NCBI GenBank assembly: GCA_007692585.1
Contig: REBU01000034.1
Coordinates: 1-62,156, forward strand
DNA from: Paracoccaceae bacterium
Lineage (GTDB): Bacteria > Pseudomonadota > Alphaproteobacteria > Rhodobacterales > Rhodobacteraceae
Direction: 5' to 3'
Length of the DNA: 62,156 nucleotides
In this document: in pieces, positions 1 through 62,156 of the stretch
Layout: each line of letters opens with the position of its first letter
How positions within the stretch are numbered: position 1 is the first letter of the stretch
Made by a program: the position numbers and the translations under genes
Notes under the pieces: generated by a model
Database searches by the model: none
What the model was told of the DNA's origin: nothing
What the model saw: only the letters and a program-made list of their open reading frames with translations

Positions 1-902
1 AGGCCACAGGCACCGAAAAGCAGCTGCTCAAGGGCAAGAACATTGCCCTGATCTTCGAGAAGGACAGTACCCGCACCCGCAGCGCGTTCGAGGTGGCGGC
101 GTTTGATCAGGGCGCGCATGTCACCTATCTGGGCCCATCAGGCAGCCATATCGGCACCAAGGAAACGATGAAGGATACGGCGCGCGTTCTGGGGCGCTAC
201 TACGACGCCATCGAATACAGAGGCTTTGGGCAGACACAGGCCGAGGTGCTGGCGCAATTTGCAGGCGTGCCGGTCTATAACGGGTTGACGGATGAATTTC
301 ATCCTACCCAAATTCTTGCCGATCTGATGACCATGCGTGAATTTACCCATAAGCATCTGTCTGATATCGTATTCTGCTTCATTGGTGATACGGGCAGCAA
401 TATGGGCACGTCCCTGATGGTGGGCGCGGCCCTGATTGGAATGGATATCCGGATGTGCGGCCCGCAAAGCCTTTGGCCTGACGCTGCGGTGGTCGATCAG
501 TGCCTCCAACTGGCGAAGACCAGCGGCGCGCGGATCACGCAAACCGAAGGCCTGACCGAGGGCGTTGAGGGCTGCGATTATATCTACACCGATGTCTGGG
601 TGTCGATGGGCGAGCCGGAAGACGTCTGGGCCGAGCGTATCGCGCTGCTTTCGCCCCTTACCGTGACGCAAGAGGTGATGGACCTCACCGGCAACCCCCA
701 CACCAAGTTCCTGCATTGCCTGCCCGCCTTCCACAACCGCGATACCAAGACGGGCGAGGCGACGTTCCAGACCTATGGCATCGACTGCATGGAGGTGTCG
801 GACGAGGTGTTCGAATCCCCCGCCTCGGTCGTGTTCGATCAGGCGGAGAACCGGCTGCACTCCATCAAGGCGGTGCTGGTCGCCACGATTGGATCATCGT
901 AA
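1..902 (+). CDS. arcB: Ornithine carbamoyltransferase, 5' truncated by window edge
   Basis: Cytoplasmic enzyme interconverting ornithine plus carbamoyl phosphate with citrulline plus phosphate. The frame is already open at base 3, so the N-terminus lies outside the window. Visible are the carbamoyl-phosphate loop STRTRS (bases 66-83) and the ornithine-site motif HCLPAFHNR (from base 714). The stop overlaps the start of a carbamate kinase gene (TAATG), so the two are translationally coupled. That neighbour argues for the catabolic enzyme of the arginine deiminase pathway (arcB) rather than the biosynthetic argF; the distinction is inferred from context. arcA would be expected upstream, outside the window. 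Confidence 0.93.
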
Positions 903-1858
903 TGCGCATCGTGGTAGCCTTGGGGGGTAATGCCCTTTTGAAACGCGGCGAGCCGATGACGGCAGAGGCGCAGCACACCAACGTGCAGATCGCGGCCGTC
1001 GCTCTGGCCGATCTTGCGCGGGATCATCAGATCATCGTGGCGCATGGCAACGGGCCGCAAGTGGGGCTGATGGCGCTACGCTCCAACGCCTATGCGCCTG
1101 ACAACCCGTGGCCGCTGGATATTCTGGGTGCCGAAACCGAAGGCATGATTGGGTATCTGATCGAACAGGAACTGATGAATGCCCTGCCAAAGGGCACTGA
1201 CTGCGCCACGCTGCTGACGCGGGTGGAGGTTGATCCGAAAGATCCCGCCTTTGACCAGCCTACCAAACCCATCGGTCCCGTTTATTCGGCGGCGGAGGCG
1301 AAGCTTGTCCGGGCAGAACACCGCTGGTCGATGGTCGAGGAATCCAAGGGCACGGTGCGTCGGGTCGTTCCATCGCCTCTGCCCGTCGCAATCCTGGGCA
1401 TCACCCCGATACGGCTGCTGGTCGAGGCCGGTGTCTGCGTGATCTGCGCTGGCGGCGGCGGCATCCCGGTCGTGCGCGGCAAGGACGGCAAGATGGAGGG
1501 CGTCGAGGCGGTGATCGACAAGGACCGCACTTCGGCCCTGCTGGCGCAGGCGCTGGACGCCGATATCTTGCTGATGCTGACCGATGTCGAGGCCGTGTTC
1601 CGCGATTGGGGCGGGCCGGATCAGGCCGCAATTGGGCGGATCGCACCCGATGCGCTGGATGAATTGACCTTCGCAGAAGGTTCGATGGGACCGAAGATCA
1701 CTGCCGCCAGCGATTTTGTGCGCGCAGGTGGAACGATGGCCGGCATCGGGCGGTTGCAGGATGCGCGCGCCATCGTCGAAGGGCGCGCGGGAACCTTGGT
1801 GCAACAGGATACCCCTGGCCTGCCAATACATAAGCGAAACGCTGAGGAAATGGGCTGA
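902..1858 (+). CDS. arcC: Carbamate kinase with an altered C-terminus
   Basis: Makes ATP and carbamate from carbamoyl phosphate and ADP, the energy-yielding last step of arginine deiminase fermentation. The protein is 318 residues, begins [12 protein letters not shown] and carries HGNGPQVG, both typical of the amino-acid-kinase fold of this family. The ATG overlaps the arcB stop by one base. Homologous sequence appears to end near VEGRAGTLV. The last 11 residues (PIHKRNAEEMG) are read out of frame from a transposase remnant that starts at about base 1824, so the native 3' end has been replaced. Loss of a few terminal residues probably leaves the enzyme active, but that is inference. Confidence 0.93.
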   Translation: MRIVVALGGNALLKRGEPMTAEAQHTNVQIAAVALADLARDHQIIVAHGNGPQVGLMALRSNAYAPDNPWPLDILGAETEGMIGYLIEQELMNALPKGTDCATLLTRVEVDPKDPAFDQPTKPIGPVYSAAEAKLVRAEHRWSMVEESKGTVRRVVPSPLPVAILGITPIRLLVEAGVCVICAGGGGIPVVRGKDGKMEGVEAVIDKDRTSALLAQALDADILLMLTDVEAVFRDWGGPDQAAIGRIAPDALDELTFAEGSMGPKITAASDFVRAGGTMAGIGRLQDARAIVEGRAGTLVQQDTPGLPIHKRNAEEMG

Positions 1859-2166
1859 GAAGCAGAGCATTACACTGCAGCACATCCAACCCGGACAGCC
1901 GCAGCAGAACCATCTCGCCGTCACTCGGACCGGTGGCGGTCCGGCTCGATATATGTCGAGCGCTACAACCGGACGGTTCGGCATGAGTGGCTGGACCAAT
2001 ACATCATCGAAAGCATTGAGGAGGCTCAGGATCAGGCCACGCAATGGCTCTGGACTTACAACAACGACCGCCCCAACGTAGGCATCGGCGGCATCACACC
2101 TGCCATGAAACTGAGAATGGCCGCGTAACTTCCACCGATGCACCACGTTAAAAAGGGGGAGATTAC
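1824..2166 (+). pseudogene. Decayed IS3-family transposase (orfB) 3' fragment
   Basis: Two reading frames together give the C-terminal integrase region of an IS3-family transposase. Bases 1824-1910 encode QYISETLRKWAEKQS and then a LQHIQPGQPQQN motif. Bases 1952-2128 encode YVERYNRTVRHEWLDQY and then a TYNNDRPN/GGITP motif, up to TAA at 2126-2128. The parts are out of frame and separated by about 41 bases (1911-1951) where one residue is expected. The GGGGGAGATTACC at about 2154-2166 resembles right ends of IS3-group elements, so the boundary there is tentative. The rest of the element is absent. Confidence 0.8.
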
Positions 2167-2191
2167 CCCACCCCACCCCTGCCTTTCTGTG

Positions 2192-2629
2192 TCAGAACCC
2201 GTTTTGCTTGCGGAATTTACCCGTTTTGGTCGGTAAGGAAGTCGGGGCTTCCAATTCCGACAGGATTGGGCAGTCGGGGCGGTCATTGCCGTGGCAGCAG
2301 GCGGCCAGGGTTTCCAGGGTTGAGGCCATATCCTCCAATTCGCGGATTTTCAGACGCAGATCGGCGACATGGGTTAGCGCCAATCGCTTGACATCCGCGC
2401 TCTGGCGGTCGTGATCGCGCCAGAGGCCAAGAAGTTCGCGAATCCCATCGACGCTGAACCCCAAGTCTCGTGCACGGCGAATAAAGCGCAACATGTGGAC
2501 GTCCGGATCGGAGTAAATCCGATAGCCCGCCTCGGTCCGCGCAACAGGCGGGATCAGGCCTGTCTCTTCATAATAGCGGATCATCTTGGCCGAGACGCCG
2601 GAGCCCTTGGCCGCTTCACCGATATTCAT
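2192..2629 (-). CDS. cueR: CueR-type copper-responsive MerR family regulator
   Basis: Cytoplasmic Cu(I) sensor of 145 residues that activates copper export promoters by untwisting a long-spacer promoter. The start MNIGEAAKG was chosen because a MerR-type helix-turn-helix begins there; the frame extends further upstream, but inside copA. The N-terminal half has the MerR pattern [12 protein letters not shown]. The C-terminal metal loop [12 protein letters not shown] matches the paired cysteines of CueR. The ATG overlaps the copA TGA (ATGA), so cueR is the second gene of a copA-cueR transcript. Two matching promoters lie upstream of copA and copZ. Confidence 0.92.
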
Positions 2630-5094
2630 GCCTTCCCCTCCTGTATGGGTGCGGACCAATTGCGCAGGCGTAACGCGTTGCCCAGCACAAAGACCGAGGA
2701 CAGTGCCATTGCCCCTGCCGCGAAGATCGGTGACAGCAGGATGCCGAATGCGGGCCAAAGCACTCCTGCTGCTATCGGGATCAGCGCAGTGTTATAGGCG
2801 AACGCCCAGAAGAGATTTTGCCGGATATTGCGAATGGTCGCTTTCGACAGCGCGATGGCGTTGGGCACGCCGCGCAACGAGCCCGACATCAGCACCACAT
2901 CCGCGGCCTCGATGGCGACATCGGTGCCGGTGCCGATGGCGATCCCCACATCCGCCTCGGCCAGTGCAGGGGCGTCATTGATGCCATCGCCCACGAAAGC
3001 CAGCCGTCCATGCGCTGCTTTCAGGGCGCGCACCGCGTCGAGCTTGCCTTCGGGCAGCACTTCAGCGACCACATGGTCAATGCCAAGCTGGCGAGCGATG
3101 GCGTCCGCTGTACGGCGGTTGTCACCTGTAACCATAGCGACCTTTAGCCCGAGATTATGCAGCGTGCGGAGGGCGTCTGGCGTTTCCGCTTTGATCGGGT
3201 CTGCAACCGCAATGATCGCCGCGAGTTCGCCGTTGATCGCGGCATAAAGCGGCGTCTTGCCCTGATCGCCCAGCTTTGCCGCCGCTTGGGCAAAAAGACC
3301 CACATCAAGGCCAAGGCGCGCCATGTAGCGGTCGGCGCCGATCTCGACGCGCGCCCCCCCGGCCTGCGCCGCAATGCCAAAGCCGGTGATGCTCTCAAAA
3401 CTGGTCACCTCGGGCAGGGTCAGGCCCTCGGCGGCCTCGACAATTGCGCGTGCAATGGGGTGTTCGGATTTCGCTTCGACCGACGCGATCTGCGCCAGCA
3501 CTGTGTCGCGCTCAAAGCCATCGGCCAGTTCCAGATCGGTCAGCTTCGGCGCGCCTTCGGTCAGCGTGCCGGTCTTGTCAAACGCGACGATCCGCGCTTC
3601 TTTCAAGAGTTGCAGCGCCTCACCCTTGCGAAACAGGACGCCCGTTTCCGCCCCGCGCCCTGTCCCCACCATGATCGAGGTGGGCGTGGCCAGCCCCATG
3701 GCACAGGGGCAGGCAATGATCAGCACCGCGACCGCGTTCACAAGCCCGAATGTCAGCGCAGGTGTAGGGCCGAAACTGAACCAGATGATGAAAGTCAGCA
3801 CTGCGACCGCGATCACCGCAGGCACGAACCACATGGTCACGCGGTCCACCAGCGCCTGAATGGGTAGTTTCGCGCCCTGAGCGGATTCCACCATGCGGAT
3901 GATCTGCGCCAGCATCGTATCCCCGCCCACGGCGGTCGCGCCCACGGCGAGCGCGCCAGTCTGGTTGACTGTGCCGCCCACGACTTTCGCGCCTACGCGC
4001 TTCTCTACCGGCACAGGTTCACCCGTGATCATCGACTCGTCGACATAGCTTACGCCCTCGATCACTTCGCCATCCACCGGCACACGCTCACCGGGGCGCA
4101 GCTCGATCACGTCGCCGGGCGCGACTTCGGCCACGGGAATATCCACGCTGCCCCCGTCGCGGCGCACCCGCGCAGTTTTGGCCTGCAACCCGATCAACCG
4201 CTGGATCGCCTGCGAGGTGCGGCCCTTGGCGCGCGCCTCCAGCCAGCGTCCCAGCAGGATCAGGGTCACGATCACTGCGGCGGGTTCATAATAGACATTC
4301 ACTGTGCCTGGCGGCAGAAGTGCGGACGCGAATGTGGCGACCAGCGAGTAGAGAAATGCGGCCATCGTGCCGACCGCGACGAGGCTGTTCATATCCGGCG
4401 CGCCACGAAACAGCGCGGGAAAGCCAAGCGCGTAGAAACGGATGCCAGGAAAGGCCATCACAAGCGTCGTCAGCGCGAATTGGATCAGCCAGCTGGTCTG
4501 CATCCCGATCGTGGACATGATCAGGTGATGCATTGGCGGGATCATGTGCGATCCCATTTCCATGGCGAAAACAGGCAAGGTCAATGCGCTTGCGATGATG
4601 ACATCGCGTCGCAGCGATGATGCCTCGGCCTCGCGCCGTGCGGTCAGCGTGTCATCCTCAGCCACGGCGCGGCGCGCGCGTGCGTCGTAGCCCGCGCGGT
4701 CAATTGCTGCGATCAGTGCGTCGCAATCGGCAGTGCCAGTGACCGTGGCGCGCTCGGTCGCAAGATTGACATGGGCCTCCGTCACCCCCGGCAAGGCCAG
4801 CAGCGCGCGTTCGACACGCCCGACACAAGATGCGCAGGTCATCCCGTCTATTTCCAGCTCAAGCGTGCTCGCGCCGATATCAAACCCTGCATTCTGGACC
4901 GCTTTGCGCAGGGCCGCCGGGTCAAATGGGGCAGTGAAACGAATCTCCGCCCTCTCGGATGCAAGGTTCACATCGGCCTCTTCCACGCCCGGCACCGCGC
5001 GCAAGGCGCGCTCCACGCGGCCAACACAAGAGGCACAATGCATCCCCTCGATCGGCAGGGAGCGGACGGCAAGGGGTTTGGCGGGGGCGTTCAT
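2626..5094 (-). CDS. copA: Copper-exporting P1B-type ATPase
   Basis: Inner-membrane ATPase that pumps Cu(I) out of the cytoplasm. It has 822 residues. Two N-terminal metal-binding domains carry CxxC (Cys20/Cys23 and Cys87/Cys90). The transport motif is CPC (462-464) and the phosphorylation site is DKTGT (Asp506). Also visible are TGEP, the SEHP nucleotide motif, GDGINDAP and a C-terminal MALSS motif in the last membrane helix. A promoter with a 19-base spacer lies just upstream, and the gene overlaps cueR by four bases at its 3' end. Confidence 0.97.
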
Positions 5095-5129
5095 AGGGGC
5101 AACTCACATTTCTCGGGCGATTCTGAATA

Positions 5130-5160
5130 CAGATAAGGGTTCCCACTGTTGGAAGGTCAA
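5130..5160 (-). promoter_or_regulatory. CueR-type promoter/operator of copA
   Basis: On the minus strand TTGACC (5155-5160) and TATCTG (5130-5135) are separated by 19 bases that include the dyad CTTCCAACAGTGGGAA. The abnormally long spacer and the dyad between -35 and -10 are hallmarks of MerR/CueR-activated promoters. It lies 36 bases upstream of the copA ATG. Confidence 0.85.
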
Positions 5161-5208
5161 GCCTGGCGGCACAAAAACAGTGCATAAGGAAAAACTTCAA
5201 AAATGCCC

Positions 5209-5239
5209 TTGACCTTGCCACTATGGGAAGCCCCATCTG
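5209..5239 (+). promoter_or_regulatory. Second CueR-type promoter/operator, reading to copZ
   Basis: TTGACC (5209-5214) and CATCTG (5234-5239) are separated by 19 bases containing CTTGCCACTATGGGAAG, closely resembling the copA site on the opposite strand about 50 bases away. The -10 matches less well. It lies 32 bases upstream of the GTG start chosen for copZ. Confidence 0.75.
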
Positions 5240-5271
5240 TCAATGCATCAGGCAAAACCAAGGAGGCTCTG

Positions 5272-5466
5272 GTGCAATTCCATATCGAGAACATGACCTG
5301 CGGTGGCTGTGTGCGCGGCGTGACCCGCGCGATCCACAGCGTGGACCCAGGCGCGGCGGTCGAGGCTGACCCGCCTGCACGCAAACTGATGGTGCAATCG
5401 GGAAAAACTGGCGCAGAGTTTCTGCCAGCGCTGGCCGCCGCCGGTTTTGATGCCAGGCTCACATAA
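5272..5466 (+). CDS. copZ: CopZ-like copper chaperone (heavy-metal-associated domain)
   Basis: A 64-residue cytoplasmic protein made only of a heavy-metal-associated fold, with the Cu(I)-binding motif MTCGGC near its N-terminus. It is expected to hand Cu(I) to CopA. An ATG at 5203 in the same frame was rejected as the start because it lies upstream of the -35 of the CueR-type promoter. The GTG at 5272 has a strong AAGGAGG (5260-5266) at good spacing and starts the domain correctly. The DUF305 gene follows 10 bases downstream. Confidence 0.85.
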
Positions 5467-5476
5467 GGAAACAGAC

Positions 5477-5887
5477 ATGAAACTTACAAAACTTTCCGCA
5501 GTGTTTCTGGTCGGCACCGCATTGGCAGTCGGCGGGCTCACCTATGCACAGGCGCAGATGAACCATAGTCATATGGACCATGGCCATCTGGACCATGGCG
5601 CGCATGCCGATCATGGTGGGACCAGCGATGATCCGGTAATTGCCGCCTATATGGCTGTGAATGACGTGATGCATCGCGATATGGCCATCGAGTTCACTGG
5701 CGACGCAGATGTGGATTTCGTGCGCGGCATGATCCCGCACCATCAGGGCGCGATTGACATGGCCAAGGTGGTGCTGGAATTCGGCTCTGACCCGGAAATT
5801 CGTGCTCTGGCTGAAGAGGTGATCGAGGCGCAGGAAGCCGAGATCGCCATGATGCGCGCCTGGCTTTCTGAGCGTGGCCACGACTGA
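5477..5887 (+). CDS. DUF305 periplasmic protein, His/Met-rich N-terminus
   Basis: A 136-residue protein with an N-terminal signal sequence (about residues 1-25), then a His/Met-rich stretch (repeated HxDHGxxxH), then a DUF305 four-helix domain with [15 protein letters not shown]305 proteins are often found with copper genes and bind metal through His and Met. The start at 5477 has AAGGA at 5465-5469; the in-frame ATG at 5447 lies inside copZ. It probably shares the copZ promoter. A periplasmic copper-binding role is inferred from neighbours and composition. Confidence 0.85.
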
Positions 5888-5895
5888 TTGACCGT

Positions 5896-5919
5896 GGCGG
5901 GACGGGAACCCGTCCCGCC
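5896..5919 (+). terminator. Strong hairpin after the copZ-DUF305 unit
   Basis: GGCGGGACGGG (5896-5906), AA, then its exact complement CCCGTCCCGCC (5909-5919), placed 8 bases after the DUF305 stop. There is no clear T-run, so it may be a terminator or an mRNA-stabilising hairpin. Confidence 0.6.
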
Positions 5920-5960
5920 GCCCCCGCGTTTATCAGGTCGGTATGGGAACGGAGGACAGC

Positions 5961-6728
5961 ATGCTCGATGAACCGGGAAAGCAAGCACGCCTCTACCGTA
6001 TGGCGACGCCTGACCATCTCTGCCCGTCCGGGCTCAAGACACTCGACCTTCTGCAACGCGAAGGTTTTGAGATCGAGGACCACCCTTTGCGCTCGCGCGA
6101 GGAAACTGACGCCTTCAAGGCCGATCATGGGGTCGAGACAACCCCACAGGTGTTCATCGGCGATAAGCGCATCGGCGGGTACGAGGACACGCGGCGCCAT
6201 CTGGGCAAATCCGTGCCTGACGCAGACGCGACCACCTATGCCCCGGTGATCGCGCTTTTTGCCACGGCCGCGGCGATGGCTCTGGCGGTCAGCTGGGCCA
6301 GCTATGGCACCCTCATGACGATTGCCGCCGCTGAATGGTTCATCGCAATCAGCATGTGTTTGCTGGCGCTGCAGAAGCTCAGGGATATTGAGTCCTTTTC
6401 GACCATGTTTCTGAATTACGACCTGCTGGCGCAGCGCTGGGTGCGCTACGGCTATATCTATCCGTTCGGTGAGGGACTGGCGGGCATCTTGATGGTCGCC
6501 GGCGCGCTGATGTGGGTTTCAATCCCGGTGGCGTTGTTCATCGGCACGGTGGGTGCCGTGTCCGTGTTCAAAGCGGTCTATGTCGACAAGCGCGAACTGA
6601 AATGCGCCTGCGTTGGTGGCGACAGCAATGTGCCACTGGGCTTCGTGTCCTTGACCGAGAATCTGATGATGATCGGCATGGCGCTGTGGATGCTGTTCAG
6701 GCCGGTGGGTATCGGCATCGGATCCTGA
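5961..6728 (+). CDS. Glutaredoxin-MauE/DoxX fusion membrane protein
   Basis: A 255-residue protein. Residues about 10-80 form a glutaredoxin-like domain with a single candidate redox Cys (HLCPSG) and the TTPQVFIG cis-Pro segment. The rest holds four or more hydrophobic helices of the MauE type, ending with a KCACVGGDSNVPLG loop. Such fusions are thought to move reducing equivalents across the inner membrane. The start at 5961 is preceded by GGAGGA (5951-5956), better placed than the ATG at 5943. It follows a hairpin downstream of DUF305 and is convergent with the next gene. A role in thiol redox under copper stress is inference. Confidence 0.78.
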   Translation: MLDEPGKQARLYRMATPDHLCPSGLKTLDLLQREGFEIEDHPLRSREETDAFKADHGVETTPQVFIGDKRIGGYEDTRRHLGKSVPDADATTYAPVIALFATAAAMALAVSWASYGTLMTIAAAEWFIAISMCLLALQKLRDIESFSTMFLNYDLLAQRWVRYGYIYPFGEGLAGILMVAGALMWVSIPVALFIGTVGAVSVFKAVYVDKRELKCACVGGDSNVPLGFVSLTENLMMIGMALWMLFRPVGIGIGS

Positions 6729-6744
6729 GACATGGCCTTGCAGG

Positions 6745-7224
6745 TCACAGCAGCCCGGCCAAGATGGTGAGCAAAGCTGCCTGCGCGGCGAATGTCGCCA
6801 ATGCAGCGAAGCTCAGGAGTAGCACCGGTGCCGCGCGTTGGAACTGGCCCAAAGCCTGCCCTAGGAGCGCCATATGCAAGGGCAGTGCGCTGACCAGCGT
6901 CGCGTAGAGATAGACGCCTGACAAATTCGCAAAGCCTGCCGATTGCGCCAATGTCGGGCCGGTGACGCGCAATGCCTGCACTGGGTCGCCGCCAAACGAG
7001 CCGAACAACATCGCTGAAGCTGGGTAGATTGCCAGATGCAGCGCGACAAACGCCCCGATCCGGGCCGGGATGTCGAGCGCCAGCGCGACATAGAATGCCA
7101 GCGCGGGCACAAGACCAGCGAGGCTGAGCACAGCCACATTGCGGCCAAACCGGGTGAACGGCAACTCCACGGCAAAATGCCGGTCGACCCATGCAAGGGG
7201 GTCGCGGTCGCGCCCTCGTGTCAT
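6745..7224 (-). CDS. Small integral membrane protein, unknown function
   Basis: A 159-residue protein, not assigned to a family. After a charged N-terminus (MTRGRDRDP) it consists mainly of four hydrophobic segments. The start at 7224 has AGGAGG at good spacing. It follows the cytochrome c gene after 28 bases in the same direction, so the two are probably cotranscribed, and it converges on the glutaredoxin-MauE gene. A role with the cytochrome is possible but unsupported by motif. Confidence 0.7.
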   Translation of the reverse strand: MTRGRDRDPLAWVDRHFAVELPFTRFGRNVAVLSLAGLVPALAFYVALALDIPARIGAFVALHLAIYPASAMLFGSFGGDPVQALRVTGPTLAQSAGFANLSGVYLYATLVSALPLHMALLGQALGQFQRAAPVLLLSFAALATFAAQAALLTILAGLL

Positions 7225-7252
7225 GCGTGCCTCCTGCGATCGCAACGCGACG

Positions 7253-7699
7253 CTACTCAGTGCTTTCTGCCGCTGTGCGCGCCGCCTGAATCTCCTGAAT
7301 CCGGGCGGGCCAGGTGGAGCGGATGTAGGCGAGAATTGCCTCGATCTCCGTATCGCGCAACACATCACCAAAGGCTGGCATGCCGGAATTGAAGGCCACC
7401 CCCATATCATCAAGATAGGCCTGCCCGCCATGCTTCGTATACTCAAACAGCATCTGGTCGCCATGATGCCAGGTATGTCCCGTCTCGTCATGCGGCGGTG
7501 CAGGAAAGTGGCCATCGGGTCCGGGGCGTTGCCAGTCCGGGGCACCTTCCAGATCAACGCCGTGACAAGCGGCGCAATGCTGATCATAGAGCGCGCTGCC
7601 CAATTCCAGATCATCCGAGAGGGCTGCTCCAGCAGACATGATAGCCATCGCACTGAAGATTGCTGGCAGTCCTGCGCCAGTTGCGCTTTGCCATGTCAT
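7253..7699 (-). CDS. Secreted c-type cytochrome
   Basis: A 148-residue single-haem cytochrome c with an N-terminal hydrophobic signal segment (about residues 8-28). The haem motif CAACH follows YDQH, and a probable axial Met lies in SGMPAFGD. Length and layout fit class I cytochromes acting in the periplasm. The start has GGAGG upstream. Neighbouring copper genes suggest electron transfer linked to copper oxidation or handling, but this is inference from position. Confidence 0.9.
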   Translation of the reverse strand: MTWQSATGAGLPAIFSAMAIMSAGAALSDDLELGSALYDQHCAACHGVDLEGAPDWQRPGPDGHFPAPPHDETGHTWHHGDQMLFEYTKHGGQAYLDDMGVAFNSGMPAFGDVLRDTEIEAILAYIRSTWPARIQEIQAARTAAESTE

Positions 7700-7948
7700 G
7701 ACGGCCTCCGTTGAATAAACCTTTTGTCCTCAGTAACCTGTGGAGCACCGATATCCGAGCCCTGAAACCCTTTGGATCACTCAACAAACTGCGATGCGCG
7801 ACGCCACGCGACGGGCACAAGATGCAGAATGGCGCATCTGCGTCTGGACGGAGCCGGTGGGGTAAGATAGCGCAACTCTCCCGGGGGGGCGCATGTCCAT
7901 AGTTTCCATTCCGGGGCGACCGTCCGAGCTGAAAAGGAATGCCTGCAG

Positions 7949-8377
7949 ATGATTGCGCTGAGTGGTTTGTTTCTCGCGGCCCTTGTCGCGGCCACTTTGC
8001 TGCCCGGGCAATCGGAAGTGGTGCTTCTGGCCATGGTTCTGACGGATTTGCATCCGGTCTGGTTGCTGGTCAGCGTGGCCAGTGCCGGGAATGTCCTGGG
8101 ATCGCTGGTCAACTGGGCGATGGGACGCTTCATGATGCGCTATTCCGACCATAAGCGGTTTCCGTTCACGGCAGAGCAGATCGCCAAGTCGCAAGCGTGG
8201 TACGGCCGCTGGGGCTGGATGAGCCTCTGGGCCTCATGGGTGCCGGTAATCGGTGATCCGCTGACCTTGGCTGCGGGGATCATGCGCGAACCTCTCTGGC
8301 GGTTCCTGCTGGTCGTGACAATGGCCAAGACCGGTCGCTACATCATTCTGGTAATGATTGCACAGGCCGCAATGTGA
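7949..8377 (+). CDS. YqaA/DedA-type (SNARE-associated) membrane protein
   Basis: A 142-residue inner-membrane protein of the YqaA branch of the DedA-like superfamily. An N-terminal hydrophobic pair of helices is followed by GSLVNWAMGRF, then the re-entrant segment with WVPVIGDPLTLAAGIMR and a final helix. The family is implicated in membrane lipid or ion homeostasis, but the substrate is unknown. An AAGGA lies upstream of the ATG. It is followed by hairpins and converges on the bufferin operon. Confidence 0.85.
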   Translation: MIALSGLFLAALVAATLLPGQSEVVLLAMVLTDLHPVWLLVSVASAGNVLGSLVNWAMGRFMMRYSDHKRFPFTAEQIAKSQAWYGRWGWMSLWASWVPVIGDPLTLAAGIMREPLWRFLLVVTMAKTGRYIILVMIAQAAM

Positions 8378-8386
8378 GGATTCTTA

Positions 8387-8460
8387 CTGCGGACCCGACC
8401 TGACTCCGCAGCCTCGTTCATCATTTAACAGCAGGCGATAACACGCGCTTCCTCAAGCGC
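8387..8460 (+). terminator. Two hairpins between convergent units
   Basis: CTGCGGA (8387-8393) pairs with TCCGCAG (8405-8411) across an 11-base loop. A second stem GCGCTT-CCTC-AAGCGC occupies 8445-8460 and is followed by GTGTTTT. They begin 10 bases after the yqaA stop, so they could terminate it and, from the other side, the bufferin operon. The rest of 8412-8627 shows nothing recognisable. Confidence 0.5.
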
Positions 8461-8627
8461 CACGGCGTGTTTTCCAATCACGGCAGAGTCATGGATCGTT
8501 CTGATCTGCGGGGCGGGTCAGTGTCCGACCTGCCGCAGGCAAGAGCGCATTTCGACGATCGATGCGCATCTGCGCCGCGGTTGGTGCGACGCTGACCATG
8601 ATCCGCGTCGATTGGGACACCCGTGGC

Positions 8628-9113
8628 TCAGGCTTTCGGCGTATCAAGCCTCAGCCAATAATCCAGCGACAGCCGGCCCGGCCCCTGCGCGAATGTGACC
8701 AGCAGCGCCGCTGCCCAGAGCCCATGCGTCACCCAGGCGCCCGGAAAGACGAAGACCTGGATCACAGCGGTCATGATCAAAAGCCCCAGCGCCGAGAGGC
8801 GCGCGAACAGGCCAAGGACCAGCAGCACGGGCAGGACGTGTTCGGCCACAGTGGCGAGCACAGTTGCAGGTGCGGGCGGGATGAGTGGCAGAGCATAGAC
8901 ATGCTCGAACAGGAAGTAAGTCGAGTCCTTGATCGAGAAGCCCTCGACCTTGGTGCGCGCGGATTGCCAGAATACGACGGCAGGAAAGACCCGTGCGGCG
9001 ATCTGGACCAGATCGTGCGGGATATGGCCGGCCAGCGCATTCCCCCGCCGCATCAATTTGCGGCTGCGCGGGACAACGCCATGTGGGGCAGGGGTGTCAA
9101 CGGAATGGGTCAT
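8628..9113 (-). CDS. DoxX-family membrane protein of the bufferin (GIG) operon
   Basis: A 161-residue inner-membrane protein with four hydrophobic segments in the DoxX pattern ([12 protein letters not shown], then [10 protein letters not shown]). Its ATG overlaps the bufC TGA as ATGA, so it is the last gene of the bufABC operon. DoxX proteins are common fourth members of these clusters and are supposed to supply a redox or membrane function; its exact role is not established. The C-terminus ends with LSLDYWLRL. Confidence 0.88.
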
Positions 9114-9850
9114 TCGGGGCCTCCTGTTGCGATGATCAGTTCATGGCGCAACAGCAGTGTCAGCGCCGGTGTGGGGTCGCCGTGATGGGCCGCTGTGCCG
9201 AGCGTGTCGCCTTGGCGCAGGGCCGTCAAAACAGCGTGGGTGTCCGTATCGAGTGGCTCGATGATCACGCGGAAATCGGGCCTGCGCGCAACCAGGGCGT
9301 GATCGGGGCCAGCGGTGAGGGGCGCGCGCCGCGCGTCCGGTTGATGGGCCCGCCAGATTTGCACGGCGGGCATGGGTGCGGTGAACAATGCCACTGAGGG
9401 GTGCAGCATCAGGCGCAACGCTTCAGGGGTGTCTGTGCGCAATGCATCGGGCGCAACCGGCATGGCGTCGGCGGCGTGGGTTGCCTGCCCGCGCAGATGT
9501 TCCAGCCGGGCAACATCTGGCAGATAGGGCAGGTGGGTGACGGGCGGGAACTGCGCCAGAAACGCCGCGAAATCCGCGCCCCAATGCAGCAGCACCGGGC
9601 TGCGCGGCGGGGACGTGGCGATGAAGACGCGGGCGAGGGCTGCGAAGAACTCCGCGCCGACCAGTTGCTCTGTGACAGGGAAAGCCGCGGCCAGCGCGCG
9701 TGTCAGGCTGGCTTGGACATTGTTGCGATAGACCTTGAAGCGCAGCGCGATCTCTGAGGGGTCCGGCGCGGTCAGTCCGGCGGGCGGGTCCGCTGCGCGG
9801 AGGGCCGCGTGAAAGGCGCGCTCGGTCGCGCTGTGGCTGTCAGGCAGCAT
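9110..9850 (-). CDS. bufC: BufC/HvfC-type partner protein (DUF2063 N-terminal domain)
   Basis: A 246-residue protein. The N-terminal DUF2063 region is recognised by [17 protein letters not shown] and [13 protein letters not shown], followed by a C-terminal domain of mixed composition. In described clusters this protein binds the precursor and presents it to the MNIO enzyme. It overlaps bufB by 11 bases and doxX by four, so it is made with both. Cytoplasmic, as no signal peptide is visible. Family assignment is firm; the presentation role comes from characterised relatives. Confidence 0.88.
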
Positions 9851-10691
9851 GGGGCTGGCCTATTGCGGCGTGCTCCAGCAGGCTGTAAGCGCGCCGCGCC
9901 TCCGCCAGAAGCGTGGCGAAGTCGGGGACATCCGTATCCCATTCGATCAGCGTTGGCAGAGGGCCAGTGCGCGCCAGCACCTCAGCATAGAGCGTCCAGA
10001 CGGGATTGGCCACCTGTGCCCCGTGGGTGTCGATCAGAAGCGGGCCAGAGGGCAGCTCTTCGCAGTCATGCCCGGCCAGATGGATTTCACCCACTGCCTC
10101 CAGCGGGAAGGCAGCGAGATAGGCACGGGCGTCAAAACGGTGATTGGTGGCCGAGACAAAAACATTGTTGACGTCCAGCAGAAGCCCGCAGCCCGTGCGC
10201 CGCGTGATCTCGGTCAGGAAATCGGTCTCGGACCATGTGGAGGCCGCGAACGTGACATAAGTCGCGGGATTTTCCAGCAGCATCCGGCGGCCCAGCACAT
10301 CCTGCACATGATCAATATGGGTGCAGATGGTGGCCAGCGTCTCATCGGTATAGGGCAGCGGCAGCAGATCGTTAAGCCATTCCGCCCCGTGGCTGGACCA
10401 GGCCAGATGCTCGGAAAAGCTCTGGGGCTGATAGCGGTCGATCAGCTTGCGCAGCCGCGCCAGATGGTCGCGGCACAAAGCCCCCGCGCCCCCGATGGAC
10501 AGGCCAACCCCGTGGATCGACAGGGCGTGATCGGCGTGAAGCGCGTTCAGCATGGCATGGGCCGCGCCGCCCTCGCCCATGTAATTCTCGGCGTGAACCT
10601 CAAAGAAGCCTACGGCGCTGGGCGCGGCCATGATGTCGCGGAAATGCTCGGGCTTGAAGCTGAGGCCCGGTGTGCGGGGAAGTGGTCGCAT
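9840..10691 (-). CDS. bufB: MNIO-family (DUF692) peptide-modifying oxidase
   Basis: A 283-residue multinuclear non-haem iron oxidase that modifies cysteines of the adjacent precursor. TIM-barrel metal-site segments are visible in order: [50 protein letters not shown] and [10 protein letters not shown]. The start at 10691 ([13 protein letters not shown]) has GGGAGAAAGAC upstream; the longer frame to 10751 has no such signal. It lies between bufA (56 bases upstream) and bufC (overlapping). In described bufferins, homologues turn Cys into thiooxazole; the same chemistry is expected here. Confidence 0.92.
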
Positions 10692-10747
10692 GTCTTTCTC
10701 CCGAAAATGATGCGGGGCGCGTGGGTGCGCCCCGCCCCAAGGCCCGA

Positions 10748-11059
10748 TCACGCAGGCGGCAGATCGCGGTCGAGTTCTTCCAGCGATCCGACACGCGCCG
10801 TGCCATCTGCCATCGCAGGCAGTTCGATATCTGCACAGGTGCCCGCCGCAACCAGGGTCCAGGCGTTGCCCTGATAATCAACGGTCGACGAGCCCGCGCA
10901 GCTTGTGCCTGGGCCTGCCGCGCAGTCATTCTGACCTGCGGGCGAGATGCCGAAGCATTTCTCCATCGCGTTCGATTGGGCATTGGCGTCACCACCGGCG
11001 AGGGTCAAAGCTGTCGCGAGTGATGCGGCCAGCGGAAGGGCGAAGGTCTTGATCGTCAT
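10748..11059 (-). CDS. bufA: Bufferin precursor (DUF2282, copper-binding RiPP)
   Basis: A 103-residue precursor with an N-terminal Sec-type signal (residues 1-28, ending ANAQS) and a core holding four cysteines at 35, 46, 54 and 75 ([23 protein letters not shown]). This spacing is characteristic of DUF2282. In characterised members the modified, exported peptide buffers copper in the periplasm. The start at 11059 is preceded by AGGAGA. It is the first gene of a four-gene operon and is divergent from sigF-nrsF. A copper role is supported by the copA-cueR-copZ genes about 6 kb away. Confidence 0.92.
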
Positions 11060-11204
11060 GAATTTGCTCTCCTGTCGAAGGGGTGCGCTGTTGCAGTCCC
11101 GAGATCCGTTACGCCAGGTCATGGATGTTTTTTACAGAGCTCACGCGGACGTGATCCGGCGTCCGTTCAATCGGCATTTTTTTGATATTTCTGCACCGCG
11201 TCGT

Positions 11205-11230
11205 GTAACACTCGGCTCCAGCGATACGAA
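11205..11230 (+). promoter_or_regulatory. SigF-type ECF promoter upstream of sigF
   Basis: GTAACA (11205-11210), 16 bases, then CGAA (11227-11230). As I recall it, the Caulobacter SigF consensus is GTAACC-N16-CGAA, so spacing and both elements match apart from one base. It implies autoregulation. The -10 ends only two bases before the first ATG of the sigma gene frame. Confidence 0.65.
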
Positions 11231-11277
11231 GAATGGATGTGACGACCTTGCAAGACCTCAACGCTCTTGAGGAGCTG

Positions 11278-11790
11278 ATGCGCGCGGCCAATCGTGGCGA
11301 TGCTGCGGCCTATCGCAATGTGCTCACCGCGATCACGCCTGTCTTGCGCAAGGTCGTGCGCGCCCGCGGTGCGGCTTTGGGGCCTGAGGGATGCGAGGAT
11401 GTATTGCAGGATGTGCTGCTTGCGATCCATAGCAAGCGGCACACATGGGCCGAAGACGCGCCCTTGCGTCCTTGGCTCTACGCGATCGCGCGCCACAAAG
11501 TGGTTGATGCCTTTCGTGCGCGCGGGCGGCGCGTCGAGCTGTCGATTGATGACTTCACCGAGGGGCTTGCCGCCGGGGCAGGCCCGGACCCGACCGAGGG
11601 GCGCGATATGGAAAAGGTCTTGAACCAGTTAGAGCCGCGTGCGGCCGAGATTGTGCGCGCTTTCGGGCTGCATGGGGAAACCACGGCCGAAACCGCGGCG
11701 CGTCTGGACATGACCGAAGGCGCCGTGCGCGTGGCCCTGCACCGCGCGTTGAAATCCATCGCCAGACTGCGCGAAAGGATGATTGAATGA
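11278..11790 (+). CDS. sigF: SigF-type ECF sigma factor
   Basis: Extracytoplasmic-function sigma factor of 170 residues from this start. Region 2 is seen at DVLQDVLLAIHSKRHTW and PWLYAIARHKVVDAFR, and region 4 at GETTAETAARLDMTEGAVRV. The frame opens at 11233 (185 residues). The ATG at 11278 was preferred because it has TGAGGAG just upstream, and because transcription from the SigF-type promoter would start at or after 11233. The gene overlaps nrsF by four bases and is divergent from bufA. The gene pair matches the Caulobacter SigF-NrsF stress system. Confidence 0.85.
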   Translation: MRAANRGDAAAYRNVLTAITPVLRKVVRARGAALGPEGCEDVLQDVLLAIHSKRHTWAEDAPLRPWLYAIARHKVVDAFRARGRRVELSIDDFTEGLAAGAGPDPTEGRDMEKVLNQLEPRAAEIVRAFGLHGETTAETAARLDMTEGAVRVALHRALKSIARLRERMIE

Positions 11791-12419
11791 GAACCGATGA
11801 CCTGATCGCCGCCCTTGCTGCAGATACGAAGCCGCAAGCCCCGGTTCTTCGCCAGATGGCACTTCCCCTGTCGGGGGCGGTTGGCCTGTCCATCGCCAGC
11901 TTTGCGCTGTTCTGGGGGCCAAGGCCAGATATCTGGGCTGCACTTGGCTCGCCGGCGGTTCTCAAGACCTTGATCCCGCTGGTCCTGGTTTCCCTGGCGG
12001 CCGCACTTGCGTTGACGCTAGCGCATCCAGGCCGCGCGGCCAAGGGACGGGTGACGGCCCTTGGCGCAGTCATCATACCGGCGGCACTGGTGTTCATGGC
12101 GGCGATTGTGGGCGAGGGGCTGGCCGGTCTGGTCAGCGCCTTGTCGACCCCACAGCTTTTGACCTGCCTGCTCTCGGTTCCGCTGCTTGCAGCACCTTTG
12201 CTGGGCGTGGCGCTCTGGGGGCTGTCCTCGGGCGCGTCACTGCGCCCATGGTTGACGGGTGCAATGGCAGGGCTCGCAACCGGTGGACTGGCGGCTGCGA
12301 TCTATTCGGTCTATTGCGACAAGGACATGGTGCTGTTCGTTCTGCCCGCCTATGGCATGGCGATCGCAAGTGTCACGCTCGCAGGGGCGCTGATCGGAGC
12401 GCGGGTGCTGAAGTGGTAG
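11787..12419 (+). CDS. nrsF: NrsF-type anti-sigma factor (DUF1109), six membrane segments
   Basis: A 210-residue integral membrane protein with about six hydrophobic helices after a short cytoplasmic N-terminus (MRTDDLIAALAADT), the layout of DUF1109/NrsF anti-sigma factors. It would hold SigF at the membrane and release it on metal or oxidative stress. The ATGA overlap with sigF fixes the pair as an operon. Two cysteines that could serve sensing lie in LLTCLLS and YSVYCDKD; the second is near the periplasmic end of a helix by rough topology. A sensory role is by analogy with Caulobacter. Confidence 0.85.
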   Translation: MRTDDLIAALAADTKPQAPVLRQMALPLSGAVGLSIASFALFWGPRPDIWAALGSPAVLKTLIPLVLVSLAAALALTLAHPGRAAKGRVTALGAVIIPAALVFMAAIVGEGLAGLVSALSTPQLLTCLLSVPLLAAPLLGVALWGLSSGASLRPWLTGAMAGLATGGLAAAIYSVYCDKDMVLFVLPAYGMAIASVTLAGALIGARVLKW

Positions 12420-13233
12420 CTTGGGCCGAGGCGGCCAAAGCACGGCTCGTCCTATCAGAACTGTCGGTAAGCTGATCGCTACTTCATATGGATGGCCGCT
12501 CACAGAAAATGCTGCAGCGGCAACGCCGCGCTCTTGCGGTCGGCTGTCCGCGCGTCACGTCGAAAGCCAAATTTGCGGGGGGTCTCGATCCTGTCCTATG
12601 ACATTGATGACGCTGCACGGACGTCCTGTTATTTTCCGTGGCTCCCCTCAGGCCTGTGTCAAACAGCAGATGCCCGAAGCAGTGACGTCGTAGGGCGGCG
12701 GAAAACCACTTGGAAAATGCCCGGACCCGGTTCAGATCAACCGAACGACATCTTGTGCCGCGGTGTCGAAAACGGATCTGCGCCGCTGATCCGTTTAGTA
12801 TCGCTCAGGGCGCCATCAAGCGCGCGTATCCCAGATGCATCGGGCCAAAATCAACGTCCGGAAAAGTTTAATCGTAAATTAGGACAACGCGTTCTTTTCA
12901 GCCCCAAGACCCGCGCGGGTGAACCGGTTGCGTCCCGCAAGTCAGTAGCGATTGTGCTGCCACATCGCTCCATTCGGAGCCTGCACGTCGCCCCGAGATA
13001 AGTTTGCCGAAGACGCCTTGGGCCGTCAGCATCAGAAATGCCCCACAGAGCCCGCGTGTTGCCCTAAGTCCGCGACAGAATTCGAGCATATCTTGGCACG
13101 AATACAGACCTACTCCCGCGCGGGGGGCGCATTCAAGCGCAGACGCCAGCGGGATCGCGTCAGCGCAGAACGTCGCTTATCGACCGCAGCGCAGGTCTTG
13201 CGCCCACGCTGCGGTCCTTGTTCATGTCGCGCG
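12420..13233. other. Long apparently non-coding stretch
   Basis: About 810 bases between nrsF and bztD. Open frames exist on both strands (for example 12492-13001 plus, 12898-13089 minus), but neither shows a recognisable domain, a good ribosome-binding site or coding-like composition. It may be decayed sequence. Only a hairpin at 13182-13216 stands out. Confidence 0.5.
13182..13216 (-). terminator. Hairpin downstream of bztABCD
   Basis: GACCGCAGCG (13182-13191) pairs perfectly with CGCTGCGGTC (13207-13216) around a 15-base loop. It begins 17 bases beyond the bztD stop, on the side where the operon transcript would end. No T-run follows. Confidence 0.5.
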
Positions 13234-14037
13234 TCAATGCCCGAGGATCTGGCTCAGGAAGAGCTTCGTGCGCTCCGATTGCGGGTTGTTGAAAAACGCG
13301 CGCGGTTCATTCTGTTCGACGATCTGCCCCTGATCCATGAAGATCACACGGTTGGCCACAGCCTGCGCGAAGCCCATTTCATGGGTCACGCACAGCATGG
13401 TCATGCCTTCCTCGGCCAGCGCGATCATCGTGTCGAGCACTTCCTTGATCATCTCGGGATCGAGCGCCGAGGTCGGTTCGTCAAACAGCATGATGCGCGG
13501 CTTCATGCAGAGCGAGCGCGCGATCGCCACGCGCTGCTGCTGCCCCCCCGACAGTTGTCCGGGATATTTGTGGGCCTGTTCGGGGATTTTCACCTTCTGC
13601 AGGAAGTGCATGGCGATTTCCTCGGCCTCGCGCTTCGGTGTCTTGCGCACCCAGATCGGTGCAAGGGTGCAGTTTTCCAGGATCGTCAGATGGGGGAACA
13701 GATTGAAATGCTGAAAGACCATGCCAACCTCGGAGCGGACCTTGTCGATATTCTTCAGGTCTCCGGTCAGTTCGGTGCCGTCCACAATGATCTGGCCGGC
13801 CTGATGTTCTTCCAGCCGGTTTATGCAGCGGATCAACGTGGATTTGCCAGAGCCCGACGGGCCGCAAATCACGATCCGCTCGCCGCGCTTCACTGTCATG
13901 TTGATGTCGCGCAGAACGTGGAAACTGCCGTACCATTTGTTCATGTTGGCGATCTGAATCGCGACCTCATCAGTCACTTTCATCTGGGAGGTGTCGATTT
14001 CGCGATCCACCGGAATTTCAACAACGGGTTTTGTCAT
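13234..14037 (-). CDS. bztD: Acidic amino acid ABC transporter, ATP-binding subunit
   Basis: A 267-residue cytoplasmic ATPase of the polar amino acid uptake family. It has Walker [11 protein letters not shown]-loop [10 protein letters not shown], signature [12 protein letters not shown], Walker [13 protein letters not shown] and switch His in VTHEMGF. It carries an N-terminal extension of about 25 residues, as BztD/AapP do. It is the last gene of bztABCD, 15 bases after bztC, and is followed by a hairpin. By family it energises uptake of glutamate, glutamine, aspartate and asparagine. Confidence 0.95.
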
Positions 14038-14052
14038 TGTCTTGCCCTTTGA

Positions 14053-15351
14053 CTAGCGGTGATCGGTTTTCAGCTTCTGTTCAAGATACATCGAATAGCG
14101 CGACATGCCGAAGCAGAAGATGAAGAACAATGCACCGATGAAAATGAAGAGTTCCCAGTAAATGCCGTTCCAGTTGGTATCGGCGCGAATGGCGTTGGCC
14201 AGAGCCAGAGGTTCCAGGATGGCTATGAACACCAGCAGGGTCGTGTCCTTGAACAACCCGATGAAGGTGTTCACGATGCCGGGTATGGAAATTTTCAGCG
14301 CCTGCGGCATGATGATCAGCCGTTGTGCTTTCCAGTAATCCAGCCCCAGCGCGTCGGCGGCTTCATATTGGCCCTTCGGAAGCGCCGCCAGCCCGCCCCG
14401 GATGACTTCGGCCATGTAAGCTGATGCAAAGAGTGTCACCATGATGATCACGCGCAGGATCAGATCGAATGTGGTTCCCGGCGGCAGGAAGTAGTTCAGC
14501 AGAAGCGAGGCCGAAAACAACAAGGTGATCAGCGGAACGCCACGGATGAATTCGATGAAGACCACGCAGATGGTTTTCAGAAACAGCATGTCTGACTGAC
14601 GCCCCAGCGCCAGAATGATGCCCACCGGCAGCGACAATGCGATTGCAGTGACGCCGACAATCAGCGCGATCAGGAAGCCACCGATCCGATCCGATCGCAC
14701 GAAATCCAGCCCCAGCGGTATGGCTGCGCTCATCGCAGCATCAAACGGGCCTGCGGCAAGGAACCACCACGCAAACGGGGCCATGATCGCTCCGAAGATC
14801 GCCACCAGACCGTTGAGGTTGCGCAAGATGACATAAGCCGCGACCCCAGCCACGAAGCCAAGCAGCACGCTGACCGGAAACCATGCCGAACCGCCCCAGA
14901 TCAGGTGGTAGCCGATGAAAGGATAGAGGGCCGAGAAGATCAGCATCTTGCGGGGCAGGCCAGTGAACAGCACGGGCGCGATCGCGACGAACAGCAGCAC
15001 AAGCGCCAGCACGGGACGCCAGTAAAACTGCGGCGGGTAAAACCCGAAAAGCAACTGATGCCAGCGGTCCCTGATCACCGCAAAACAGGCCCCGGTCGCA
15101 CCATCAAGGATTGCACGGCATTCCGCCAGCGATCCGGCGTTCCAGACGGCGTTCAAAAGCCACGGCGCGATGGCCTTGACTGCCAGGAAGATTGCCAGCA
15201 GGGACACAACGGTCAGCACCGAGTTCAGCCATCCCGAGAACAGATTGCTGCGCAGCCATCTGATTGCGCCGCTTTCAGCCAGAGGCGGGCTTTGCTGCGC
15301 AATCATCGTGTCGCGGACATAAGCGACGGTGTGCGCTTCGACATTGCTCAT
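14053..15351 (-). CDS. bztC: Acidic amino acid ABC transporter permease C
   Basis: A 432-residue inner-membrane permease. The N-terminal half holds several extra helices, a feature of the Bzt/Aap type. The C-terminal half is the transport domain with the EAA loop (YEAADALGLDYWKAQRL). It lies one base after the bztB stop and 15 bases before bztD. It forms a heterodimer with BztB. Confidence 0.94.
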   Translation of the reverse strand: MSNVEAHTVAYVRDTMIAQQSPPLAESGAIRWLRSNLFSGWLNSVLTVVSLLAIFLAVKAIAPWLLNAVWNAGSLAECRAILDGATGACFAVIRDRWHQLLFGFYPPQFYWRPVLALVLLFVAIAPVLFTGLPRKMLIFSALYPFIGYHLIWGGSAWFPVSVLLGFVAGVAAYVILRNLNGLVAIFGAIMAPFAWWFLAAGPFDAAMSAAIPLGLDFVRSDRIGGFLIALIVGVTAIALSLPVGIILALGRQSDMLFLKTICVVFIEFIRGVPLITLLFSASLLLNYFLPPGTTFDLILRVIIMVTLFASAYMAEVIRGGLAALPKGQYEAADALGLDYWKAQRLIIMPQALKISIPGIVNTFIGLFKDTTLLVFIAILEPLALANAIRADTNWNGIYWELFIFIGALFFIFCFGMSRYSMYLEQKLKTDHR

Positions 15352-15352
15352 T

Positions 15353-16624
15353 CTAGCGCTCCTTCAGCTTGACGCGGGAATTGTAGACATTCATCAACCC
15401 CGAGATGGTCAGGCTGATGACCAGATAGACCGCCATCAACAAGAGCATGCCTTCCAGCTCGCGCCCGGTCTGGTTGATGGTGATCCCGCCCAGGGTCGAA
15501 CGCAGGTCCATATAGCCTACAGCCAGGCCCAGCGAAGTATTCTTGGTCAGGTTCAGATATTGCGAGATCAGCGGTGGCACGATCACACGCATGGCTTGCG
15601 GCAGGATGACGAGCCGCATCGTCTTGCCGGGTTGGAGGCCCAGTGCAAACGCCGCCTCGGTTTGGCCTTTCGACACAGCGAGGATGCCGCCGCGCACGAT
15701 CTCGGCGATGAAGGCGCCTGTATACAGGCTCAGCCCGAGCCACATGGCCAGGAAGGAGTTGCGCAGATGCAGGCCGCCGGTGAAGTTGAAACCGCGCAGC
15801 TCTGGGTAGTCGAGATAGGCCCCAAGCGCGACCAGGATGACGCCCACTGGCAAAAGCAGAAGCAGGATCGACTTCCACCATGTTTTCGGGCGTATGCCGG
15901 TTTCACTCTGAAGGCGGTTCGCATGCGCGATCAGCTGCTTGTTTGCGAAAATCCCGGCGATGATCACAGCCAGGATCAAGATCCAGTTCAGAGATGGTGC
16001 GAAAGGGCCAATGGGCAGGACGCCCAGCTCGGTCTGAAACTGGATCGACGGGATATAGATACCGCGATTGGTGACCGCGATGGCGTCGAAGATCATGCTT
16101 GAGGACGCATTATCACCACGAAAGGCAGAGGGCGCCGGCATGCTCTCAGCCATCACCGCGCCGAAAATGAGGATCCAGATCAGCGTCGGAATGTTGCGGA
16201 AAATCTCGACATAGAAAGTGACCAGCCGCGACACGAGCCAGTTTTTCGACAACCGCAACACACCGGCGATGACACCTATGACGGTCGCTAATGCGCATCC
16301 CAAGATCGCGAGAATGATTGTGTTCAGGAAGCCCACAAGTGCCGCGCGACCATGCGTCATGGTGCTGTCATATTCTATGGGGCGCTGGTTGATGTCGTAT
16401 CCTGCGGATTGCCACAGGAAGTTGAAACTGAAGGTGCGCCCCAAAAGACGCAGGTTGTTCACGACGTTGTCGATCAACCAGGCCGCGCCCAGCATCAGGA
16501 GAAAAAGCGCAAATATCTGGATCGTGATGGATCGGTAGCGCTGATCATAGAGCAGCATGCTGGGATGGAAGGCTGGCTTCTGGGGGGCCGCGGTAGCCAC
16601 ACGCTGATCATTTGTGATGGACAT
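15353..16624 (-). CDS. bztB: Acidic amino acid ABC transporter permease B
   Basis: A 423-residue permease with the same architecture as BztC: N-terminal extra helices, a large periplasmic insert and a C-terminal transport domain with EAAFALGLQPGKTMRL. The start at 16624 (MSITNDQRV) was chosen over the longer frame to 16723 because the longer one intrudes on the intergenic region after bztA and homologues begin near here; the ribosome-binding site is weak (GGGG). It lies 108 bases downstream of bztA, a gap that often allows extra binding protein to be made. Confidence 0.92.
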   Translation of the reverse strand: MSITNDQRVATAAPQKPAFHPSMLLYDQRYRSITIQIFALFLLMLGAAWLIDNVVNNLRLLGRTFSFNFLWQSAGYDINQRPIEYDSTMTHGRAALVGFLNTIILAILGCALATVIGVIAGVLRLSKNWLVSRLVTFYVEIFRNIPTLIWILIFGAVMAESMPAPSAFRGDNASSSMIFDAIAVTNRGIYIPSIQFQTELGVLPIGPFAPSLNWILILAVIIAGIFANKQLIAHANRLQSETGIRPKTWWKSILLLLLPVGVILVALGAYLDYPELRGFNFTGGLHLRNSFLAMWLGLSLYTGAFIAEIVRGGILAVSKGQTEAAFALGLQPGKTMRLVILPQAMRVIVPPLISQYLNLTKNTSLGLAVGYMDLRSTLGGITINQTGRELEGMLLLMAVYLVISLTISGLMNVYNSRVKLKER

Positions 16625-16732
16625 GATATACCCCGTTGGCTGGCCCAGACGGGTTCTGGGCCACATGCTGTGTAAGCGATGTCGAGAGAAGAGGAGATGC
16701 GCATCCACCAGGGGGATGCGCATCCGTCATTT

Positions 16733-17752
16733 TCAGCGGAACGGTGGTGCGTAGAGCAGTCCGCCCTGCGTCCATTGTGCATTGAGTCCGCGCGCCAGAC
16801 CGATCGGGGTCTGATCGCCGATCGTCGCGGCGAACAGCTCGCCATAATTGCCGACAGCGGCGATGGCCCGGGCAGCCCAATCATCATCGAGACCCAACAT
16901 CGCGCCGAAACCGCCATCCGTGCCGAGGATCCGCCCGACCTCCGGGTTGTTGGAACCGGTCTTCAGTTCTTCGACATTGGCAGAGGTGATGCCCAATTCT
17001 TCCGCCGCGATGAGCGCGAACAGCGTCCACTGGACAATGTCTGCCCAATTGTCGTCGCCATGGCGCACAACTGGGCCAAGCGGTTCTTTCGAGACGACTT
17101 CCGGCAAGATCAGATGCGCATCAGGTTCCGCAAAGGCGGCGCGGCTGGATGCCAGTGCCGAGACATCGGTGGTGTAGACGTCACATGCGCCTGCCAGGTA
17201 CTGCTGCTGTGCTTCAGCGGCCGTGTCGACGGGAACAGGTTCGTAGCTCATCCCGTTGACACGGAAATAATCGGCCAGGTTGAGCTCGGTGGTTGTGCCA
17301 GTCTCGATGCAGACAGTTGCGCCGTCAAGTTCACGCGCCGAGCTGACGCCCAATTCCCGCGGCACCATGAAGCCCTGACCATCGTAGTAGTTTGTCCCCA
17401 CGAATGTGAGGTTCAAATCCACATCACGCACGAAAGTCCAGGTCGTGTTACGGGCCAAAACGTCGACCTCGCCGGACGCGAGTGCGGAGAAACGTGTCTG
17501 GCTGGTGAGCGGCACGAAGCTGACTGCATTGGGATCGTTGAAGATCGCCGCAGCAAGGGCGCGGCAGAAGCCGACGTCAAATCCTTGCCAGACGCCATTT
17601 GCATCCGGCGCGCCGAACCCGGCCTGACCTGTGTTGGAACCACAGACCAACTCACCGCGAGCCATGACCTGTTCAAGGGTACTTTGTGCCTGAGCGATGC
17701 CCGCTACCAGCATGGATGCGGCAAAAGTGCCGAAGAGAACATTCTTTTTCAT
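16733..17752 (-). CDS. bztA: Acidic amino acid ABC transporter periplasmic binding protein
   Basis: A 339-residue periplasmic protein with a signal peptide (residues 1-22, ending AQA), then the class-3 solute-binding fold. Typical segments are GELVCGSNTG, FDVGFCRALAAAIF and ARNTTWTF. First gene of bztABCD. The start at 17752 has GAGAGG upstream; the frame continues to 17845 without a ribosome-binding site. It captures glutamate, glutamine, aspartate or asparagine by analogy with BztA/AapJ. Confidence 0.94.
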   Translation of the reverse strand: MKKNVLFGTFAASMLVAGIAQAQSTLEQVMARGELVCGSNTGQAGFGAPDANGVWQGFDVGFCRALAAAIFNDPNAVSFVPLTSQTRFSALASGEVDVLARNTTWTFVRDVDLNLTFVGTNYYDGQGFMVPRELGVSSARELDGATVCIETGTTTELNLADYFRVNGMSYEPVPVDTAAEAQQQYLAGACDVYTTDVSALASSRAAFAEPDAHLILPEVVSKEPLGPVVRHGDDNWADIVQWTLFALIAAEELGITSANVEELKTGSNNPEVGRILGTDGGFGAMLGLDDDWAARAIAAVGNYGELFAATIGDQTPIGLARGLNAQWTQGGLLYAPPFR

Positions 17753-18232
17753 TCTGACCTCTCTGTTGCAGCCGCCTTTTGTGACGGTCTGACCCGGCGA
17801 CCCGGGATTTATGATCGAACTTACAGGCCCGCGGGCCGTCGGCAATTGAGTGCCGATTGCGCGTGGTTGGTCAAGTAAAGAATTGACACAGACCTGCGGG
17901 AATTAAGGCAGCACGGTTTTACGCTGCAAATCAAGTCAATTTGTACGCTTCGAGGGATTGGTCAGTCTTGCAGCTCAATCGAGTGCTGGCAGCCGGGGGG
18001 GGCTGGCGTGGTCATGGATGAGCAGGGGCGCGTGCGCGCTTCAAGCTAGGGTTGCCACCCGTCGGAGCTTTCATCGTGGCGGCGCTGATCTTCGGTGACC
18101 CGGTCTGATCGGTCATTCTGAGGCTTCAAAGAAAAAGCGCATCATTTGCTCGCGCGCATTCGGACCTCGCGGATCGGTATAGGAACCGCCGGGCTCTCCG
18201 CCGGATCACGGCGCCTCAGGCGTCTCTTTGAC
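17753..18232. other. Intergenic region upstream of bztA and downstream of tdh
   Basis: About 480 bases with no supported gene. It must hold the bztA promoter (minus strand) at its left part and the end of the kbl-tdh transcript at its right part. No clear promoter, terminator or repeat could be named with confidence. Confidence 0.5.
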
Positions 18233-19258
18233 CTACCCCCAATCCAGCACGACCTTGCCGGAATTGCCGCTGCGCATGATCTCGAAGCCTTGCGCGAAGT
18301 CATCGGCGGGCAGGCGGTGGGTGATGACGGGGCGAATGTTCAGCCCGTTTTCAAGCATCGCGATCATCTTGTACCAGGTCTCGAAGATTTCGCGGCCGTA
18401 AACGCCCTTGATCGTGATCGCCTTGAACACGATGCGCGACCAGTCCACCGGGCTTTTCCCCGGCGGGATGCCCAGAAGTGCAACGCGCCCGCCCATGACC
18501 AGATTTTCCACCATCTGATCCAGCGCGACCCGATTGCCGGACATTTCCAGCCCGACATCGAAGCCTTCGCGCATCTTGAGTTGCGATGTGACTTCGCGCA
18601 GGTCTTGGCTGGCCACATTCACCGGCACCACATCGGCCAGTTTCGCGGCCAGTTCCAGCCGCTTTGGGTTCACATCCGTGATCACGACATGACGCGCGCC
18701 CACATGGCGGGCAACTGCCGCCGCCATGATCCCGATGGGGCCGGCACCGGTGATCAGCACATCCTCGCCCACCAGATCGAAAGACAGCGCCGTATGTACC
18801 GCATTGCCCAGCGGATCAAGAATCGCGCCGATCTCGTCATCAATCGCATCGGAGAGCGGCACGACATTGAACGCAGGCAGGCGCAGATATTCGGCGAAAG
18901 CGCCCTGTTCATTGACGCCGATCCCGCGTGTCGCGGGGTCCAGATGGAACTTGCCTGCCCGGCTCTGGCGGCTGTCGCGGCCAATCAGATGCCCCTCGCC
19001 GGAGCAACGCTGGCCAAGCGCCAGCCCCGTCACATCGCGGCCCATCTCGACGATCTCGCCTGCGAATTCATGGCCGGTGATCAGCGGCACTGGCACAGTG
19101 CGCCGTGCCCAGTCGTCCCAGTTCCAGATATGGATATCGGTGCCGCAAATGCCCGTCTTGCGCACACGGATCAGCACATCATCGGGGCCGATCTCGGGCA
19201 CGGGTACTGTGACGTGCCACAATCCGATCTCGGGACGGGATTTTTCAAGCGCCTTCAT
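18233..19258 (-). CDS. tdh: L-threonine 3-dehydrogenase
   Basis: A 341-residue NAD-dependent zinc dehydrogenase that oxidises threonine to 2-amino-3-oxobutyrate, the substrate of the adjacent ligase. Catalytic zinc motifs are present ([23 protein letters not shown]) with the NAD fold at [13 protein letters not shown]. The four cysteines of the structural zinc lobe of the E. coli enzyme are absent: the segment reads [20 protein letters not shown]. The ATG overlaps the kbl TGA. Overall similarity to Tdh ([29 protein letters not shown]) is otherwise strong. Confidence 0.95.
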
Positions 19259-20442
19259 GTCAATACCCCCGTATCTTGGCCGGCCTGTGCAAAGGCTGCC
19301 AAAGCTTCGTCCAGATCTGCACGGGTCAGTGCGGCATTCATCTGAGTGCGGATGCGCGCCTGCCCCTTGGGCACTACCGGGAAGAAGAAGGGTGACACAT
19401 AGACCCCCAGCTCGAACAGCCGCGCGGCCATCGCCTGCGCCTTGTGCGCATCATGGAGCATGACCGGAATGATCGGGTGCTCGCCCGGCAAGAGGTCGAA
19501 CCCTGCCTGCGCCAGTCCCGCGCGCCAATAGGCCGCATTGTCGAAAAGCTGCGCGCGCAAGTCATCCGCCGCTTCGATCATGTCCAGCGCTACGATTGCG
19601 GCCGCGACGATTGCAGGCGGCAGCGCATTGGAAAACAGGTAGGGCCGTGCCCGCTGGCGCAACAGGTCGATCACTGGTCGCGGCCCGGCGATATAGCCGC
19701 CAAGCGCGCCGCCCAACGCTTTGCCCAGCGTGCCGGTCAGAATATCGGCCCGCACGTCGAAATGCGCAGGCGTCCCGCGCCCTTGCGGTCCGATGAACCC
19801 CGTGGCGTGGCAGTCATCGACCATCAGCAGCGCATCATAGCGGTCGGCAAGAGCGCGAATTTCGGGCAAGCGGGCATGATAGCCGTCCATGCTGAACACG
19901 CCATCAGTCGCGATCATGATATGGCGCGCGCCATCTTCCCGGGCGGCTTTCAACTGCGCTTCCAGATCAATCATATCGGAATTGACGTAGCGATAGCGCC
20001 GCGCCTTGCAAAGGCGGATGCCGTCGATGATGCTGGCATGGTTCAGCGCGTCCGAAATAACAGCATCCTCCGCGCCCAGAAGCGGCTCGAACAAGGCGCC
20101 ATTGGCATCGAAACAGGCGGCAAAGAGGATGCTGTCCTGGGTTCCAAGAAACGACGCCAGCCGGGTTTCCAGCGCGCGGTGCAGATCCTGCGTGCCGCAG
20201 ATGAAGCGGACAGAGGCCATGCCGTATCCGTGGTCTTGCATCGCCTTCGTCGCCGCTGCTACCAGCGCAGGATGATTGGCCAGCCCGAGGTAGTTATTGG
20301 CGCACAGATTGATCACTTCGCGCCCGCCCACCCTTACACGAGTCGCTTGCGGTGTGGTGATCAGCCGCTCGCGTTTGAACAGACCATCGCTCTCGATGTC
20401 ACTGAGCGTCGCGCGGATGTGGTCCAGGAAAGCAGTTGTCAT
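19255..20442 (-). CDS. kbl: Glycine C-acetyltransferase (2-amino-3-ketobutyrate CoA ligase)
   Basis: A 395-residue PLP enzyme splitting 2-amino-3-oxobutyrate with CoA into glycine and acetyl-CoA. It has [14 protein letters not shown] at the N-terminus, [15 protein letters not shown] around the PLP aspartate, and the Schiff-base lysine in GTLGKALGG. First gene of a kbl-tdh pair coupled by a four-base overlap; together they convert threonine to glycine plus acetyl-CoA. Confidence 0.96.
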
Positions 20443-20987
20443 TCGGGATGTTCTTTCGTCGCGTGCATCAGCCGCAGTTGGCCAGCGGCTCCACCAGATC
20501 TGCTGTTCAGATGAGGGCCGGGTGACGGGCTGTCCGGGCGTTTCAGAATTACCGTATCGATGTCATGCTCCCTCGGACGCCACGTTCTTCACAGAACCGC
20601 CAATGTGCTGCGGTGGAGTCAAGTCTGATGACGGCGGGGACCACCTCGCTAAACATCTCGAAAATTAACATACCCTTTGGCTGCGGTCGATGCGTTTTGA
20701 CGTGCCCACGGCTTTTGCAGGGGGTCTGGTTTCGCGAAATTCTGTGCGGGCGGGTCGCAAGAAGTCGGACGTGCACAGACTCCTGTCGATGTGACACTGG
20801 TGCTTGGGGCAATCTTGCGGCGGGAAAGCAGTCGTTGACAGGGCATTCGCCCGAACACGGCGGGATCGCGGAACGCAGCGCAAATTGCAGGACATTAATC
20901 TGTGACAAATCGGTTGCTTAGCAAGGAAGCTATGATAGCATCCGCTACATGGTGGTAATTAATTGCCATTCAGGGAGGAGAGACACA
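20443..20987. other. Divergent intergenic region between kbl and phnD
   Basis: About 545 bases without a supported gene; the longest frame (20549-20908 minus) has no recognisable domain. It contains a 6-bp dyad AGCCGC-N9-GCGGCT (20470-20490) 28 bases upstream of kbl. It also contains CTGTGAC near 20900, which resembles half of a Pho box but lacks a convincing second half. Promoters for both neighbours must lie here. Confidence 0.45.
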
Positions 20988-21974
20988 ATGGAAAAACCGG
21001 CTAATTCGCTGGTCGCGGTGGTATGTGCCGCGACACTTTTGGTGCTGGGGCCAACTGCGGCTTCTGCGGACGACTGCCCCAACCGTGGCGATCTGGATGA
21101 GATGTTCTGCGACGCTGACGGAGATCTGGTGGCCGATACACCCTCAGACCCTTCAGACTGGCGCGATCCGTCCACCTTGGTCTTCGCCTACACACCGGTC
21201 GAGGATCCGGCAGTTTATGCCAACATCTTCTCGGATTTCGTGGATTATCTGGCGGAATGCACAGAGCGCAATGTTGTGTATTTCAACGTGCAGTCGAATG
21301 CCGCGCAGATTGAGGCAATGCGTTCAGGACGGTTGCATATCGGTGGTTTCTCGACGGGTCCGACGGGCTTTGCCGTCAATCTCGCAGGCGCGGTGCCTTT
21401 CGCGGTGAAGGGCGATGCCGAAGATTGGCAAGGCTACAACCTGATCGTGATCGTGCGGGCTGACAGCGACATTCACAGCCTGACTGATCTGGCGGGCAAG
21501 CGGTTCGCGCACACATCGGCCTCGTCCAATTCCGGCAATCTGGCTCCGATGGCCCTGTTTCCAGAGGCCGGTCTGACCCCCGGCGAAGATTACGAGGTGC
21601 TCTTTTCGGGGGGGCATGACAACTCTGTCATGGGTGTGGATTCAGGTGACTATGACGGGGCAGCCGTCGCATCCGATGTTTTCGACCGGATGGCCCGGCG
21701 CGGGCAGGTCAACGAGGACGATTTCCGCATCGTTTACACGTCCGAACGCTTCCCGACCTCGTCTTTCGCTTATGACAGTCGCTTGGCGCCGGAGTTGCGC
21801 GACCGGATGCTGAGCTGCTTCATGGAGTATGAATATACCGAAGAGATGACGCGCGAATTTGGCGGTGCGGATCGGTTCTTCCCCGTAACCTATGCTGAAC
21901 ATTGGGCTGTGGTGCGCCGTGTCGCAGACGCATCCGGCGCGCCTTTCAACCGGACGACCTGGGAAAGCCAGTGA
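20988..21974 (+). CDS. phnD: Phosphonate/phosphite-type ABC transporter binding protein
   Basis: A 328-residue periplasmic binding protein with a signal peptide (residues 1-28, ending ASA). The PhnD-type ligand region is seen at [13 protein letters not shown] and [13 protein letters not shown], and another family segment at [10 protein letters not shown]. The start at 20988 follows GGGAGGAG; the upstream ATG at 20949 has none. It heads a phnDCEE operon and ends in a GTGA overlap with phnC. The substrate may be phosphonate, phosphite or a phosphate ester. Confidence 0.9.
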
Positions 21975-22801
21975 GCGTGGCGGAAGATCACCTTGCCCGG
22001 AGCGCGTCGCGCGCTCCGGGTCACGCGGCAGCGGGTGGAAATGTCCTGTCGCTGCGCAACCTGACGAAGGCTTATGAACGCGGAAAGCCGGTGCTGCGCG
22101 AGATTTCCCTCGATTTCCCTGCGCGAGGTGTCGTGGCGATCATCGGCCCTTCGGGCACCGGCAAATCGACCCTGATCCGTTGCATCAATCGTCTGGTAGA
22201 GCCGACTTCGGGCGCGGTTCTGTTGGGAGGGACAGATCTGACAAAGCTGCGCGGCGCCCGATTGCGCGCTGCGCGCCGCGAAATCGGAATGGTGTTTCAG
22301 GAATACAATCTGGTCGAGCGCCTGAGTGTGATGGAAAACCTGCTCTGCGGGCGGTTGGGCTATGTGTCGCTGTGGCGGGTCTGGACGCGGCGTTATCCTG
22401 ACGAGGATATTGCGCGGGCTTTCGAGCTTCTGGAGCGTATCGGGCTTGCGGATTTTGCGGTGCGTCGTGCCGATGCGCTTTCGGGCGGGCAGCGCCAGCG
22501 GGTCGGCATTGCCCGCGCGGTCATGCAGTCACCGCGCCTGTTGCTGGCGGATGAACCAACCAGTTCGCTCGATCCGCGCACGTCGGTCGAGATCATGGAG
22601 CTGATGCGCGACATGGCCGCAGAGCGGGATATTCCCGTGATCATCAATATTCACGACGTTGCCCTTGCGCGGCGGTTTGCCAGCCGGATTGTCGGGATGT
22701 CGGGCGGGTCTGTTGTTTATGACGGTGCCCCGGAAGGGCTGAATGACGATCATCTGACGCAGATCTACGGGCGCAGAGAAACAGGTGGCTGGATCGAATG
22801 A
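21971..22801 (+). CDS. phnC: Phosphonate-type ABC transporter ATP-binding protein
   Basis: A 276-residue ATPase with Walker [11 protein letters not shown]-loop [19 protein letters not shown] (typical of PhnC), signature [12 protein letters not shown] and Walker [13 protein letters not shown]. The start is the GTG that overlaps the phnD stop (GTGA); about 25 residues precede the first strand. It ends with an ATGA overlap into phnE. Confidence 0.93.
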
Positions 22802-23598
22802 GCACCCCGCCTTCTGACATTGACCAGTTGCGCGCCCGCGCTTTTGCGCCTGACTGGCGTTTGCGGGCAGTCTGGCTGGGTTTCGCGGTCTATGTGCTCT
22901 ATGCGGCAGGCCAGCTGAATTTCACATGGGAGCGCTTCGTCGTCGGTATTGACCGCGGCGCAACCTTTTTGGGGCGCATGTTCCCGCCTGAATTCGTGCG
23001 TTGGCAATTGCTGGTCGAGGGGCTGCTGGAAAGCCTGCAGATCGCGATCATCGCCTCTGCCATCGGAATTCTGCTGTCGTTGCCTATCGGTCTGCTTGCA
23101 GCGCGCAATCTGATGCCAAGTGCAGTGACTGTACCGGCCCGCGCAGTGATTGCCTTGGCGCGATCATTTCACCCGATCATCGTGGCGATCATTTTCGTCA
23201 AGGCGATTGGTTTCGGGCCTCTTGCCGGGATTTGCGCCCTGATCTTTGCATCCATCGGTTTTGTCGCGAAGCTATTTGCAGAGGCCATCGAGGAGATTTC
23301 GCTCAAGCAGGTCGAAGCTATCCGGGCGACCGGGGCGACGTTCATGGGGGTCGTGATCATGGGCGTGTTGCCGCAAGTCTTGTCGCGCTTCATCGGCTTT
23401 GCGACCTATCAACTGGACAGCAATCTGCGCAACTCCACGATGGTCGGGATTGTCGGCGGTGGCGGAATTGGCGGCACGCTGTTTTCTGCCTTCCGCCGCT
23501 TCGACTATGATTTCGTCTGCGCGATCCTGATCGCGATCATCGCCATGATCATGGTTGGTGAGCTGATCGCCACATGGCTCAGAAAGACCTTTCAGTGA
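22798..23598 (+). CDS. phnE: Phosphonate-type ABC transporter permease, first copy
   Basis: A 266-residue inner-membrane permease with about six helices and the PhnE family segments [37 protein letters not shown] (coupling loop) and [16 protein letters not shown]. Coupled to phnC by ATGA and to the second permease by a GTGA overlap. Pairs with the second PhnE as a heterodimer. Confidence 0.93.
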
Positions 23599-24410
23599 CA
23601 GAAATTGCAACCATTCCGCCCACTGCTCCGATCTGGCGTCGCTTCAGCCCGTTGCAGCGGATGGCACGATTTGCCGTGTATCTGGCGGTCGTAATGGCGC
23701 TGGTCTGGTCGGTCCGCAATGTGCAGATCATCCCGGAGTTTCTGTATGACGCGCATAACCAGATGGCGGATCTGTTCACCCGGATGTGGCCGCCGGATTT
23801 GGCCTATTATCCGACAACCGTGCATGGCGCGCTGATCGAGACATTGCACATCGCAACCCTTGGCACGATCCTGTCCATCCTGATGGCCGTGCCCATCGGT
23901 TTGATGGCAGCCCGTAATATTGTTCCCTTCCGGTTGGTGAACGAGTTTGCAAAGCTGATCCTGATCGCCTCGCGCTCGGTCAATTCGCTGGTCTGGGCGC
24001 TGCTTTTCGTCGCGATCTTCGGGCCAGGGGCATTGGCAGGCACGATCGCGATTGCTTTTCGATCAATCGGATTTGTGGGCAAGCTGTTTTCGGAGGCCGT
24101 GGAAGAAGCCAATTCCGGGCCCATCGAAGCTCTGATAGCGGCAGGGGCAAGCTGGCCTGCCGTGTTGATCAAAGGCTATTGGCCGCAAGTACAGCCAGCG
24201 TTCTGGTCGATCGCGTTGTTTCGGTGGGATATCAATGTGCGCGAATCCGCAGTGCTGGGTCTGGTCGGTGCTGGCGGTATCGGGCTGGTGCTTGATACCG
24301 CGATGAATTTCTTTCAGTGGACGCGAGTCGCGACAGTGTTGCTTGCGATTTTTGCCGTTGTCATCATGGCTGAAATCGTCGTGACCCAAATTCGCAAACG
24401 ATTGATCTGA
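23595..24410 (+). CDS. phnE: Phosphonate-type ABC transporter permease, second copy
   Basis: A 271-residue permease, paralogous to the preceding one: ASRSVNSLVWALLFVAIFG, AVEEANSGPIEALIAAGAS and AVLGLVGAGGIGLVL. The GTG at 23595 overlaps the preceding stop as GTGA, the pattern also seen at phnD-phnC; an alternative ATG lies at 23574. It is followed three bases later by the HAD gene. Confidence 0.9.
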   Translation: MTEIATIPPTAPIWRRFSPLQRMARFAVYLAVVMALVWSVRNVQIIPEFLYDAHNQMADLFTRMWPPDLAYYPTTVHGALIETLHIATLGTILSILMAVPIGLMAARNIVPFRLVNEFAKLILIASRSVNSLVWALLFVAIFGPGALAGTIAIAFRSIGFVGKLFSEAVEEANSGPIEALIAAGASWPAVLIKGYWPQVQPAFWSIALFRWDINVRESAVLGLVGAGGIGLVLDTAMNFFQWTRVATVLLAIFAVVIMAEIVVTQIRKRLI

Positions 24411-24413
24411 CGC

Positions 24414-25337
24414 ATGACACGCTCGCCAATGGCGTCGGGATGGGGCGCGTCGGAAGCTGTGGCGCGCTATGAGGCGATACGCGAGGTGTTGCCACAAACG
24501 CGATTTCCGAACACCTCCAGAAAGATCCGTGACGTGTCCGAGGTCATTGAGCAATACGATGCTTTTGTTCTCGATGCGTTTGGTGTTCTGAATGTGGGGG
24601 ACACTGCAATCCCTGAGGCCGTTGAGCGCGTGGCGCAGATGCGTCGCGCGGGACGGTCCGTCATCGTGCTGACGAATGGCGCGAGCTTCGCCAAGGCGAA
24701 AGCGCTGGCAAAATATCATCGGCTTGGCTTCGATTTCGCGCCTGAGGACGTTATTGCCAGTCGCGATATTGCCGCCGCCGCCCTTGGCAACTGGCCGCGG
24801 AATCATGTCTGGGCCGCGATCACTGCGCCCGAGGCCGGGTTCGAGGATATTCCCTTCGATTTGCGCCCCCTCGCTCGCGCGCCAGACTTGCTGCGGCATG
24901 CGGATGGGTTTGTGTTTCTCGGGTCCGAAGGCTGGACTGCGGACCGCCAGATGGCGCTTATTGCCGCCCTGCGCGACAATCCGCGTCCGGTGCTTGTGGC
25001 CAATCCGGATATCGTGGCCCCGCGCGAAACCGGCTTTTCGCTCGAACCCGGCCATTTCGTTCAGGACATCGCGCAGATGACAGGGACAAAACCGCTGTTT
25101 TTCGGCAAGCCGCACGCCAACGCCTTCGCGGCGGTCAAGGCGGTATTGCCGCGCGATATTGCCCCGGAGCGCATTGCGATGGTCGGGGACACCTTGCATA
25201 CGGATGTTCTGGGCGGGCGCGCGGCGGGGTTTGGGACAGTCCTGATCGCCGGGCATGGCCTGTTTGCGGGTCAAGATCCGACCAGATATATCGCCAGTAC
25301 CGGCATCGTGCCGGATGTGATTGCCGACACGACATGA
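24414..25337 (+). CDS. HAD-superfamily class IIA (NagD-like) phosphatase-like protein
   Basis: A 307-residue cytoplasmic protein with the class IIA HAD layout. Motif I is FVLDAFGVLNVG, motif II is VLTNGAS, and motifs III/IV lie at GKPHANAF and MVGDTLHTDVLGG. The second Asp of the canonical DxD motif is replaced by Phe (DAF). It is the last gene of the phnDCEE operon, 3 bases after the second permease, so it probably acts on the imported phosphorus compound or its product. The substrate is unknown. Confidence 0.82.
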   Translation: MTRSPMASGWGASEAVARYEAIREVLPQTRFPNTSRKIRDVSEVIEQYDAFVLDAFGVLNVGDTAIPEAVERVAQMRRAGRSVIVLTNGASFAKAKALAKYHRLGFDFAPEDVIASRDIAAAALGNWPRNHVWAAITAPEAGFEDIPFDLRPLARAPDLLRHADGFVFLGSEGWTADRQMALIAALRDNPRPVLVANPDIVAPRETGFSLEPGHFVQDIAQMTGTKPLFFGKPHANAFAAVKAVLPRDIAPERIAMVGDTLHTDVLGGRAAGFGTVLIAGHGLFAGQDPTRYIASTGIVPDVIADTT

Positions 25338-25356
25338 TCACACTGCGGCATATTTA

Positions 25357-25395
25357 GGGGGTGTTCGGGAGCGTGGTGTCCCGGCCTCCACCCCC
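25357..25395. terminator. Bidirectional terminator-like hairpin
   Basis: An outer stem GGGGGTG (25357-25363) with CACCCCC (25389-25395) encloses an inner stem CGGGA (25366-25370) with TCCCG (25379-25383). It lies between the convergent HAD and SDR genes, where a shared terminator is expected. Confidence 0.6.
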
Positions 25396-25401
25396 ATGCG
25401 C

Positions 25402-26181
25402 TCAGATCTCCTTCATCGCGTCCAGCGACTCTGGCAGAACCTGTCCGCCATCCACCACGATCGTCTGTCCGGTGACGTAATTCGCCTCGTCCGACGCGAA
25501 GAACAGCGCGGCATTGCCGATATCATCGACATTGCCCAGCCGCTTGAGCGGGATCGACTCGGCCATTTGGCGCAAATATTCATCGCCAAGACTCTCCAGC
25601 CCTTCGGTGATGATGTTGCCCGGCATCACCGCGTTCACCGTCACACCATAGCGCGACATTTCCATGGCCGCAGTGCGCATGAAACCAAGTTGACCGGCCT
25701 TGGATGCCGCATAATGGGTCCAGCCCGGATAGCCCGTGATTGGCCCCGTAATCGACGAGGTGATGATGATGCGCCCGCCGCCGCGCCGTTCAAACGCCGG
25801 GATCGACGCCTTGACGCATAGAAAACAGCTCTTCAGGTTGGTGCCGAGGACGAAATCCCAATCCTCCGGGTCCATGTCCACCATCTTCGTCTGCGGAAAG
25901 ATGCCAGCATTCGCACATAGCACGTCCAGCCCGCCATGATCGGCCTCGGCCCGTGCGATCAGGGCTTGCACGCTGTCCCAGTCGGTCACGTCGCAGACCT
26001 GCCCTGCGACATCGCCTCCGGCAGCTTTCAGCTCGGCCACTGTGGCCTCCAGATCCGCAGCGCCCCGCGCCGCCAGCAGCACCTTTGCCCCGCGCTGCGC
26101 GAAGACCCGCGCGATGCCCTTGCCGATACCTTTCGATGCGCCGGTCACCACGACCGAGCGTCCTGCGATGGATGTAAGCAT
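25402..26181 (-). CDS. Short-chain dehydrogenase/reductase
   Basis: A 259-residue SDR with the cofactor motif TGASKGIGKG, CANAG, the catalytic Ser in ITSSITG and YAASK, and a C-terminal VTGQTIVVDGGQVLPES. Acidic CDVTD after the second strand fits NAD(P) use in this family. The start at 26181 has GGAGGAG upstream. It is the last gene of a polyamine-type ABC transporter operon, so it probably oxidises the transported compound or a breakdown product; the substrate is unknown. Confidence 0.85.
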   Translation of the reverse strand: MLTSIAGRSVVVTGASKGIGKGIARVFAQRGAKVLLAARGAADLEATVAELKAAGGDVAGQVCDVTDWDSVQALIARAEADHGGLDVLCANAGIFPQTKMVDMDPEDWDFVLGTNLKSCFLCVKASIPAFERRGGGRIIITSSITGPITGYPGWTHYAASKAGQLGFMRTAAMEMSRYGVTVNAVMPGNIITEGLESLGDEYLRQMAESIPLKRLGNVDDIGNAALFFASDEANYVTGQTIVVDGGQVLPESLDAMKEI

Positions 26182-26204
26182 TGTCTCCTCCGTTTCTTCC
26201 CGTT

Positions 26205-27023
26205 TCAACCTGCGCCGGCACGCCGCCGCGCCCGCACCCACACGATCACCAGCCCCAGCACCACCAACGCCGCCGAAAAGGCCACGCTGAGCATCCCCAC
26301 CGTGGGCACCAGCGGCGTGTATCCTGACACCATCCGCGCATAGAGCCATTTCGGCAGCGTCGCATCAACGCCCAGCGTGAACAGCGACAGCGGAAAATTA
26401 CCCCAACTGAGCAGAAAGGCGAACAATCCGGCCGTCACCATCCCGGGTGCCAAGAGCGGGATCGTCACCTCGCGCAGGGTTTGCAATGTGGAACAGCCCA
26501 TGTCGCGCGCAGCCTCTTCCAGCGCAGGGTCATAGGAATAGGCGCGGATCGCGATGATCAGGGTCGTCACAGGCGAGATCCACACCAGATGGGCCACGAC
26601 GCCGGTCTTCCATGACGGTGTGACCCCCAGTGCGTTGAACCACATAAGGAGCGCCAGACCCAGCACCGCCTGCGGAAAGAAGATCGGCAGCAGCGCCAGT
26701 TTCTGAAACAGGTGCCGCCCCTTCCAGTCATAGCGCGCGAAGGCCAGCGCGCCGAAGAAGCCGATGACGACGGACAGCACTGTGACCAACACCGCGACCT
26801 TGAAGGACGTGATGACCAGTTCGCGCACAGTGTCGCTGGCGAGCGCCTGCCCGTACCAGTCGAAACTGTAACGCCGGATCGGAAAGCTCAGATACCGCCC
26901 GCGCGACACTGACGCAAAGCCGACCGCCACCAGCGGCAGATAAAGGATGATCAGGATCAGCGCGCCATAAAGACCCAGCGCCATGCGTGCGCCGCGCGTC
27001 GGACCGGTGAGCGAGCCCACCAT
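26205..27023 (-). CDS. Polyamine-type ABC transporter permease (PotC-like)
   Basis: A 272-residue permease with six predicted helices and the coupling loop EEAARDMGCSTLQTLREVT. Family segment LLPIFFPQAVLGLALL. Starts one base inside the preceding permease stop. With its partner it forms the membrane channel of a spermidine/putrescine-type importer. Confidence 0.9.
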   Translation of the reverse strand: MVGSLTGPTRGARMALGLYGALILIILYLPLVAVGFASVSRGRYLSFPIRRYSFDWYGQALASDTVRELVITSFKVAVLVTVLSVVIGFFGALAFARYDWKGRHLFQKLALLPIFFPQAVLGLALLMWFNALGVTPSWKTGVVAHLVWISPVTTLIIAIRAYSYDPALEEAARDMGCSTLQTLREVTIPLLAPGMVTAGLFAFLLSWGNFPLSLFTLGVDATLPKWLYARMVSGYTPLVPTVGMLSVAFSAALVVLGLVIVWVRARRRAGAG

Positions 27024-27868
27024 CAGCGCCGCCCCATGATGCGGTCAAGATCGATCCGCCCCAGCGCGATCACAACCAGCCCGCCCAGCACCGCGATCAG
27101 TGACACCGCCAGCGCCGAGCCGAGCGGCCAGTTCTGCGCATAGGTGAAGGCCGCCTCCACATCATCGCCAATGGTGATGACCGACCGGCCGCCCAGAAGT
27201 TTCCCTTCGGCGATCGCACCTGCCGAGAGCACGAAGCACAGAAGCGATCCCACCATGATCCCCGGCGCCGCCAGTGGCAGGTCGATTTCGCGCAAGACCG
27301 TCCAGCGTGACGCCCCCAGATCGAATGCCGCCTGCCGCGCGTCTTCGGGGATCATCGCGGCACCCTGCGCCATGGGAAAGAGCATGAAGGGGAAGTAGAC
27401 ATAGATCAGCCCGAAGACGATGGCACCGGGATTATAGACCAGCCCGCCAGTGCCCCAGCCGAACCAATGCTGCAGATAGCCGTCCAGCAGCCCGCCCTTC
27501 ATCAGCACCAGAACCCAGCCGAACAGGCGGATGTTTTCCGACACGAACAGGCTGAGAACCACGGCGATGGTGATGACCAGTGTGAACGTCTTCCAAAGCT
27601 TGGCCATGGCAAAGGCCAGCGGCCAGCAGAGCAGCATCAGGATCACGGTGGCGATCAGCGCCATGCCCAGAGATCGCAGCAGGGACCGCCAGTAGCCTTG
27701 TTCGATCATCGCGGCATAGGCCGAGAAATCAGGTCTGTGGCCCAGATCGAACACCCGTTCCGGCATTGCTGAAAACGCCATCACAATCGCCAGCGGAGCC
27801 GCGAAGCCAAGCGCCAGAACCAGCGCCAGTGGCGCGGCGGCCAAAACTCCGAAGCGGCCCTCGCCCAT
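27023..27868 (-). CDS. Polyamine-type ABC transporter permease (PotB-like)
   Basis: A 281-residue permease with the loop QAAFDLGASRWTVLREIDLP and family segment FVSENIRLFGWVLVL. It lies 3 bases after the ATPase gene and overlaps the second permease by one base. Confidence 0.9.
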   Translation of the reverse strand: MGEGRFGVLAAAPLALVLALGFAAPLAIVMAFSAMPERVFDLGHRPDFSAYAAMIEQGYWRSLLRSLGMALIATVILMLLCWPLAFAMAKLWKTFTLVITIAVVLSLFVSENIRLFGWVLVLMKGGLLDGYLQHWFGWGTGGLVYNPGAIVFGLIYVYFPFMLFPMAQGAAMIPEDARQAAFDLGASRWTVLREIDLPLAAPGIMVGSLLCFVLSAGAIAEGKLLGGRSVITIGDDVEAAFTYAQNWPLGSALAVSLIAVLGGLVVIALGRIDLDRIMGRR

Positions 27869-27871
27869 GTC

Positions 27872-28990
27872 CTAACGCTCCTCGATCAGATGGGCCTGGG
27901 CGAGCGACCAGCCCAACCGCATCGGTGCACCCACCGACAGCGCGCTGCGCGCTTCGCGCAGGGTTTCGACGGTGACGAAGTGCCCGTCCCCCAGATTAAA
28001 GCGCCGCTGCACTCGTGATCCCAGAACATATTCGTCGATGAACCGACCTGTCACAGTGATCTCGGCATCTTCGTCCGGGTCCAGCAGGGTTATGCTTTCG
28101 GGGCGGATCATCATCGTGATGCGGCTGCCAGTGCGCAGGTTGATCCGCGACGTGATGCCGGGGGCCATCATCAGAGGTCCGGTCTGCATCCCTTCCGGGG
28201 TCAGCGCCAGGTCGAACAGGTTCACCTCGCCCATGAATTCCGCCACGAAGCGGCTGATGGGCCGTGCATAGATGTCGTCTGGCGTGCCGATTTGTTCAAA
28301 CCGCCCTGCGCGCATGATCGCGATGCGGTCCGACATCACCATGGCTTCTTCCAGCGAATGGGTGATGTAGACGAATGTTTTCCCGGTGCGCGCGTGCAGA
28401 TCCTTGAGTTCCTTTTCCAGCGTCTTGCGCAGCCGGTAGTCTAGCGCCGAAAGTGGCTCGTCGAAGAACAGGATTTCGGGGTCGAAGGCGAGGGCACGCG
28501 CCAGCGCCACCCGCTGTCGTTCCCCGCCAGAACAATCCTGAATCCGCTTGTCCACATAGCTGCGCGGCAGCTGGAGCAGGTCGAGAAGCTCCAGCGCCCG
28601 CTCGCGGCGATCGGTCAGGGACACGCCGCGGATCTTGAGCGGGAAGCCGATATTCTCGCCCACTGACCGATGCGGGAACAGCGCTAGCGACTGGAACACC
28701 ATGCAGGTCGGGCGCTTGTTGGCGGGCAGCTTTTCGATGCGTTGCCCGCGCAGATAGATCGCCCCGTCGGTCGGGGACTCCAGCCCGGCCAGAAGACGGA
28801 TGAGCGTGGTTTTGCCACTGCCCGACGGGCCGACAATCGTGAGAAACTCGCCTTCGCGGGCTTTCAGATCTATGGCATGCAGCGCCGTGAAATCGCCGAA
28901 TGTCTTTGTCAGACCGGCGATTTCCAGGATCGGCTGCGCCTGCACAGGGGCCGCCGATACATCATCGGCAAGGGTTTCGTGCTCAGCCAC
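27872..28990 (-). CDS. Polyamine-type ABC transporter ATP-binding protein (PotA-like)
   Basis: About 372 residues: an ATPase domain with Walker A GPSGSGKTT, Q-loop FQSLALFPH, signature CSGGERQRVALA and Walker B ILFFDEPLSALD, then a C-terminal regulatory TOBE-like domain (MMIRPESITLL). The start is uncertain because the frame opens with TTG at 29002 and GTG at 28990; the GTG just before the binding-protein stop was chosen. Cys replaces the usual Leu at the start of the signature, a tolerated change in this family. Confidence 0.9.
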   Translation of the reverse strand: MAEHETLADDVSAAPVQAQPILEIAGLTKTFGDFTALHAIDLKAREGEFLTIVGPSGSGKTTLIRLLAGLESPTDGAIYLRGQRIEKLPANKRPTCMVFQSLALFPHRSVGENIGFPLKIRGVSLTDRRERALELLDLLQLPRSYVDKRIQDCSGGERQRVALARALAFDPEILFFDEPLSALDYRLRKTLEKELKDLHARTGKTFVYITHSLEEAMVMSDRIAIMRAGRFEQIGTPDDIYARPISRFVAEFMGEVNLFDLALTPEGMQTGPLMMAPGITSRINLRTGSRITMMIRPESITLLDPDEDAEITVTGRFIDEYVLGSRVQRRFNLGDGHFVTVETLREARSALSVGAPMRLGWSLAQAHLIEER

Positions 28991-30107
28991 GCCGCGCCGC
29001 AAGATAAATCGCTGTCAATTCCGCCTCGTCCGCGACAACGCCGAATTCGACCGAGCGCGACATTTCCGCGTCGAGACTGTCCCATTGGATCGCATCCAGT
29101 TCGTCGGCCGAAAACTTGGCAAATACTTCCGGGTCGGCCATCTGTGTGACCGGGTTATAGGTGCCTTCCGAAAACGCGACCACCTTTGAAATATCGGGCT
29201 GCTGCACGAAGGCGAGAAACTCCTCGGCCAGGGTCGAAGGGTCGGGATTGTTCACCGCCGAGGTCAGCTCGACCCAGACCACCCCGCCCTTGCCATCGAC
29301 AGGCCCGGAATTTGGTGTGATCGCCCGCACATTGGAAAACCCGTCATAGCGTGCGGGGCTGGCGGTATAGGTTCCGCCGGTGAAATAGGCGTCGATCTCA
29401 CCGTTGATCATGGCGGTGTTCATCGCCACCAGATCGTCGGTCAAGAGCCGCGCATTGCCGAGGATGGTTTCCGTCGTGGTCCGGAACCGCGCCTTGTCGT
29501 CCTCGCTCAGGGGCACGAACGGGTTCAGGTCCGCTGCGAGACACAGGTGGATGACGTTCCAGTTGTCATAGCTCAATACACCATAGCGTCCCGCCATCGC
29601 AGGATCGAGGAACAGCTTCCAACCCTGATCCTCGGCCATCTCGCGGCTGATCACATCGGTGTTGACCACGAAGCTGAACGGACCATACCGCTGCGGCATC
29701 CCGATCAGTTCGCCATCCTCAGCGAAGGACAGCGGATAGTCCGAAAACTCGCCCATCTTTTCGAAGAAGGGCAGGAAGCGCTCCTTGCTCAGCGGTTTGA
29801 TCAGGCCCGCAGGATAGAGTTGCTGGCGTGCGAAGGGCTGGTTGAGGTTTATGAGATCCCACACATTCACTTCGCCTGCGCGCAGCCGGTTGACCATGTC
29901 AGGGTCGGATGTGCCGCTTTCGGCGCGGATGGTAGCGCCCGGATGCTGGCGACGAAACGGCCCGAGCACGTCGTCGCTGTTATATCCTTCCCAGCACAGG
30001 ATGTTCATGCGGTCGGCCCGTTGCGCCAATGCGGCGCTGAAGGGCATTGATGTGAGCGCCGCACCGGCCAACGCTCCAGAGGTGAAAGCTCTACGGTTCA
30101 GTCGCAT
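28983..30107 (-). CDS. Polyamine-type ABC transporter periplasmic binding protein (PotD/F-like)
   Basis: A 374-residue binding protein with a Tat signal (MRLNRRAFTSGALAG, cleavage near residue 28). The PotD-type opening MNILCWEGYNSDDVLGPF follows. The start at 30107 was chosen at the Tat signal; the open frame upstream runs antisense through the divergent kinase gene. First gene of a five-gene operon (binding protein, ATPase, two permeases, SDR). The neighbouring kinase and phospho-lyase suggest an amino alcohol rather than a simple polyamine as ligand. Confidence 0.9.
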   Translation of the reverse strand: MRLNRRAFTSGALAGAALTSMPFSAALAQRADRMNILCWEGYNSDDVLGPFRRQHPGATIRAESGTSDPDMVNRLRAGEVNVWDLINLNQPFARQQLYPAGLIKPLSKERFLPFFEKMGEFSDYPLSFAEDGELIGMPQRYGPFSFVVNTDVISREMAEDQGWKLFLDPAMAGRYGVLSYDNWNVIHLCLAADLNPFVPLSEDDKARFRTTTETILGNARLLTDDLVAMNTAMINGEIDAYFTGGTYTASPARYDGFSNVRAITPNSGPVDGKGGVVWVELTSAVNNPDPSTLAEEFLAFVQQPDISKVVAFSEGTYNPVTQMADPEVFAKFSADELDAIQWDSLDAEMSRSVEFGVVADEAELTAIYLAARRG

Positions 30108-30299
30108 CCTGATGATCCCTCTTTGGCAATCGCAAGGTTTCTTAAACATCATATTGCTTTCGGACATGCAGGTCGCGCAAGGAAAAACTTGTGAGTCCCA
30201 CATTTTTCGACTAACTTGCAAAATAAAAGAGCAGGGCAGGCCCGCTCCGTCGGGCGCTGTCTTGCGGCGCGGGATTTGCTGGGTTGTTGTCGGGACTGT

Positions 30300-31328
30300 A
30301 TGATGTCGGGACTTTATGAAGACGCATTCCTCACGGTGCTGCAGCAGGGGGTTGAAAGTGTTGCGGGCCATTGGGGTTTGTCGCGCGACACTCGCGTGTC
30401 TCTGCTGACCGTTTCCGAAAACGCTACCTTCCGGGCCGATGATCCGCAGCTTGCTGATCCCATGATCCTTCGGGTGCACCGCCCTGCCTATCATACCCCC
30501 GCCGAGATCGAGTCCGAAATTGCCTGGATCGAGGCCCTGCGTGCCGAAGGGGTCGTTGCAACGCCTGCCCCGATTGCCACCGCCACTGGCGCGCGGATGG
30601 CCGCGTTTCGCCACGGCGACGACACTCGCCATGTCGCAGCTTTCGCCTTCATGTCCGGGGCAGAGCCCGACCCGGGCTCCGGGCTGGTCGAAGGCTTCGG
30701 ACTGCTGGGGGAAATCAGCGCACGGCTGCACGGCCATGCCCGCGGCTGGACGCCGCCGCCGGGCTTCACCCGCAAGACATGGGATTTCGCCCGGACCATC
30801 GGCGATGCGCCGCATTGGGGGTCCTGGCGCGACAGTCTGGGTCTCGACGCGCAGGGGGCTGCGTTGCTGGAGCGCTGCGCGGCCGATTTGCAGGCCAAGA
30901 CCGCAGCTTACGGCATTGCGCCGGACCGGTTCGGGCTGATCCACGCGGACCTGCGGCTTGCAAACCTGTTGGTCGATGGCAACCGGCTGGGTGTGATCGA
31001 CTTCGACGATTGCGGCTTCGGCTGGTTCGTCTATGATTTTGCGGCCGCAGTCAGCTTTCTGGAAACTGAATCCTTCATCCCGGACCTCGCTGACGCCTGG
31101 GTGGCGGGCTACCGGCGCGTGGCCCCGCTTGCTGATGTGGATGTGGCGATGATCCCGGCCTTCGTCATGCTGCGGCGCATGATGTTGACAGCCTGGATTG
31201 CCAGCCATGCCGAAACCCCCACTGCACAAGAAGCAGGGCTGGACGCCTACACCCGCGGCACGCTCGATCTGGCAGAACGCTGGCTGTCAATTCATGGCAT
31301 GTCTGCCGGGCAAAGGCATCACCAATGA
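30300..31328 (+). CDS. APH-fold kinase, hydroxylysine-kinase/homoserine-kinase-like
   Basis: A 342-residue protein of the aminoglycoside phosphotransferase fold. The catalytic loop is HADLRLANLLVDG and the metal site is VIDFDDCGFGW. Two adjacent ATGs (30300, 30303) start the frame. Its TGA overlaps the next gene's ATG. The adjacent enzyme belongs to the phospho-lyase branch of class III PLP enzymes; in animals hydroxylysine is phosphorylated by an APH-type kinase and then cleaved by such a lyase. A hydroxyl-amine kinase role is therefore inferred from the pairing; other hydroxyl substrates are possible. Confidence 0.8.
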   Translation: MMSGLYEDAFLTVLQQGVESVAGHWGLSRDTRVSLLTVSENATFRADDPQLADPMILRVHRPAYHTPAEIESEIAWIEALRAEGVVATPAPIATATGARMAAFRHGDDTRHVAAFAFMSGAEPDPGSGLVEGFGLLGEISARLHGHARGWTPPPGFTRKTWDFARTIGDAPHWGSWRDSLGLDAQGAALLERCAADLQAKTAAYGIAPDRFGLIHADLRLANLLVDGNRLGVIDFDDCGFGWFVYDFAAAVSFLETESFIPDLADAWVAGYRRVAPLADVDVAMIPAFVMLRRMMLTAWIASHAETPTAQEAGLDAYTRGTLDLAERWLSIHGMSAGQRHHQ

Positions 31329-32701
31329 CCGCGCGCACCCGGCCCATTCTGGACATGAACGCCTTTGAGGGCGACGCGGGTGACGACGCCTTGCTGGCGC
31401 GTCGGCTCGCCAATTTCGGTGCAGCCTCGGTCTTGTTTTATGACCAGCCCATTGAAATGGTGCGGGGGCGCGGCGCGTGGATGGAAGCCGCCGATGGCAC
31501 AAGCTATCTCGATTTCTACAACAATGTCATGTCCGTCGGACATTGCCATCCGCAAGTGGTGGCCGCGATTGCGGCGCAGGCAGCAGAGCTGGCGATCAAC
31601 AGCCGCTATCTGCACCCCAAGGTGGAAACCTATCTCGAACGGCTCAAGGCTACGTTGCCAGACGGGCTGGCCAACGCGGTCCTGTGTTGTTCGGGTAGCG
31701 AAGCCAATGATCTGGCGATGCGGATCGCAATGAAGGCGACCGGCGCGCGCGGATTTATCGTGACCGAAGCCGCCTATCACGGCAACACGCTGGCGGTGAC
31801 AGAGATTTCCCCTGCGTCCTGGAAGCGTGGCGGACGCCCCGACCATGTACGCCTTGTCGCGGCCCCGACAGTGGCGGCCTACGGCCCTGATCCGGCGGCA
31901 GGGTTTGCAGCGGCAGTAGCGGCAGCAGCTGCGGATCTGGAGGCATCGGGTTTTGGGCTGGCCGCGTTCATCTGCGACTCGATCCTGTCCAGCGACGGGG
32001 TCTATGCAGACCCGGCCGGTTTTCTGGCGAGTGCCGCAGACGCTGCGCGCGCGGCGGGCGGGCTTTACATCGCTGACGAGGTGCAACCGGGGTTTGGCCG
32101 CACTGGTGCCGGGATGTGGGGCTTTGCGCGCCATGGTGTGGTGCCGGATATCGTCACCATGGGCAAACCCATGGGTGACGGCTACCCTATGGCAGGTATG
32201 GTGACACGGCCCGACCTGCTCGCGCGGTTTTGCGACGACACAGGCTATTTCAACACGTTCGGGGCCAACCCGGTCGCGGCGGCTGCGGGGCTGGCGGTGC
32301 TCGACGCGATCCGCGAGGAAGGCATGATCGCGAATGCCGCGACGAGCGGCGAGGGCCTGTTGGCAGCGCTTCGCGAAATCGCGGCCAAGGATGAGCGCAT
32401 TGCTGAAGTGCGGGGCGCGGGCCTGTTCATCGGTATCGAAATGAACGGCCCTGACGCCGGCATGACCGTGCGACGCATGACCGAAGCCCTGCGCGCCCGG
32501 CGCGTGCTGATCGGGGCCGCGGGGCGGTTCGGCGAGACGCTCAAGATACGCCCCCCCCTGTCGCTTGCGGCAGACGAGGCGGATTTTTTCCTCGATGGTT
32601 TTCGTGCCGCGCTCGACACACTGCCGGTCAGCTTGCCACCACGCGCACAGAAGCGGTTGCCAGCGCGCGCGCGAGCAGCCCCGAAGGTGCCCGGTCGGTA
32701 A
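31325..32701 (+). CDS. Class III PLP enzyme, probable amino-alcohol-phosphate phospho-lyase
   Basis: A 458-residue PLP enzyme. Segments match the phospho-lyase branch (AGXT2L-type) better than ordinary transaminases: NNVMSVGHCHPQVV, INSRYLHPKVETY, SGSEANDLAMRIA, YHGNT, and above all DIVTMGKPMGDGYP around the PLP lysine, where transaminases usually have GKxxGGG. It ends with LKIRPPLSLAADEADFF and a basic tail. Coupled to the kinase by ATGA. The expected reaction removes phosphate and ammonia from a phosphorylated amino alcohol. Its last 74 bases overlap the convergent DeoR gene. Confidence 0.85.
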   Translation: MTARTRPILDMNAFEGDAGDDALLARRLANFGAASVLFYDQPIEMVRGRGAWMEAADGTSYLDFYNNVMSVGHCHPQVVAAIAAQAAELAINSRYLHPKVETYLERLKATLPDGLANAVLCCSGSEANDLAMRIAMKATGARGFIVTEAAYHGNTLAVTEISPASWKRGGRPDHVRLVAAPTVAAYGPDPAAGFAAAVAAAAADLEASGFGLAAFICDSILSSDGVYADPAGFLASAADAARAAGGLYIADEVQPGFGRTGAGMWGFARHGVVPDIVTMGKPMGDGYPMAGMVTRPDLLARFCDDTGYFNTFGANPVAAAAGLAVLDAIREEGMIANAATSGEGLLAALREIAAKDERIAEVRGAGLFIGIEMNGPDAGMTVRRMTEALRARRVLIGAAGRFGETLKIRPPLSLAADEADFFLDGFRAALDTLPVSLPPRAQKRLPARARAAPKVPGR

Positions 32702-33413
32702 CCAGGACGTCGATCCCGGGCCACTGGGCATAGCGGGCCGGGAACAGCGCGTCGTGCTTGGAATGATCGGCCACGACCATGCGCTGGCGCGCCCGCCGCC
32801 CCATTGCGGCATAGACCTCGGCCATGTCCATCAGCGCGTCGGACGGTCCTTCCATGGTCAGGCCGCTGGCCCCGAGGATCGCCCAATCGGCGTGCAGATC
32901 TTCCAGAAAGCGCAGGGTATGGGCGCCACGCAGCGCCCCTTCACCGGCATGGTAGTAGCCCGGCGTCAGCATGACCTCGATCCTGGGATTCAGCGCCAGA
33001 ACCGAGGCCACGCCAAACGCATGGGTCACCACTGTGACGTCGGTCATTTCTGCGGCGATCCGGCGGGCAATATGGGTGGTTGTGGCGCCTGAGCCGATGA
33101 AAATCAGCTTCGCCTCTGACAGCAGAGATGTCGCGACATGGGCCATGCGCCGCCGTTCCTCCACGAACAGCCCTTGGCGTTCCTGAACGCCGGGTTCGTT
33201 GGTCGTGCTGCGCACCGCCCCGCCATAAGTGCGGCTAAGCGCACCTTCGGCGCAAAGCGCCTCGAAATCGCGGCGGATGGTTTCGGTGGAGACGCGCAGC
33301 AGAGCGGCCAGTTCCCCTACCCGCAGCGACGGCGCCTGTTCCAGCTCCGCTAGAATCCGGCGCCGCCGCTCTGCCCTAGGGATCCGCATCGCTGGTCGGC
33401 CCCTTTCCACCAT
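32628..33413 (-). CDS. DeoR-family transcriptional regulator
   Basis: A 261-residue regulator with an N-terminal winged helix (VGELAALLRVSTETIRRD) and a sugar-phosphate-isomerase-like sensor domain (FIGSGATTTHIA, MVVADHSKHDA). An alternative start at 33389 (MRIPRAERR) would remove eight residues. It lies 33 bases after an SDR gene in the same direction and overlaps the 3' end of the opposing phospho-lyase gene. DeoR proteins usually sense phosphorylated metabolites, so it could control the local acetamidase/SDR unit, the kinase pathway, or both. Confidence 0.88.
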   Translation of the reverse strand: MVERGRPAMRIPRAERRRRILAELEQAPSLRVGELAALLRVSTETIRRDFEALCAEGALSRTYGGAVRSTTNEPGVQERQGLFVEERRRMAHVATSLLSEAKLIFIGSGATTTHIARRIAAEMTDVTVVTHAFGVASVLALNPRIEVMLTPGYYHAGEGALRGAHTLRFLEDLHADWAILGASGLTMEGPSDALMDMAEVYAAMGRRARQRMVVADHSKHDALFPARYAQWPGIDVLVTDRAPSGLLARALATASVRVVAS

Positions 33414-33446
33414 GTCGGTTTGTCCGGCCCACGCTGGTTGGTTGCG

Positions 33447-34193
33447 TCACAACTGCACGCCCTTGGTCAGGGCGCCATCGATCACAAGGTTGGTGCCGCT
33501 GGTAAAGGATGACGCGGGGCTGGCAAGAAACACCACGCCGCGCGCGATTTCCTCAGGCGTTGCCATGCGGCCCATCGGGTTCAGCCCCAGCGCGGTCGCG
33601 AATAGCTCCGGGTTGCCGGTTTCGATCTGCTGCCAGATGCCGCCGTCGAAATAGGTGTTGCCCGGCGACACAGCGTTCGCGCGAATGCCCTTGGGAGCCA
33701 GCTTGTAGGCTAACCCTTGGGAATAATGTACCAGCGCTGCCTTGAACGCCCCGTAAGCAGGGCCGGTGAAATCGATCTCGCGTCCCGACACCGAACTGAC
33801 GAGTGTGATCGACGCGGCCTTTGACGCTTCCAGCCACGGCATCGCGGCGTTCACAAGCCGCACGCAATGCATCATGTCTGTCTCGAACCCCGCCTGCCAG
33901 GCGGCTTCGTCGTCGCTGACCGCCAGCGCCGACACGTTTCCGATCACGAGATCAATGCCGCCCATTGCGTCGGCGCTCGCCTTTACCCATGCCTCCAGCG
34001 CGGCCTTGTCGGACACGTCCACCGCCGCCCCATGCGCGCCCAGTTCGGTGGCCACAGCCTTCACCTCGGCTTCAGTGCGGGCGCAGATTGCCACCTCCGC
34101 CCCCTCCGCCACAAGGATTTCGGCACAGCGCCGCCCGATCCCCTTGCTGCCGCCTGTCACCAGCGCTTTCAGCCCGTTCAATCCCAGATCCAT
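33447..34193 (-). CDS. Short-chain dehydrogenase/reductase
   Basis: A 248-residue SDR: cofactor motif TGGSKGIGRR, IGNVSAL in place of the usual NAG, catalytic Ser in VSSVSG, and YGAFK for the Tyr/Lys pair. It ends with TSGTNLVIDGALTKG. It lies between acetamidase (18 bases upstream) and deoR (33 bases downstream), probably one transcript. No substrate can be named. Confidence 0.85.
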   Translation of the reverse strand: MDLGLNGLKALVTGGSKGIGRRCAEILVAEGAEVAICARTEAEVKAVATELGAHGAAVDVSDKAALEAWVKASADAMGGIDLVIGNVSALAVSDDEAAWQAGFETDMMHCVRLVNAAMPWLEASKAASITLVSSVSGREIDFTGPAYGAFKAALVHYSQGLAYKLAPKGIRANAVSPGNTYFDGGIWQQIETGNPELFATALGLNPMGRMATPEEIARGVVFLASPASSFTSGTNLVIDGALTKGVQL

Positions 34194-34211
34194 GCCCTGC
34201 GCTCCTTTTGA

Positions 34212-35198
34212 TTACTTAACATATTTCTTTGCGATGGACGCGCCGACCGAGTATTTCGGGTCGACCATATTTCCCAGCCGCACCTTGCCGCACATTGTCA
34301 AAAGCATGTAGGCGTCGGCTTCCGTCTGGCCAGTTTCCGCCGCCAGCCACCGCACCAGTTCGCGATAGGCGATGCGGGAAGCGTCTTCAAGCGGGCGGGC
34401 GGAACCGATGAACATCATCATGTCTTCGGTTTCGAGTTGCGGCCAGGCGTTCCCATGCCCTTTCACGAGGTCAATCTGCAACTCAACCGTTGCGGGTATC
34501 TCCAGCGCGACGCCACATAATTCGCCATCGCCCTGAATCGCGTGGCAATCCCCCAGGTAGAGATACCCACCCGGCGTGTTCACCGGCAGATAGATGATCG
34601 CACCGGGTGCCACATCGGGCATATCCATATTGCCGCCGTAGTAATCAGGCTGCAGTGACGAGATCGCCTCGATTTCCGGGGCCGTGCCGATCGTGCCGAT
34701 GAAGGGCTCATAGGGCAGTGTTACGGTATCGGACCAATACACCCCGTCAGCATCCACCTTGATCTTGCGGACCTTTTCGGGCAACGGCGCGTTCAGCATG
34801 GCAGTATTCGCCGTGCCCACCAGCCCGCCAAATTCAGGGATCAGGCAGGTGGTGCCCACAGGCTGCGCTCCGCGCGGCGTGATCGACAGGATGCGCACCG
34901 CCAGCGCGTCGCCCTTTTCGGCGCCCTTCACATAGATCGGTCCGGTCTGTGGGTTCAGGAAGGGAAAGTTCAGAAGTTCCGACGGCTTGTCGCTTTCGCT
35001 GGTGATCTTACCCTCAAAAGCATCATGGGTTTCGACGGAGACCACGGCCCCCGGTTCGACTTCGAGCACCGGATCGGCATAAGGACCGTAGACATAGTGA
35101 AAGCGGCCCTGGTCGGCGATGGTGATCGTGTGGCGCGCGCCCGCCTTGCCCCCCGCGACACCTTTGCGCGCCATGATCGACGTGTTCAGCCAGCTCAT
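34212..35198 (-). CDS. Acetamidase/formamidase family protein
   Basis: A 328-residue amidase of the acetamidase/formamidase (AmdA/FmdA) family, recognised by GDCHAIQGDGELCG, PGAVVSVETHDAFEG and RGAQPVGTTCL. It would hydrolyse a short amide to acid and ammonia in the cytoplasm. The ATG at 35198 has AAGGAG upstream. First gene of a unit with an SDR and a DeoR regulator. It fits a wider set of amide-nitrogen genes in this window, but the true substrate is unknown. Confidence 0.88.
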   Translation of the reverse strand: MSWLNTSIMARKGVAGGKAGARHTITIADQGRFHYVYGPYADPVLEVEPGAVVSVETHDAFEGKITSESDKPSELLNFPFLNPQTGPIYVKGAEKGDALAVRILSITPRGAQPVGTTCLIPEFGGLVGTANTAMLNAPLPEKVRKIKVDADGVYWSDTVTLPYEPFIGTIGTAPEIEAISSLQPDYYGGNMDMPDVAPGAIIYLPVNTPGGYLYLGDCHAIQGDGELCGVALEIPATVELQIDLVKGHGNAWPQLETEDMMMFIGSARPLEDASRIAYRELVRWLAAETGQTEADAYMLLTMCGKVRLGNMVDPKYSVGASIAKKYVK

Positions 35199-35805
35199 TT
35201 CCGTGCTCCTTGAGGTTCGTGTCCATCTCCATCAAATCAAGTTTCCGCGGCCCCGGCAACACTCTCGTCGGCGCGCGCCATCCGGGTCCTTCGAAAGGAC
35301 TACGCATAAGGCAAATCCAAACTGTCTCGGGGATATCGGACAGGTCCGAGGGCGATCTCAGGACCGACCGAACGGTGACTTGGGGTTCGACCACACAAAG
35401 GTCTTCAATGCCGCGATGTGTCCCTTTGGTCTGAAAACGGAGCGTGAGCTGTGGATAGTGGGCCAGGTTGGCATTGCGCAGGCCTGAACCTGCATCGGGC
35501 TGATGTCGCCCGGTTTCGACTGCTGTCTGCGCGCGTTTGACATCTGCCCGACACGGCGATCACCCGCGTCACCGTCGACAGTGCTTTTGACATGCGCCAA
35601 GGCCGGGACGCCATCGCCGCTGAGGGGCCGAAGCGCGCGGCGTTGGGCTTGGAGCAATGGCGCGACATCGCTCTTTGCTCAGGAACGTCACCGCTCTTGG
35701 CCCCCCCGTTACAGAGGCCGTGCGCTGTCCCTGTCCTGGATAAGGCGCTGCTCGGCCATCACGGAAGCGGATGCAGCTGCCCAGCCTGAAAGGAGCAGCC
35801 GCGCA
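35199..35805. other. Intergenic region, nothing recognised
   Basis: About 600 bases between the acetamidase start and the end of the TRAP/hydrolase operon. Several short open frames occur, but none has a recognisable domain, ribosome-binding site or family-like sequence. The acetamidase promoter should lie at its left end. Confidence 0.45.
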
Positions 35806-37392
35806 TCAGAAGCCCAGGGCCGCACCATCCGCGCGTGGATCTGCGCCCACTTCGATCAGGCCATCTGGCCAGTAGGCGACACCGCCTGCGTGGCCTGCCA
35901 TATCGCTGTAGGGGGGGATCATTTCCACCTCATGCCCAGCCGATTTCAGTGAAGCCACCAAGGCAGGATCAAAGCGGTCTTCCAGCTTCAGGCTGGTCGT
36001 GGCATCGCCCCATGTCTTTCCTAGCAGCCAGCGCGGCGCAGAGATTGCCTGCTGCAGATCCTGCCCGAACATTGCATAGCGGCTGAATACGGCGGCCTGC
36101 GTCTGCGGCTGGCCCTCGCCGCCCATGGTGCCATAGGCCAGAACACGCCCGTCGCTCAGCTTTGCCAAAGCAGGGTTGAGCGTGTGGAACGGTCGCGCGA
36201 ACGGGCGCAACTGGTTCGGGCCGGGGGTCAGGGAAAAGCCGGCACCACGGTTCTGGAAAAAGACCCCTGTCTTGTCGCAGACAAGCCCGGATCCGAATTC
36301 CCAGAACACCGACTGGATGAAGCTGACCACGCAGCCGTCGCTGTCTGCGATGCCCATCCACACTGTATCACCGGGTTTGGCCACTTCTGGCCATGGGCGC
36401 GCGTGATCACGGCTGATCTGCAGCGCAAGAGCATCCAGCGCCTCGGGGGCCAGCCAGTCCTGGGCGTTGGTCGCCATGTGATCCGGGTCGCCCAATTCAG
36501 AATTGCGGCGGATGAAGGCCAGCTTGGTCGCCTCGATCAGCCCGTGCAGATGGTCAAAGCCCTCGGCGTCGCGCACATTCAGACGGTCAAACAAACCAAG
36601 GATCATCAGGGACGCGATCCCTTGTGTGGGCGGGATCATGTTCCAGATCTGACCTGCGCGCACCGAAGTGGTCAGGGGCGTCGTGACCTCTGCCTGGAAA
36701 TTCGCGAAATCGTCCCGCCGCAACGGACTGCCCGCATCTTCCAGAAAAGCCGCGTGGGTCTGGGCGATGTCGCCTTGATAAAACTCCGCCAGACCCTGCG
36801 CCGCCAAATGTGCAAGGGTCTGTGCCAGAGCGGGCTGGCGCAGCCGGTGGCCTGGGTTTGGTACCGCGCCGTCATGCAGGAAAGTTGACGCAAAACCACG
36901 CACATCTTTCAGGCCCGCCAGCTTTTCGCGTGTGGTGCGCGCCTGATTTTCGGTCACGGCGATGCCGTCTTGCGCCAAGGCAATGGCGGGGGCCAACAAA
37001 TCGGACAAGGGTATTCTGTTGCCGCGCGGGCAATGCTGAAGGGCCGCGCGCCAGCTTGCGATCGCGCCCGGAACCGTCAGTGCCGCCAATGGTCCCCGTG
37101 CAGGCAAGGCATCGTGCACGTCCTGCGCCGCGTACCAATCGACTGAGGCCAGGCCCGCCGCCCGTCCTGCGCCCGATACGGCCACAGGGGCATGGCCGGG
37201 GCGATGGATGATCCAGAACCCGTCGCCGCCAATCCCGTTCATATGCGGATAAGCCACGGCAATCGCTGCGGCAGCCGCAACCATCGCCTCGACGGCGCTG
37301 CCGCCCGCGTTCAGGATATCCCGACCGGCTAGGGCTGCGGCGCGATGCGGGGCTGAAACCCCGCCGTTGAATCCGAAAGCAGAACTGAGCAT
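35806..37392 (-). CDS. Gamma-glutamyltransferase-family hydrolase, oxamate amidohydrolase (HpxW)-like
   Basis: A 528-residue Ntn-hydrolase. The N-terminal half shows VSAPHRAAALAGRDILNAGG and AYPHMNGIGGDGFW; the nucleophile Thr that would start the small subunit lies in GDTVWMGIADSDG, and MGGEGQPQ lies near the end. There is no signal peptide, unlike periplasmic gamma-glutamyltransferases, so it acts in the cytoplasm. Length and the YPHMNGIGGDGFW segment recall oxamate amidohydrolase of the HpxW type. It starts one base after dctM, with a 2-oxoacid-type TRAP binding protein in the same operon, which would fit oxamate. A general gamma-glutamyl hydrolase remains possible. Confidence 0.82.
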   Translation of the reverse strand: MLSSAFGFNGGVSAPHRAAALAGRDILNAGGSAVEAMVAAAAAIAVAYPHMNGIGGDGFWIIHRPGHAPVAVSGAGRAAGLASVDWYAAQDVHDALPARGPLAALTVPGAIASWRAALQHCPRGNRIPLSDLLAPAIALAQDGIAVTENQARTTREKLAGLKDVRGFASTFLHDGAVPNPGHRLRQPALAQTLAHLAAQGLAEFYQGDIAQTHAAFLEDAGSPLRRDDFANFQAEVTTPLTTSVRAGQIWNMIPPTQGIASLMILGLFDRLNVRDAEGFDHLHGLIEATKLAFIRRNSELGDPDHMATNAQDWLAPEALDALALQISRDHARPWPEVAKPGDTVWMGIADSDGCVVSFIQSVFWEFGSGLVCDKTGVFFQNRGAGFSLTPGPNQLRPFARPFHTLNPALAKLSDGRVLAYGTMGGEGQPQTQAAVFSRYAMFGQDLQQAISAPRWLLGKTWGDATTSLKLEDRFDPALVASLKSAGHEVEMIPPYSDMAGHAGGVAYWPDGLIEVGADPRADGAALGF

Positions 37393-37393
37393 G

Positions 37394-38719
37394 TCACCAT
37401 CCTATTGCGCCAGGAAGCCATGTTGCCAGATCCGGGATGAGAAACACAAGGCCAAGAGCAACGAACTGTAGCCCGATAAACGGAATCGCCCCTTTGTAAA
37501 TATCCATCGTGCTCACCCCGGCTGGTGCAACCCCTTTCAGAAAGAACAGTGACCATCCGAAAGGGGGTGTGAGGAAGCTGGTTTGCAGGTTCAGACAGAT
37601 GAGAATGCCCAACCAGACCGGGTCCACCCCGGCCTGAATGAAGAACGGCAGAAAAAGCGGGAGCGCGATATAGGTGATCTCGATCCATTCCAGAAAGAAG
37701 CCGAGAATGAAGATCAGAAGCATCAGGAACAACAGCGCGCCCGTGACCCCGCCGGGCACCATATCGAACATCCGCGCGACCAGATGTTCCCCGCCAAGTC
37801 CGCGAAAGGCCAACCCGAAGACCTGTGCGCAGATCAGGATGAAGAACACCATGGCCGAGATCAGCAGCGTTGAGCGCGCCACCTGATAGAGCATGGACAC
37901 TGTCAGCCGCCCCGATAGCGCCACGAACAAGAGCGCTCCAACAGCCCCCATGGACGCAGCCTCGGTCGGTGCTGCAATGCCGCCGATGATGCTGCCCAAG
38001 ACGGCGACCACCAGCCCCACCGGCGGCCCGACGACAAACACCACCTTGCGCAGGAGCGCCCAGCGCGACAAGGCGCGGCGTTCGTCCACGGGGATAGGCG
38101 GCATGGAGCCCGGTTTCCACCATGCAAAGGCGAGGATCGCGACCATGTAGACCGCAGCCAATGTCAGGCCGGGAACCATGGCCGCGGCAAACATCGTGCC
38201 GACGGATTGTTGCAAAATGTCGGCCAACAGGATCAGGACCAGCGAGGGCGGGATGATCTGTCCCAGGGTTCCGCTCGCGCAGATCATGCCGGTCGCGACG
38301 GTCTTGGGATATCCGCGCCGCAAGAGTGTGGGCAATGTCAGCAGACCCAGCGTCACGATGGTCGCGCCCACGATCCCCGTGGCCGCGCCGAGGAGCACGC
38401 CCACAAAAATGATCGCCACCCCCATGCCGCCCGAAATATTGCCGAACAGATGACCCACGACGTCGATCAGCTCCTCGGCCAGTCGCGATTTTTCCAGCAT
38501 CACCCCCATGAAGACGAAGAGAGGAATTGCCATCAGAGTGTAATTCGTCACCACACCGTAAATGCGCGAGGGCAAGAGGTTGAACAGCATCGGGCCAAAG
38601 CCTGCATAGCCGAAGACGAAGGCCGAAAACGCAAGTGCGATCCCGACGGGGATCCCGACGATCAGAAGCACGAAGAAGGCGGCGATCATGCCAATCGCCA
38701 ACAGCTCATTGGGGCTCAT
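37394..38719 (-). CDS. TRAP transporter large permease (DctM-type)
   Basis: A 441-residue inner-membrane protein with about twelve helices; family segments include IPLFVFMGVMLEKSRLAEEL, FVGVLLGAATGIVGATIV and SGTLGQIIPPSLVLILLAD. The start at 38719 (MSPNELLAIG) has AAGGTA upstream; the frame extends to 38923 inside dctQ. It lies 32 bases after dctQ and one base before the hydrolase gene. Confidence 0.93.
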   Translation of the reverse strand: MSPNELLAIGMIAAFFVLLIVGIPVGIALAFSAFVFGYAGFGPMLFNLLPSRIYGVVTNYTLMAIPLFVFMGVMLEKSRLAEELIDVVGHLFGNISGGMGVAIIFVGVLLGAATGIVGATIVTLGLLTLPTLLRRGYPKTVATGMICASGTLGQIIPPSLVLILLADILQQSVGTMFAAAMVPGLTLAAVYMVAILAFAWWKPGSMPPIPVDERRALSRWALLRKVVFVVGPPVGLVVAVLGSIIGGIAAPTEAASMGAVGALLFVALSGRLTVSMLYQVARSTLLISAMVFFILICAQVFGLAFRGLGGEHLVARMFDMVPGGVTGALLFLMLLIFILGFFLEWIEITYIALPLFLPFFIQAGVDPVWLGILICLNLQTSFLTPPFGWSLFFLKGVAPAGVSTMDIYKGAIPFIGLQFVALGLVFLIPDLATWLPGAIGW

Positions 38720-38751
38720 GAGAAGTATACCTTGTTTGAGGTCTTGGTCGT

Positions 38752-39267
38752 TCAGGCGGGTTTGCGGGGCGGCAGATCGAAGCTGTGGCGCAAGACATGT
38801 GCCAGCCCCTGTATGGCCAGCAGCCCGAAGCCCAGCGGAATGAGCGCTTTCAGCGCAAAGCGATAGGGCAGGCCGCCAGGATTGGGTGAACCTTCGCCAC
38901 GAGCGTAGGACATCTCGACCCAAGGCAAAGACAGCTTGACCAGAAGCACCCCGAGCGCGATCATCAACAGCCCGCCCAGAACCTCGATGATGCGCTGGAG
39001 CAGTGGCGAAAACCGCTCATAGAGCACATCCACCCGGACCTGTTCGCCCGACAGAAGCGCGTAGGACATGCCAAAAAGCGCAATGGGGGAAATCAGGTGC
39101 CATTGCAGTTCCTGTGCCCACACAGCCCCGGTGCGGAACAGGTAGCGGGCGAAAACATCGCCCGCGACCAGCAGCACCAGCGCCACGCAGACCCACGCGG
39201 CCAGCACCCCGAAGCTCCGGACAATTGCCTCCAGAAACTGCACGAACCGCGTGAGCGCAGGTTTCAT
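38752..39267 (-). CDS. TRAP transporter small permease (DctQ-type)
   Basis: A 171-residue protein with four helices and the DctQ pattern GDVFARYLFRTGAVWAQEL followed by EQVRVDVLYERFSP. It lies 5 bases after the binding protein stop. Forms the membrane complex with the large permease. Confidence 0.9.
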   Translation of the reverse strand: MKPALTRFVQFLEAIVRSFGVLAAWVCVALVLLVAGDVFARYLFRTGAVWAQELQWHLISPIALFGMSYALLSGEQVRVDVLYERFSPLLQRIIEVLGGLLMIALGVLLVKLSLPWVEMSYARGEGSPNPGGLPYRFALKALIPLGFGLLAIQGLAHVLRHSFDLPPRKPA

Positions 39268-39272
39268 CGGGG

Positions 39273-40361
39273 TCACATCTCCAGAATATCTTTGAACCAC
39301 GACACTTCACTGATGCGCGCCCAGCCATCATGGTTTGCCTTGAAGGCGAAATAGCTGTCATGCACCTTGCGCGTGATCTCGGATGCGCTGGCCTCGGTTT
39401 CCAGTGTGTCGAGCGTGGCTTCGCGCAATGCCGAAATCACATCCGTCGGCAGTGGCGCAGCCGTGACGCCATGGTTCGTTACCAGATCAGTCAAAGCAGC
39501 CCCATTGACCGATTCTGACCACAGCAGGCTTTCAAGGCAAGCCGCTTGCGACGCCTGCCGTACCATCATCTGCAAATCATCGGGCAAGCTGTCCCACGCG
39601 GCTTTCGAGATCAGCAACTCGCCCGTGGTGGCCGGCTCGTGCCAGCCAGAGGTGTGGTAGAATTTCGCAGCCTGATGCAGCCCCAGCGCGCGGTCCTGAT
39701 AGGGGCCGACGAATTCAGCCGCGTCAATCACACCCCGCTCCAGCGCCGGGAAAATCTCGCCGCCGGGAAGAAGGCGGGTGTCAACGCCCAAGCTCGCATA
39801 AACCCGACCGGCCAGGCCAGGGATACGCATCCGCAACCCGTTCAACTGGCTCAACGCCTCGATCGGTTCGCGGAACCAGCCGGTCATCTGCACACCGGTC
39901 GAGTTCATCGGGAAAGCGATCAGGCCGAAGGGCTCGTAGACTTCCTGCCAAAGCTCCAGACCGCCGCCATGAAACAGCCAGGCCATGTGCCCCATATAGG
40001 ACATCCCGAATGGCACGGTTGTGAAATACTGCGCGGCAAAGACATTGCCAGACCAGAAATAGCTGTTCGAGGCATTCATCTCGACCACGCCTTGCTGGAC
40101 AGCATCAAAGCCCTCAAAGGCGGGGATCAATTCACCTGCAGCGAAGTGCTGGATAGTCAGGCGACCACCCGACATGATGCGGATCTTCTCGATGATATCC
40201 GTGGGGCTGCCCGGGCCGACTGTGTAGAACGGTGCCGTCGGACCATAGCTGTTGGTCATGCGCCAGTTGAACGTGTCTTGCGCGCGAGCGATGCTCGGCG
40301 CGGTCAGCCCTACGCCAAGCGTTGTGACGGCAGATGCGGAAAGAAACTTGCGACGGTCCAA
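39273..40361 (-). CDS. TRAP transporter binding protein, TakP-like (2-oxoacid type)
   Basis: A 362-residue periplasmic protein with a Tat signal (MDRRKFLSASAV, ending ARAQ). Family features are FTTVPFGMSYMGHMAWLFH and ALERGVIDAAEFVGPYQD, the latter typical of TakP and related 2-oxoacid/lactate binders, with the ligand Arg in LRMRIPGLAG. Translation starts at TTG (40361), supported by AAGGAAG six bases upstream. First gene of an operon with both permeases and an amidohydrolase-like gene. Confidence 0.9.
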   Translation of the reverse strand: MDRRKFLSASAVTTLGVGLTAPSIARAQDTFNWRMTNSYGPTAPFYTVGPGSPTDIIEKIRIMSGGRLTIQHFAAGELIPAFEGFDAVQQGVVEMNASNSYFWSGNVFAAQYFTTVPFGMSYMGHMAWLFHGGGLELWQEVYEPFGLIAFPMNSTGVQMTGWFREPIEALSQLNGLRMRIPGLAGRVYASLGVDTRLLPGGEIFPALERGVIDAAEFVGPYQDRALGLHQAAKFYHTSGWHEPATTGELLISKAAWDSLPDDLQMMVRQASQAACLESLLWSESVNGAALTDLVTNHGVTAAPLPTDVISALREATLDTLETEASASEITRKVHDSYFAFKANHDGWARISEVSWFKDILEM

Positions 40362-40902
40362 GGTGACTTCCTTTCATTTAATGAATTCGACACGGTCGCT
40401 GTCGAGGAGCACACTCAAGCCACAGATTTGCGCTTCGGCACTGTCTGACAGGCCGCAATGCCAGAGATCACAGTCAGTATGCGCGAAATTTAATCAAAGC
40501 TGACCGAGCTGCGTAAATAATGTGCGCTTCCGGAGGGGCTATCGGTCAATAGCGCCAGCATCGGAACTGCTGTGCTGCGCATCACGACGGGGGCGGGAAG
40601 AAAGCCACATGTCCCCATTGATCGTGGACCGCGTTGCCAGTCGCCGCCCGGGGTTGTCTTGCCAGCCCGCAAGTGCCGCCCGCTTAAAACGCGTCGTCGA
40701 AGCCCCTGCGCTGCGTAAAGGCTCTTTGCGCGCTTATCGTCGCTTGGGTGCCGGCAGGCCGCCACATCTCGCCCGTCTGAACCACGGAGGGCGGCACGGG
40801 TCCGATCCCGTCGAACTAGGCGCCCCGCTTGCCAGAGGCCGCGTCCCAGACTGACGCTGGGGCGATCTGACGCTTGCTAGCGTTACCGGCATGCCTGAGC
40901 GC
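40362..40902. other. Promoter region of the TRAP operon, otherwise empty
   Basis: About 540 bases without a supported gene. The part next to the TRAP operon holds a perfect dyad at 40387-40405. The right part (40500-40900) contains only short frames with no recognisable product. Confidence 0.45.
40387..40405. promoter_or_regulatory. Operator-like dyad upstream of the TRAP operon
   Basis: TCGACA (40387-40392), seven bases, then the exact complement TGTCGA (40400-40405). It lies 26 bases upstream of the TTG start of the binding protein, where a repressor would overlap the promoter or leader. The regulator is unknown. Confidence 0.4.
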
Positions 40903-41307
40903 TCAGCCGCCCTGTTGGCGGTAATCCGCGTCGCTCACTGGCTCCAGCCAATGAGTGCTCACGCCTTCCTCGGCCTCCTGCATCGCGACGTGGCGCATCA
41001 TCGTGTCCGGGCCTGCGCCGTGCCAATGCACCTCGCCGGGCGGGATCCACACCCGATCGCCGGCGCGGATCGTCTGAACGGGGCCAGTTCTGCGCTGGAC
41101 CAAGCCACTTCCCGAAAGGACGAGCAATGTCTGCCCCAAAGGATGGGCATGCCAATACGTCCGCGCACCGGGTGCGAACGTCACGATGAGCGCCATCAGG
41201 GCCTTTGTCTCGGCAGGGCTGCATATCGGTTCCTGCCAGACGGTGCCCGTGAAGTATTCAACCGGTGCCTGCCGTGATGGGATCGAATGGGCGGGACGTA
41301 TCTCCAT
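40903..41307 (-). CDS. Cupin-domain protein
   Basis: A 134-residue single-domain cupin. Metal-ligand positions are seen in YWHAHPLGQTLLVLSGSG (motif 1) and PPGEVHWHGAG (motif 2). Small cupins of this kind are often annotated as carboxymuconolactone-decarboxylase-associated or quercetin-dioxygenase-like, but no substrate can be given. The gene stands alone, convergent with nothing close, 179 bases from the PLP enzyme gene. Confidence 0.8.
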   Translation of the reverse strand: MEIRPAHSIPSRQAPVEYFTGTVWQEPICSPAETKALMALIVTFAPGARTYWHAHPLGQTLLVLSGSGLVQRRTGPVQTIRAGDRVWIPPGEVHWHGAGPDTMMRHVAMQEAEEGVSTHWLEPVSDADYRQQGG

Positions 41308-41486
41308 GGCGATCTCCTGTTGCTGGGGATTACGATAGACGATGCAGACAAAGGTTGCGATATCAGACTCCGCGCAAGTTGAAGCCCCGGCGCGGTGGTC
41401 AGAAGGATTGCCCGATCAGACACGGCGCAGCCGCCAGAATGTCAGCATCTGGGCGGATTAACGCTTCCCTCTGCACGATTTCCAGT

Positions 41487-42599
41487 TCAGCAATCAGTGG
41501 CGAGCGCTGCTTCGATTGACTGCCACAGAATGTCGACCGGTTCGATCCCGACTGACAAGCGGATGAAGCCTTCTGCCACAGCGTCGCCCCAGCGTGCGCG
41601 GCGTTCAGCGGCAGTGTGGACCCCGCCGAAGCTGGTGGCCTGCTCGATCAATGGACAGCGGGCGAGAAATCGTTCTGCCGTAGCGGCATCCGCCAGTTCA
41701 AAGCCGATCAGGAAGCCTCCATTGACCATTTGCCCGCCCACGGCCTTGTGAGACGGATCGCCCGGCAGCCCTGGATATCGCAGGCCGCGTATCTTGGGAT
41801 GGCGTGCCAGCCGTCCCGCGATGACGTCTGCCGAGGCGCACATCCGGCTCAGGCGAAGCTCCAGCGTCTCCAGCCCACGGTGGACCAGATAAGCTTCAAA
41901 CGGACCGGGGATCGATCCCGACTGCCGCCGCCAATCCGCGATCCTTGCCATCAAGTTCGTGTCCCGGCCCGCGACATGACCAAACAGGGCATCGGAGTGG
42001 CCGGATGGGGCCTTGGTGTCAGCGGCCACGACCAGATCGGCCCCAAGGTCGAGGGGGCGCTGAAGGAGCGGGGTCATCGTCGTATTGTCGACGATGACAC
42101 GCGCGCCTGCCTCATGCGCGCGGGCCGTCATTGCGCCAATGTCGATGGTGTCGAGACCAGGGTTCGAAGGGGTTTCGATATAGATCACGTCAAACCCCGC
42201 GAAATCGGCGCCTTCCATCTCAAGGGTCGGGACGGGCTCCACATCCACCCCATAGACCTGCAACATGTCTCGCCCCAGCAACCGGGTCACATAGTAGCCA
42301 TCTGACGGGATCATCACCCGCGCGCCAGCTTTGAGGCAGCACACAAGCGCTGCAGTGATCGCCGCCATCCCCGACGGGAAGGAAACAACTTCGGCGTCCT
42401 CGAGGATCGCCAGCTGAGCCTCGACTGCGTCCCATGTGGGCTGGCCTGCGCGACCGTAGGAATGCACGGCCCCCTGGGTCTGGGGCAGATGAAAGGTGGT
42501 CGCGACCGAGATAGGGGGCACCACGGGTTCACCCAATTCAAGGCTCGCTTTTCGGTGATGAAGCATGTGGGCGATGCGCGCGTCGGTCTCGGCCGTCAT
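41487..42599 (-). CDS. Cys/Met-metabolism PLP enzyme (cystathionine gamma-synthase/lyase family)
   Basis: A 370-residue PLP enzyme of the trans-sulfuration family. The PLP-binding lysine is in DTKAPSGHSDALFG, the substrate loop is YSYGRAG-like (VHSYGRAGQPTW), and FPSGMAAITAAL and IYIETPSNPGL are typical. It ends with RLSVGIEPVDILWQ. The start at 42599 (MTAETDARIA) has AGGA upstream; the frame continues to 42704 in a low-quality stretch. It could be a cystathionine beta- or gamma-lyase or a methionine gamma-lyase; the sequence does not decide. Divergent from the MFS gene. Confidence 0.88.
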   Translation of the reverse strand: MTAETDARIAHMLHHRKASLELGEPVVPPISVATTFHLPQTQGAVHSYGRAGQPTWDAVEAQLAILEDAEVVSFPSGMAAITAALVCCLKAGARVMIPSDGYYVTRLLGRDMLQVYGVDVEPVPTLEMEGADFAGFDVIYIETPSNPGLDTIDIGAMTARAHEAGARVIVDNTTMTPLLQRPLDLGADLVVAADTKAPSGHSDALFGHVAGRDTNLMARIADWRRQSGSIPGPFEAYLVHRGLETLELRLSRMCASADVIAGRLARHPKIRGLRYPGLPGDPSHKAVGGQMVNGGFLIGFELADAATAERFLARCPLIEQATSFGGVHTAAERRARWGDAVAEGFIRLSVGIEPVDILWQSIEAALATDC

Positions 42600-42871
42600 T
42601 TTGGTCCTGCGGATTATGTGTTGTAAAACCAGCGCCATCGCGTGCCGATGTCCTTGGCGAGCACGTGGGCGCTTGTGGACAAGTAGCGGCTTGCCCTGCC
42701 TCACTCAAGCCCTTGTTTGTGGCGCGCATGTCGCGCGAGCACGACGGGTGTCTGCAACATGAATGACTTGATCAATCTGACATAGTGGTGATCTTCTTGC
42801 CCGATGACCGAGTTTGCCCGGCGCGCAGCGTCGGGGCCCGGTTTTCGCAATCAGTCTGATGGGGTCCGAGC

Positions 42872-44095
42872 ATGTCAGAACAATTGATTTTCGACAGCCG
42901 CTATTCATGGGCGCGTTTGGTCGTAACGCTGGCGATTGCGACCATCGGCAATGTCGGCATGTGGTCGGTGATCGTCATCATGCCGGCGGTACAGGCGGAA
43001 TTCGGGGTGTCGCGCGCGGACTCGTCTTTGCCCTATATGTTGACAATGCTGGGATTTGGGTTGGGGAACCTGCTGATCGGCCGCGCCGTCGACCGTTTCG
43101 GGATTACCGCCGCCCTGATCGGTGCGAGCCTGCTGTCAGGACTAGGGTATATGGCCGCAGCTGCCAGCCCATCGATCCTGATATTATCCATCGTGCATTT
43201 CGTGATCGGTTTGGGGTCGGCCGCAAGCTTCGGACCGCTAATCGCCGATATCTCGCACTGGTTTCAGCGCAGGCGCGGTATTGCAGTGGCGGTGGCCGCC
43301 AGCGGCAATTACCTCTCAGGTGCCATCTGGCCGATGGTGCTGGCAGGGGTGCTTCTGGACAATGGGTGGCGCGCTGTATGTCTTGCACTCGCCGTGATCG
43401 TCATAGTGCTTGTTATCCCCTTGGCCCTTTTGCTGCGCCGCCGGGTGCCAGAGCTCAGCATGACAGCCGCCGCAGAGTTCTCGCTGGCGAACCGGGCAGC
43501 TTGCGGTTTGTCACCGCGCAGGCTCGCATGGCTGCTTGCCGCAGCGGGGCTTGGATGCTGCGTGGCCATGTCCATGCCGCAAGTGCATATCGTGGCACTC
43601 TGCGTCGATCGGGGGTTCGGCCCTGCCGTCGGTGCCGAGATGCTGTCACTTATGCTGCTGGGCGGCGTTGTTTCACGGCTGATATCGGGCTTGATCGCGG
43701 ACAAGCTGGGCGGTGTTTTGACCTTGCTCATTGGCTCGGTGCTTCAGATGCTGGCGCTGTTTCTATATCTGCCGGCGGGTGGGCTGGTATCGCTTTATGT
43801 TGTCAGTCTGGTCTTCGGCTTGGCACAGGGCGGGATCGTTCCGGCTTACGCTCTGATCGTGCGGGAATACATGCCCGCGCGCGAAGCAGGTGAGCGGGTG
43901 GGTTTTGTGATCATGGCGACGATCCTCGGGATGGCACTGGGAGGTTGGATGTCGGGCTGGATCCACGACTTGACGGGATCCTATCAGCTGGCATTCCTGA
44001 ACGGGATCGTCTGGAACGCGCTGAATGTTGCGATAATGCTATTCATTCTGACCCGCACCTTGCGCCCGCGCCGAAGCGTTATCGCGGCTGAGTGA
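42872..44095 (+). CDS. Major facilitator superfamily transporter
   Basis: A 407-residue transporter with about twelve hydrophobic helices and the loop 2-3 signature GRAVDRFG; a second half-signature is SGLIADKLGG. Its branch resembles monocarboxylate/oxalate-formate type carriers (RGIAVAVAASGNYLSGAIWP), but the substrate cannot be stated. It is divergent from the PLP enzyme across 272 bases and may share regulation with it. Confidence 0.88.
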   Translation: MSEQLIFDSRYSWARLVVTLAIATIGNVGMWSVIVIMPAVQAEFGVSRADSSLPYMLTMLGFGLGNLLIGRAVDRFGITAALIGASLLSGLGYMAAAASPSILILSIVHFVIGLGSAASFGPLIADISHWFQRRRGIAVAVAASGNYLSGAIWPMVLAGVLLDNGWRAVCLALAVIVIVLVIPLALLLRRRVPELSMTAAAEFSLANRAACGLSPRRLAWLLAAAGLGCCVAMSMPQVHIVALCVDRGFGPAVGAEMLSLMLLGGVVSRLISGLIADKLGGVLTLLIGSVLQMLALFLYLPAGGLVSLYVVSLVFGLAQGGIVPAYALIVREYMPAREAGERVGFVIMATILGMALGGWMSGWIHDLTGSYQLAFLNGIVWNALNVAIMLFILTRTLRPRRSVIAAE

Positions 44096-44290
44096 TGCAA
44101 ATATAGACGCTGGCCAGTGAATTTCCCCACGCGCGCGCAAGGCGCAGCCCGCTAGTGCGCATTGGCCCGGCACAGGGGCGTGACGGAGCGTAGATCGCGG
44201 ATCTTGCCTGCTGCGCCGACACCCTGAAGTGCAGTGGATCTGCCTTGGCAGACCGTAAGCCCTTGGGCGGGGGGTAGCGTCCGGCGCGGC

Positions 44291-44358
44291 GATGCGGGTC
44301 AGACTGCGGTGTGTGACCCGCATCGCTGCATGGCAGAAGGCGACGACAGCTGCCATGC
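44291..44358. terminator. Two tandem perfect hairpins between convergent units
   Basis: GATGCGGGTC (44291-44300) pairs with GACCCGCATC (44315-44324); three bases later GCATGGCAG (44328-44336) pairs with CTGCCATGC (44350-44358). Both stems are perfect. They lie between the MFS gene and the end of the biuret operon, 30 bases beyond the atzF stop. Without T-runs a Rho-independent mechanism is not certain. Confidence 0.55.
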
Positions 44359-44388
44359 GTCCCGATTTGTGTGGTTTATCCCATGGCC

Positions 44389-46275
44389 TCAACCAACAGG
44401 TCTGTCTGCCGCGGATGTATCCAGAGAGCTGACACGCTGTTGGGGCGCAACAGGCGCGGTCCGGTCCAGCCTTGTGGCCAGATAGGCGCGCCAGCCGCCG
44501 TGACTGGTTATGTCCTCGGCCTGATCCAGCCCTGCTGGCTCGACCAGGAAGCCGACCACATCTCGACCATCGACAAGCGTCACGCGCCCGAGCCCGAGAG
44601 GTGAGGGGATCTGCACCAGGAGCGCGCCAAGCCTGGATGTCGGAACCGACCAGAGTTCAAGCGCGACCGACGCGCCTTGCGCCGCCACTCGGAGAAGACC
44701 GGGACGGGCGGGTGGTCCCCCTGCCAAGGCGAAAAACCGATACTCGGGCGCGGTTTCGGTCGCTTCCAGGAAGCGCCCGCCAAGGCTCGTGATCTGATGA
44801 TTGAGTGGCAACTCCGCCATGTGGGCACCGACAAGCGCGATGGCCGTCTCGTCGGGCAGCGGTGCCGCGCGGGGCAGTGTGATGCGGGGCAGGGGCGTTC
44901 CGGTCGCGCCCATGGGGGGGGCGGACGCGTCCTGCAACGCCTGCGCCCATCCCGCCGCCAGCACATCCTGTCCGCAGCGCGCCAGAAGCGTCACGCTTCC
45001 CGGCCTGCCATCGCTGCGTGCCGCTACGGGCACTGCGATTCCGCACATATCCATCAGGTTTACGAAGTTGGTATAAGTGCCAAGCCGACTGTTGGGGCCA
45101 ACCGGGTCAGCAGCGAGGTCGGCGACTGTGTAAAAGGTCGGAACGCTCGGAACACAGAGCAGGTCGGCACCGGCCATCAGGGTTTCCGCGCGGCGCCGCA
45201 GGTCTGCCAGACGATAGATGCCCTTGAACGCATCGGCTGCCGACAGGGCGTCCGCAGCGCCGATGATCTGCGCGGTGACCGGATGCAGCGCGGCGGGGTC
45301 GCGGCGCATCAGATCTTCGACGACGGTCATCCGCTCGGCAACCCAGGCTCCCTCGTAAAGCATCCGTGCGACGTCATGAAAGGGCGAGAAATCGATCTCG
45401 ACAATCTGCGCATCGAGGGATCTGAGCTGATCAAGCGCCGCCGAGAAGCTTGCGGCCTGCGCGTCATCCCCGAAAAACTGGCGGCTTCGCGCATCGGGCA
45501 CAGCAATGGTGATACGCGCAGGCGGAGCCGCGAGCGGCGGGGCAGGAAGCCTGCGTGAATAGGCATCATCGGGGTCATGGCCACAGGCTGCGCGGAATGC
45601 AGACCAGGCATCGGGCACGGTCAGCGCAAAAATCGAAATCGTATCCAGCGTGCGGCAGGCCGGCACGACACCGGTCGCTGACAGCGCGCCGAGTGAGGGT
45701 TTCAGCCCGACGATGTTGTTGAGCGCGGCCGGAACCCGCCCCGATCCTGCCGTGTCGGTTCCAAGCGCGAAGGACACGATGCCACGCGCCACCGCCACCG
45801 CTGACCCCGAGGAAGACCCGCCCGGCACGATCGATGCGTCGACCGCATTTTTCGGCACGCCATAGGGCGAGCGCACACCGACCAATCCAGTTGCGAACTG
45901 GTCGAGGTTGGTCTTGCCCAGCGCAATTGCCCCGGCCGCCCGCAGGCGCGCCACCACGAAGGCGTCACTCTCGGGCGCATACGCATAAGCCGGGCAGGCC
46001 GCCGTCGTTGGCAGGCCGTCCATGTCGATATTGTCCTTGATCGCAAAAGGGACACCCCAGAGCGGATACATATCGGGGTCAAAGGGGGGAAGCGCGCTGA
46101 CATCCGCAAGGATCGCGGGCTCGGGACGCAAGCTGATGAAGATTGCCGGATCATTCGACGCCTCGATGCGGCGCAACGCCTCGATCATCACGGCGCGGGG
46201 CGACAGCCCCGCGGCATAGGCGGCGTGCAGAGCGGCAATGTCGAAGGACAGTTCTTCGGTTTCGGTAAAAGTCAT
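44389..46275 (-). CDS. atzF: Allophanate hydrolase
   Basis: A 628-residue amidase-signature enzyme that splits allophanate into ammonia and carbon dioxide, the last step of biuret or cyanuric acid breakdown. The catalytic triad positions are seen at FAIKDNIDMDG (Lys), GGSSSGSAVA (Ser) and GTDTAGSGR (second Ser). It has the long C-terminal extension (after about residue 450) that marks allophanate hydrolases rather than simple amidases. Last gene of a nine-gene operon with biuret hydrolase. The upstream small frame ends at its ATG. Confidence 0.92.
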   Translation of the reverse strand: MTFTETEELSFDIAALHAAYAAGLSPRAVMIEALRRIEASNDPAIFISLRPEPAILADVSALPPFDPDMYPLWGVPFAIKDNIDMDGLPTTAACPAYAYAPESDAFVVARLRAAGAIALGKTNLDQFATGLVGVRSPYGVPKNAVDASIVPGGSSSGSAVAVARGIVSFALGTDTAGSGRVPAALNNIVGLKPSLGALSATGVVPACRTLDTISIFALTVPDAWSAFRAACGHDPDDAYSRRLPAPPLAAPPARITIAVPDARSRQFFGDDAQAASFSAALDQLRSLDAQIVEIDFSPFHDVARMLYEGAWVAERMTVVEDLMRRDPAALHPVTAQIIGAADALSAADAFKGIYRLADLRRRAETLMAGADLLCVPSVPTFYTVADLAADPVGPNSRLGTYTNFVNLMDMCGIAVPVAARSDGRPGSVTLLARCGQDVLAAGWAQALQDASAPPMGATGTPLPRITLPRAAPLPDETAIALVGAHMAELPLNHQITSLGGRFLEATETAPEYRFFALAGGPPARPGLLRVAAQGASVALELWSVPTSRLGALLVQIPSPLGLGRVTLVDGRDVVGFLVEPAGLDQAEDITSHGGWRAYLATRLDRTAPVAPQQRVSSLDTSAADRPVG

Positions 46276-46502
46276 GCGGCCTCTTGTTCGGGCTGGAGAA
46301 AGTCGGCAGGCGGGGGGCAGTGCACTGGCAAGTCGCGGTCATACGCGCACCCGCCGTCGGATTGCCCGCCACGCAGGGCGCTGATTATTCTGCATGCGCC
46401 TTGCCAAGGGGCGGGCATGTCTGCGCGCGCGTGGAAGATTCTGATATGCGCCTTCTGGATGTCACGCGGCGGGCCGCCGGGACTGGGCAACATCTCAGCC
46501 AT
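46272..46502 (-). CDS. Candidate small gene between isochorismatase-like and atzF genes
   Basis: A 76-residue frame starting [10 protein letters not shown] and ending PEQEAA that exactly fills an otherwise empty gap. Its ATG lies within the last eight bases of the hydrolase gene, and its TGA overlaps the atzF ATG. An AGGA lies about nine bases upstream. Third codon positions are GC-rich, like real genes here. There are three cysteines and no membrane segment. No family is recognised, and any frame ending at an ATGA start would show the second overlap, so it may be chance. Confidence 0.4.
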
Positions 46503-47163
46503 CGAGCGCGGTCCTGATCTCGTCGGTGGTGGCGGTCCATCCCACGATCGCGCCCTGCGCACGGATCATCGCAAGCGTCGCGGACTTGAACTCGGGGAAA
46601 TAGCTTTCCGTCGCATCCTCCACCAGCAGCGCCTCAAAGCCCCGATCATTCGCCTCGCGCATGGTTGTCTGCACGCAGACTTCCGTCGTTACTCCGGCGA
46701 AAAGCAGCGTCGTTATGCCAAGTCCGGTCAACACCTCCATCAGCGGGGTTGCGTAGAAAGCCCCCTTGCCGGGTTTGTCGATCACTGTCTCGCCCGGCAG
46801 GGGCCTGAGCTCGGGCACGATATCGGCGCCCGGTTCGCCTGCGATCAGAATGCGGCCCATTGGGCCGTCGTCCCCGATCCGGGCCGAAGGTTTGCCCCGC
46901 AAGCGTTTGGCAGGCGGGCAATCCGACAGGTCGGGGGCGTGACACTCGCGGGTGTGAATGACCGCAAGACCCGCGCCCCGAGCAGTTTCGATCAGCCTTG
47001 CCACGCGCGGCACGATCGCCTGAAGCGGGCGCACATCGTTGCCAAGGGCCTCTCCGAAACCGCCATTTTCGATGAAGTCGCGCTGCATGTCGATGACGAT
47101 CAGCGCCGTGCGCGCAGGGTCGAAATCAAACGCGTAAGGCAGGGCATTCGCGATCCGCGCCAT
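46495..47163 (-). CDS. Isochorismatase-family cysteine hydrolase, paralogue of BiuH
   Basis: A 222-residue cysteine hydrolase. The catalytic Asp lies in VIDMQRDF, the Lys in [10 protein letters not shown], and the Cys in [17 protein letters not shown]. It is clearly related to the BiuH-type gene two genes upstream (shared HTRE, PDLSD, GEPG and DKPGKG segments) but diverges around the substrate pocket and C-terminus (GWTATT instead of GAVSDS). It overlaps the ABC ATPase gene by one base. Candidates are triuret hydrolase, a second biuret hydrolase, or another ureide/amide hydrolase; context alone cannot decide. Confidence 0.85.
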
Positions 47164-48692
47164 CAGGCATGCCCCCCCATGTGATAGCCGATTTCTGCCA
47201 GACTGGCTGTCGCGGCAGGGGTCTGATAGGCGATGCGCCCTTCGGACATGACCAGGATGCGGTCAGAGAGTTCCATCACCTCGTCCAGATCCTCGCTCAT
47301 CAGCAACACTGCGGCCCCTGCGTTGCGCGCCGCTATGATGCGTGCGCGGATCTCGGCCACAGCCGAGAAATCGAGCCCGAAGCACGGGTTGGAAATCACC
47401 AGAAGGCTGACATCGCCGGTCAGCTCGCGGGCCAGCACGGCGCGTTGCACATTGCCCCCCGAAAGCGCTGATATCGGCGCGTCCAGAGAGGCCGTCTTGA
47501 CCTTGAAAGCCGTCACCAATTCGGTCGCCCGGGTGCGCATTTCCCGCCCCGACAGCCAGAACCTGCGGCCTGACCCGTTCAGGTCAAAACTTCGGAACGC
47601 GATGTTCTCGGTCACGCTCATCCGCGCCGCGCAGGCGTTGCGCAGCGGTTCCTCGGGCAGATAACGCACGGCCAAAGCCTGCGCCTGCTCACGGGTGGCG
47701 CGATAGGCCGCACCCTTGACGCGGATCTCTCCGGCCTCGACCGGGCGCTGTCCGGTCAGCACTTCCATCAGTTCCATCTGCCCGTTGCCGGAAATGCCCG
47801 CAACGCCCACCACTTCGCCTGCACGGACCGTCAGGCGGTCAATCTCGATCAGTTTCAGCCCAGAGCGATCGCGTGTGCGTATCCCCCGCACTTCCAGAAC
47901 CGCTGTGCCGGGATCGCCCGACCGTGTGGCCGGTGCGCGCGCAGCCTCTGCTCCGATCATCATGGCGGCCATCTCCGCGTGACTAAGCGCGGCCACCTGG
48001 CCAGAGCCGACATGCCGCCCCCTGCGCAGCACGGAGACGTCATCGGCAAAGGCGCTCACTTCGCGGAATTTATGGGTGATCATCAGGACACTGATCTGAC
48101 CGTTGGTGCACATTGCCTTGACATGGCCCAGCACTTCATCGGCCTCATCCGGGGTCAGAACGCTGGTGGGTTCATCGAGGATCAGAAAACGGCGACCGAG
48201 GTAGAGTTGCTTCAGGATTTCCAGCTTCTGGCGCTCGCCTGCCGAAAGCTGCTGCACGGGAATGTCCAGCGGTACCCGGAACGGCATTTGATCCATGAAG
48301 TCCGTCAGTGCGACACGTTCGCGCGCCCAGTCGATCACAGCGGGGGTATCCCGGCGGCTGATGACCAGGTTTTCGGCGGCGGTCAGCGACGGAACAAGCG
48401 TGAAATGCTGATAAACCATGCCAAGGCCCTTGGCATGCGCATCACGCGGGTCGCGGATGATCGCCTCGAAACCGCCGACCGTCATCTGCCCGGCGGTAGC
48501 GTGGTAAAACCCCATCATGCATTTCACGAGGGTCGATTTCCCCGCCCCGTTCTCGCCCAGAAGCGCGTGAAATGCGCCGGGCATTACCCGGATCGACACA
48601 TCGTCAAGCGCCGTGAAAGCCCCAAAACGCATTGTCATGCCCAGTGTCTCGACGCCCAGTGCGCCATTCGGGTGAACGCCGGGTGAGCTCAT
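47163..48692 (-). CDS. BMP-type ABC transporter ATPase, two fused domains
   Basis: A 509-residue double ATPase of the nucleoside/sugar (BMP-dependent) import type. The first half is intact: [31 protein letters not shown]. The second half has degenerate nucleotide motifs (GISGNGQ instead of Walker A, and SNPCFGLD), as usual in this family, with [12 protein letters not shown]. It overlaps biuH by four bases and the paralogous hydrolase by one. The binding protein and permeases are at the start of the same operon. Confidence 0.92.
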
Positions 48693-49366
48693 GGCAGCGC
48701 CGCAATCAGGGTCGCGCTATCGCTGACCGCGCCGAACACACCGCCCTGCATGGTCACCATCTTCAGCGCCGCTGCATGGTTGCCTGCATCCGTCGCACCG
48801 CAGCAGTCTGACAGCACGAGACACTCGAACCCGCGGTCATTGGCCTCGCGCATGGTGGTGGACACGCAGACATCCGTGGTGATGCCGGTCAGGATCAGAT
48901 TGTCGATGCTCTGCGTGCGCAGGATCAACTCCAGGTCGGTCGCGCAAAATGACCCCTTGCCGGGCTTGTCGATGATCACTTCGCCCGGCTTAGGGTAGAG
49001 TTCGGGGATGATGTCCCAACCCGGCTCGCCCCGCACAAGGATTTTGCCACAAGGGCCGGGATCGCCGATCCCCGCGCCGATTTGTTGCGAGCGCCAGCGC
49101 TTGTTTGGGGGAAGGTCGGACAGGTCGGGGCGGTGGCCTTCGCGGGTGTGGATGATGTGATAGCCCTTTGCCCGCATCGCATCCAGCGTGGCCTTGATCG
49201 GCGCGATGGGGGCCTGCGTCATGGACAGGTCATAGCCCATCATGTCGACATAGCCACCCGCGCCGCAGAAATCGGTTTGCATGTCGATGATGACCAGTGC
49301 CGTGTTGTCACAGCGCAGGTCACCGTTCCACGGCCAGGCATAGGGATTGGCGGCAATCTGGGTCAT
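48689..49366 (-). CDS. biuH: Biuret hydrolase (isochorismatase-fold cysteine hydrolase)
   Basis: A 225-residue enzyme expected to hydrolyse biuret to allophanate and ammonia. Family features: WPWNGDL near the N-terminus, [17 protein letters not shown] (catalytic Asp), [35 protein letters not shown] (Lys), [17 protein letters not shown] (Cys) and [11 protein letters not shown]. The whole layout matches characterised BiuH. It is coupled by four-base overlaps to the formamidase and ATPase genes, and allophanate hydrolase lies downstream to complete the route. Confidence 0.88.
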
Positions 49367-50373
49367 TCTGCAGCCGCTTTCTGCCCGAAAATGCGCTCAG
49401 GCGCGGGAAAGCCGCAGGATGTGCCATCGGTCACGCGCACGTCATCCTCCCATGGCAGGCGATAGTGCCCCGCGACCATGTCCTGCATGTAGGTATAGGG
49501 GCAGTCCTGCGCGCCGCCTTTCACCGCAGTGAAGCCTCGATGGCCCAGCTGATAGATGTTGTTCTCCACGCCCCAGCCCGCGCGTGCCTCGCGCACCAGA
49601 TCAGGGCGCACTTCAGCGGTGATGATCTCATCCGCGCGGCCCGTGGTGCCATGCGCCAGAACCGTGCCGTCGTAATTCACGATCATCGCCTCTCCCATGC
49701 TGTCGAACGTCCCGTCAGAGCCTGACATGCAAACATTGGCCGTCACCATCAGATTGCAGAAACTGTTGGACTGGTTGGTGAAGCGCCATGCGTCGCGAAT
49801 GGGGGCTGTGTAGCCTGCCGTACGCAGCATGATCTCGGCGCCCTTATAAGCGGCCTCGCGCGCCATTTCGGGAAACATGCCGTCGTGGCAGATGATCAGT
49901 GACAGCTTGCAGCCCTTCGGCCCGTCGATCACAGGGATGCCCAGGTCGCCCGGTTCCCAGGGTTCTACGGGCACCCAAGGGTGAAGCTTGCGGTAGTAAA
50001 GCCGGATCTCGCCAGTATCGTCGATCACGATGCCAGTGTTCCACGGATTGCCAGCGGGGTTCAGTTCCATCAGGGAAAAACAGCCCCAGATGCGATGGTC
50101 GCGGCAGGCGGTCTTGAACGCGGCGACCTCTGGCCCGTCCATCCGGCACATGATCGCAGGGTTTGTGTCCATTGACAGACCATGCAGGGCGTATTCAGGA
50201 AACACGACAAGGTCCATCGTGCCCATATTTCGCCGCGCCTTGCCCACCAGCTCCACCACGCGCGCGGTCTGGCGCGCAAGGTCAGCGGGGGTTTCCACCA
50301 CGGGAAGCTGCAGTTGCACCAGCCCGATCACCACGCCGTTGTCAGATTTGTTCAGCCCGCCCAATCCGTTCAT
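49363..50373 (-). CDS. amiF: Formamidase (AmiF-type, nitrilase superfamily)
   Basis: A 336-residue nitrilase-fold enzyme hydrolysing formamide to formate and ammonia. The catalytic triad is visible as Glu in FPEYALHGL, Lys in [18 protein letters not shown] and Cys in [20 protein letters not shown]. Length and these segments match AmiF closely. Coupled to biuH by a four-base overlap, in a transporter-led operon for reduced-nitrogen compounds. A related aliphatic amide could be the actual substrate. Confidence 0.9.
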
Positions 50374-50382
50374 GTCGTCCTC

Positions 50383-51306
50383 TCACTTGGTGATGGATAG
50401 CTCGCCCGGCGCGCCAGACATGGCGCGTGTGGGCGATGATGTTGCAATCAAGAGCCCCAGCGTCAGGACGTAGGGAGCTGCGTAGAACAGGTAATAGCCC
50501 GAAGTGATCCCGACGGATTGCAGCGCCGGGCCAAGCGCGCCCGCGCCGCCGAACAGCAGGGCCGCCCAGATGCAGGCAACAGGGTTCCAGCGCGCGAAGA
50601 TCACGAGTGCCACGGCCATCAGCCCCTGGCCTGATGAGATCCCCTCGGTCCAGCTTCCGGGATAATAGAGCGACAGATACGCTCCCCCGATGCCCGCCAG
50701 CGCGCCACCCGCAGCCGTCGCCGCGATGCGGATGGGCACAGGGCGCAGGCCCATCGCGCGCGCGGCATCCGTGCTGTCTCCGACCACGCGCAGGATCAAT
50801 CCCACGCGCGTGGTGCGCAGCATCCAGGAAATGACCAAGGCCAGTCCCAAACCTATGAGAAACAGGACATTGACGTCCAGCGCGGCCCGGATCTGGGGGA
50901 TATCCGACCACCAGCCGAAGGGGATGGACGGCAGATAGGGCGCGACTGGCTGGATGAAGCGCTTGCCGAAGAAGAACGCCAACCCCATGCCGAACAGCAT
51001 CAGCGCGATCCCGATGGCGATATCGTTCACGCGCGGTATGGAGCAGATCACACCATGAACCACCCCGAACATCGCTCCTGCCACAGACGCGGCGGCCACC
51101 CCCGCCCAGGCGGATCCGGTCAGATAGGCCACGCCATATCCTGACATGGCCCCGAAGACGAGAGTTCCCTCCAGCCCAAGGTTGATGCGGCCCGAGCGTT
51201 CGGTCAGCAACTCGCCCAGACTGACGAACAGGAAGGGTGTGGATACGCGGATTGCGCCGCCGACGATGGCGATCAGGATTGACCACAGGCCGAGATCGGT
51301 TTCCAT
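50383..51306 (-). CDS. BMP-type ABC transporter permease, second subunit
   Basis: A 307-residue permease with about eight helices: STPFLFVSLGELLTERSGRI, LGLEGTL and TTRVGLILRVVGDSTDAARA, typical of the second permease of BMP-type importers. The ATG at 51306 overlaps the preceding TGA (ATGA) and has GGAGG upstream; a GTG at 51318 is a weaker alternative. Confidence 0.9.
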   Translation of the reverse strand: METDLGLWSILIAIVGGAIRVSTPFLFVSLGELLTERSGRINLGLEGTLVFGAMSGYGVAYLTGSAWAGVAAASVAGAMFGVVHGVICSIPRVNDIAIGIALMLFGMGLAFFFGKRFIQPVAPYLPSIPFGWWSDIPQIRAALDVNVLFLIGLGLALVISWMLRTTRVGLILRVVGDSTDAARAMGLRPVPIRIAATAAGGALAGIGGAYLSLYYPGSWTEGISSGQGLMAVALVIFARWNPVACIWAALLFGGAGALGPALQSVGITSGYYLFYAAPYVLTLGLLIATSSPTRAMSGAPGELSITK

Positions 51307-52400
51307 CACGCCCTCCACTTTTCCGGGACAAAGGGCTTCAGCCGCCCGTAGAGGGCTTCTGACATCAGGATTGACAGAAAGACGAAGCCCTGAAGCACCA
51401 GCACAGTGGCATCCGGCAGATCCATGCGGCGCTGGATCAGGCCAGAGGAGGCCTGAAACCCTGCGAGCAAGATCGCGACAGGAATGATGACCAACGGGTT
51501 GTGCCGGGCGAGAAAGGCGATCAAGATGCCCGTATAGCCGTAGCCTGCCACCAGCGATCCGTTGGCCGAACCCAGAACCGCAGTGACTTCAAACATACCC
51601 GCCAGCCCTGCAAAGCCACCTGCGAGCACACAAAAACCAAGGATCAGACGCCCTACGGGCAAGCCCTGCACCTGCGCTGCGCGCACATTGCCACCGGCGA
51701 TCCGGGCCGCGAAGCCCCATGTGGTTCGGTCGATGAGCATCCAGGCCAGCACGCAGCAGGTAACGCCGACAGCCAGCCCCCAATGCACGTCCAGACCGGG
51801 GATGTTGCCGACCCGCAAATCGGGGGGCAGGGCGGCAGTAGAGGGCTTGTTGAGGCTGGTGGGGTCGCGCAATGGCCCCTCGACAAGGTGGTTCATCAGC
51901 GCGATGGCGATATAGGCCAGCAGCAGTGATGAGATCGTCTCGTTCACGCCGCGGTAATGGCGCAGCCCTCCGGCAAGGCCGATCCAGAGACCGCCCACCA
52001 GCATCGCCCCCGCAGCCATGACCGGCAGCGCAATGACAGGGCCGCTTCCGATCAGGGCCGCCCCCAAAGCCCCCGCCGTCACCCCACCCAGAACAATAGC
52101 ACCCTCGCCACCAATGACCACCAGACCAAGCCGCGCGGGCAAGGCCACGCAGAGCGCGGCAAACAGGAGCGGGGCTGTCCGTGACAGAGTATTCTGCCAC
52201 GAAAAGGCCGATCCGAAGCCGCCAAGCCAGACCAGCGAGAAATACTGGACCGGCGATTTTCCTTGCGACACCAGGAACAGGCTGAATGCGGCAAAGCCTG
52301 CGAGGAGCGCAAGGAGCGGGATCACCACTGGCTCCGCCCGGCGGGCGAGACAGGGAAGCAATGCGCTTTCCCCCGGTCTGATGACGGCATGTTGCATCAT
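51306..52400 (-). CDS. BMP-type ABC transporter permease, first subunit
   Basis: A 364-residue permease with about ten helices and family segments GLVVIGGEGAIVLGGVTAGA and VNETISSLLLAYIAIALMNHL, followed by GNVRAAQVQGLPVGRL. It follows the binding protein after 26 bases. Confidence 0.9.
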   Translation of the reverse strand: MMQHAVIRPGESALLPCLARRAEPVVIPLLALLAGFAAFSLFLVSQGKSPVQYFSLVWLGGFGSAFSWQNTLSRTAPLLFAALCVALPARLGLVVIGGEGAIVLGGVTAGALGAALIGSGPVIALPVMAAGAMLVGGLWIGLAGGLRHYRGVNETISSLLLAYIAIALMNHLVEGPLRDPTSLNKPSTAALPPDLRVGNIPGLDVHWGLAVGVTCCVLAWMLIDRTTWGFAARIAGGNVRAAQVQGLPVGRLILGFCVLAGGFAGLAGMFEVTAVLGSANGSLVAGYGYTGILIAFLARHNPLVIIPVAILLAGFQASSGLIQRRMDLPDATVLVLQGFVFLSILMSEALYGRLKPFVPEKWRA

Positions 52401-52426
52401 TCCGCTCCCTTGTGCCCTTGCTCTGG

Positions 52427-53542
52427 TTACGCGGTCGACCCGATGACGCCTTCGACGAGGTAGTCCATGCTTTCCAGCGCGATGTCGGTTTCCACCAGAG
52501 CCTCGCCAGCGCCGAGCAAGGGCTTGCCGGTGTTGTCGTTCAAGGGCCCCTTCAGCGCCGCAAAACCGCCGGCTAGGATCTCGGCCTTGGCCGCCTCGAA
52601 CTGCGCGCGGGCGGCGTCACTGACCGCAGACCCGAGCGGCGACATCTTGATGAACCCGTCGGCCAGACCGCCACGCACGAAATTGTCGATCATGCCGCCA
52701 TCCAGAACAGTCTGGACCATCCCGGTATAGACCCCCGCCCAGTTCCATTCAGCGCCTGTCAGGTATCTGTCAGGGGCAAGCGCGGTCTGGTCTGCGTGGT
52801 AGCCGCAAATGAATGCGCCGCGCCGTGCTGCCGTTTCCATCACCACCTTCGGCCCGTCGACATGGCAGGTGATCACGTCGCAGCCCGCATCGACCAGCGC
52901 GTTCGTGGCTTCGGCCTCTTTCACGGCCAGCGACCATTCACCGGTGAAAATGACCTGACAGGTGATCGATGGATCGACAGCGCGCGCCCCCAGAAGGAAA
53001 GAATTGATGTTCAGCAAGACCTGGGGAATGGGTTTGGCCGCGACAAAACCGATCTTCTTCGTCGCGCTCATATGTCCGGCGACAATGCCGTTCAGGTACT
53101 GGCCCATTCCGATATAGCCGAAATAGCTGCCTACATTGGACGGCATCCCATCGGTCCACAGACCCGCTGCGTGCTGGAACCGGATGTCGGGATATTTCGG
53201 TGCCAGTTCAAGGATATGTGGGTTGAAATAGCCAAACGATGTCGGGAAGATGAGCGACGCGCCGTCGAGGTTGATCATTGATTCCATCGATTTCTGCACA
53301 TCGATGGTCTCGGCGACATTCTCCTCTTCGATCACCGTGACGCCCGCCATCGCCTTGACAGCGGCGGCCCCTTCGGCATGGGCCTGATTGTAGCCAAAAT
53401 CGTCGCGTGGCCCGACATAGATGAAGCCGACGGTCATGTTGGACTGCGCGCGCGCAGGCAGGCCGAGCGCCGCGGCGGCCCCGAGCGCAGTCGTGGCCGA
53501 CAGGAAACTTCGGCGTGAGAAGGCAGGTGTCGATCTGGTCAT
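52427..53542 (-). CDS. BMP-family periplasmic binding protein
   Basis: A 371-residue binding protein with a Tat signal (SRRSFLSATTALG, ending ARAQ) and the basic membrane protein (BMP) fold: VGFIYVGPRDDFGYNQAHAEG, GASLIFPTSFGYF, KKIGFVAAKPIPQVL and GYHADQTALAPDRYL. BMP proteins bind nucleosides, but in this operon (biuret hydrolase, formamidase, allophanate hydrolase) a ureide or amide ligand is more likely; that is inference. First gene of the operon; CGGAG precedes the ATG. A triple inverted-repeat array lies about 95 bases upstream. Confidence 0.9.
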   Translation of the reverse strand: MTRSTPAFSRRSFLSATTALGAAAALGLPARAQSNMTVGFIYVGPRDDFGYNQAHAEGAAAVKAMAGVTVIEEENVAETIDVQKSMESMINLDGASLIFPTSFGYFNPHILELAPKYPDIRFQHAAGLWTDGMPSNVGSYFGYIGMGQYLNGIVAGHMSATKKIGFVAAKPIPQVLLNINSFLLGARAVDPSITCQVIFTGEWSLAVKEAEATNALVDAGCDVITCHVDGPKVVMETAARRGAFICGYHADQTALAPDRYLTGAEWNWAGVYTGMVQTVLDGGMIDNFVRGGLADGFIKMSPLGSAVSDAARAQFEAAKAEILAGGFAALKGPLNDNTGKPLLGAGEALVETDIALESMDYLVEGVIGSTA

Positions 53543-53637
53543 GGCAGGGATCTCCGGAAGGATGGGCGCCGCGCTGCGGCGGTTTCAAGCTGCCCAAACC
53601 ATAATCCCGAGAACCTGTTGTTGTCGTCTGCTAGTTC

Positions 53638-53665
53638 TGCAGCGAAGTGCTGCAAAAAATGCAGC
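53638..53665. promoter_or_regulatory. Alternating TGCAGC/GCTGCA operator-like array upstream of the biuret operon
   Basis: TGCAGC (53638), GCTGCA (53649) and TGCAGC (53660) are spaced exactly 11 bases apart, forming two overlapping 17-bp perfect dyads with 5-bp centres (GAAGT and AAAAA). It lies 96 bases before the first gene. Elsewhere in 53543-53882 no gene or terminator is recognised. The binding protein is unknown; the 17-bp dyad size is like sites of nitrogen regulators. Confidence 0.5.
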
Positions 53666-53882
53666 GCACATGATCGGGCGCCGACCTGACGCGGTGTGAG
53701 GCGCGAATTCAGCGAAAACCGCGCACCAGGTCACGTCCAGCGAAAAGGAAAATGAGTGACGCAAGCGCGCGCCGACATGTCCCCGCCATGAGAGATGCAG
53801 GGGCCGCGTCACAATCGTCTGAGCGGCGTTGCGGCCTAAGTGGCCCCGGTCCTGCATGCGCCCTCTGCGTCGTCGCCCCGCA

Positions 53883-56800
53883 TCACCATGCGGTGAGACA
53901 TCTGAGGCTCAGGAGCGTAGGCAGACTGCCAAAGAATGGCGGCACCGGGCTGTACACCGGGCTGTAGTTGCCGATACTGGGAGGATCACGATCTCCCGGG
54001 TAGAGCGTGAATTCAGGGAAAACGATGCCTTCCCGATCCATCTGCACGAACACTGCCGGTCGGTTTTCGAAATTGCGCACAAAGCGCATGGCACTCTGTT
54101 CGATGGTCATCGTCTCGCCCGACGGGATGGTTACAAATTCAGTTCCGCCGGCCCACCCATACTGGATGCGGCAGTCTCGCGACGGCTCACCCTCAGGCAG
54201 GCAGATTCCGAACATCGGGATAAGTTCGCCCTGACTGAAATAGCAGTACGTCCCCTCCTCGACGCAGTCGCCAAATTCTGGGCCACATAAGCAATTCCCC
54301 GAGGCGTCAGTCTCGCGGCAATCATCGCGGCCCCTGCACTCGACATTGAGTGTCGTAGGTTGCGATGTGAGGTAGAACGACCCCGTTGGCGCGTCGACCC
54401 CATCCCCCGAAGTGTGCCCGGGGTAAAGCCGCACGACGTTTTCGAACCGCCCCGGACAGGCCCCGGGCTGGACACGCACCCGGACGGTAATGGGCAAGTG
54501 GGCTCCGCCGCCTGGAACCGTCAGGTTGCAGCGCAGGCGCGTCAGTGAGTAATTGCACCCTGGGGCACCTTGCGGGACGAAAGCCAAACCAGCAGGCAAT
54601 TCATCAAACAACGTAACCTCGATCGGGGACGGGCCGTGGTTCAGGATCACGAACTCAACGTCTGCAAACGTTGCGGCGCCCTCGGCCTGAAACACTTCCG
54701 GCGGACTGAATGACTTGGATACGGTGACCCGTTCAAACTCCGGTATTTCGCACAGAACTGCCAGAAGAAGGTCCGTCGCACCGTCGAGAACGGGCTGTCC
54801 GGCTGGCGAAATGGGCTCAATGTCGATCGACATGGTTTCACCCAACAGGGCCGCGCAAAATCCGTCAAGCGGCACCCCTGCAACATCGATGGCATATCCC
54901 AGATCGGGACGGCTGCCACCGAGATAGTCGAAAATGTCCGGAAATGTGGCGTTCGGCCCGATCTGAAGATAGAACATCTGTGGGAGCGCATCCTCTGCCC
55001 CGATAATCACCGAATCGTCGTCCTCGATCTCCATCAGCGAATGCACGGACGGCCCAGTCGCGAGGTCGGGCTGGTCCACAGTGCCGACGATATGCGCGCG
55101 CCCTGCGCTGTCGAGCGCGATGGCTTCGCCTAGGTTGCTGCGCCCCGTCTGTGCATAGGCGAGATTGGGCCCGAAAATGCCCCCGAAATTTGTCGCGCGA
55201 CGCAGCGTGATCGCGCTCCTGTCGACCAAGATCGTCTGGTCGGGACCAATGCTAATCTCATCCAACCAGACACGACTGCCCGCTGCTGCCACAAACCCGC
55301 GAAAATCTTCACGCTTGTCCAGGGCAACCCCATGCAGAAAATCCCCCCGGCCCACTCCGTCATAAGTGAGAAACATCACGTCGCCTTGAGACGAAAACCG
55401 CGCGATGAAGCCGTCGAAACAGTTCAACGGGCCTGGGAACTCGCTATGCAGGATGATCGGGGTGAAGGAGGCCGGCGGCAGACAGTCCGTGGCGGATGTT
55501 CCGGCTGCGATGCCACTGTGATTGGCTTGCTTCACGAAAACGGTCGGGGTCGTCGGAAGATCGAAAGACCGTGTCGTGCCGACGGCATAGGCCTCGCCGT
55601 CCAGCACGGCGATGTCCTGCACGACATCGACGCCACTGCCGCCGACATAGGTGAGATAGTCATAGGCATCGAGCTGAGGTTTTATCCGGGCCACGAAACC
55701 GTCAAAGACCCCCAGACCGGGGGCTGATCCCGGCGCGTTCACCGATTCGTCGAGCCCCGAGTCAAAACCGATCGCACCGCCGATGAACAGGGCATGCTTT
55801 GCCGGATCTGCCGGAAGATCCAGCGCGATCGCGTTGGGATAGGCATCGGGTCCGTGGCCGATCATGGTGCCGTTCAGGAACATCCCCGTGGCCCCCAGCA
55901 GGGCAACAAAGCCGCCCCCATGCGATCGTGTCTCATGTATTGCACCAGGTGAGGTGGGGAAATTTTCAGAACGCGACCAACCCGACACAAAGAGGTCTGG
56001 AGCCGAGCGCAAGCGCACACCCGGCCCACCGTCAGGCGCGCGGGCAGGCGCGGGATAGGGGGCTACCCCAGTGGCGAAATCCTCTCCACGCCCTCCGATC
56101 ACGGTGGCATAAATGAACGACAGCCCTGCGCCCTGCCGCTCGAACCTCGCCGCGAAGGCGTTTCTCGTGCCATTGATCACGCCATAACCCCCAGCCTGAG
56201 GGAAGCTGAACCCGTTCGTGGTGCCTGAAATCGCGATTTCAGTCCCGTCCGGGGATATCTTGAGGTCCGGGACGGGCCGCAGTGGCCCGACCCGGCTGTA
56301 AGATGCACCCGCCATTCCATCGAGCCGATCACTGCCGAACCAGGACTGAAAAAGCAGCTTCGGATCCACGATCAGCCTTGCGTCGCGGGCGCGTCCTTCG
56401 ACGGTGAAGCCAACTTCCTGGGGGCCGAGCAGGACGAAAGCGGCAGGCAGAGGCTCAAGACGGTCACCTCGGATCTGTGCCGCTTTGGGCGCGGTCAGCT
56501 CAATGATACCGCCGCTGGTCCGGATCGCCAGTGCGCCCGTCTTTGTTAGCGCCAGTTCTCTGGCGCCGTGCACCGCGAAACGCACGGTATCGAGTGCTAT
56601 GCCCGGTTGCAGGTCGAGCGCGAATTCCAATGCGCCGGAGGCGTGATGAATGACCATGTCGACCCCCGGATACAGATCACGGTAGATCAGCTCGCGATAG
56701 GCTGGCACAGCTTCGTGCCAATTCGCCCGGTCCGCGCCATCCAGAATGTTGATTATTCCTTCCACGCGGTCGCCGGGCACAATACGGGCACCGCGTGTGC

Positions 56801-57209
56801 GCAGGAAGCTAAGCCCGAACAGATTGCCCGTAGGGCCAGCGTCAAGCGCATCCGCATCGTCCGTTGCGCGCCGGAAAACGGCAACATCGAAACCATCAGG
56901 ACGGAATGCCGCCGAAAAGCTCCCGGCGCGCAGAAGATGGGACACATGCGCACCAGCCTGGCCGACATTTTCCTCGAACACCGTTGGCAGGCCAAGGACA
57001 TCGGCTACGATGCCGGGCGCGTCCGTGGGGCGTTCTGACAGGTCGGCGCGCTCTGCGGGAGTTTGCGCCATGATCTGCGCGTTTGCCCCGACCGATGCGC
57101 ATGCCAGCACCAGCAGAACGCGCAGCATCACTTTCGGATGCCGCCCACGTGTTGCGAAAACACTGCGAAGCTTCTGGAAAAGACCTGTCACGTCCTGAGC
57201 CGAGCCCAT
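53883..57209 (-). CDS. Secreted SBBP-repeat beta-propeller protein with DUF11-like domain
   Basis: A 1108-residue secreted protein. A hydrophobic signal lies near residues 27-45. The N-terminal domain FEENVGQAGAHVSHLLR to LYPGVDMVIHH matches the DUF7948 type that precedes SBBP repeats. Several propeller blades follow (YLTYVGGSGVDVVQDIAV, IYATVIGGRGEDFATGVA). A DUF11-like beta-sandwich (LFDELPAGLAFVPQG) and a Cys-rich segment (about 11 Cys) lie near the C-terminus. The start at 57209 has GGGAGG upstream; the frame runs to 57269. It is divergent from a LuxR-type gene. Function unknown; surface binding or adhesion is plausible. Confidence 0.85.
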   Translation of the reverse strand: MGSAQDVTGLFQKLRSVFATRGRHPKVMLRVLLVLACASVGANAQIMAQTPAERADLSERPTDAPGIVADVLGLPTVFEENVGQAGAHVSHLLRAGSFSAAFRPDGFDVAVFRRATDDADALDAGPTGNLFGLSFLRTRGARIVPGDRVEGIINILDGADRANWHEAVPAYRELIYRDLYPGVDMVIHHASGALEFALDLQPGIALDTVRFAVHGARELALTKTGALAIRTSGGIIELTAPKAAQIRGDRLEPLPAAFVLLGPQEVGFTVEGRARDARLIVDPKLLFQSWFGSDRLDGMAGASYSRVGPLRPVPDLKISPDGTEIAISGTTNGFSFPQAGGYGVINGTRNAFAARFERQGAGLSFIYATVIGGRGEDFATGVAPYPAPARAPDGGPGVRLRSAPDLFVSGWSRSENFPTSPGAIHETRSHGGGFVALLGATGMFLNGTMIGHGPDAYPNAIALDLPADPAKHALFIGGAIGFDSGLDESVNAPGSAPGLGVFDGFVARIKPQLDAYDYLTYVGGSGVDVVQDIAVLDGEAYAVGTTRSFDLPTTPTVFVKQANHSGIAAGTSATDCLPPASFTPIILHSEFPGPLNCFDGFIARFSSQGDVMFLTYDGVGRGDFLHGVALDKREDFRGFVAAAGSRVWLDEISIGPDQTILVDRSAITLRRATNFGGIFGPNLAYAQTGRSNLGEAIALDSAGRAHIVGTVDQPDLATGPSVHSLMEIEDDDSVIIGAEDALPQMFYLQIGPNATFPDIFDYLGGSRPDLGYAIDVAGVPLDGFCAALLGETMSIDIEPISPAGQPVLDGATDLLLAVLCEIPEFERVTVSKSFSPPEVFQAEGAATFADVEFVILNHGPSPIEVTLFDELPAGLAFVPQGAPGCNYSLTRLRCNLTVPGGGAHLPITVRVRVQPGACPGRFENVVRLYPGHTSGDGVDAPTGSFYLTSQPTTLNVECRGRDDCRETDASGNCLCGPEFGDCVEEGTYCYFSQGELIPMFGICLPEGEPSRDCRIQYGWAGGTEFVTIPSGETMTIEQSAMRFVRNFENRPAVFVQMDREGIVFPEFTLYPGDRDPPSIGNYSPVYSPVPPFFGSLPTLLSLRCLTAW

Positions 57210-57334
57210 TCGTGCTACCTCCCTTTTAGCGCTGCAGCGCATCGGGTCTGAAACTGCTTGAGTGACCAATTACATCGACAATAATCATGCGGCGTAAATC
57301 TGGCTCAGGTTCGGGGTTTTCTATGCTATTGTCA

Positions 57335-57354
57335 TGTCGTCACTTCTGACGACA
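57335..57354. promoter_or_regulatory. Perfect 20-bp dyad, lux-box-like
   Basis: TGTCGTCACTTCTGACGACA is an exact inverted repeat of eight bases with a four-base centre. Its size and placement, 17 bases before the LuxR-type ATG in the 162-base divergent spacer, suit a LuxR-family operator. It could control the regulator itself and the SBBP gene. A role as an mRNA hairpin near the start is the alternative. Confidence 0.55.
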
Positions 57355-57371
57355 CAACGCTCTGCGGCGAT

Positions 57372-58178
57372 ATGGATGGACTGGACCTTCAAGCCATTGC
57401 CAACATGGTTAATGGCGCAAGCAGCCCTGAGGATGCCTGGCTGGCGTTTCACGCGGTCCTCGCGCACAATGGTCTTGACCGTGCATCGTTGCACGTCGAT
57501 CTGCCAAGGCGTGCCGCGAATCCCTTTGCCGAACACCCGTCAGCACGCATCTTCGGGACGTTCTGGGATGCCGATCTCGATGCTCGCCTGCGCAGTTTCC
57601 AAGGCGATGTCCGGCAGGCAGAAGACCGCGACCTGTGGCACCTGCGGCCGACGCTCAGGTTTCTGGCAGTGTCGCACCGTCCCTTGTTCATTGACCATCG
57701 CGCATTGCTGGCGCGTCAGCGTGACACGCCCTTCGTGCCGATTTCGACAGCGATGCTCGGGATGGGACAACATCAGGCCCTGGTCCTGCCGCTCAGCAAT
57801 CCCGCTTCGCCCCAGATGTCGACACTGAACATCTGGGGCGATGATCCGGGGCCGGAATTCGGTCAGTTCGTCGCCGCGCGTCAAGAGGCGTTGCAGGCCG
57901 CAGGGCTTCTTTTCACGGCCTTCCTGGCGCTGCGGTGGCGAAAACCGGCGTTGCCTGTGACAAAGCCTCTGTCAAATCGCGAAAGGCAGATTCTTTCGGC
58001 GCTGGCGGAAGGTGCTCAGGCCGAAGCAATTGCAGACCGGTTGGGGATCTCGGAACGCTCAACGCGCGAATATCTCGGTCGCGCCCGCGCGAAACTCGGG
58101 ACACGCACGCGCACCGAGACTGTCGCCCGCGCCTTGATCTTGGGTCTGATCGATCCCGCCACGTCGCACAAGCAGTAG
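57372..58178 (+). CDS. LuxR-family regulator with degenerate autoinducer-type domain
   Basis: A 268-residue regulator. The C-terminal GerE-type helix-turn-helix is clear: PLSNRERQILSALAEG, then AIADRLGISERSTREYLGRA. The N-terminal 180 residues have the length and loose pattern of an autoinducer-binding domain, but the conserved Trp/Tyr/Asp set of LuxR proteins is not evident (for example around FGTFWDADLDARL), so a signal cannot be predicted. No synthase gene is nearby, so it would be a solo. It is divergent from the SBBP gene. Confidence 0.85.
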   Translation: MDGLDLQAIANMVNGASSPEDAWLAFHAVLAHNGLDRASLHVDLPRRAANPFAEHPSARIFGTFWDADLDARLRSFQGDVRQAEDRDLWHLRPTLRFLAVSHRPLFIDHRALLARQRDTPFVPISTAMLGMGQHQALVLPLSNPASPQMSTLNIWGDDPGPEFGQFVAARQEALQAAGLLFTAFLALRWRKPALPVTKPLSNRERQILSALAEGAQAEAIADRLGISERSTREYLGRARAKLGTRTRTETVARALILGLIDPATSHKQ

Positions 58179-58202
58179 CCGCCGACAGCCGGGCGTGCTT
58201 TT

Positions 58203-58216
58203 CGGCTTCGGAGCCG
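58203..58216. terminator. Short hairpin between convergent genes
   Basis: CGGCT-TCGG-AGCCG (58203-58216), 24 bases after the luxR stop, in the 77-base gap with the convergent GH1 gene. A weak candidate for a shared terminator. Confidence 0.3.
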
Positions 58217-58255
58217 GGGCGATCAGACATCGGCGCTCAGTATCGCGGCCGTGGG

Positions 58256-59623
58256 TCAGCTGGGGTTTTCCTGCTGCTGCGATACAGCCGCTTTCAACAT
58301 GTGATATGAGGCTTTGGGCGTGCGCTTCATTGTCTCAAAATCGACATGCACCAGTCCGAACCGCTTCTCATAGCCGAAGGCCCATTCGTAATTGTCGAGC
58401 AGTGACCAGTAGAAAAACCCCTGAACATTCGCGCCCTCCGAAATGGCTTGGCGCGTCGCGTTCAGATGGTCTGCGACATAAGCCTGGCGTACCGGATCTG
58501 CGACCTGACCGTCGTGGACGGTGTCATCCCAGGCCATGCCGTTTTCGGTCACCACCATCGGCAGATCGCCGATATAGTCATGCGCCATGCGCACCAGCAG
58601 ATTGCGCAGGCCCTCGGGGTAGATTTCCCAGCCCATCTGCGTCTTGGGCAGCGGCCCGTCATGCGCGCGCGTCGACGGCCAGGGGGTACCTGCATCATGC
58701 GAAACGAGCGCGCGCGTATAGTAATTCACGCCCAGCCAGTCGATCGGCGCGGAAATCATGGCCATATCTTCCTGCCAGCCTTGCGGCATATGGGGGCCAA
58801 GCCCGTCGAGGGCGACTTGCGGATAGGTGCCGCGCGTGATGGAGTCGATGAACCAGCGGTTCGCAAGCGCGTCCGACAGATCGACGGCCGCATCCTCGCC
58901 GGGGCCAGCAGGCAGGATTTCTGAGAAATTCAACACAATGCCAAGATCGCGATGCCCAGCCGCGCGCAGCTTCTGCAGCGCCAGCCCATGGGCGAGTTGA
59001 ATGTGATGCATCGCACGCGCTGTCGCGCGGATGTCGCGAAGGCCTGGTGCATGATGGCCCTCGAAATGCGACAGCCAGCTGACACACCAGGGTTCGTTGA
59101 TCGTCGCCGTGCGCGCCACGCGGTCGCCGATGCGCGCCATGACGGCGTCGGCGTAATCTGCGAAGCGCTCGGCAGTGTCGCGATTGGCCCAGCCGCCGCG
59201 ATCGGCCAGCGCCGAGGGCAGATCCCAGTGGTAGAGCGTCAGATAGGGCGCGAGCCCGCGTGCGATCATCCCGTCCACGAGCCGGTCGTAGAACTCCAGT
59301 CCCTCAGGGTTCAGATGCACCCCGTCCGGCATGACCCGTGCCCAGGAGGTCGAAAAACGATAGGCGTCAAAGCCGCCATCGCGCAGCAGGTCCAGATCCT
59401 CGGGCCAGCGCGTGTAATGCTCGCAGGCGCGCGCCCCGTCCTCATTGCCGACAACATTGCGCCCGGTCGCGGCAAAGCTGTCCCAATGGCAGGGACCGGC
59501 GCCACCAAAGCCGTGGCCTTCGATCTGATAGGCCGCGGTCGCTGCGCCAAAGATGAAGCCCGAAGGAAACTCCGAGCGCTTGGGCAGGACGGGGTTGGGC
59601 TGAGCAGAGGTGGCGTCTGTCAT
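58256..59623 (-). CDS. GH1 family beta-glucosidase
   Basis: A 455-residue glycoside hydrolase family 1 enzyme releasing glucose (or galactose) from beta-linked oligosaccharides. It has the N-terminal FIFGAATAAYQIEG, acid/base Glu in TINEPWCV, and nucleophile Glu in VVTENGMAWDD; WSLLDNYEWAFGYEKRFGLV is also typical. No signal peptide, so cytoplasmic. The start at 59623 (MTDATSAQP) has GGAG upstream; the frame extends to 59659. Divergent from a LacI-type regulator that probably represses it. Confidence 0.95.
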   Translation of the reverse strand: MTDATSAQPNPVLPKRSEFPSGFIFGAATAAYQIEGHGFGGAGPCHWDSFAATGRNVVGNEDGARACEHYTRWPEDLDLLRDGGFDAYRFSTSWARVMPDGVHLNPEGLEFYDRLVDGMIARGLAPYLTLYHWDLPSALADRGGWANRDTAERFADYADAVMARIGDRVARTATINEPWCVSWLSHFEGHHAPGLRDIRATARAMHHIQLAHGLALQKLRAAGHRDLGIVLNFSEILPAGPGEDAAVDLSDALANRWFIDSITRGTYPQVALDGLGPHMPQGWQEDMAMISAPIDWLGVNYYTRALVSHDAGTPWPSTRAHDGPLPKTQMGWEIYPEGLRNLLVRMAHDYIGDLPMVVTENGMAWDDTVHDGQVADPVRQAYVADHLNATRQAISEGANVQGFFYWSLLDNYEWAFGYEKRFGLVHVDFETMKRTPKASYHMLKAAVSQQQENPS

Positions 59624-60030
59624 GATGGTGGTCTCCAATTGAGTGACGGGGGATGACATTGTTGCTTTCGCCCGATTTCACCATGGGGTCCGCATGTCCC
59701 ACAGCTGGGTGTCTGGCGAATGCGTTCATTCGTGCGATAGTAACGGCCTGCGTGGACCCGGCGCATCCGGGCTCGCCCGCAAGACCCGCAGTCCGGGCTT
59801 TCGGCCAGCACGCGCTGCAGTCCGCAGGCCATGATATTGTTCATGCGGAGCGGCGCGATCACCATGCTGCGCAGCAATCCCACCTGCAGGTTGGCGACTG
59901 GATTGACGTCCTTCGACAGAAAGGACGCAATCATCTGCGCGCTCAGAGTGCGACCTGGGGCTTGCATCTGGCCCATTTGTGCGGTCCTCGGCCCGGCTGC
60001 AGGGCAGGCGGTCAGCGTGATCCGCAACAT
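59620..60030 (-). CDS. Candidate small gene upstream of the GH1 gene
   Basis: A 136-residue frame starting MLRITLTACPAAG with AGGAG three bases upstream (a GTG at 60045 is an alternative), ending in an ATGA overlap with the GH1 start. The first two thirds have GC-rich third positions. Two CGxCG pairs (ESPDCGSCGRA and PSCGTCGPHG) could make a small metal site. No family is recognised. The short spacing and the weak end make coding uncertain; it may instead be the long leader of the GH1 gene. Confidence 0.28.
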   Translation of the reverse strand: MLRITLTACPAAGPRTAQMGQMQAPGRTLSAQMIASFLSKDVNPVANLQVGLLRSMVIAPLRMNNIMACGLQRVLAESPDCGSCGRARMRRVHAGRYYRTNERIRQTPSCGTCGPHGEIGRKQQCHPPSLNWRPPS

Positions 60031-60061
60031 TTGCTCCTGTTGCACTGAAGCAGCACATCAT

Positions 60062-60106
60062 CTGTATCGTTATAGCTTTGCATCTTGCAGGGCTATATCG
60101 TTACAG
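60062..60106. promoter_or_regulatory. Two LacI-type operator sites 31 bp apart
   Basis: CTGTATCGTTATAG (60062-60075) and CTATATCGTTACAG (60093-60106) are near copies, each an imperfect palindrome around a central CG as in LacI/GalR operators. Centre-to-centre distance is 31 bases, about three helical turns, so two dimers would bind the same face. They lie 55-99 bases before the lacI start. Confidence 0.6.
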
Positions 60107-60160
60107 ATAAGTCGGTCAAGACGTTTTGTGACATCCTGAATTCAGTGCTAGGGATCTGGC

Positions 60161-61186
60161 ATGACATCCGACGCCATGCGCAACCAGAAGAAACGCCCGA
60201 CCTTGCGCACGATCGCGCAGCTCAGCGGTTTGGCCGTCACGACCGTTTCGCGGGCGTTGGGGGATGCGCCCGATATCAGCGCCGAGACCAAGCAGCTGGT
60301 GCGCAAGATCGCCGCCGATCTGGGCTATGTGCCGGATCGTGCGGGGGTGCGGCTGCGCACTGGGCGCACCAATGTCATCGCGCTGATCGTCCCGATGGAA
60401 GAGGATGCGCTGAACATGACGTCGCGCTTTGTCTCCGCGATTGCCGGCGCGTTGAGCGAAACGCGCTATCATCTGGTGGTCGTGCCCGAAATGCCCGGGC
60501 AGACCCTCCTCGACCCGGTGCGCTATGTGGTTGAGACGCGCTCGGCGGATTCCGTGATTTTCAACCGCGTTCAGCCGCAGGATCCGCGCGTGGCGTATCT
60601 GCTGGAACGAGGCTTTCCATTTGCCTCGCATGGGCGCTCAGACTGGCATGCCGATCATGCGTGGTTCGATTACGACAATGCGGGTTTCGGACATCGGGCC
60701 ATGAGCTATCTGGCCGCACGTGGGCGGCGCAGGATTGTCCTGATTACGCCGCCTTTAACACAAACTTATGGCCGCGAGATGCGCGACAGCGCGGCGGCGG
60801 TTGCCTCGCAGCAGGGGATGGTGTTGGTTGAGCCCGATGGGCTGACCAGTGACACTGCGCGCGCCGATATTGAAACGACCATGCGCGGGGTCTTGAGCAA
60901 GCATCCGCGCCCTGACGGGGTCGTGGTCGCATCGCCCAACGCGGCGCTCGCGGTCATCCGGGCCATCCGGCAGGCAGACATGGCCATCGGTCAGCACATC
61001 GATGTTTTCGCTAAGGAAACCTTTCCGATCCTCGATGTCTTCAGTCAGGATCTCAAGATCGAACATGAGGATGTCCGCAAAGCAGGAGCCTTCCTTGCGC
61101 GCGCCGTTTTGCATGAGATCAGCGCATCTGGCGGATCGCATATGCAGCATATCGACATCTGCGCGCAGACGCCCGCCTCAGACTAA
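60161..61186 (+). CDS. LacI-family transcriptional regulator
   Basis: A 341-residue repressor with the LacI helix-turn-helix TIAQLSGLAVTTVSRALGD, the hinge segment (LVRKIAADLGYVPDRAGVRL) and a periplasmic-binding-protein-like effector domain (NVIALIVPMEEDALN, DYDNAGFGHRAM, PDGVVVASPNAA). It resembles regulators of alpha-glucoside genes in rhizobia, but its neighbour is a beta-glucosidase. Divergent from GH1 with two operator-like sites between. A second ATG at 60176 is a possible start. Confidence 0.92.
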   Translation: MTSDAMRNQKKRPTLRTIAQLSGLAVTTVSRALGDAPDISAETKQLVRKIAADLGYVPDRAGVRLRTGRTNVIALIVPMEEDALNMTSRFVSAIAGALSETRYHLVVVPEMPGQTLLDPVRYVVETRSADSVIFNRVQPQDPRVAYLLERGFPFASHGRSDWHADHAWFDYDNAGFGHRAMSYLAARGRRRIVLITPPLTQTYGREMRDSAAAVASQQGMVLVEPDGLTSDTARADIETTMRGVLSKHPRPDGVVVASPNAALAVIRAIRQADMAIGQHIDVFAKETFPILDVFSQDLKIEHEDVRKAGAFLARAVLHEISASGGSHMQHIDICAQTPASD

Positions 61187-61661
61187 GTCTTGACGCCGGT
61201 GTAGAGCATCTCGACCGGGCTGCATTCTGGCGGGACATCCGACCGGCGAAAAAACATGGTGAAGGCAAAGACGATGCCAGACAGGTCTCGCGGATCATCA
61301 CTGCGGTTATGTCACCTTGCTGTTTTGGCAGCGAAGGCCGGATTTTCGAAACTGCACGCCTGTAGGTATCTGCCCCCGCGGGTTGATGCCGCGATCCTTT
61401 CTCAGGAATGGAGGGACGAATGATGGGACAAGTTCTTCACGCACCATATACGCTGTGAGAGCTGCGATAAAGATGACCTGCCCGGTCATTTGTCGAGGCC
61501 CCATTGACGGAGCGGATGGCTTCCGCTTGCCTTGCAGGAGCCATCTACACGTGATCCGACACCAATGGTCGGGCGCGATCAAGCATTGGCTGATCAAGCC
61601 GAACGACCCTCGGAATTGCGAGGATCAGAGGACGAAAGGGAGGGCGGGCGTTTTCCCGCGG
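61187..61661. other. Region without a supported gene before a transposase fragment
   Basis: About 475 bases after the LacI gene. Frames are open on both strands, but no domain could be recognised; the frame that becomes the IS481 fragment is open from 61317, and its first part does not resemble a transposase. Probably decayed sequence. Confidence 0.4.
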
Positions 61662-61896
61662 TACGGACAGATCGAGCAGATGAACCGCACGATCGACGAC
61701 GACACCGTCAAGCGCGACCACTACGACAGCCACGACCAGTTCCGGGCACATCTCGCTGACGTCCTTGTCGCCTATAAATTCGCACGCAGGCTCAAGACCC
61801 CGAACGGCTTCGCTCGTTACGCATGTATCTGCAAGCTTTGCACCCAGAGCCAGACAGCTTCAGGGCCAACCCGAGCCACCAGATGCCGGGACTGAA
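61662..61896 (+). pseudogene. IS481-family transposase C-terminal fragment, frameshifted
   Basis: Bases 61662-61840 encode YGQIEQMNRT, VKRDHYDSHDQFRAHLADV and AYKFARRLKT, the conserved C-terminal core of IS481 transposases. The following tail continues in another frame (EPDSFRANPSHQMPGLN, up to about 61896), so at least one frameshift has occurred. The catalytic N-terminal part is absent or unrecognisable. A remnant, not a functional element. Confidence 0.75.
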
Positions 61897-62101
61897 CAGC
61901 CAGACACTTTCCAGACAGGTCCTCTCGCTTTTTCATATCACAAGTCATTTTTACAGAAAGATTCCCCAAACGTTCATCGGAAAAACGCCTGTGCAGTTTG
62001 GGCATCGACTACGCGTGATTGTGCAAGAGGTTTTGCGTCTTGCAACTCGCGGCCACACCAAATCTTCTCAGGCACAAGCGCGAAGCCCGATGAATGGGGA
62101 G

Positions 62102-62156
62102 TGACCTGCCCCCCGGAAGTTCCCTCAATCTGCTGTAGAGTCTGCCCAACTTTTGA
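62102..62156 (+). mobile_element. Possible left end of an IS3-type element, cut by window edge
   Basis: TGACCTGCCCCCCGGAAG at 62102-62119 resembles the left terminal repeats of some IS3-family elements. Only 55 bases are inside the window, so neither a transposase nor a target duplication can be seen. Confidence 0.3.

Follow-up and report, generated by a model that had tools for sequence, protein, structure and literature searches.

A Probable Ureide Uptake and Mineralization Operon

An eight-gene operon on the minus strand (44389..53542) of the window, i.e., the whole 62,156-nucleotide stretch of Paracoccaceae bacterium DNA that was analyzed, is likely to be dedicated to the uptake of condensed ureides and their mineralization to ammonia. 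Triuret and biuret are nitrogen-rich relatives of urea. A TAT-exported BMP protein may capture triuret and/or biuret, and two permeases and a double ATPase would import the captured ureide. By homology to characterized enzymes, TrtA would then remove the terminal nitrogen of triuret, giving carboxybiuret and ammonia, and carboxybiuret would yield biuret and CO2, either spontaneously or possibly with the aid of an AtzH-like protein encoded elsewhere. Homology likewise predicts that BiuH converts biuret to allophanate and ammonia, and that AtzF converts allophanate to ammonia and CO2. Spontaneous decarboxylation of carboxybiuret in vitro has been reported, with a half-life of ~20 min (PMC7948467).

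The operon begins with bmp (52427..53542; PF02608, E = 8.5e-36; TAT_signal_seq), followed by ABC permease 2 (51306..52400; PF02653, E = 1.5e-25) and ABC permease 1 (50383..51318; 311 aa, GTG start; PF02653, E = 2.1e-32), both of the BPD_transp_2 family. The formamidase gene amiF (49363..50373; nitrilase superfamily; NF009803, 570 bits vs. a cut-off of 406) lies between permease 1 and biuH, which encodes biuret amidohydrolase (48689..49366; NF050097, 420 bits vs. 370). The double ATPase of the importer (47163..48692; two ABC_tran stretches), the triuret hydrolase gene trtA (46495..47163), a paralogue of biuH, and the allophanate hydrolase gene atzF (44389..46275; TIGR02713, 766 bits vs. 511; amidase PF01425 and C-terminal AH_C PF21986) complete the set. 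Coordinates and profile matches thus confirmed the families that the first-pass annotation had assigned to the eight genes. Its description of a tightly overlapping operon holds from bmp to trtA, where spacing ranges from 26-base gaps to 13-base overlaps, but it excludes atzF because this gene starts 219 bases beyond trtA. The gap (46276..46494, minus strand) contains only a 73-aa frame without a Pfam match and corresponds to the slot occupied by a cupin gene in most relatives. A longer open reading frame at 50342-51331 was rejected as the upstream permease, as it is in the wrong frame and has no family match; the true gene is 50383-51318. No sigma-54 promoter site with ≤1 mismatch was detected before bmp, the window-wide count of such sites being at chance level, and the numbers of sigma-70 and terminator-like sites in 44000-54000 were also at chance level.

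The loci retrieved with TrtA were the best 80 of at least 584, and counts on them describe close relatives. Of these loci, 65 had sufficient flanking sequence; biuH, the two permeases, and the ATPase were present in 64 of them and bmp in 63. Such a constant grouping is not due to chance. Importer genes were also found beside biuH in 27 of the 30 BiuH-centered loci retrieved, including one (L202) in which the contig end leaves just the ATPase.

Triuret and Biuret Hydrolases

The BiuH paralogue encoded at 46495-47163 scored only 256 bits on the BiuH model NF050097 (cut-off 370), and its nearest solved chain was 6XIX (306 bits), whereas that of the window BiuH was 6AZO, the BiuH of R. leguminosarum. 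The phylogeny of both hydrolases against characterized BiuH and TrtA, as proposed in the first-pass annotation, was computed by a quick method from 59 rows. The second hydrolase grouped with characterized TrtA (26-row group, SH-aLRT 99; 24-row group, 98) and apart from BiuH, which formed a separate 31-row group (SH-aLRT 96). Six positions are known to distinguish the two enzymes (PMC7948467), and at 6/6 of these the second hydrolase had the TrtA state (F35, N41, A134, E160, Y187, and I205), whereas the window BiuH had Y, Y, S, D, T, and V. The catalytic Asp-Lys-Cys (D24, K129, and C162) was present in the window TrtA, and its E160, Y187, and I205 were kept in 116/116 trtA rows. The second hydrolase is thus very probably TrtA, and its paralogue BiuH, as judged from sequence. 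This grouping and the six residues lend good support, by homology, to the earlier suggestion that the second hydrolase may turn triuret to biuret.

Importer and Its Predicted Ligand

The closest solved chains of the binding protein, a BMP-family member with a twin-arginine signal, were AtzT (6PI5) and 3S99. The guanine contacts of AtzT include E165, N218, and N220 (PMC6834077), and a pocket comparison placed Q (Gln174), H, and D at these positions in the window BMP. His and Asp at the N218 and N220 positions are common to 3S99, in which adenine was modeled; therefore, among the guanine contacts of AtzT, only the change of the Glu separates the window BMP from 3S99. This Glu has been lost in 101/101 cluster BMPs, including that of the window, and one far BMP in the same genome has Ala at the position. 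AtzT W194, S97, and N169 were retained in all 101; the aromatic stack Tyr45/Trp194 and Ser97 of AtzT correspond to Tyr51, Trp203, and Ser102 in the window BMP. The predicted ligand of the protein is a small planar ureide, and the importer as a whole is moderately likely to carry triuret/biuret. The first-pass annotation had proposed a BMP importer for ureides, and the support obtained here is indirect, namely the fixed linkage with biuH and the loss of the Glu in 101/101 BMPs. If this assignment is true, the BMP family gains a ureide ligand.

A rather unlikely alternative is that these genes encode a conventional transporter for purines or nucleobases, similar in this respect to AtzT and linked to ureide hydrolases by chance, and that ureides take another route into the cell. 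Its nearest solved relatives bind guanine (AtzT, KD 110 nM) or have adenine modeled (3S99), the stack Trp is kept in 101/101 cluster BMPs with Tyr or Trp as its partner in 101/101, and the linked importer has been named a nucleoside transporter (PMC12625717). However, biuH stands among importer genes at nearly every locus, the guanine-contacting Glu is gone throughout, and a long branch of 2.1 changes per column separates the cluster BMPs from AtzT and its kin, with an SH-aLRT of only 83 in a tree that contains two very long rows. Use of cyanuric acid instead of triuret as the substrate of the operon is extremely improbable: BiuH was characterized within a cyanuric acid pathway (PMC5806882), but the cyanuric acid hydrolase family PF09663 had no match in this genome.

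Cupin and AtzH-Like Genes

A small cupin gene was located behind trtA in 51 of the 65 loci (from the best 80 of at least 584) by a profile search on stop-to-stop frames; this count supersedes that from start-to-stop open reading frames, which gave a cupin in just 29 of the same 65. The cupin and the AtzH-like gene never occurred on one locus, and one or the other was present in the genome for 64/64 TrtA rows scored. In the window, the profile search yielded no cupin match, an AtzH-like gene was likewise absent, and a cupin remnant in the gap at 46276-46494 was rejected, as blastx gave chance matches only (best E 0.75). An AtzH-like gene is present elsewhere in the genome; it is located on another contig, beside a second importer that resembles the one of betaproteobacterial triuret loci. 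The AtzH-like protein possibly acts in trans, an assignment that we hold tentatively.

These patterns hint that the cupin may be a second, unrelated carboxybiuret decarboxylase, an idea with few independent changes behind it. The cupin changed 4 times on the tree, and the number of independent pairs was 1 when supported branches were counted and 4 when all branches were; the sign test cannot reach 0.05, and therefore the mutual exclusion of the cupin and the AtzH-like gene is not significant. If true, two unrelated proteins, one of them the cupin, would serve the same decarboxylation. Two other readings of the cupin were discarded. The cupin and amiF are not alternatives, since 24/28 amiF loci have the cupin (Fisher p = 0.24; from the best 80 of at least 584). 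Neither is the cupin a partner gene of cyanuric acid hydrolase, as it was found at 0/28 PF09663 places within ~1.5 kb each side or less; an AtzH-like gene was near 1/28 of these places over the same span.

Formamidase and the Range of Substrates

The first-pass annotation listed the formamidase and gave it no role. AmiF was detected in 12/385 genomes of the class, and 12/12 of these were among the 31 genomes with a close BiuH (hypergeometric 7.6e-15, kinship not corrected for). The gene lies between the permease and biuH in 45/47 relatives, and 6/6 AmiF loci at ≥79% within the order adjoin biuH. The distribution of amiF tracks BiuH, not TrtA. The gene is missing in 37 of the 65 trtA loci that are complete (from the best 80 of at least 584) and in 19/31 genomes with a close BiuH and is therefore not needed for the use of triuret or biuret. 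These results suggest that AmiF is an accessory of the module formed by BiuH and the importer.

In AmiF, E60, K133, and C166 are catalytic and W137, E141, and Y192 are their neighbors; the window AmiF has all six and exceeds the equivalog cut-off. A comparison of the 51 cluster AmiFs with four outside formamidases gave 28 fixed differences, of which 5 fall within three residues of the active-site Y188. Our best guess, which is a tentative one, is that AmiF serves a branch for formylated ureides. Formylated ureides such as N-formylurea would use the same importer for uptake; either BiuH or TrtA would take off the ureido nitrogen of N-formylurea, the N-formylcarbamate left would break down to formamide, and AmiF would turn formamide into ammonia and formate, thus releasing the last nitrogen. 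The formylurea activity of TrtA is measurable but low, at 0.3% of its triuret activity (PMC7948467, Table 2), and the paper on the structure of BiuH does not use the word formylurea in its main text.

AmiF may instead act on free formamide, co-imported or diffusing, and be chemically unlinked to the ureide branch, a reading that is also tentative. The ten compared residues of H. pylori AmiF are 10/10 the same in 51/51 cluster AmiFs, window included, and as these are the residues of true formamidases, AmiF could simply serve free formamide. On a Klebsiella plasmid (L139), a formamidase follows a urea importer, an arrangement also described for Pseudomonas veronii (PMC13209695). However, use of free formamide would predict AmiF away from the cluster in the class, yet every AmiF genome there is a close-BiuH genome. 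That AmiF fills a missing carboxybiuret step, in an AtzE- or TrtB-like role, is very unlikely: AmiF is an amidase and the window operon lacks both the cupin and the AtzH-like gene, but most amiF loci also carry the cupin, as counted above, and amiF occurs in 3/9 BiuH-centered loci without trtA at ≥60%, where no triuret-derived carboxybiuret would be expected.

The formylated-ureide branch can be extended to a wider proposal that we consider speculative and, taken as a whole, unlikely. The natural substrates of the operon would be a mixture of oxidized-nucleobase fragments including formylated ureides (N-formylurea and N-formylbiuret), not fertilizer triuret alone, hence the formamidase with BiuH and the importer; in addition, the small metal-binding cupin would have replaced the AtzH-like carboxybiuret decarboxylase in Alphaproteobacteria, the cupin of the window having been lost and the AtzH-like protein serving from another contig. 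Natural sources of triuret were called unknown in PMC7948467, and the link between a formamidase and BiuH suggests one kind of compound that might be a natural substrate.

Comparison with Known Systems

Both the triuret pathway and the association of its genes with a BMP importer have already been published (PMC7948467; PMC12625717), and the core of the operon is therefore known. The tie of AmiF to the cluster, the cupin/AtzH-like pattern, and the loss of the Glu in cluster BMPs were not found in the literature searched. The formamidases of H. pylori and B. cereus (2DYU and 5G3O) belong to the same family as the window AmiF and share its catalytic Glu-Lys-Cys and neighboring residues, but differ in genomic setting and, in the comparison with four outside formamidases, by the 28 fixed differences. 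AtzT of Pseudomonas sp. ADP (PMC6834077) is the closest solved chain to the binding protein; both are TAT-exported and share the aromatic stack and the serine, whereas Glu165, Asn218, and Asn220 of AtzT are replaced with Gln, His, and Asp. In Herbaspirillum sp. BH-1 and Rhizobium leguminosarum (PMC7948467), TrtA, BiuH, and AtzF, in some cases with TrtB, are likewise encoded in one cluster and have the same discriminating residues; the window operon differs in lacking the cupin or AtzH-like gene and in the addition of amiF, and a term search of the main text of that paper found neither an importer nor a formamidase. The trtA-biuH-atzF and bmpA-nupABC genes of ammonia oxidizers (PMC12625717) encode the same enzymes and the same kind of importer as the window. 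That paper refers to the importer as a nucleoside transporter and its main text does not include a formamidase (0 occurrences of "formamid"), and its comammox contigs lack trtB.

Organization and conservation of the operon

The operon spans 44389-53542 on the minus strand of the window, whose source genome comprises 3.26 Mb in 116 contigs. In transcription order, it contained genes for a periplasmic binding protein (bmp, 52427-53542), permease 2 (51306-52400), permease 1 (50383-51318), a formamidase (amiF, 49363-50373), a predicted biuret hydrolase (biuH, 48689-49366), a double ATPase (47163-48692), a predicted triuret hydrolase (trtA, 46495-47163) and, after a gap of 219 bases, an allophanate hydrolase (atzF, 44389-46275). 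The span given by the first-pass annotation was correct, but the frame of the first permease had to be corrected, and the coordinates of permease 1 are those after correction. A large DUF7948 gene was located upstream of bmp (53883-57269). No LysR or GntR regulator was found among the scanned genes flanking the operon, whereas several relatives have one adjoining it.

TrtA was queried against species genomes and the best 80 of at least 584 relatives were kept. Of these, 65 were scored, in which the sequence reached 8 kb or more ahead of trtA and 3.5 kb or more past it. On these 65 loci from the best 80 of at least 584, biuH, both permeases, and the ATPase were found on 64, bmp on 63, atzF on 43, and amiF on 28. 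The named loci nearest to TrtA and BiuH of the window belonged to Paracoccaceae. Within the order, the operon was patchy: TrtA matched at 1e-30 in 9 of 292 genomes, own included, a count that takes in a genome matched at 36% and another with 57% at best, and none of three other genomes of the genus had a match. Two plasmids, from Enterobacter cloacae (CP009856, L137) and Klebsiella pneumoniae (NZ_CP023489, L138), harbored the complete operon; amiF was present on both, and the cupin gene that follows trtA in many relatives was missing. Each also carried a GntR regulator as well as transposase genes close to either end; those of L138 are named IS1 and IS26. Escherichia accounted for 78 of the 291 plasmid records encoding a TrtA relative at E<=1e-30. 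Four further stretches (L179, L181, L182, and L183) contained TrtA-like genes (59-60% identity) and AtzH-like genes, and atzF was matched at 31-40%; biuH and the importer were not found on these stretches, and their TrtA-like genes possibly serve another substrate.

Hydrolases and binding protein

The protein encoded at 48689-49366 passed the BiuH equivalog cut-off (370 bits), and its nearest solved chain was BiuH of R. leguminosarum (6AZO, 424 bits). The 46495-47163 protein fell below this cut-off (256 vs. 370 bits) and was nearest to the triuret hydrolase TrtA of Herbaspirillum (6XIX, 306 bits; best BiuH-type chain, 212 bits). Each hydrolase grouped with its own characterized enzyme in a 59-row tree. 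At the six TrtA/BiuH-discriminating positions named in passages of PMC7948467, the 46495-47163 protein carried F, N, A, E, Y, and I, and the 48689-49366 protein Y, Y, S, D, T, and V. By nearest chain, tree, and residues, the two are a predicted TrtA and a predicted BiuH, respectively, in agreement with the first-pass proposal that the second isochorismatase-fold hydrolase may feed biuret from triuret.

The closest solved chain to the binding protein was AtzT (210 bits), which, according to passages of PMC6834077, binds guanine with a KD of 110 nM through Tyr45, Trp194, Ser97, Glu165, Asn218, Asn220, and the Phe98 backbone. The window protein has the same residues as AtzT at the Tyr45, Trp194, Ser97, and Phe98 positions, but Gln, His, and Asp replace Glu165, Asn218, and Asn220, respectively. 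At the Glu165 position, Glu was absent from all 101 BMPs of the cluster, a set that contains the window protein and takes some genomes twice. The residue was Gln (93), Thr (5), or Ser (3); Trp194, Ser97, Asn169, and the His and Asp were present in every one. 3S99, with adenine modelled, has the same His and Asp but retains Glu, and five far BMPs carried Glu (two), Ala, Leu, or Asn at this position. The eight Thr/Ser forms (L142, L156, L161, L170, L171, L079, L166, and L174), which also have His at 139, formed one group (SH-aLRT 100); three of the eight loci have amiF, with no trtA on the locus, and a shifted ligand is hinted at. Judged from its residues, the pocket would fit a planar ligand with hydrogen-bonding needs unlike those of guanine, such as triuret or biuret; the earlier suggestion of a ureide importer is compatible with this, but short of proof.

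Association of AmiF with BiuH and the importer

AmiF of at least 79% identity was found in six of the 292 genomes of the order, own included, and adjoined biuH in all six; the remaining eight matches were only 34-36% identical. Across the class (385 genomes), AmiF at E<=1e-70 occurred in 12 genomes, own included, all within the 31 with BiuH of at least 73% (one, G635, counted on a partial match; hypergeometric 7.6e-15, kinship ignored). Among 47 amiF genes of relatives, with the window and five repeat loci excluded, 45 had permease 1 on one side and biuH on the other. Of the remaining two, one preceded biuH at the end of a contig and one preceded bmp. A BiuH-centred set took one locus from each of the other 30 close-BiuH genomes, several of which overlap the 80; trtA of at least 60% was present on 21 and not on nine, one of which has a 59% match. 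Intact amiF was located on 7 of the 21 loci with trtA and 3 of the nine without, indicating that AmiF tracks BiuH and the importer, not TrtA. Genome G576 has amiF on another contig (L194), which ends behind it. The amiF of genome G415 (L200, 5387-5896) occupied the usual slot but was internally deleted, its middle missing, which suggests that it is being lost. On the BiuH tree (101 loci), amiF gain and loss took 21 changes, compared with 33.6 on average and no fewer than 26 in 100 shuffles; amiF comes and goes among BiuH loci.

Ten compared residues, including the catalytic ones, were the same as in H. pylori AmiF in all 51 cluster AmiFs, which differed from four outside formamidases at 28 fixed positions, five of them no more than three residues away from the tyrosine Y188 of the active site. 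Removal of the ureido nitrogen from N-formylurea would yield N-formylcarbamate, which should decarboxylate to formamide, and this chemistry would provide a simple link between AmiF and the ureide hydrolases. TrtA is reported to act on formylurea at 0.3% of the triuret rate (passages of PMC7948467). Formylurea is not mentioned in the main text of the BiuH structure paper. That AmiF serves plain formamide is about equally likely.

Alternation of cupin and AtzH-like genes

Two genes are candidate carboxybiuret decarboxylases. The cupin gene (PF12973, Cupin_7; approximately 110 residues) lay directly behind trtA on 51 of the 65 loci from the best 80 of at least 584, and an AtzH-like gene (PF11533) occurred on seven, never together with the cupin; seven had neither. 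HxH, Glu, and His were invariant in 33 aligned cupin copies, in line with the usual motif of metal cupins. By sequence, the closest cupins of solved structure were ChrR anti-sigma factors, a likeness that does not itself suggest an enzyme. In the BiuH-centred set, cupin and AtzH-like genes were found on 11 and 4 of the 21 loci with trtA and on none of the nine without; thus, both track trtA.

Among TrtA genomes whose locus had neither gene, 18 of 18 carried an AtzH-like gene elsewhere. The same was true for 6 of the 32 cupin genomes scored, a subset of the cupin loci that leaves out L031 (Fisher 7e-9). The class background over the cut-off was 21 of 190 genomes, 12 of which, own included, were also in the BiuH-type list. 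Genome-wide, 64 TrtA rows were compared, with the window, locus L070, and the loci that have their own AtzH-like gene added: 31 had AtzH-like only, 26 cupin only, and 7 both, and none had neither. However, the TrtA tree shows only four changes of the cupin and one independent pair on supported branches, and a number of the AtzH-like rows are closely related (Reyranella); therefore, kinship could account for the pattern.

The cupin was present on all six other trtA loci retrieved from the window's family (L143-L148); the window contained no cupin gene, and no cupin remnant in the trtA-atzF gap. A single AtzH-like gene was located elsewhere in the genome, on contig C102. It adjoins a further ABC importer, NMT1-type (both within L203, 3488-6550), that has 49-72% identity to importers of two betaproteobacterial loci, located inside the triuret operon (L049) or a few kb behind it (L057). 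AtzH was proposed to convert dicarboxyurea, a neighbouring compound, to allophanate (passages of PMC6219798). The AtzH-like protein encoded on C102 may act on carboxybiuret from there.

Comparison with known systems

The pairings biuret/formamidase, triuret/cupin, formamidase/allophanate hydrolase, formamidase/isochorismatase, and formylurea/bacteria/hydrolase were checked in the open-access literature (titles and abstract starts, PMC13209695 by passages), in which neither the formamidase tie nor the cupin/AtzH-like alternation was found. These two features are the new part. TrtA-BiuH-AtzF clusters are described in passages of PMC7948467, and those of PMC12625717 place trtA, biuH, and atzF together with an importer named bmpA-nupABC in ammonia-oxidising bacteria as well as in comammox Nitrospira, where trtB is lacking; the core of what is described here, including the link to the importer, is therefore already published. 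The window operon is a variant form of a pathway that is real, conserved, and mostly known.
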